Source of the DNA: a virus
DNA length: 22,050 bases
Direction: 5' to 3' (one strand)
Virus record (IMG/VR): IMGVR_UViG_3300037847_003424
Span: 1-22,050 of that record
The position numbers and the translations under genes were made by a program. The notes below the pieces were generated by a model. The model made no database searches. It saw only the letters and a program-made list of their open reading frames with translations, and had not been told where the DNA came from. The stretch's first letter is position 1. Each line of letters opens with the position of its first letter. Positions 1 to 22,050 of the stretch are shown piece after piece.

Positions 1-639
1 ACCCCGACTAAACTGATTAGTGTCACTCCCGACGCTGAGAAACACATGGCATATTGTGCCCGTGTGAGCAATCCAAATAACCAGGAGAATGACAAGTTCT
101 CTGGTCTTCTCAAGTATTGTGTGAAGCATCAACACTGGAGTATCTTTGAGCAGGCATACATGACCTTGGAGATCCACACTACCAGGGGTATAGCAGCTCA
201 AGTGCTCCGGCACCGTTCGTTCACATATCAAGAATTCTCACAACGATATGCTGATTCCTCCTTACTGGGTGAGACGATCCCCTTACCCGAACTCCGCCGC
301 CAAGACACCAAGAACCGTCAGAACAGTATTGACGACTTGGATCCTTTCATGGTTCAAACACTAGAGAGGCAGATGCAAACTCTGTTTGACTCATCTATGG
401 CACTGTACCAACAGATGCTTGACCGAGGTGTGGCAAAGGAGTGTGCTCGTTTTGTGCTTCCCCTCGCCGTACCAACAAAAATGTACATGACCGGTTCTGT
501 AAGGTCATGGATTCATTATATCGATCTGAGGTCTGCTAATGGCACACAGAAGGAACACATGGACATTGCTCTGGGTGCAAAGAAAATCTTTTGTGAGCAA
601 TTCCCAGCAGTTGCTGAAGCACTGGAATGGTCAAACTAA
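1..639 (+). CDS. thyX: Flavin-dependent thymidylate synthase ThyX, 5'-truncated by window edge
   Basis: Makes dTMP from dUMP using FAD, NADPH and methylene-tetrahydrofolate; it would supply thymidine for phage DNA synthesis in the cytoplasm. The diagnostic ThyX signature RHR-x7-S is present as RHRSFTYQEFSQRY (DNA about 208-249). The C-terminal half has the family-type segment SVRSWIHYIDLRSANGTQ, used for substrate binding. The reading frame is open to base 1, and the codons before the first ATG (46) read LISVTPDAEKH, which looks like the usual ThyX N-terminus, so the true start is upstream of the window and the ATG at 46 is internal. It is the first gene of the + strand replication block, 25 bases from the next gene. 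Cyanophages often carry thyX in place of the T4 td gene. Identification is firm. Confidence 0.95.
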   Translation, partial: TPTKLISVTPDAEKHMAYCARVSNPNNQENDKFSGLLKYCVKHQHWSIFEQAYMTLEIHTTRGIAAQVLRHRSFTYQEFSQRYADSSLLGETIPLPELRRQDTKNRQNSIDDLDPFMVQTLERQMQTLFDSSMALYQQMLDRGVAKECARFVLPLAVPTKMYMTGSVRSWIHYIDLRSANGTQKEHMDIALGAKKIFCEQFPAVAEALEWSN

Positions 640-664
640 ATACGATTGTGAAATGATTTAAAGC

Positions 665-913
665 ATGGCAAAGTATCCCGTCATTAATAAAGAAACTGGT
701 GAACAAAAAGAAGTCAGCATGAGTGTGCATGACTGGGACCAGTGGAAAAAAGATAACCCAGAGTGGGACCGAGACTGGTCAGATCCATCCACAGCACCTA
801 ACTGTGCAGAGGTTGGAGAAGTCTATGATAAGTTGAGAAAGTCTCATCCAGGTTGGAATGATGTCTTACACAAAGCATCAAAAGCACCTGGATCCCGAGT
901 AAAACCTGTTTGA
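665..913 (+). CDS. Small conserved cyanophage-type protein of unknown function (82 aa)
   Basis: I do not assign a function. The protein is hydrophilic and rich in Trp, Asp and Lys. It begins with a YPVINKETGE segment, followed by a tryptophan-rich stretch (HDWDQWKKDNPEWDRDWSD) and a C-terminal helix ending APGSRVKPV. The opening segment recalls proteins found beside zinc-ribbon (FmdB-type) regulators in marine phages, but no CxxC zinc pair is visible, so I do not call it one. There are no membrane segments or signal peptide. It lies between thyX and phoH on the same strand and is probably cotranscribed; 7 bases separate its stop from phoH. No clear Shine-Dalgarno precedes the ATG. Coding is supported by composition, tight packing and the lack of a competing frame. 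Confidence 0.75.
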   Translation: MAKYPVINKETGEQKEVSMSVHDWDQWKKDNPEWDRDWSDPSTAPNCAEVGEVYDKLRKSHPGWNDVLHKASKAPGSRVKPV

Positions 914-920
914 ATTAGTA

Positions 921-1670
921 ATGCCTAGAAAGAAGACTGCAAATCCTGTTCCATTTGGGATGAGTAATAAGCAAATGAAACGCAAAAAACCCATCAACAT
1001 GGACTTAATGAGGACCGTTGATCCTCTAACAGAAAATCAAGAAACTCTATTCGACGCATACTCAAAAGACCAAAACATTGTTGCCTATGGTGCAGCGGGT
1101 ACTGGCAAAACTTTCATTACCCTGTACAATGCCTTAAGGGATGTTCTCAGTGAGAAGTCGCCATATGAAAAAATCTATATTGTTAGGTCTTTGGTCGCTA
1201 CACGGGAGATCGGTTTCCTTCCTGGAGACCATGAAGATAAGTCGTCTCTTTACCAGATTCCATACAAGAACATGGTGAAGTATATGTTTGAAATGCCTGA
1301 TGACTCAGCATTTGAAATGTTATACGGTAACTTGAAAACTCAAGGAACTATTGGTTTCTGGTCTACTTCATTCATTCGTGGTACAACTCTTGATAATGCA
1401 ATCATTATTGTTGATGAGTTCCAGAACTTAAACTTCCACGAACTTGATTCTATTATCACCCGTATCGGTGAGAATTCTAAGATCATGTTCTGTGGTGATG
1501 CTACTCAGACTGACCTTGTCAAAACAAATGAGAAGAATGGTATTGTTGACTTCATGCGTATCCTTAATGTAATGCCTTCTATGGAAGTCATTGAGTTTGG
1601 TGTTGAAGACATTGTACGTTCTGGACTCTGTAAAGAATATCTTGTTGCGAAAGCAGAACTTAATCTATGA
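921..1670 (+). CDS. phoH: PhoH-like P-loop ATPase
   Basis: PhoH-family ATPase, a common auxiliary gene of cyanophages; the host homologue belongs to the phosphate-starvation regulon, but its molecular role in phage infection is not settled (RNA-related functions have been proposed). Walker A is GAAGTGKT at residues 57-64, and Walker B is IIIVDEFQN at about 161-169. A downstream FCGDATQTDL segment resembles the SF1-type motif III (GDxxQ) usual in PhoH. At 249 aa it consists of little more than the PhoH core, as is normal for phage versions. The first 30 residues are basic and low in complexity. Its stop overlaps the next gene by 4 bases (ATGA), indicating translational coupling. No Pho-box could be recognised upstream. 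Confidence 0.93.
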   Translation: MPRKKTANPVPFGMSNKQMKRKKPINMDLMRTVDPLTENQETLFDAYSKDQNIVAYGAAGTGKTFITLYNALRDVLSEKSPYEKIYIVRSLVATREIGFLPGDHEDKSSLYQIPYKNMVKYMFEMPDDSAFEMLYGNLKTQGTIGFWSTSFIRGTTLDNAIIIVDEFQNLNFHELDSIITRIGENSKIMFCGDATQTDLVKTNEKNGIVDFMRILNVMPSMEVIEFGVEDIVRSGLCKEYLVAKAELNL

Positions 1671-2347
1671 CATTTACTCATCATAATTTTCTAGGTGACC
1701 TTGAACTAAACAAAAAAGAAACAAATGGCATCCGACTGTACAATCTTCCTGATGGTCAGTGGGTGCCATCTATTACTTCAGTAACATCTTTCTATAACAG
1801 ACAGATCTTTGCTGACTGGCGTAAGCGAGTTGGTATTGAAGAAGCAAATAGAATTACAAAGAAAGCAACTGCGAGAGGGACAGACTTTCACGCAGCAACT
1901 GAACTCTACATGTTGAACAAAGACATTAACTGGGATGACTTTCGTCCTCTCACTAAGTTTATGTTTCATCATGCCAAGCCATATCTTGATAGGATAAATA
2001 ATGTACATGCTATCGAAAGAACTTTGTATTCAGAGTTCTTGGGTTTGGCAGGGAGAGTAGACTGCATCGCTGAGTACGAAGGAGAACTGGCAGTCATTGA
2101 CTTCAAGACATCTGAAAAAATCAAACCTGAGAAATGGTTGGAAAACTATTTCGTTCAGGAGATGTTTTATGCTTCTGCTTATTATGAACTAACTGGTATT
2201 CCTGTCAAAAAACTTATTACCATTATGGTTACACCTAATGGTGAGGTCGAAGTATTTGACAAACGCAATAAAGGAGACTATATTAAATTATTAGTTCGGT
2301 ATATCAAAGAATTTGTACATCACAATATTAGGTCAGATGGAGAATGA
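1667..2347 (+). CDS. PD-(D/E)XK-family exonuclease (MGME1/RecB-like)
   Basis: Predicted DNA exonuclease of the RecB/MGME1-like PD-(D/E)XK nuclease fold, acting in phage DNA replication, recombination or host DNA breakdown. The nuclease motifs appear in order: RGTDFH at residues 70-75 followed by E79; GRVDC at 129-133 with D132 as a metal ligand; IDFKTS at 144-149 with D145 and K147 as the catalytic D-x-K; and the QEMFYASAYYE helix from 164 with Q164 and Y168 in the motif-IV positions. The length of 226 aa suits the small phage members. It overlaps phoH by 4 bases and gp33 by 11 bases, so the three are likely one translational unit. It occupies the place upstream of gene 33 where T4 has rnh and dsbA. 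The fold is clear; substrate and polarity are not. Confidence 0.85.
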   Translation: MTFTHHNFLGDLELNKKETNGIRLYNLPDGQWVPSITSVTSFYNRQIFADWRKRVGIEEANRITKKATARGTDFHAATELYMLNKDINWDDFRPLTKFMFHHAKPYLDRINNVHAIERTLYSEFLGLAGRVDCIAEYEGELAVIDFKTSEKIKPEKWLENYFVQEMFYASAYYELTGIPVKKLITIMVTPNGEVEVFDKRNKGDYIKLLVRYIKEFVHHNIRSDGE

Positions 2348-2594
2348 ATTAGAGAAAGAACTAGAGAAGAAGTTTTTCTGTCCCTCCAAATTTGCTCAGG
2401 AGATTGAGCAACTAGTTCATCGCAACAACGAGATGAATTATATTGATGCTATCATTCACTTCTGTGAACAGAATAGTATTGAGTTGGAGTCAGTTCCTAA
2501 ACTGATCTCCAAACCATTGAAAGAAAAAATTAAGTATGAAGCAACAGAACTAAACTTTTTGAAGAGAAGTTCTAGAGCGAAACTACCACTTTGA
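2337..2594 (+). CDS. 33: gp33-like late transcription coactivator
   Basis: Likely homologue of T4 gp33, the coactivator that bridges the host RNA polymerase beta-flap to the sliding clamp so that gp55-directed late promoters fire. The call rests mainly on synteny, because T4 also has 33-59-32 in this order, and on a small acidic/basic helical protein (85 aa; T4 gp33 is 112) opening with ENELEKELEKKFFCPSKFAQEI. The frame is open to a non-ATG start at 2313, but the ATG at 2337 is preferred: AGG lies just upstream and the start then overlaps the exonuclease end by 11 bases, in keeping with the packing here. The NATAAATA late promoters later in the window fit a phage using gp33/gp55. Sequence similarity to T4 is weak by eye. 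Confidence 0.7.
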   Translation: MENELEKELEKKFFCPSKFAQEIEQLVHRNNEMNYIDAIIHFCEQNSIELESVPKLISKPLKEKIKYEATELNFLKRSSRAKLPL

Positions 2595-2600
2595 GGAATG

Positions 2601-3194
2601 ATGCCCTTCGACGCATATAAATGCTATTTGTCATTAAAAAATCATTTTACAAAAGAAAAGTATGACTACCATAAGTATTGTGGAAAAAGTCGTGCCACAG
2701 TTCAATCCTTTTACAAACGAAAAGACCGCTTCTGGTTTGAAAAACTAGCACGGAACAAGAATGATAAAGAGGTTGAAGAGTTCTTTATCTCTAACTTCAT
2801 CACCTGCACTGACCCAAGTAAACTTTGGATTGGTGAGATGATAAGAGAAGGTGAGGTTAGATATACTGACTGGAAGAAAAGAACTCAGTCTCTCTCTTAT
2901 GTTTTTAAAACAGAAGCAGAAAATATTTTTGATGAAAAAAAAGTTGACGAAGTTTTTTCATGTAAGAAAGGGCATCCACCTATTCTAAAAAACTATCTCA
3001 GTGGACAAACATCCATTGAAACCTTGGTCATCTTGGATAAGATTCTTGGTTATCGACAAGACTTTGATAAGAGTTTACAAGACCCAGTGTGGGAAACCGT
3101 CAGTATGAGAATGAGGAAATATTCTCCCTTCCTACATATAGATGTATTTCGTTATAAAAAAGTTCTAAAGAATGTTGTATTGGGGGAAAGATGA
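2601..3194 (+). CDS. 59: gp59-like loader of replicative DNA helicase
   Basis: Homologue of T4 gp59, which binds fork DNA and gp32 and loads the gp41 helicase. The protein is 197 aa (T4 gp59: 217), basic, mostly helical and rich in aromatics. It begins MPFDAYKCYLSLKNHF and continues KYDYHKYCGKS, typical of the family's N-terminal domain. Two ATGs are adjacent (2598 and 2601). GAGG at 2593-2596 is a better-spaced ribosome binding site for 2601, so I use that, but 2598 is possible and adds only one Met. It sits between gp33 and the DUF1825-like gene, and its last 4 bases overlap the next start (ATGA). Order 33-59-32 as in T4 supports the assignment. Confidence 0.85.
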   Translation: MPFDAYKCYLSLKNHFTKEKYDYHKYCGKSRATVQSFYKRKDRFWFEKLARNKNDKEVEEFFISNFITCTDPSKLWIGEMIREGEVRYTDWKKRTQSLSYVFKTEAENIFDEKKVDEVFSCKKGHPPILKNYLSGQTSIETLVILDKILGYRQDFDKSLQDPVWETVSMRMRKYSPFLHIDVFRYKKVLKNVVLGER

Positions 3195-3535
3195 GTTTCT
3201 TTAAATCTGATGTTGTCCGTGCAGAAATGACGGAGATCAGTGAGTTACAAGAGGAGATCTATCAGAACGTATTTAAGTTCTCTACAATGTCGAAGGAGGA
3301 AAAACTCTTTCACGTTGCTCTTCTTGAAAAGTTACTGAACAAGCAACAAGTTCTTTATACCCGACTAAGTCTCTCCGACGATCCTGAAGCACAGGAGATG
3401 AAGCAACGTATTGCTGAGTCTGCTCAGTTGATGGGTCTACCCTCAAACGTAGACATCGGTGTTGTTTTCCGAAACATGACCGAAGTCCTTGAAGCGATGC
3501 GTCAAAAGATTGACGAATCAGGTTCTGACCTGTAG
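3191..3535 (+). CDS. DUF1825-like protein between gp59 and gp32
   Basis: A 114-aa protein beginning MSFFKSDVV, with an amphipathic helical body and the segment LLNKQQVLYTRLSLSDDPEAQ, ending in GLPSNVDIGVVFRNMTEVLEAMR. From memory this resembles DUF1825, a family present in cyanobacteria and their phages. No biochemical role is known to me. It overlaps gp59 by 4 bases and precedes gp32 by 49 bases, so it is transcribed with the core replication genes, which makes a replication-linked role plausible, though that is inference. No catalytic motif, cysteine pair or membrane segment is visible. The gene itself is secure; the family label is moderately sure. Confidence 0.75.
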   Translation: MSFFKSDVVRAEMTEISELQEEIYQNVFKFSTMSKEEKLFHVALLEKLLNKQQVLYTRLSLSDDPEAQEMKQRIAESAQLMGLPSNVDIGVVFRNMTEVLEAMRQKIDESGSDL

Positions 3536-3584
3536 AATAACGAAGTCCACACAAGCCAAATCCAAACTAATACGAGGAATCCAA

Positions 3585-4520
3585 ATGTCTTTTTCTGATC
3601 TTAAGAAGCAGTCTTCCATCGGTTCACTGACCCAGAAACTGGTCAAGGAAGTTGAGAAGATGAACAATACTGGTGGAGGTGCTGATGAGCGTCTCTGGAA
3701 ACCTGAAATGGACAAGACTGGTAACGGTTATGCAGTCATCCGTTTCCTGCCCGCCCCTGATGGTGAAGAACTGCCTTGGGCAAAGATGTACTCCCATGCC
3801 TTCCAAGGTCCTGGTGGTTGGTACATTGAGAACTCTCTGACCACTAATGGTGGAAAGGACCCTGTGTCTGAGTACAACCGTGAACTGTGGAACAGTGGTA
3901 TCGATGCAGACAAAGAAACTGTCCGCAAGCAAAAGCGTAAACTGTCTTACTATGCCAACATCTATGTTGTGCAAGATAAGGCAAACCCTCAGAACGAAGG
4001 TCGTGTCTTCCTTTACAAGTTCGGTAAGAAGATCTTCGATAAGATCATGGAAGCAATGCAACCTGAGTTTGAGGATGAGACTCCTATCAACCCCTTCGAC
4101 TTCTGGCAAGGTGCTAACTTCAAACTGAAACTGAAGAAGGTTGCAGGTTACTGGAACTATGACTCATCTGAGTTTGACCGTCCTTCCCCTCTGCTGGACG
4201 ATGATGATGCACTGGAGGCACTGTGGAAGAAGCAGTATTCTCTCTCTGCTCTGACCGCTCCTGACCAGTTCAAGACTTACGAGCAACTTGAAACCCGTCT
4301 GAAGATGGTGCTTGGTAAGAAGTCTGCACCTCCACGTCTTGATGAAGAGGTGAATGATGAGGACAATGATCGTGGTAACTTCCAACCCGACTGGGCAGCA
4401 TCACGTCCTGCACCTGAACCCACTGCTGACTTCAACGCACCTGACATCACTGCCAAGTCCACGTCAAGTGATGATGAGGATGATGCTCTGAGTTACTTCC
4501 AGCGTCTTGCTGAAGAGTGA
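3585..4520 (+). CDS. 32: gp32 single-stranded DNA-binding protein, zinc ligands lost
   Basis: Coats single-stranded DNA at forks and coordinates polymerase, gp59 and helicase. At 311 aa (T4 gp32: 301) it has three parts. The N-terminal B domain has KKQSS at residues 7-11, matching the basic-plus-Ser/Thr LAST motif used for cooperativity. The OB core includes SYYANIYVV, NEGRVFLYKFGKKIFDKI and QGANFKLKLKKVAGYWNYD, which align with T4 core segments. The C-terminal tail is acidic (DDEDDALSYF) and would bind partner proteins. The protein has no cysteine at all. The start at 3585 is preferred over the upstream in-frame ATG at 3489 because ACGAGGAA lies just before it and MSFSDLKKQSS is the expected N-terminus. 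The stop directly abuts the convergent gp53 stop. Confidence 0.95.
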   Translation: MSFSDLKKQSSIGSLTQKLVKEVEKMNNTGGGADERLWKPEMDKTGNGYAVIRFLPAPDGEELPWAKMYSHAFQGPGGWYIENSLTTNGGKDPVSEYNRELWNSGIDADKETVRKQKRKLSYYANIYVVQDKANPQNEGRVFLYKFGKKIFDKIMEAMQPEFEDETPINPFDFWQGANFKLKLKKVAGYWNYDSSEFDRPSPLLDDDDALEALWKKQYSLSALTAPDQFKTYEQLETRLKMVLGKKSAPPRLDEEVNDEDNDRGNFQPDWAASRPAPEPTADFNAPDITAKSTSSDDEDDALSYFQRLAEE

Positions 4521-5189
4521 TTACTGGAATAGTCTAATATTATCTGCACGTTTAAGGGTGGGGCTCACATATTGAGTTCCACCTTTTTTGTATTTAAGTA
4601 AGTCTTTCATATCATTCATAATGACATTGAGATACTCTGGTTTCAATAAGAAGATATTTCTCTTTGCATCTTGAATTTTATTTTCATAATCTTTATTGGT
4701 TATGGCAGTAGTAATATTAGTTGCTGTTATTTGGGTTCCTGTTATGAAGTCATAATAGTCAACAGAATAGTCTGACTTTACAGTTAAACCTGCACGAACA
4801 ATAATTTCATTAGAACTGTTCTTAACTTCAATGGTTTCGTGGTGATGTGTTTTATTTAAATTTTCTTCAGAACCATACTTCATTATTAAGAAGTCATAGT
4901 ATGCCTGTTGAGTCATTGGCCATTCTGTTTGAATGTTGAGTATGTTGTTTGAAAGTAACACCACCCAGTCCAGAGTCTCATCACCATATCTTTCATAGGC
5001 AATATTGTCAGGTCTTTCGTCACCTATGATTTGATATTTGGTAAAGAATGATAAGTCACCAAAGATATCATCACGAAGTTTACCTCTCTTGAAAAGGTTT
5101 TTTACTTCTGAATAGTCCGATATGTTCTTGCCATCTTTTGTGGCATTTGCATATTCAAAGTTTGGAACTTGTTGAAAATAACTTGACAT
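4521..5189 (-). CDS. 53: gp53 baseplate wedge subunit
   Basis: Homologue of T4 gp53, the wedge protein that joins gp6/gp7/gp8/gp25 and helps bring six wedges around the hub. At 222 aa it is a little longer than T4 gp53 (196). The N-terminal part FFTKYQIIGDERPDNIAYERYGDETLDWVVLLSNNILN has the family pattern of gp53, followed by WPMTQQAYYDFLIMKYGS. The C-terminal half includes YENKIQDAKRNIFLLKPEYLNVIMNDM, which matches the T4 gp53 ending in helix pattern. It is the last gene of the - strand tail cluster and is separated from gp48 by 1 base. Its stop codon touches the gp32 stop on the other strand, and its 3' end carries the gp32 terminator on the antisense strand. Confidence 0.9.
   Translation of the reverse strand: MSSYFQQVPNFEYANATKDGKNISDYSEVKNLFKRGKLRDDIFGDLSFFTKYQIIGDERPDNIAYERYGDETLDWVVLLSNNILNIQTEWPMTQQAYYDFLIMKYGSEENLNKTHHHETIEVKNSSNEIIVRAGLTVKSDYSVDYYDFITGTQITATNITTAITNKDYENKIQDAKRNIFLLKPEYLNVIMNDMKDLLKYKKGGTQYVSPTLKRADNIRLFQ
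4554..4589 (+). terminator. Intrinsic terminator for the gp32 transcript, inside gp53 coding sequence
   Basis: Positions 4554-4567 pair with 4573-4586 to form a 14-bp stem (three pairs are G-U in the + strand RNA) around a CATAT loop, ending in six T at 4584-4589. The hairpin plus U-tract is oriented for + strand transcription, 34 bases after the gp32 stop. The same bases encode the C-terminal part of gp53 on the - strand. On the - strand the stem is not followed by a T-tract, so it should act in one direction only. Confidence 0.82.
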
Positions 5190-5190
5190 T

Positions 5191-6621
5191 TTAGAAACCT
5201 ATAAAGTTTTCTTCTGGATAATCATCATAATCTTTATCATATACTGGATCGAGTTCACTGAACTGCAAGTTAATTTTGTATGATGTCATTGTTCTTTGTT
5301 CATCATTGAAGGTCATATAAGAACCATCAGGAGTATATTCAACTCCACAGTCAACTAGAGCACAAGTCTTTATTAGATTTATAGATGGATGAGTTCTTTC
5401 GTTTCCTTCCTTATCAAATGTTAGATAGTTGATATCAAAGACGTGTGGACTTTTAAGGAATACGTTACTAGCAGTTGTCTTTACAGACATTCCTTGTTTA
5501 AAGAAACGAATAATATTTCTGGTTTGTATTCCCTCTTCTTTATTTCTTGGAGATAATGTGAATGAAAATGAGAATGGACGCAGTTGAGGACCTCTAAACA
5601 AGAGTTCTAAGTTTGGGTTGAGAACTGCTCCAGTAGTTCTTGACAGTAAACCTTGAACTCCTGCTGCCTGCTGTGCAAGAAATACTTTAAGACCTTCTTG
5701 AACACCAGTATCTGCGTTTAATAAAGTTTGTCGAACTCCATTCAATGCTTCTCCACCTCTTTTAAATAATTCCTCAACATCTGCTGAATCTGCTAAACTA
5801 TATGCTGCTCCCGCTAATGCTGCATCAACAGCGTTTAGTGTTAACCCAGAAAAATCAACAGTATTTCTATCTGATATCATTGGTTGTATTGGAAGAGTGA
5901 CGGAACCAATATTTTCATTAGATAGTTTTCTTTGAAAAACTTTTTGATTTTTAAATAATGATGTGTCTACTTTAGTTCCTGATGGAATCCTCATTAAAAA
6001 CTTTATTCTATCTTGTCCACGAAAGTCATTAAGGTTTAATGGGTAATAATAGTTACCGTATGTTGGTCTCCCCCTGCCCTCTATGTTTATAGTTGGTAGT
6101 TCTGCTATTTCTACAGAACCAGCTAAAGTAGTTCTATCTGCTTCTTGTCCTAAAGCTTCAAGATAATCTGGATCAAAATTTGTATCATCTACTATATTTT
6201 GAGCCATATATTCCCTTTCTTGAGTGGAATATCTTTGTGTTGGTGGATCCCCTACTTCTATATCTGATAGATCTTTTCGTACAACTAGTATTGCATGATT
6301 TTTAATTTCATTTTTTGATTCTGAATTATTAAAATATTCAAGCTCACCAGCACTGGTATTTCCAGTTTTTGTAAATGTTCCATCGGGAGAATAAGAACCT
6401 ATTTTAAGTGCAGGTCCTGGCACTGTTGGTAGACTTGTTGCCTTTGCTCTTGAATATATTTCTATAGTTCCGTCATTTTTTACTATAGTAGTATATCTAT
6501 CCGCATCTGTATCACTATATCCAGGTCTTCCTGGTTTAGTAAAGAAAAAATTCTTTTCAGTATCACCAAATTGTGTTATAACATTTCCATTAGCATCTAG
6601 TGCTTTTATTTTTGGTGCCAT
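5191..6621 (-). CDS. 48: gp48 baseplate tail-tube cap
   Basis: Homologue of T4 gp48, which with gp54 sits on the hub and forms the platform for tail-tube polymerisation. At 476 aa it is longer than T4 gp48 (364). The C-terminal half carries the best evidence: NPNLELLFRGPQLRPFSFSF followed by LSPRNKEEGIQTRNIIRFFK, the pattern typical of tube-cap and tube-like folds, then SPHVFDINYLTF and a final beta-rich INLQFSELDPVYDKDY. The N-terminal 180 residues are low in complexity and beta-rich and look like an added module (IKALDANGNVITQFG, PGPALKIGSYSPDGTF). It lies upstream of gp53 with a 1-base gap and downstream of the unknown 129-aa gene. A possible late promoter overlaps the 15-base gap before it. 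Confidence 0.88.
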   Translation of the reverse strand: MAPKIKALDANGNVITQFGDTEKNFFFTKPGRPGYSDTDADRYTTIVKNDGTIEIYSRAKATSLPTVPGPALKIGSYSPDGTFTKTGNTSAGELEYFNNSESKNEIKNHAILVVRKDLSDIEVGDPPTQRYSTQEREYMAQNIVDDTNFDPDYLEALGQEADRTTLAGSVEIAELPTINIEGRGRPTYGNYYYPLNLNDFRGQDRIKFLMRIPSGTKVDTSLFKNQKVFQRKLSNENIGSVTLPIQPMISDRNTVDFSGLTLNAVDAALAGAAYSLADSADVEELFKRGGEALNGVRQTLLNADTGVQEGLKVFLAQQAAGVQGLLSRTTGAVLNPNLELLFRGPQLRPFSFSFTLSPRNKEEGIQTRNIIRFFKQGMSVKTTASNVFLKSPHVFDINYLTFDKEGNERTHPSINLIKTCALVDCGVEYTPDGSYMTFNDEQRTMTSYKINLQFSELDPVYDKDYDDYPEENFIGF

Positions 6622-6636
6622 TACGGATACTTTTCT

Positions 6637-7026
6637 TTATTTATTAAGGAACCTGGCATAATCTAATGAACGTAGATAATCTATTTCATTATTTTCAATA
6701 ACATGTAAGAAACCTTCTACCTCTTGCCAAGTATAGTTTCTCACAGAACGTGTGGTATCCCAATGAAAGTTTAAACCTCTGAACCCCCATTGGAAAACTT
6801 CAATACAAGCAATAAGTGGGAACTGGTCAAACTCAATGTTGTTTGACTTGGCATTGTAAATGAAGGTGTAATACTTTCCAACATCAGGAATGATTTCAGT
6901 TTCACGAAAGACACTGATGATCTCAAACATTATGTCATCAGCAGCAACCAAACCTTTCACTTTCCTTTTGAGTTCATTCACTCTAGGTGATGATGTTTGA
7001 ATGTCTTTACCGAAACCTCTTGCCAT
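6637..7026 (-). CDS. Conserved phage protein of unknown function in the gp4-gp48 cluster (129 aa)
   Basis: I do not recognise a named T4 counterpart. The protein has a basic N-terminus (MARGFGKDI), then a compact beta-rich core with the pattern GKYYTFIYNAK and DQFPLIACIEVFQWGFRGLNFHW. It ends with VRNYTWQEVEGFLHVIENNEIDYLRSLDYARFLNK. The core pattern (a GKxYTFxYxxK segment, then a PL segment, then GFxGLNFHW) recurs, to my recollection, in conserved marine phage proteins without known function. There is no cysteine pair, nuclease motif or membrane segment. The start overlaps the gp4 stop by one base (TAATG), so it is probably translationally coupled to gp4. Its position among head- and tail-completion genes suggests a structural or assembly role; this is inference only. 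Confidence 0.7.
   Translation of the reverse strand: MARGFGKDIQTSSPRVNELKRKVKGLVAADDIMFEIISVFRETEIIPDVGKYYTFIYNAKSNNIEFDQFPLIACIEVFQWGFRGLNFHWDTTRSVRNYTWQEVEGFLHVIENNEIDYLRSLDYARFLNK
6638..6645 (-). promoter_or_regulatory. Possible T4-type late promoter AATAAATA before gp48
   Basis: Read on the - strand this is AATAAATA, the NATAAATA form of the T4 late promoter -10 element. It overlaps the stop codon of the upstream gene, 17 bases from the gp48 ATG. The expected leader would be under 10 bases and I see no good ribosome site in it, so this may be only AT-rich coding sequence. Confidence 0.35.
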
Positions 7027-7469
7027 TACTTGATACCTAAGTGGTCTTCTGTGATGATCTTAAACTCAATAAGTCTATCTTTACACCATTCATCTGCTGC
7101 TTTCCACTTTGCTTTGTTGACAGCATATGTTTTCACTTCAGTGATATATCTCTTTGTTGTTCTTGATGGTTTCTTTGGTTCTCTAGTCTGCTTCTTTGGT
7201 TTGACTTCTATCACATAAGTTTTAATATCACCAGTCTGTTCTCTCACTTTGATAATAAAGTCGGGAAAGTATCTATGAACTCTACCATCAACAGGTGAAA
7301 GGTATGGAATACAGAACTCTTCAGAACCCCACAGAATAATGTTCTCATTCATATCGCACCAGTGACAGAACTTGCGTTCCCAACTACTACGACATATAAT
7401 ATTATTTGGGTCTCCTTTATATTTCTTGGGGAAAGATGGTTTGTATTTGCTCTTAATACTTTCGCCCAT
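7026..7469 (-). CDS. 4: gp4 head-completion protein (PD-(D/E)XK nuclease-like)
   Basis: Homologue of T4 gp4 (also called gp50), needed for head completion after packaging and before tail joining. At 147 aa it is near the T4 length. Strong family segments are SFPKKYKGDPNNIICRSSWERKFC, ILWGSEEFCIPYLSPVDGRVHRYFPDF and the closing ITEDHLGIK. The pattern PD (69-70) then YVIEVKP with E88 and K90 gives a PD-(D/E)XK-type active site, and a lysine-rich strand (KPKKQTREPKKPSRTTKRY) follows. It is the first gene of the - strand cluster, read from the late promoter 33 bases upstream, and is divergent from the gp54-like gene with 41 bases between the starts. Confidence 0.93.
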   Translation of the reverse strand: MGESIKSKYKPSFPKKYKGDPNNIICRSSWERKFCHWCDMNENIILWGSEEFCIPYLSPVDGRVHRYFPDFIIKVREQTGDIKTYVIEVKPKKQTREPKKPSRTTKRYITEVKTYAVNKAKWKAADEWCKDRLIEFKIITEDHLGIK

Positions 7470-7501
7470 ATCTTGTCTACATAATATATACGGTCAAAAA
7501 G

Positions 7502-7509
7502 TATTTATA
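7502..7509 (-). promoter_or_regulatory. T4-type late promoter TATAAATA for the gp4-48-53 operon
   Basis: On the - strand these bases read TATAAATA, the exact T4 late consensus, 33 bases before the gp4 start in the 41-base divergent gap. It is embedded in a 10-bp perfect palindrome ATTTATAAAT (7503-7512). On the + strand the matching box would overlap the gp54 start codon, so I read it as a - strand promoter. No equivalent + strand promoter for the gp54-like gene is visible. Confidence 0.7.
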
Positions 7510-7510
7510 A

Positions 7511-8305
7511 ATGGCAGCGCCAGAAGTAAAACCTATAAGAGTATCTGAGATTAAAGGTAGGTTGATGCGACCTGCTTTGACCTCTCACTTTATTTGTGAG
7601 TTTAAACCACCAGAATCTTTAAACAGTTTTGTTATAGACAGAGCAGTAGAAGGTGGATTTCTGGGTGCTGACTATACTAATAGGGACAACCAAGAACTAA
7701 TTAGACTGTCTTGTGCTAATGCCTCACTTCCAGGTTCTTCATTAGCAACTCACGAAATCAATAATGACCACACTGGTGTTACTGAAAGACACGTTTATAG
7801 AAGACAGTATGACCAACGCTCTGAGTTTACTTTCTACGTAGATTCTGAATATAGAGTTATTGACTTCTTTGAAAACTGGATGTCTTATATTGTTAGTGAA
7901 GATGAAATAGAACTTCAGAAGAGGAGAGAATATAATTATCGTGTCAACTTCCCTGACGATTACAAAACAGATAATCTTTATATAACAAAGTTTGAAAAAG
8001 ATTTCAATGCTAGGCATCTGACATATCAGTTTATTAATGCGTATCCCATAAGCATAAATTCAATGCCTATTTCATATGAATCATCTGAACTTTTAAAATG
8101 CACTGTATCTTTTACATACAGTCGTTATGTAATTAATAAAAGAGCTGGAAACCCATTTAGTTCTCTTGATAATATGGATGTCTATGTTCCCTCTAGTCAA
8201 GTTCCAGATGGATCACGAATCGTAGGTTCAAAAGATATCAATAACGGTAGAAAACAAGTTGATTATTTGACACCTCAAGGCAATATATTAACCACCATAC
8301 AATAG
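7511..8305 (+). CDS. 54: gp54-like baseplate tail-tube initiator (tube-fold protein)
   Basis: Probable homologue of T4 gp54, which caps the baseplate and starts gp19 tube polymerisation. At 264 aa it is shorter than T4 gp54 (320). It shows the tube-protein pattern also seen in gp19: LTSHFICEFKPP near the start, then LSCANASLPGSSLATHEI, RHVYRRQYDQRSEFTFYVDSEYRVIDFFENWMSYI and a final LLKCTVSFTYSRYVI strand. Tail-tube protein gp19 shares this fold and could be confused with it; the position beside gp4, gp48, gp53 and gp26, with no sheath gene nearby, favours gp54. It is the first gene of the long + strand tail module. The last 45 residues look like a flexible extension. Confidence 0.72.
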   Translation: MAAPEVKPIRVSEIKGRLMRPALTSHFICEFKPPESLNSFVIDRAVEGGFLGADYTNRDNQELIRLSCANASLPGSSLATHEINNDHTGVTERHVYRRQYDQRSEFTFYVDSEYRVIDFFENWMSYIVSEDEIELQKRREYNYRVNFPDDYKTDNLYITKFEKDFNARHLTYQFINAYPISINSMPISYESSELLKCTVSFTYSRYVINKRAGNPFSSLDNMDVYVPSSQVPDGSRIVGSKDINNGRKQVDYLTPQGNILTTIQ

Positions 8306-8313
8306 AATAAATA
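8306..8313 (+). promoter_or_regulatory. Late promoter AATAAATA upstream of gp26
   Basis: AATAAATA begins right after the gp54-like stop codon and lies 28 bases before the gp26 ATG, in a 35-base non-coding gap. It matches the NATAAATA late form and leaves room for a leader of about 20 bases. It would drive gp26 and the hub genes beyond. Confidence 0.55.
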
Positions 8314-8340
8314 ACCATACTGAAACTTCTATAAGACATT

Positions 8341-9060
8341 ATGCCTTTACCAAAGATTGCCACACCAACATATGAGTTGGAATTGCCCTCTACAGGAAAG
8401 AACTTAAAGTATAGACCATTTCTAGTAAAGGAAGAGAAACTATTGGTTCTCGCACTAGAAAGTGAGAACACCAAAGAGATTACAACTGCTATCAAGAATG
8501 TAATCAAGTCTTGTGTTCTTACTAGAGGTGTGAAAATTGAAACTCTTCCTACGTTTGATATTGAGTATCTGTTCCTGAATATCAGAGGCAAGTCTGTCGG
8601 TGAAGAAGTTGAAGTTAATATCATCTGCCCCGATGATGGTGAGACATATGCTCCTGTGAAAATTAATATTGATGAAGTTGAAGTCAAGAAGAGTGATGAA
8701 CACTCAAACAAAATTAAGTTAGATGAAAACCTTGTGATGGAGATGAAGTATCCTTCTTTGGATCAGTTCATCAAGTCCAACTTTGACTTCTCTGAGGATG
8801 ATGCCATGGATCAGTCATTTGATATGGTGGCAACTTGTATTGATAAAATCTATAATGCAGAAGAAGTATGGACAGCATCTGACTGTTCCAAGAAAGAACT
8901 TATTGATTTCTTAGAGCAGATGAACTCATCTCAATTTAAAGAAATTGAAAAGTTCTTTGAGACAATGCCTAAACTTTCTCATGAAGTAAAGGTGACAAAC
9001 CCTAATACCAAGGTTGAAAGCACCATTGTGCTGGAGGGACTCTCAAGTTTTTTCGCATAG
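8341..9060 (+). CDS. 26: gp26-like baseplate hub assembly protein (T4 baseplate family)
   Basis: Member of the T4 gp26 baseplate family, needed for hub assembly; T4 gp26 is 208 aa, this protein 239. It opens MPLPKIATPTYELELPSTGKNLKYRPFLVKEEKLLVLALES, a pattern strongly characteristic of the family, followed by TRGVKIETLPTFDIEYLFLNIRGKSVGE and an acidic middle. The C-terminal half is helical (CSKKELIDFLEQMNSSQFKEIEKFF) and ends with a beta strand and SSFFA. It resembles tail-assembly chaperones of other phages in its place before the tape measure. A phased T TTT TTC heptamer two codons before the stop suggests that a fraction of ribosomes shift to -1 and add 61 residues (6 plus the 55 of the next ORF). 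Confidence 0.88.
   Translation: MPLPKIATPTYELELPSTGKNLKYRPFLVKEEKLLVLALESENTKEITTAIKNVIKSCVLTRGVKIETLPTFDIEYLFLNIRGKSVGEEVEVNIICPDDGETYAPVKINIDEVEVKKSDEHSNKIKLDENLVMEMKYPSLDQFIKSNFDFSEDDAMDQSFDMVATCIDKIYNAEEVWTASDCSKKELIDFLEQMNSSQFKEIEKFFETMPKLSHEVKVTNPNTKVESTIVLEGLSSFFA
9048..9054 (+). promoter_or_regulatory. Candidate -1 ribosomal frameshift heptamer T TTT TTC at the end of gp26
   Basis: The zero frame reads AGT TTT TTC GCA TAG, so the heptamer has the X XXY YYZ phasing. After a -1 slip the frame continues CGC ATA GGT CTT TCC CAT ATG into the next ORF. Just downstream AGGTCT (9059-9064) can pair with GGACCT (9074-9079), with one G-U pair and a 9-base loop, a modest stem with a 4-base spacer. 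The -1 frame is closed only at 9015, upstream of the heptamer. Confidence 0.6.
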
Positions 9061-9071
9061 GTCTTTCCCAT

Positions 9072-9239
9072 ATGGACCTTGAGTCCTATTATAAGTTAAA
9101 CTTCTCCTTGATACAGTACCATAAATATTCATTAACGGAGATTGAAAACTTGATACCTTGGGAAAGGGACATTTATGTTGAATTGTTAAAGGCACACTTA
9201 GAAGAAGAGAAACAGAAACAACAACAAAATGGGACCTGA
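9072..9239 (+). CDS. 55-aa ORF after gp26; probable C-terminal part of a gp26 frameshift fusion
   Basis: The protein starts MDLESYYKLNFSLIQYHKYS and continues LTEIENLIPWERDIYVELL, then an E/K/Q-rich tail to ..QQNGT. The compact pattern (aromatic-rich helix, then LTEIENLIPWERDIY) resembles the second component of phage tail-assembly chaperone pairs and small proteins that follow gp26 in cyanophages, possibly the gp51 position of T4. No Shine-Dalgarno is visible before the ATG at 9072, and the frame is open upstream through the gp26 end to 9018. Expression by -1 frameshift from gp26 is therefore a good alternative to independent initiation; the fusion would be 299 aa. It overlaps the next gene's start by 11 bases. 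Whether it is made alone, fused or both cannot be decided here. Confidence 0.7.
   Translation: MDLESYYKLNFSLIQYHKYSLTEIENLIPWERDIYVELLKAHLEEEKQKQQQNGT
9120..9127 (+). promoter_or_regulatory. Possible late promoter CATAAATA inside the 55-aa ORF
   Basis: CATAAATA fits NATAAATA and lies about 100 bases before the 625-aa tail protein start. It also encodes His-Lys-Tyr of the overlapping ORF, so it may be chance. Confidence 0.3.
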
Positions 9240-11106
9240 CGAACTCGACGATCTACTAGCAAGTATTAGAGCAGAAGCCAAGGAAGAATCCTCTGGTGGT
9301 GCTCTTGCTTTGTATGAGGGTACGAGAGAGACAGATCTTGTTAGTGAAAGTATAGACGAGAGAATATTAAGACTGATAGGTCTTGAAGACGTATTTGATA
9401 TTGACTACGGAACATATAGCACCCTGCTCAGGGAGAGACTTGCTGCGGCAAGGATGACTAATTCCGAAATAGCATCTGATGAAGATGAACTATTGCGGGA
9501 TGAGTTTAGAAGAGTAAGGGGAAAGGTTGGTCGCTTCAAGATAAGCAAGAAGAAGATATCTGCTGGCGGTCTTGGTGTAGCAGGACAGATACCTATCTCA
9601 TCAAATAAGTTTTTCCTAGCATCAAAGGCAGTTGTTCCTCCTGATGCTGGCAAGGAAGATAGTGGGGAGAAGACATCTCCAGAAATAATGGATAAGTTGG
9701 ATCAACTTATTGAAGCAATAAAGAAAGATAATAAGATAGAAGAAAAGAAACAAGAGACCGAAAGAAGGCAGAAGCAAAACAAGAGAAGAGAGGAGAGAGA
9801 AAATAGGTTAGAATCAATATCAAAACCTGTGCAGAGAATGATGAAAAAGGTGGTAGCACCTTTTCAGAATATTCTTGATCGTATTATGAAGTTTGTTAAG
9901 TTTACCCTACTTGGGTTTGCATTCAACAAATTAATGAACTGGTTTGCAGATCCTAAGAACCAGAAAAAAATAGAAGTTATTGGTAGGTTCTTGAAGGACT
10001 GGTGGCCAACTTTACTTGGTGCTGCAGCACTTTTCTTCACACCATTAGGAAAACTTGTGAAGGGTGTTGTTTCATTGATGCGTTTTGCTATTCCTGCTTT
10101 ACTTAGAATTGCAAGACGCAACCCATACGTTGCTATTGCCACTCTTGGTGCAGCTGCCATTAGTGGCATTATTGCAAGCACTTTACCGAAAAAGGATGAA
10201 AAAGTTGCTGACCAAGAGGCATTTGATTCTGGGCAAGATTTAACTTTACCATCTTTTAATCGAGGTGGCATGAATATAAGTATGGGTGGTCTTCGTGATA
10301 CTGATGGAAGAATAACAAATACTAGTGGTTTAGATATTACTGGAGCAGGACCAGACACACAGTTGATTGCTGCTGCTCCTGGAGAAATTGTCATTCCAAA
10401 AGATACCGTAGAAATGTACGGTTCTGATTACTTTATGAATATGATTAGGTCTTCTGGAAAGACTGGTGTTCCTCAGATGATAAATGGTATTCAACTTGCT
10501 AACCAAGGTGGTATGGTAGGTGGGTTAAGACTTCCTGGCACTGGAAGATTTGTGCAACCCAGAACAGAATATTCCTCTAGACAATATGGTAGAGATAGTA
10601 CATATCCAACGCGGTCACAGTTTAGGTTCTTAGGTATTCCTATCCCAGGGACAGAAAGAATAGAACCAGCAACTGGTCGTCGTAATACAACCCCATATAA
10701 TACTTCTCCTACGAGGAGAAACTTTGTTGGCAACAATACTTCTCCTAAGAGCAGAAGCTTTGTTGGTGATGCATTCGTAAACTTTGGTAGAAATATTCAG
10801 AGTATAAGAAACTACGGAAGGCGTCAGGAAGAGATGATGCGACAGTTGGGTGTAGAACCTGATGGTTATACTAACTTGAGAGGTAACCCAGTGATGGGTC
10901 CTCAGTCAAGAGTTGTGCCTGTTGGAACTCCAGAGGTTACAACTAAAATGCAAACCATTGTTCTTCCTCCAACAACAATGCAAGCAAAGAAACCAACAAT
11001 ACCAACCTTCACTGGGACAAAGATACCTGAGTTTAGTATCACTTCTAGAAATACTCATAGGTCTGTTGTTTCTTCTGTTCTTGGCGTATCAGATCTGGTA
11101 GGATAA
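9229..11106 (+). CDS. Tape-measure-like tail/hub protein 1 (625 aa)
   Basis: Probable tail tape measure or internal hub component (T4 gp29 position, right after the gp26 pair). The order of parts is: acidic N-terminus; a highly charged coiled coil at about 155-200; the motif ILDRIMKFVKF-TLLGFAFN at 215-233; hydrophobic helices at 260-320 (TLLGAAALFF, AIATLGAAAISGIIAS), which could cross a membrane; then a Gly-rich linker with AAPGEIVIPKDTVEMYGSDYF at 381-402, a pattern seen in many phage tape measures; and a disordered Arg/Thr-rich C-terminus. The length suits a roughly 100-nm tail (T4 gp29 is 590 aa). It overlaps the preceding ORF by 11 bases and precedes a second protein that shares the FTLLGF motif. 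Either could be the true ruler; I favour neither strongly. Confidence 0.65.
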   Translation: MGPDELDDLLASIRAEAKEESSGGALALYEGTRETDLVSESIDERILRLIGLEDVFDIDYGTYSTLLRERLAAARMTNSEIASDEDELLRDEFRRVRGKVGRFKISKKKISAGGLGVAGQIPISSNKFFLASKAVVPPDAGKEDSGEKTSPEIMDKLDQLIEAIKKDNKIEEKKQETERRQKQNKRREERENRLESISKPVQRMMKKVVAPFQNILDRIMKFVKFTLLGFAFNKLMNWFADPKNQKKIEVIGRFLKDWWPTLLGAAALFFTPLGKLVKGVVSLMRFAIPALLRIARRNPYVAIATLGAAAISGIIASTLPKKDEKVADQEAFDSGQDLTLPSFNRGGMNISMGGLRDTDGRITNTSGLDITGAGPDTQLIAAAPGEIVIPKDTVEMYGSDYFMNMIRSSGKTGVPQMINGIQLANQGGMVGGLRLPGTGRFVQPRTEYSSRQYGRDSTYPTRSQFRFLGIPIPGTERIEPATGRRNTTPYNTSPTRRNFVGNNTSPKSRSFVGDAFVNFGRNIQSIRNYGRRQEEMMRQLGVEPDGYTNLRGNPVMGPQSRVVPVGTPEVTTKMQTIVLPPTTMQAKKPTIPTFTGTKIPEFSITSRNTHRSVVSSVLGVSDLVG

Positions 11107-11107
11107 T

Positions 11108-13618
11108 ATGGCATCTATTAGTTCTAAAAAACTGTTACCATCTACTGAAAAAAAGGAAAAGGTATTTCTTGTTCCTTACACTAATATCATTCCGTCAACA
11201 CCCAAACTTGGTGGAGTAAAACCTGCTGAAGGAAAAAAAGAAACTGTCAAAACTTCAGAGGTAAATGAAAAACTTTCTGAAGTTGTTAAATTTTTTAGAT
11301 ATAGTTTATTACTGAAAGAAAGAGATAAAAGAAGAAAAAGGAGAGAGCAAGAGAGAAAAAGATTTGAAGAGAGTGAGAGTAAGTTAGAGACAAGAAAACT
11401 AGGAAAAAAACAACAGCAAGAGAAACTTGCTGCAAAGATACCTGGTTCTACTATTTTTGATAGACTTGCAAGGTTTACTGGGTTTACTTTACTTGGGTTT
11501 ATATTTAATAACTTCTCCAATCTTTTACCAGGTTTAAACTCCATTGGTAGTTTTTTAGCACCTGCTGCTAAAGGTATTGGTCTTTTTGCTGATAGTTTAT
11601 TTGAAGGTGTTGTTGATTGGATTGATAAAGGATATAAAGCATACGATGCTGTAGGTAAGATAGTAAAAGACCTTGGTGGTGAAAACTATGAAAGACTATT
11701 CAATGAGTTTTCTGGTGCATTAAATCTTGTTGTAAATGGTGCTTTACTTGCAGGTGCTGCTGGTCTTCGTGGTGGTTTATTTAAACCTAAAACAACAATA
11801 ATCGCAACACTTAAAGAAGCAAAAGGTGGACTTAGTGGCGCAACTGCTGCTGGTAGACTCTCTCCGGAGATGCAGCAGCAGATTTTATCTTCAACAATAA
11901 CAAAGAGAACAGATGTTCTCTCAAAAAGAGGACAAGCTAGAGATGTAATTGCCAGAGCTAGATTTAAACTTAAGTCTGCTAAAACAAAGGCACAGCAAGA
12001 AGCTATTGCTGAAGAGCTTCTTGAGAGTTCTTTTGAATCAGGAAAGGGAAAGAGGACAAGAGGATTTGGCACGGATCTTGCTGCGGGTGAAAGGGGAGCG
12101 TTTACTGTTCTCTCAAGAAGACCAACAAGAAAAATTCTAAAAGCAGAGCGTGATCTTTTAAGAAAGGTTACTATTGGCGGTTTTGGTGGTGTAGAGGAAA
12201 CAAGGACCTTAGTTCAAAAAGTATTTGATACTAAAAGAGAAAAGTTTGTAAAACTAAGAAAGAAGTCAACCAAAGGAGTTCCCATAACAGAAACTGTTGA
12301 TGAATTTTTTGACGATGAAATGTTTAGGGCTCCGACTGAACAAAAAAGAAGAACAACGAAAAAATCAGAAATTAAAAATATCAAGAAAGGACAGCCAGTA
12401 TTCAGTTCAAAAACTGGAAAGAGAACTGTTGAACTTGCTATACCTGGTTTGGGAAGAAAGAGATTTAATCCAGCAGTTGCTGATACTTTGGAATATATGG
12501 CAAAGACATACGGTACTAACGATATGTCTCTTGTGGCTGCATTTGAAGATCCAGATTTTTATGGCGATATTATTTCAAAAGAACGTAGAGCAATGTTAAA
12601 AGCTAAGGGAAAGAGGATGACTTCACGTCCCTTAAAACCAACAGCAGCAAAATTACAACCAAGAGGTGTTGATATTCCTACACAGCAAGCAGCAAAAACT
12701 GCCGCAAGAACTGCCGGCAGAGGTTCTAGAATTATCCCATTTATTGGACCGTTATTTGACTTTGTAATTAGCGTTGCTCTTGGAGACCCTCCAGGAGAAG
12801 CAGCTGCTGGTGCAATTGGTGCAGCATTGGGTGGTTTTGTTGGTACGTTATTAGTTGGTTCAGGTACTTTTGGTCTCGGTGCAATACTTGGTGGTGCTAT
12901 TGGAGGATTTGTTGGTGATCTTATCGGTAGATCATTGTATAAGGCATCAGTAGAAATGCTAGGATTTAAGAAAGATAAAAAAGGATATAACCAGGGTGGT
13001 GTTGTTGCCTCAAGGCAGATAAAAAGAGAGACGAAACCAAAGGAAGATACTATAAAGACAGTATCTCCTGTAGGGTTACAATCACGCTTCTCTGAAAATG
13101 ATTTAAAAACTCTTTACGGAGACTCTGTAGGAATACTAGGTAAAATATCTGGTATTATGGCTTCTCCTGGTGGGTTTATTGGAAGTATAATGTCTTCTTC
13201 AATCAACCTATTATTTGGTCAGAAGTTTGACGATAGGTTACTGAGTTATATTAGACAAACTTTTGGTGCAGGAGTTGAGAGTAATGTCAGATCATCTGTT
13301 GATACTGCAGTAAGAAATCTTGAATTTTTCCTTGCCTTTGGAAAAGACTCTCAACAAACTAAGTTAGTACCTACACCTAAAAGAACAAGGACTTTCATGA
13401 CAGGTCCTGCACCAGGAGATGCACTGGAGAGAAGACAAGGGGAAACTCCTAGACCTACTGGTTTAGATCCAAGTATTCCTATGGCTGATGATGAATATGT
13501 GCTCCCTGATGGTAGTATTCTTAAACCAGGTATGGAGGTTGGTTCATTGCAAATGACTCCAACATATGCAAAACATATGGAGTTTACATATGCAATTCAA
13601 CCTGTGATGGTTGGTTAA
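11108..13618 (+). CDS. Tape-measure-like tail/hub protein 2 (836 aa)
   Basis: Large virion protein just 1 base after the preceding gene and built similarly. It has a short Lys-rich N-terminus, an Arg/Glu coiled coil at about 60-110 (KERDKRRKRREQERKRFEES), and the motif IFDRLARFTGF-TLLGFIFN at 116-134. A long basic helical region (200-500) follows, then a Gly/Ala-rich hydrophobic segment at about 540-617 (GAALGGFVGTLLVGSG, LGAILGGAIGGFVGDLIG), which resembles membrane-active parts of tape measures. The C-terminus contains NQGGVV and ends in VLPDGSILKPGMEVGSLQMTP. A role in tail length, DNA channel formation or membrane crossing is likely from context (before gp27 and the gp5-like gene). I cannot say which of the two proteins corresponds to T4 gp29. 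The gene is certain, the role inferred. Confidence 0.65.
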   Translation: MASISSKKLLPSTEKKEKVFLVPYTNIIPSTPKLGGVKPAEGKKETVKTSEVNEKLSEVVKFFRYSLLLKERDKRRKRREQERKRFEESESKLETRKLGKKQQQEKLAAKIPGSTIFDRLARFTGFTLLGFIFNNFSNLLPGLNSIGSFLAPAAKGIGLFADSLFEGVVDWIDKGYKAYDAVGKIVKDLGGENYERLFNEFSGALNLVVNGALLAGAAGLRGGLFKPKTTIIATLKEAKGGLSGATAAGRLSPEMQQQILSSTITKRTDVLSKRGQARDVIARARFKLKSAKTKAQQEAIAEELLESSFESGKGKRTRGFGTDLAAGERGAFTVLSRRPTRKILKAERDLLRKVTIGGFGGVEETRTLVQKVFDTKREKFVKLRKKSTKGVPITETVDEFFDDEMFRAPTEQKRRTTKKSEIKNIKKGQPVFSSKTGKRTVELAIPGLGRKRFNPAVADTLEYMAKTYGTNDMSLVAAFEDPDFYGDIISKERRAMLKAKGKRMTSRPLKPTAAKLQPRGVDIPTQQAAKTAARTAGRGSRIIPFIGPLFDFVISVALGDPPGEAAAGAIGAALGGFVGTLLVGSGTFGLGAILGGAIGGFVGDLIGRSLYKASVEMLGFKKDKKGYNQGGVVASRQIKRETKPKEDTIKTVSPVGLQSRFSENDLKTLYGDSVGILGKISGIMASPGGFIGSIMSSSINLLFGQKFDDRLLSYIRQTFGAGVESNVRSSVDTAVRNLEFFLAFGKDSQQTKLVPTPKRTRTFMTGPAPGDALERRQGETPRPTGLDPSIPMADDEYVLPDGSILKPGMEVGSLQMTPTYAKHMEFTYAIQPVMVG

Positions 13619-13634
13619 ATAGTTAATAAAAGAT

Positions 13635-14924
13635 ATGGGCAGCAAAGAGTCTCTACAATATAATAAGTTTGAGGTTTATCCCAACGAAGGTGATGAGTCT
13701 GTAGATATTCGTGCGGGTGCTCCTAGAATAGAATACCGCGAGAGTGTGTTCACACCTTTCGTACAGGTAAGTGTATTTGTAATTGAAACTGGTTCTGCAG
13801 TAAAGGAACTAACAGTGCTTGAAGGACTCAAACTTCAAGGAACGGAGAAGGTTTTATTTGAGATAGAAGATGCAGTAGGTAATAAGATATCTCTTGATGA
13901 TGACAATGACTTAAGAATAGGTAGTGTTGCTAACGTATCTCAGTCATTCAAAACTATCTCATATAGTATGAATGTAGTATCAAAGGAGATGTTTGATAAT
14001 ACATTATTGGACACAAGAGTGAAAAGAAAACTACAAGGAAAGATATCTGATATTGTTCCATCAATAGTAAGTAATGACCTGGGTTCTAGTAAACCTGTAT
14101 ACATTGATGAGACTCACAACTCATACTTTAACTTTGGAAAGGATATAGCACCTTTCAATAAGATATTAGAACTGCAGGGTCTGTCTATTCCTGCAGGAAT
14201 GAATACTAAGAGTGCTGGATATCTTTTCTGGGAAACATCAGAGGGATATCATTTCAAGTCTCTTGACAAGTTATTCAGTACAGAAGGAAAAAATATCAAG
14301 AAGTATATTGAGAACAAAAAAGTTGATACTATAGTTCCAGCAGGTTATAATGATAAGATACTACACTCAAAAATTGACAGAACAATAGATGCTCTGGGTC
14401 AGTTTGAAAGTGGTGCATTTGGAACTATCCTGGAGGTATTTGATAGTGTAACTGGTGAATATACTGAGAGTACTACAAAGTCTCCTCCACCAGAAGGAAC
14501 TGCTGAAATAGCAGGAGAGACTCTTCCTCAGTTCAATAAAGAGTATAGAGATAAGGCAACCGATAAAATACATGCAACCAAAAACACTGGTGGTTCGTTT
14601 GGTTCTGCTGACAGTTTAGAAAGACAGGTTGAAAAATTCAACGAAGAAGATATAGTAGTAGAGGAAGTTCTATGGCAGGCAAAGCAAAACTTTAGACAGA
14701 AGTTTAATATGTCTGCAGAAATTATTATACCTGCAGACTTTAGTCTTCACGCTGGAGATTTGGTTCACTGCGACTTTCCTGAAATATCCTCAAAGAAAAC
14801 CCTTCAAGAATCCCAGAAAGATAGTGGCATATATATGATAGCAGACTTATGTCATTATGGTGATAAGTCTCAGTCGTATACTGGGCTACATTTAGTTAGA
14901 GATTCTTTCGGTATTAAAAACTAA
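13635..14924 (+). CDS. 27: gp27-like baseplate hub subunit
   Basis: Likely homologue of T4 gp27, which forms the trimeric torus of the hub that holds gp5 and is structurally tube-like. At 429 aa it is slightly longer than T4 gp27 (391). N-terminal beta domain pattern: IRAGAPRIEYRESVFTPFVQVSVFVIETG, then VLEGLKLQGTEKVLFEIED. The middle contains LQGLSIPAGMNTKSAGYLFWETSEGYHFKSLDKL, typical of hub proteins of myophages (a cylinder module). The C-terminal strand FSLHAGDLVHCDFPE, then MIADLCHYGDKSQSYTGLHLVRDSFG, matches the final tube-like domain of gp27/gpD folds. Position directly upstream of the gp5-like gene (with CP12 between) supports the call. It begins 16 bases after the tape-measure-like gene. 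Confidence 0.85.
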   Translation: MGSKESLQYNKFEVYPNEGDESVDIRAGAPRIEYRESVFTPFVQVSVFVIETGSAVKELTVLEGLKLQGTEKVLFEIEDAVGNKISLDDDNDLRIGSVANVSQSFKTISYSMNVVSKEMFDNTLLDTRVKRKLQGKISDIVPSIVSNDLGSSKPVYIDETHNSYFNFGKDIAPFNKILELQGLSIPAGMNTKSAGYLFWETSEGYHFKSLDKLFSTEGKNIKKYIENKKVDTIVPAGYNDKILHSKIDRTIDALGQFESGAFGTILEVFDSVTGEYTESTTKSPPPEGTAEIAGETLPQFNKEYRDKATDKIHATKNTGGSFGSADSLERQVEKFNEEDIVVEEVLWQAKQNFRQKFNMSAEIIIPADFSLHAGDLVHCDFPEISSKKTLQESQKDSGIYMIADLCHYGDKSQSYTGLHLVRDSFGIKN

Positions 14925-14940
14925 CTAAGGAGAAAAACCA

Positions 14941-15168
14941 ATGGAAAATATTGAAGCACACATCGAGAAGGATAAACAAATTCTTGATGACCCACAAACA
15001 AATCCACAGATGCGTCGTCACATCGAGGGCGAACTGCATGACCTAGAAGAGTATGTAGAGCATCATAAAGAAGAAATTGAAGCAGGTGACCATCACGATC
15101 CATCAGCACTTGAACTCTATTGTGATCAAGAACCTGGCGCACCTGAGTGTAAAATTCACGATAACTGA
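14941..15168 (+). CDS. cp12: CP12-like Calvin-cycle regulatory protein (auxiliary metabolic gene)
   Basis: CP12 is a small redox-switched protein that binds GAPDH and phosphoribulokinase and shuts the Calvin cycle; phage copies are thought to steer carbon to the pentose phosphate pathway for nucleotide synthesis. The 75-aa product ends ALELYCDQEPGAPECKIHDN, the CP12 C-terminal signature: LExYC, eight residues, then C (Cys61 and Cys70), then a basic residue and an acidic end. The middle EGELHDLEEYVEHH fits the helical CP12 core. The N-terminal cysteine pair of many plant and cyanobacterial CP12s is absent. A strong ribosome site AAGGAG (14927-14932) lies 8 bases before the ATG. It sits between gp27 and the gp5-like gene, with its stop sharing one base with the latter's start. 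Confidence 0.85.
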   Translation: MENIEAHIEKDKQILDDPQTNPQMRRHIEGELHDLEEYVEHHKEEIEAGDHHDPSALELYCDQEPGAPECKIHDN

Positions 15169-17435
15169 TGTCAGATATTAGGGGACAATACAACGCTCTG
15201 ATATTTCAGAAAAGCACGGGACTTGCTGAAGTTAAATCTGTTCTTGCTCAAATAGCACCAGGTTTAGAATCAGAGGAGGCTCATATTGCCACCTTACCAA
15301 ACGGTAAGTATAAAAACTCCCCAGATAAAGATCAGTATCGTATCGGATACAAAATCTTTATTTGTGGTGAGCATGAAGAGGGTACTCCTGTATATACTCT
15401 TCCTTGGGCATCTCTATACGGTCCTTCTGGACTGAGAAATGAGTCAAGTGCTTTAACAGCATTGCCACCAAACACTTATGTTGAAGTTGTTCAACATGGG
15501 ATGTTAGATGGTGTCCCCTTTTATTGGATTGTAAACATCCTTCCAAATTATAATGTAGAACTGGACGACTCAAAAAGTCAAACACAATGTAGACCTGCAA
15601 GTGGTTTTGTTCCTGGTTCTGAAAGATATTTTGTTCCACAAGATTGCCTTACTCCTGATGGAAAAGGCATCTCTCCTGGATGTGAAGCGAACATTAGTGT
15701 TCCAAACCTTGCAGATGAAAAACAAAGTACTGATAATGAATCTATTATTATTCCAAGACCCATTGAATGTGTTAAAGTTGACACTGCTGCCATTAATAAA
15801 GAACTTGAGAACTTAATTAAAGGTGTTCAGGATGCTAGAATAGGTCTTCTTGGTGATGATAGTTTCATAAGAACTAGTCAAGAGTTTCTTTCAAATGTTA
15901 ATAAAAATATAGATGAAACTGCTGAGAAACTAGCAAGTTGGATTACTTGGTTGATACAGGAGATGCGTCAATCCGCGATGCGTCGTATTAATGTCATTGT
16001 CAACAACACTGTTGGTAATGTATATTTGAATTTAAGATATGCCATACTAGAAGCAAATGACACTGCACTTGATTTAACATCTTGTTTGTTTTTAAAACTT
16101 CTTCGTAACCTTGGAAATATTGTAAGAAACTTCTTAAATGGTTTTGTCAATCAATACTTAAACACTGGTCTTTGTGTTGTAGAATCTTTCCTATCACAAC
16201 TGTTAGGAAATATTATGGCACAACTAAAAAATGCCTTAAGTCAAATATTAGGACCACTACAAAACTTGCTTGGGTCTGCTGTTAACCTTATTAATGATGT
16301 TCTTGGTTTTGTAGAATCTATTCTCGACTTCTTAACTTGTGATATTGACCAGTTATGTCCTGTCACGAATGAATGGAATTTCCTTGAAGGTCCTATGGAT
16401 GCATCTTCTAGCACTATACCTGACTTGGACTTCAATAGTATATTTGATAGTGCTAAGGCATTTGGAAATAGTTTAATTGCCCTTGGTGACATCCCATCGA
16501 ACCTTGCAAATACAAACTTTGATATTGGTCTTGACAGTGCATTAGATGCTGCTGATGGATGTCTTGGTGGTTTTGGTGGTGGACTATTTGAATGTGGTCC
16601 ACCTAAAGTTGTATTCTGGGGCGCTGATGGTAGTGGCACCACTGGTGATGTTGTTGTAAATGCCGTAGGTGAAATCCTTGGTGTTAATATTATCTTACCA
16701 GGTAGAGGATACACTAGACCACCCACTGTTCAGTTTGAAGATAACTGTGGCAAGGGAGTTGGCGCTAACGGAACTGCAGTGATTGGTGAATATACTGATA
16801 GTGATGGAAGCACACAAGTTGGTGTAGTTGATGTTGTTATGGACAACACTGGATACAACTATCCACAAAGTCCAGATGGAAGTTATGGTGGAAATGGAAG
16901 AGTGGTTGCTGACAGATGTCAGAGTCTTATCAGACGTGGCGATACAAAATATTGGGAAGGTCCATTCAATGAAGGTGAAGTTATCGAAGTTCGTGAAGGA
17001 GACTTCGTAATTATATCTGGACAAGCACCATATACTTCAGAAGAAAATACTTCTATAACTGCACCAGGATGTCCACCAGAACCAGAAGTTCCTCAGAGAA
17101 CTGGTCCCGAATATCCTGTAGTCACTGAGATTGGTGATGTTGTTATTCCAAGTGGTGGTTTTGGATATGGTGATGGTGACACGATAACTGTCACACCTGA
17201 CAATGGTGCTTTACTTGAACCTGTCATTACAGGTGGTGTTATCACTGGTGTAAATATTATTAACCCTGGCATTGGATACGACAGACTTCCAGACATTACT
17301 GTGAATACAAACACTGGTCATAATGCAATACTGAATGGAGTTCTGAAGTTCAATAGAGTTGATGATACTGTTGCATTCACATTGCCAGAAGGTGCAAAAC
17401 TTATTAGCGTAATAGATTGTGTGGGTAAAAATTAA
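15168..17435 (+). CDS. 5: gp5-like baseplate hub protein without lysozyme domain (755 aa)
   Basis: Probable gp5 counterpart, the central hub/spike base that sits on the gp27 torus. N-terminal residues about 55-126 (YRIGYKIFICGEHEEGTPVYTLPWASLYGPSG, then PPNTYVEVVQHGMLDGVPFYWIVNILPN) look like the gp5 OB-fold. The middle (about 200-410) is a hydrophobic helical region (ALSQILGPLQNLLGSAVNLINDVLGFVESILDFL). The last 270 residues are beta-rich, with repeats of GVNIILPGRGY type. I see no T4-lysozyme-like domain between them and no second enzymatic motif. The beta-helical needle is in the following gene. The gene shares one base with CP12 upstream and one with the next gene. The hub-protein role is well supported; the exact gp5 label is moderate. 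Confidence 0.7.
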   Translation: MSDIRGQYNALIFQKSTGLAEVKSVLAQIAPGLESEEAHIATLPNGKYKNSPDKDQYRIGYKIFICGEHEEGTPVYTLPWASLYGPSGLRNESSALTALPPNTYVEVVQHGMLDGVPFYWIVNILPNYNVELDDSKSQTQCRPASGFVPGSERYFVPQDCLTPDGKGISPGCEANISVPNLADEKQSTDNESIIIPRPIECVKVDTAAINKELENLIKGVQDARIGLLGDDSFIRTSQEFLSNVNKNIDETAEKLASWITWLIQEMRQSAMRRINVIVNNTVGNVYLNLRYAILEANDTALDLTSCLFLKLLRNLGNIVRNFLNGFVNQYLNTGLCVVESFLSQLLGNIMAQLKNALSQILGPLQNLLGSAVNLINDVLGFVESILDFLTCDIDQLCPVTNEWNFLEGPMDASSSTIPDLDFNSIFDSAKAFGNSLIALGDIPSNLANTNFDIGLDSALDAADGCLGGFGGGLFECGPPKVVFWGADGSGTTGDVVVNAVGEILGVNIILPGRGYTRPPTVQFEDNCGKGVGANGTAVIGEYTDSDGSTQVGVVDVVMDNTGYNYPQSPDGSYGGNGRVVADRCQSLIRRGDTKYWEGPFNEGEVIEVREGDFVIISGQAPYTSEENTSITAPGCPPEPEVPQRTGPEYPVVTEIGDVVIPSGGFGYGDGDTITVTPDNGALLEPVITGGVITGVNIINPGIGYDRLPDITVNTNTGHNAILNGVLKFNRVDDTVAFTLPEGAKLISVIDCVGKN
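16668..17302 (+). repeat. Coding repeats with GxGY motif in the gp5-like protein
   Basis: Four related beta units are seen: about 16668-16740 (GVNIILPGRGYTRPP), 16824-16866 (VVDVVMDNTGYNYPQ), 17130-17195 (DVVIPSGGFGYGDGD) and 17231-17302 (GVNIINPGIGYDRLP). The shared pattern is a beta strand, then PGxGY-like turn, then P and another strand. They probably form a beta-solenoid or carbohydrate-binding fold; spacing is irregular. Confidence 0.6.
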
Positions 17436-18073
17436 TGAGCACTAATAATAAGCAAGAGTTAAATCCACATACTTTTAACCAGGTAGGCAATACTGAAGGT
17501 AAGGTCTACTTTGGTGATATTATGAAGAACGGTGCCAAGATGGCAGTTATGATTCGTAATATTTTTAATAGTGGTGGCACAAGGAGGAGTCATTACATTG
17601 GTCTTCAGATGAATGGCAAGTTGGCAGGATCTACAATGTGTAGAACTCCACATGTATTTCAAGTCCGTTGTGGTGATACTGTAGAGAAAAATACTCCCGC
17701 CTTTGTCGCATATGCTGATAACGGAGACATGGTTATTGGTGCCCCCAATGGTAGGATAAGAATATTCGCACAAGACATTGACTTGCTTGCAAGTGGAAAT
17801 GGACTTGATACTGGGTTTATTAATATTGAATCTAATGCTAGAGTGAATCTACATTCAGCAACAACACAAATTACTGGTAAAGATAAACTTACCATGAGTG
17901 GTGATAGACAGGTAACCATAAACTCAACTGGTAGAGTTCAGCTTAATGCAGGTGGTATTAAAATAGTAGAAGGAGCTGATGTTTCTCCCGTTTCAAGTCC
18001 TTTTGGTAGTGGTGTAAATACTATAAAACAACAAATCGAAGGTCTTAAAAAACTAATCGAAAGTATATCATAA
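17435..18073 (+). CDS. Separate beta-helix spike/needle protein (gp5 C-terminal type)
   Basis: A 212-aa protein likely to form the trimeric needle that pierces the outer membrane, the job done in T4 by the C-terminal part of gp5. Residues about 130-180 are built of roughly 8-residue beta units: ARVNLHSA, TTQITGKD, KLTMSGDR, QVTINSTG, RVQLNAGG, IKIVEGAD. Hydrophobic residues alternate in each, comparable to the VxGxxxxx octads of T4 gp5. The N-terminal 110 residues are beta-rich (SHYIGLQMNGKL, AYADNGDMVIGAPNGRIRIFAQDIDLLASG). The C-terminus is a helix (INTIKQQIEGLKKLIESIS-like). There is no lysozyme motif. It overlaps the gp5-like stop by one base and is followed after 1 base by the next structural gene. 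Confidence 0.65.
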   Translation: MSTNNKQELNPHTFNQVGNTEGKVYFGDIMKNGAKMAVMIRNIFNSGGTRRSHYIGLQMNGKLAGSTMCRTPHVFQVRCGDTVEKNTPAFVAYADNGDMVIGAPNGRIRIFAQDIDLLASGNGLDTGFINIESNARVNLHSATTQITGKDKLTMSGDRQVTINSTGRVQLNAGGIKIVEGADVSPVSSPFGSGVNTIKQQIEGLKKLIESIS

Positions 18074-18074
18074 G

Positions 18075-19073
18075 ATGGAAGTAACAGACTTACACGTAGG
18101 TAAACAACTTAACGTTGTATCAAACCTTCCAGGAGGAATTCCTGGACCACCAAACTTGGCGCAAGGATTTGGTGCTGCTGCAGTTCCTGGTTCTATTTGG
18201 GCTGATGGACACCTTCATGTTGGTATGCCCATCTTTGCTCCATTAGAAACTGCTGTTGGTTTCACAAGACCTCCTGTTTATAATGCGAAGGCAGCAGCTG
18301 TGAAGTCTATTTTGACTGTTACTAGTCGTGGTTTTCCCCCAACACCAGTTGATGTTGTCATGGGAACCATAGAAGGTCCAGTTGGTATTGCTGCTCATGC
18401 CTTAGTTGTCAATATGCTTGTTGACACCACTATGACTATTGTCAGTCCTTTGACAACACACGTCGGTGTTTTCAAGGAAATTGGTTTAAATAATGTCCTT
18501 GGTACTGAAATTAAAAAAGCAGTTAGAGCAATTTTTACTAAGGAAGCAAAGATAGGTGCTTTTTGTTCCGCAGGTGCAAAGACTCAGAATGGAGTTCTTG
18601 TCAATAATGGTTTAGTTGCAAACCCAGTTTCTGCGACACCAGTTGTTATTGGAAAGGCAACAGGAAATAAAAGTTTTGACATACCACATCCGAGGAAGAA
18701 AGAAAAGAGAGTTAGGCACATATGTGCTGAAGGACCTGAGGCAGGCATTTATATTAGAGGTAGACTGACCAACTCTAACCTGATAGAACTACCAGAGTAT
18801 TGGGAAGGTTTGGTTGACCCAGAAACAATAACTGTTTCTCTTACACAGATTGGATCGTCTCAAGACTTGATGGTTGACCGAATAGAATATGGCAAACATG
18901 TATACGTCAAGTCTGGTAATGCATCAGCAATTGATTGTTTCTACGACATCTGGGTTGCAAGATATATAAATCCAGAAGACCACGATGAAAAGTTACATGT
19001 AGTGTACGATGGAGAATCTCCTGCAGATTATCCTGGAGACAATGACAACTATATTATTGGAGGGTATCAATAA
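18075..19073 (+). CDS. Virion structural protein with fibre-type C-terminal domain (332 aa)
   Basis: Two parts are visible. Residues 1-195 are Gly/Ala/Pro/Val-rich and low in charge (NLPGGIPGPPNLAQGFGAAAVPG, IAAHALVVNMLVDTTMTIV), perhaps a needle-tip or membrane-contacting domain. Residues about 205-332 begin KSFDIPHPRKKEKRVRHICAEGPEAGIYIRGRL and run through ELPEYWEGLVDPETITVSLTQIG to SAIDCFYDIWVARY and an acidic end. The HPxxx..RH.CxEGPEaGxYxRG pattern is common, as I recall, at the C-termini of marine phage fibres and structural proteins. The same domain, without the EGPE motif, is repeated as the free-standing 112-aa gene at 20482-20820. The gene overlaps its successor by one base. A tip or fibre role is inferred from position after the needle gene. 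Confidence 0.6.
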   Translation: MEVTDLHVGKQLNVVSNLPGGIPGPPNLAQGFGAAAVPGSIWADGHLHVGMPIFAPLETAVGFTRPPVYNAKAAAVKSILTVTSRGFPPTPVDVVMGTIEGPVGIAAHALVVNMLVDTTMTIVSPLTTHVGVFKEIGLNNVLGTEIKKAVRAIFTKEAKIGAFCSAGAKTQNGVLVNNGLVANPVSATPVVIGKATGNKSFDIPHPRKKEKRVRHICAEGPEAGIYIRGRLTNSNLIELPEYWEGLVDPETITVSLTQIGSSQDLMVDRIEYGKHVYVKSGNASAIDCFYDIWVARYINPEDHDEKLHVVYDGESPADYPGDNDNYIIGGYQ

Positions 19074-20485
19074 TGGGATTACGAGAAGACATATCAGATA
19101 AGAAAAAAGAACTGGAAGAAAGTATTGGTTATCTTGGAGATGAGATTGTTGTCATTGATGCAGCGAAAGAACTATATGACGCTGCTATCAACATTGTAGA
19201 TGAGAAGTTGACAACTGAACTTGATGTTGTAAATGAATCTATCTCTGATGTTCAACGTGCCTATGAAAATAGAATTGTTTCAGGATGCAGAACAGATGTA
19301 TTCTGGAGAGTCATTGGTATTCATACGGGTGGACCTAGCGGAACTACTAAATTCTATACGCTTTTAGCAACGCAGGTAACCTTGAATGGATACAATGTGA
19401 GTGCTGGTGCAACTCAACCAACAGGTATTGGAACTGTTTTATCCATTGTTAATAATGTTGGAGGAATATCTAGTCAGGCTTTATCTGCTAGGGTTGGATT
19501 GGAGAGAGATAACCTTCATGGAATTAAGTTTTCTGACCAACCAATAACAAAAGATATTGGTGATACTACTGTTGGAAGTTTTATTGGAACAGTTGGAACA
19601 GGGTCTACAAACTTAACAGTGATGACTCCATATTCCGATAACTTATGGAAAGATTTTCAAGTCGGACAACTTGTAATATCAGGAAAGTCTAGTGTATTTG
19701 GTTCATTAGAAACTACGAATACAATTGCTGGTTTCTCTTCTGCAATATCTGACTTGTCTGGTATTTCGAGTACAGGTATTGGTGTTACAACTGTTCCTAT
19801 TATTCAACTGAAGACACCTACCGTTGGTTTTGCGACTGACCCAGAGGTAGATGGTAACTTTGTCACATTCAAAGTTCTGGATGATCCTACTGGTATCACA
19901 ACATACAATGACTATGCCATTCCATTCACCTCTAACCCATTCTCTCCTGAGACTATTGGTATTATGAATGGTGCCAACCTTGGTGTTGGTAGATCTGTCT
20001 TCTATGACAACTCAGGAATATCATCTAACCCTAGAAGTTGGAAACCAGAGTTTGCAATTACTGGATACGAAGATGAGGGTATTGAGGATGTTGTCGCTCC
20101 TCCCGTAGGTGCTGGTCAAATATACTATAGAACAGCTTTTGAAGATCAACCTGTACTCTTGGGCAACCCTGCACAGATTGGTGATATTGCTGTTGTTTCT
20201 TCTTTGATAGGTTTGTACCAGTCTCTACCATCTTGTGCATCAACAGTTACTGATGAACTTACTGCTAATATAACACGTCGTGATGAGTTAGAGTCGGACT
20301 TAGCATCAGGTATAGGTTCATTCCAACTTAGATTAGACGCTGCAAATGCACTTCGTGCTGAAAGAGATGATGCTTATAATGCACGTATTCATTCTTTACG
20401 TGCTGGAATTGGAGCACAAGTTGATGAAGAAGCACGTTTAGATACTTTACTAAGATACATAGACCAAGAGGAACTTGATACATGA
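19073..20485 (+). CDS. Virion structural protein with terminal coiled coils (470 aa)
   Basis: No T4 counterpart recognised. Residues 1-70 form a charged coiled coil (DISDKKKELEESIGYLGDEIVVID..LDVVNESISDVQRAYENRI). Residues about 75-385 are beta-rich with many Gly, Thr and Ile and no charge clusters (VGSFIGTVGTGSTNLTVMTP, GISSTGIGVTTVPIIQL), as in fibre or sleeve proteins. Residues 395-470 are again helical (ADELTANITRRDELESDLASG-type, then LRAERDDAYNARIHSLRAGIGAQVDEEARLDTLLRYIDQEE). This coil-beta-coil design suggests a trimeric elongated structural protein. It lies between two genes that share a fibre-type domain and overlaps both (1 base and 4 bases). Confidence 0.6.
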   Translation: MGLREDISDKKKELEESIGYLGDEIVVIDAAKELYDAAINIVDEKLTTELDVVNESISDVQRAYENRIVSGCRTDVFWRVIGIHTGGPSGTTKFYTLLATQVTLNGYNVSAGATQPTGIGTVLSIVNNVGGISSQALSARVGLERDNLHGIKFSDQPITKDIGDTTVGSFIGTVGTGSTNLTVMTPYSDNLWKDFQVGQLVISGKSSVFGSLETTNTIAGFSSAISDLSGISSTGIGVTTVPIIQLKTPTVGFATDPEVDGNFVTFKVLDDPTGITTYNDYAIPFTSNPFSPETIGIMNGANLGVGRSVFYDNSGISSNPRSWKPEFAITGYEDEGIEDVVAPPVGAGQIYYRTAFEDQPVLLGNPAQIGDIAVVSSLIGLYQSLPSCASTVTDELTANITRRDELESDLASGIGSFQLRLDAANALRAERDDAYNARIHSLRAGIGAQVDEEARLDTLLRYIDQEELDT

Positions 20486-20820
20486 TTACATTAACTCACC
20501 CAACTATTTCTGGATACAACTTAAACCTTGAAGGTTTACTTGCTCCTGAAAACTCTGTTCTTTTGAGAGGAAGAGTTACAAGCAAGAACGAAATTAAACT
20601 CCCTGACTACTGGGAGGAACTTGTAGAAGCAAGAACTATTTCTGTACATCTAACTCCTATTGGTGCCCATCAGAATGTTATTGTAAAACGTATTGGCAGT
20701 AACACTGTTTATCTTCAGGCTCAAGGTGGTATGCCCATAGACTGTTACTATTTTATCATGGGAGAACGAAAGGATGTGCCACGTCTCAAAGCGGAACAGA
20801 AGGTTGACACCGAAGACTGA
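20482..20820 (+). CDS. Stand-alone copy of the fibre-type C-terminal domain (112 aa)
   Basis: This small protein is essentially one domain: LLRGRVTSKNEIKLPDYWEELVEARTISVHLTPIGAHQNVIVKRI then MPIDCYYFIMGERKD. By hand alignment about 33 of 76 positions are identical to the C-terminal domain of the 332-aa protein at 18075-19073 (RGR, LPxYWExLV, TIxVxLTxIG, IDCxY shared). It lacks the EGPE motif of that protein (LLAPENS in its place) and the long acidic tail. The role may be as a partner, decoration or chaperone of fibre ends; this is inference. It overlaps the 470-aa gene by 4 bases (ATGA) and is the last gene of the tail module; its C-terminus is charged (KAEQKVDTED). Confidence 0.65.
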   Translation: MITLTHPTISGYNLNLEGLLAPENSVLLRGRVTSKNEIKLPDYWEELVEARTISVHLTPIGAHQNVIVKRIGSNTVYLQAQGGMPIDCYYFIMGERKDVPRLKAEQKVDTED

Positions 20821-20858
20821 CGGTGTTACCATATACAGGTAAGCAACAAACAAACCAA

Positions 20859-21041
20859 ATGCAAGACGAGTACCTGACCCGTTGCGTTGTTGACCCAGTT
20901 CAACGTTCTTTCCGACTGCTCTCCAATGAAGGTGATGAGAAAGTTGTGGAATGCAATACTGTAGATGAGTTTATGAGTGTGCTGTCTTTTGTTCGTCGCA
21001 CCTGTGATGAAGATGTGCTGTCTTATACTAACCCTCTTTGA
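20859..21041 (+). CDS. Small unknown protein (60 aa)
   Basis: Product begins MQDEYLTRCVVDPVQRSFRLLSNEGDEKVVEC and ends FVRRTCDEDVLSYTNPL. It has three cysteines, a short beta-hairpin-like first half and a helical second half (VDEFMSVLSFVRRTC). I do not recognise a function. An upstream in-frame GTG at 20823 would add 12 residues, but the ATG at 20859 gives the more natural N-terminus; AGGTAAG at 20837-20843 is rather far. Its stop is immediately followed by another ATG (21042). Confidence 0.6.
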   Translation: MQDEYLTRCVVDPVQRSFRLLSNEGDEKVVECNTVDEFMSVLSFVRRTCDEDVLSYTNPL

Positions 21042-21173
21042 ATGATTAAACATAACCCATCCCTGTACGAAGAAATCCTTAAGTGTTACGAGTATGAGAC
21101 CAGAAACCCGTCAATCTATGGAAATGTTATTTTCCGCAAAGTGGAACTTGCCAAAGGCAGCAAAAAACGCTAA
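21042..21173 (+). CDS. Very small possible ORF (43 aa) overlapping the next one
   Basis: Reads MIKHNPSLYEEILKCYEYE then ..NPSIYGNVIFRKVELAKGSKKR. It begins directly after the preceding stop, so reinitiation is possible, and its basic tail is plausible. However, it overlaps the 21094-21255 ORF by 80 bases in a different frame. Only one may be real; I rank the later one higher. No ribosome site is evident. Confidence 0.35.
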   Translation: MIKHNPSLYEEILKCYEYETRNPSIYGNVIFRKVELAKGSKKR

Positions 21174-21255
21174 CCTTACTGATAAGGAAATGAAAATCAC
21201 ATTCAACGAATACTGTGTTTTTCATCCTGCTACATGGGATCCAACTCAAGACTGA
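21094..21255 (+). CDS. Small helical protein with HTH-like segment (53 aa)
   Basis: Product opens MRPETRQSMEMLFSAKWNL and continues PKAAKNANLTDKEMKITFNEYC, ending HPATWDPTQD. The segment AKWNLPKAAKNANLTDKEMKITF looks like a helix-turn-helix and the composition is typical of small cyanophage proteins. The function is unknown; DNA binding is a guess. It overlaps the 43-aa ORF in another frame, and its stop codon lies in the hairpin of the terminator at 21243-21263. Confidence 0.55.
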   Translation: MRPETRQSMEMLFSAKWNLPKAAKNANLTDKEMKITFNEYCVFHPATWDPTQD

Positions 21256-21263
21256 GTTTTTTT
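21243..21263 (+). terminator. Short intrinsic terminator just upstream of tRNA-Leu
   Basis: AACTCA (21243-21248) pairs with TGAGTT (21253-21258) around an AGAC loop, followed by further T to 21263 (seven T in all, 21257-21263). The stem is only 6 bp and AT-rich, so strength is uncertain. It overlaps the stop of the 53-aa gene and ends 1 base before the tRNA. Confidence 0.55.
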
Positions 21264-21348
21264 GCAAGTGTGGCGGAATCGGTAGACGCACCAGACTTAA
21301 AATCTGTTGACCGTTAAGGTCGTGGGGGTTCAAGTCCCCCCACTTGTA
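21264..21348 (+). tRNA. trnL-UAA: tRNA-Leu (anticodon UAA)
   Basis: Class II tRNA of 85 bases. The acceptor GCAAGTG pairs with CACTTGT (G-U at the first pair) with discriminator A at 21348. The D-arm contains GGCGGAATCGGTAGACGC. The anticodon loop CTTAAAA gives UAA at 21298-21300. A long variable arm GACC-GTTAA-GGTC is typical of tRNA-Leu. The T-arm is GGGGG-TTCAAGT-CCCCC. The outermost anticodon-stem pair (C-T) is mismatched. CCA is not encoded. It reads UUA/UUG, codons favoured by an AT-rich phage over its host. Confidence 0.95.
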
Positions 21349-21379
21349 TACTTCTAAATATACGAAAGCGGAGTATTCT

Positions 21380-21646
21380 ATGGAGTACGAAATTGACGCC
21401 AGATATGTTTGGTATAACGAAGGTAGTCAAGTAGTGCTTATGTATTTCATACAAGGAGTTCCTTTTAGTTTTGATGAAGTTGAAGATTGGTTGTTAGATC
21501 CAACTCTTATCAAGATAGCAGATAATGAAAGGAGATACTCTATTCAAGAGGTTTATGATGGTTCAAGTTATCTTGTTGAAGAGGAGTGTCATCCACTGAT
21601 ATATGATTTAAACTTAAAAAACCCAGAAATATTGCCCAAAGAATGA
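21380..21646 (+). CDS. Unknown acidic protein (88 aa)
   Basis: Product begins MEYEIDARYVWYNEGSQVVLMYFIQGVPFSFDEVEDWLLDPTL and ends YDLNLKNPEILPKE. It is acidic, with one beta-rich half and no membrane segment or catalytic motif that I recognise. The frame is open upstream into the tRNA, but the ATG at 21380 is right: GCGGAG lies 6 bases before it. It is the first protein gene after tRNA-Leu, and TCTAAATA (one base off the late consensus) lies about 20 bases upstream, suggesting it may have its own weak late promoter. Function unknown. Confidence 0.65.
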   Translation: MEYEIDARYVWYNEGSQVVLMYFIQGVPFSFDEVEDWLLDPTLIKIADNERRYSIQEVYDGSSYLVEEECHPLIYDLNLKNPEILPKE

Positions 21647-21662
21647 TGTCCTAGGAGGTTAT

Positions 21663-21830
21663 ATGGTTATCAATTTGTGGTATAATAAAGCAATGCAAGA
21701 GTGGAGATGGACTCTTACAGAAACTAGTATGATGGAACAGCATTCTGGTAATAGAGAAGAACTTCGTGATGCTATGAATGATGTTGCAAGCACTGTAGAA
21801 TATATTCTAGAGGAAAAATGTGAAGAGTGA
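21663..21830 (+). CDS. Small conserved-looking cyanophage protein (55 aa)
   Basis: Reads MVINLWYNKAMQEWRWTLTE then MEQHSGNREELRDAMNDVASTVEYILEEKCEE. The Trp-rich beta start followed by a helix with an RDAMNDVA pattern resembles small conserved cyanophage proteins of unknown function. A near-perfect ribosome site AGGAGGT (21653-21659) lies just before the ATG. The end overlaps the next gene's GTG start by 11 bases. Confidence 0.7.
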   Translation: MVINLWYNKAMQEWRWTLTETSMMEQHSGNREELRDAMNDVASTVEYILEEKCEE

Positions 21831-22050
21831 ATTTTATATTGATAGGGTAGATAAGGAGAGTTGTAAAAACTTACTATATAACTATCACTACTTGAAAGAT
21901 GAATCAAAGGACTTCAAGTCTGGATATAACTATGGACTTTTTAGAAACACCGACTGGGACTGTCCTCTTAATATTGGTGGGTGTCTTGCCGTTTGTATTT
22001 TTACTGGGCTCCCTGTTCCAGAGATCGCCAAAGGAGCATTCGGACTAGAA
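21820..22050 (+). CDS. Possible Mom-like/GNAT-fold protein, 3'-truncated by window edge
   Basis: The frame begins with GTG at 21820, preceded by AGAGG at 21809-21813, and stays open to the end (77 codons). The product starts VKSEFYIDRVDKESCKNLLYNYHYLK and continues SGYNYGLFRN, then LNIGGCLAVCIFTGLPVPEIAKGAFG. The order (YIDRxD..CKxLLxxYHYLK, a GLF strand, then a G-x-C-x-F-x-G-x-P strand and a G-x-FG loop) resembles phage Mom-like proteins, a GNAT-related family some of whose members modify adenine in phage DNA. The similarity is recalled, not computed, and the C-terminal half is missing, so the function is tentative. No ATG is available in frame near the start. It may be cotranslated with the 55-aa gene it overlaps. 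Confidence 0.5.
   Translation, partial: MKSEFYIDRVDKESCKNLLYNYHYLKDESKDFKSGYNYGLFRNTDWDCPLNIGGCLAVCIFTGLPVPEIAKGAFGLE

Follow-up and report, generated by a model that had tools for sequence, protein, structure and literature searches.

A phased T TTT TTC heptamer conserved at the end of gp26 in a cyanophage and other T4-like phages: a tail assembly chaperone very probably made in two versions by ribosomal slippage

The DNA analysed here, referred to below as the window, comprises 22,050 nt of IMG/VR record IMGVR_UViG_3300037847_003424 and comes from a marine virus of cyanobacteria (cyanophage). It harbours a gene for gp26 and, just behind it, a small ORF, which raises the question of whether these are two genes or two parts of a single one. 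In the public records that we examined, from cyanophages as well as other T4-like phages, gp26 and "gp51" appear as two genes, or the second is missing; in related phages, the small ORF is named gp51, is called hypothetical, or is left unannotated. On the sequence evidence presented below, a -1 ribosomal slip very probably gives this virus a single tail chaperone in two versions. The features concerned are listed in Table 1.

Table 1. Coordinates of the features at and around the gp26 junction, in positions of the window
Feature	Positions	Strand	Basis
gp26 (239 aa), putative short form of the chaperone for tail (baseplate hub) assembly	8341..9060	+	PF12322, phrog_150, hhalign to T4 gp26
Slippery heptamer T TTT TTC, X XXY YYZ phase	9048..9054	+	Sequence; T TTT TT(C/T) in 152/152 distinct junctions
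Extension in the -1 frame (FFRIGLSHMDLESYY..., 63 aa counted from the slip), predicted C-terminal domain of the long form	9048..9239	+	Open frame; phrog_634; purifying selection in start-less relatives; alignment with the T4 gp51 C-terminus
55-aa ORF, "gp51" in relatives' records; its ATG at 9072 is a possible independent start, probably not required	9072..9239	+	ORF within the -1 frame; no ATG among extension codons 1-20 in 62/150 junctions
Position of the clade hairpin (GGTCC-ATAT-GGACC in relatives)	9065..9078	+	Window keeps 2/5 pairs; alternative AGGTC (9059-9063) / GACCT (9075-9079)
Next gene, 625 aa, candidate client, tape-measure-like	9229..11106	+	phrog_35029, weak tape-measure match; S-SM2 homologue

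The last codons of gp26 read ...CTC TCA AGT TTT TTC GCA TAG, so that a T TTT TTC heptamer lies in exact phase, as an earlier note on this DNA had claimed, and is separated from the stop by a single codon (GCA). Read in the -1 frame, the sequence is open from 9018 up to a stop codon at 9237-9239, and the predicted product of a slip counts 236 + 63 = 299 residues. All coordinates in the earlier note, including the opening of the -1 frame at 9018 and the length of the 299-aa fusion, agree with the sequence. Irrespective of phase, TTTTTTC is of ordinary abundance in the window (15 occurrences on both strands versus about 10.7 expected), and the case therefore stands on phase and conservation.

With regard to conservation, 80 IMG/VR loci with gp26 identities of 70-82% all end in TTT TTC with a T before it. 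A wider set of 152 distinct junctions, spanning Kyanoviridae and other T4-like phages, was obtained from a second IMG/VR scan and from reference phages, namely, Pelagibacter phage Mosig, Caulobacter phage Cr30, Sinorhizobium phage phiM19, Pseudomonas phage pf16, Aeromonas phages CC2 and 65, Stenotrophomonas phage Ps15, Delftia phage PhiW-14, Vibrio phage nt-1, S-RIM2, S-CAM8, and S-SM2; few loci came from scans that used the Cr30 and CC2 proteins as queries. Every one of the 152 carries T TTT TT(C/T), ending in TTC in 135 cases and in TTT in 17, together with an open -1 frame, and the distance from the heptamer to the stop ranges from 0 to 8 codons. Elsewhere in the same gp26 genes, the codon pairs for FF (n = 150) are TTC-TTT in 90 instances, TTT-TTT in 50, TTC-TTC in 5, and TTT-TTC in 5. 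The phase, place, and conservation of the heptamer are thus exceptional compared with chance. In some loci (L097-L101, L107, L108, L110, L112, L116, L117, L119, L128, L138, and L142), the gp26 frame continues for 8 codons past the heptamer up to its stop, so that this stretch would be translated in both frames. Outside the 152, the one exception encountered, Vibrio phage VAP7 (Ackermannviridae; L085 1600-1630) reads GTT TTT CGC TAATG and has no phased heptamer; a stop-start overlap or a slip of one tRNA may operate there.

The extension, where readable to its stop, measures 58-71 residues. Among the 150 junctions whose extension reaches the stop, 62 contain no ATG among the 20 codons that follow the slip, and 52 contain neither ATG, GTG, nor TTG there, these sequences being related by descent and the counts not representing independent events. 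In the 52 start-less junctions, pN/pS amounts to 0.37 for the -1 frame versus 1.08 and 1.38 for the remaining two, and third positions are the most variable. Such constraint on a -1 frame devoid of start codons is a prediction of frameshifting, not of a separate gene. Furthermore, the -1 frame shows conservation and purifying selection at the residues upstream of the ATG position as well. The extension matches phrog_634, "baseplate hub assembly catalyst" (E 3.9e-29), over a region that takes in the residues before the ATG, and also the C-terminal end of the phrog_150 profile; its predicted structure is all-helical. The comparison of relatives suggested in the earlier note thus came out with the heptamer and the open -1 frame kept and the ATG not conserved.

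The relation to T4 bears on the same question. The window gp26 matches PF12322 (E 2e-76) and phrog_150 (E 1.4e-82). In hhalign comparisons, the short form aligns with T4 gp26 (E 2.6e-23) up to the junction, where the alignment ends, and for the fusion and the T4 gp51 family, the alignment (E 4.8e-20) covers residues 19-287 and is unbroken across the junction. T4 gp51 and T4 gp26 are themselves related (E 4e-19 in a profile comparison); phrog_150 is common to both, and phrog_634 corresponds to the C-terminal part of T4 gp51. In line with the earlier note, gp26 and gp51 are separate genes in T4, where they are neighbours on opposite strands, gp51 being a single ORF. Since the short form resembles T4 gp26 and the long one T4 gp51, T4 has two paralogues, without a frameshift, where other phages, including that of the window, would use one frameshifted gene. 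These profile alignments and the common PHROG families also lend support to the analogy with G/GT-type chaperones drawn in the earlier note. T4 gp26 and gp51 are listed as chaperones of hub assembly, the latter being required although absent from the particle (PMC3004832). Sullivan et al. (2010) described cyanophage gp51 as about one fifth the length of T4 gp51, lacking its first ~200 residues (PMC3037559); a single frameshifted gene would account for this difference. Frameshifting and gene duplication, as two routes to a short and a long chaperone, offer a natural comparison.

Downstream of the gp26 stop, the clade of the window often carries GGTCC-ATAT-GGACC, or the compensated variants GATCC/GGATC and GGTTC/GAACC. 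Of all scanned column pairs, the highest excess of pairing over expectation falls on this stem (columns 20 and 27). Its five pairs all form in 47 of 79 clade sequences, versus 0-1 with the 3' arm displaced by 1-3 bases and 31.0 +/- 2.3 when codons for the same amino acid are permuted across sequences (0 of 5000 permutations at or above 47), statistics that are inflated by the relatedness of the sequences. Other lineages present different hairpins near the same place, e.g. GCCTC...GAGGC. The window's own copy is decayed. The earlier note had placed a stem at 9059-9064 with 9074-9079; AGGTC can indeed pair with GACCT there, but the predicted minimum fold is a different one, and the local fold of the window is no better than that of shuffled sequences (z -0.62, 48 of 200). 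An Rfam search at the junction gave no match. The differences between lineages and the decay in the window indicate that the hairpin is optional, and a role as optional stimulator of the slip is plausible for that of the clade. We can tentatively go one step further, in a scenario that we consider possible though doubtful: located about 10 bases past the heptamer, with the ATG in its loop and 3' arm, the clade hairpin could both promote the slip and mask initiation, other lineages having built hairpins of their own at a similar distance, and the phage of the window being in the course of losing or rebuilding its copy.

The competing explanations can now be weighed. A sequencing or assembly error splitting one continuous gene would find some ground in the fact that T-runs are error-prone and that T4 gp51 is a single ORF; its probability is negligible, and it was ruled out, as the same run and frame break recur in 152 distinct junctions, including finished isolate genomes. 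Two separate proteins would be made if a 55-aa gp51 were translated from the ATG at 9072, through termination-reinitiation or internal initiation, the heptamer being incidental. This ATG sits only 11 bases past the gp26 stop, a separate gene is annotated at this place in the records of several relatives, and TGATG or TAATG overlaps occur in some relatives (PhiW-14, Ps15, and nt-1). The earlier note had stated that the small ORF has no visible ribosome site; an SD scan nevertheless shows a marginal AGG, pairing with the anti-SD at about -3.1 kcal/mol. The argument was weak in any case, since gp26 and several other genes of the window have either no SD match or one no better than that of ATG 9072. 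SD sequences being weak or absent in several genes of the window, their absence is no evidence against independent translation, and with its marginal AGG, ATG 9072 could allow reinitiation. As the only route to the extension, it is nonetheless very improbable: an ATG is missing from 62 of the 150 junctions counted above, and any ATG, GTG, or TTG from 52, the residues preceding the ATG position are conserved and constrained in the -1 frame, the phase of the heptamer is invariant, and T4 gp51 joins the domain of the extension to one resembling gp26.

Frameshifting and initiation might also coexist in the clade of the window, the former giving the long form and ATG 9072 some free C-terminal domain. 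Members of the clade often have one ATG, in some cases two, at this position, where the mean predicted SD pairing is about -2.4 kcal/mol. The corresponding residue, however, falls within a conserved peptide, H-M-D-L, the ATG would be hidden in the covarying hairpin found in this clade, and sister clades manage without such a codon. We regard such a dual route as unlikely, although less so than two entirely separate proteins.

We therefore favour, with high confidence, a single frameshifted chaperone gene giving a short and a long form, as far as sequence comparison can establish it. According to this proposal, gp26 and the small "gp51" ORF would constitute one tail assembly chaperone gene, in which most ribosomes would halt at 9058-9060 and release the 239-aa short form. 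A minority would slip by -1 at T TTT TTC, the tRNAs on TTT in the P site and on TTC in the A site re-pairing with TTT and TTT, and would read on to 9237-9239, yielding the 299-aa long form with its added helical C-terminal domain. Slippage would presumably occur at a low fixed ratio; the two forms would act jointly on downstream tape-measure or hub proteins, and both would be absent from the finished virion.

In lambda (gpG/gpGT) and P2 (E/E+E'), a short protein, a -1 slip just before its stop, and a C-terminal extension are found upstream of tail genes; the layout of the window is alike, whereas the slippery sites and the proteins are different. Among T4-like phages, the frameshift is reportedly conserved in several groups, and T4 is said to use genes 26 and 51 for the two forms. 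Vladimirov, Gautam and Davidson (Virology 2022, 566:9-15) dealt with the tail assembly chaperones of T4-like phages, designated TAC-N and TAC-NC. By the accounts of citing papers, the window has the same layout, with nothing different in kind, and agrees with the published work. The frameshift interpretation is thus already published in outline, and the present locus is a new, solid example of a known scheme, not a new kind of system; what this analysis adds is the lineage-specific covarying hairpin after the stop and the start-less relatives. A frameshift in the tail assembly chaperone has also been argued for Vandenendeviridae, represented by Pseudomonas phage Adele (PMC12846349). As in the window, the -1 frame is open in all genomes and a T-run is conserved at the end of the short gene, but the motif is GTTTTT instead of a phased T TTT TTC, and the phage family is another one (PMC12846349).

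As to structure, the gp26 model (pLDDT 87.7) gave nothing significant in a PDB fold search, the HK97 chaperone 2ob9 being among the most probable matches without reaching significance (prob 0.51-0.54, E 1.6-1.9, 56-62 alignment columns). A viral fold search returned other baseplate hub and hub assembly proteins of T4-like phages. A search of solved structures by sequence, with gp26 and the extension, gave no meaningful match.

By analogy with T4 gp26 and gp51, the short and long forms would act on tape-measure or hub proteins whose genes come next. The last 11 bases of the extension also belong to the 625-aa gene, and the product of this gene as well as that of 11108-13618 are large tail-region proteins with weak tape-measure matches. 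A sequence comparison of the 625-aa protein with part of T4 gp29 gave no match. In Cr30, a gene annotated as tape measure comes after one more small gene. The two large proteins share a segment (residues 136-255 of the first versus 37-150 of the second, 33% identity, E 1.8e-7), which suggests an old partial duplication. Further along the window, a 75-aa ORF (14941-15168) matching phrog_627 is preceded by a strong Shine-Dalgarno sequence; at the same place, the S-SM2 record has CP12, a photosynthesis-linked metabolic gene within the tail region.
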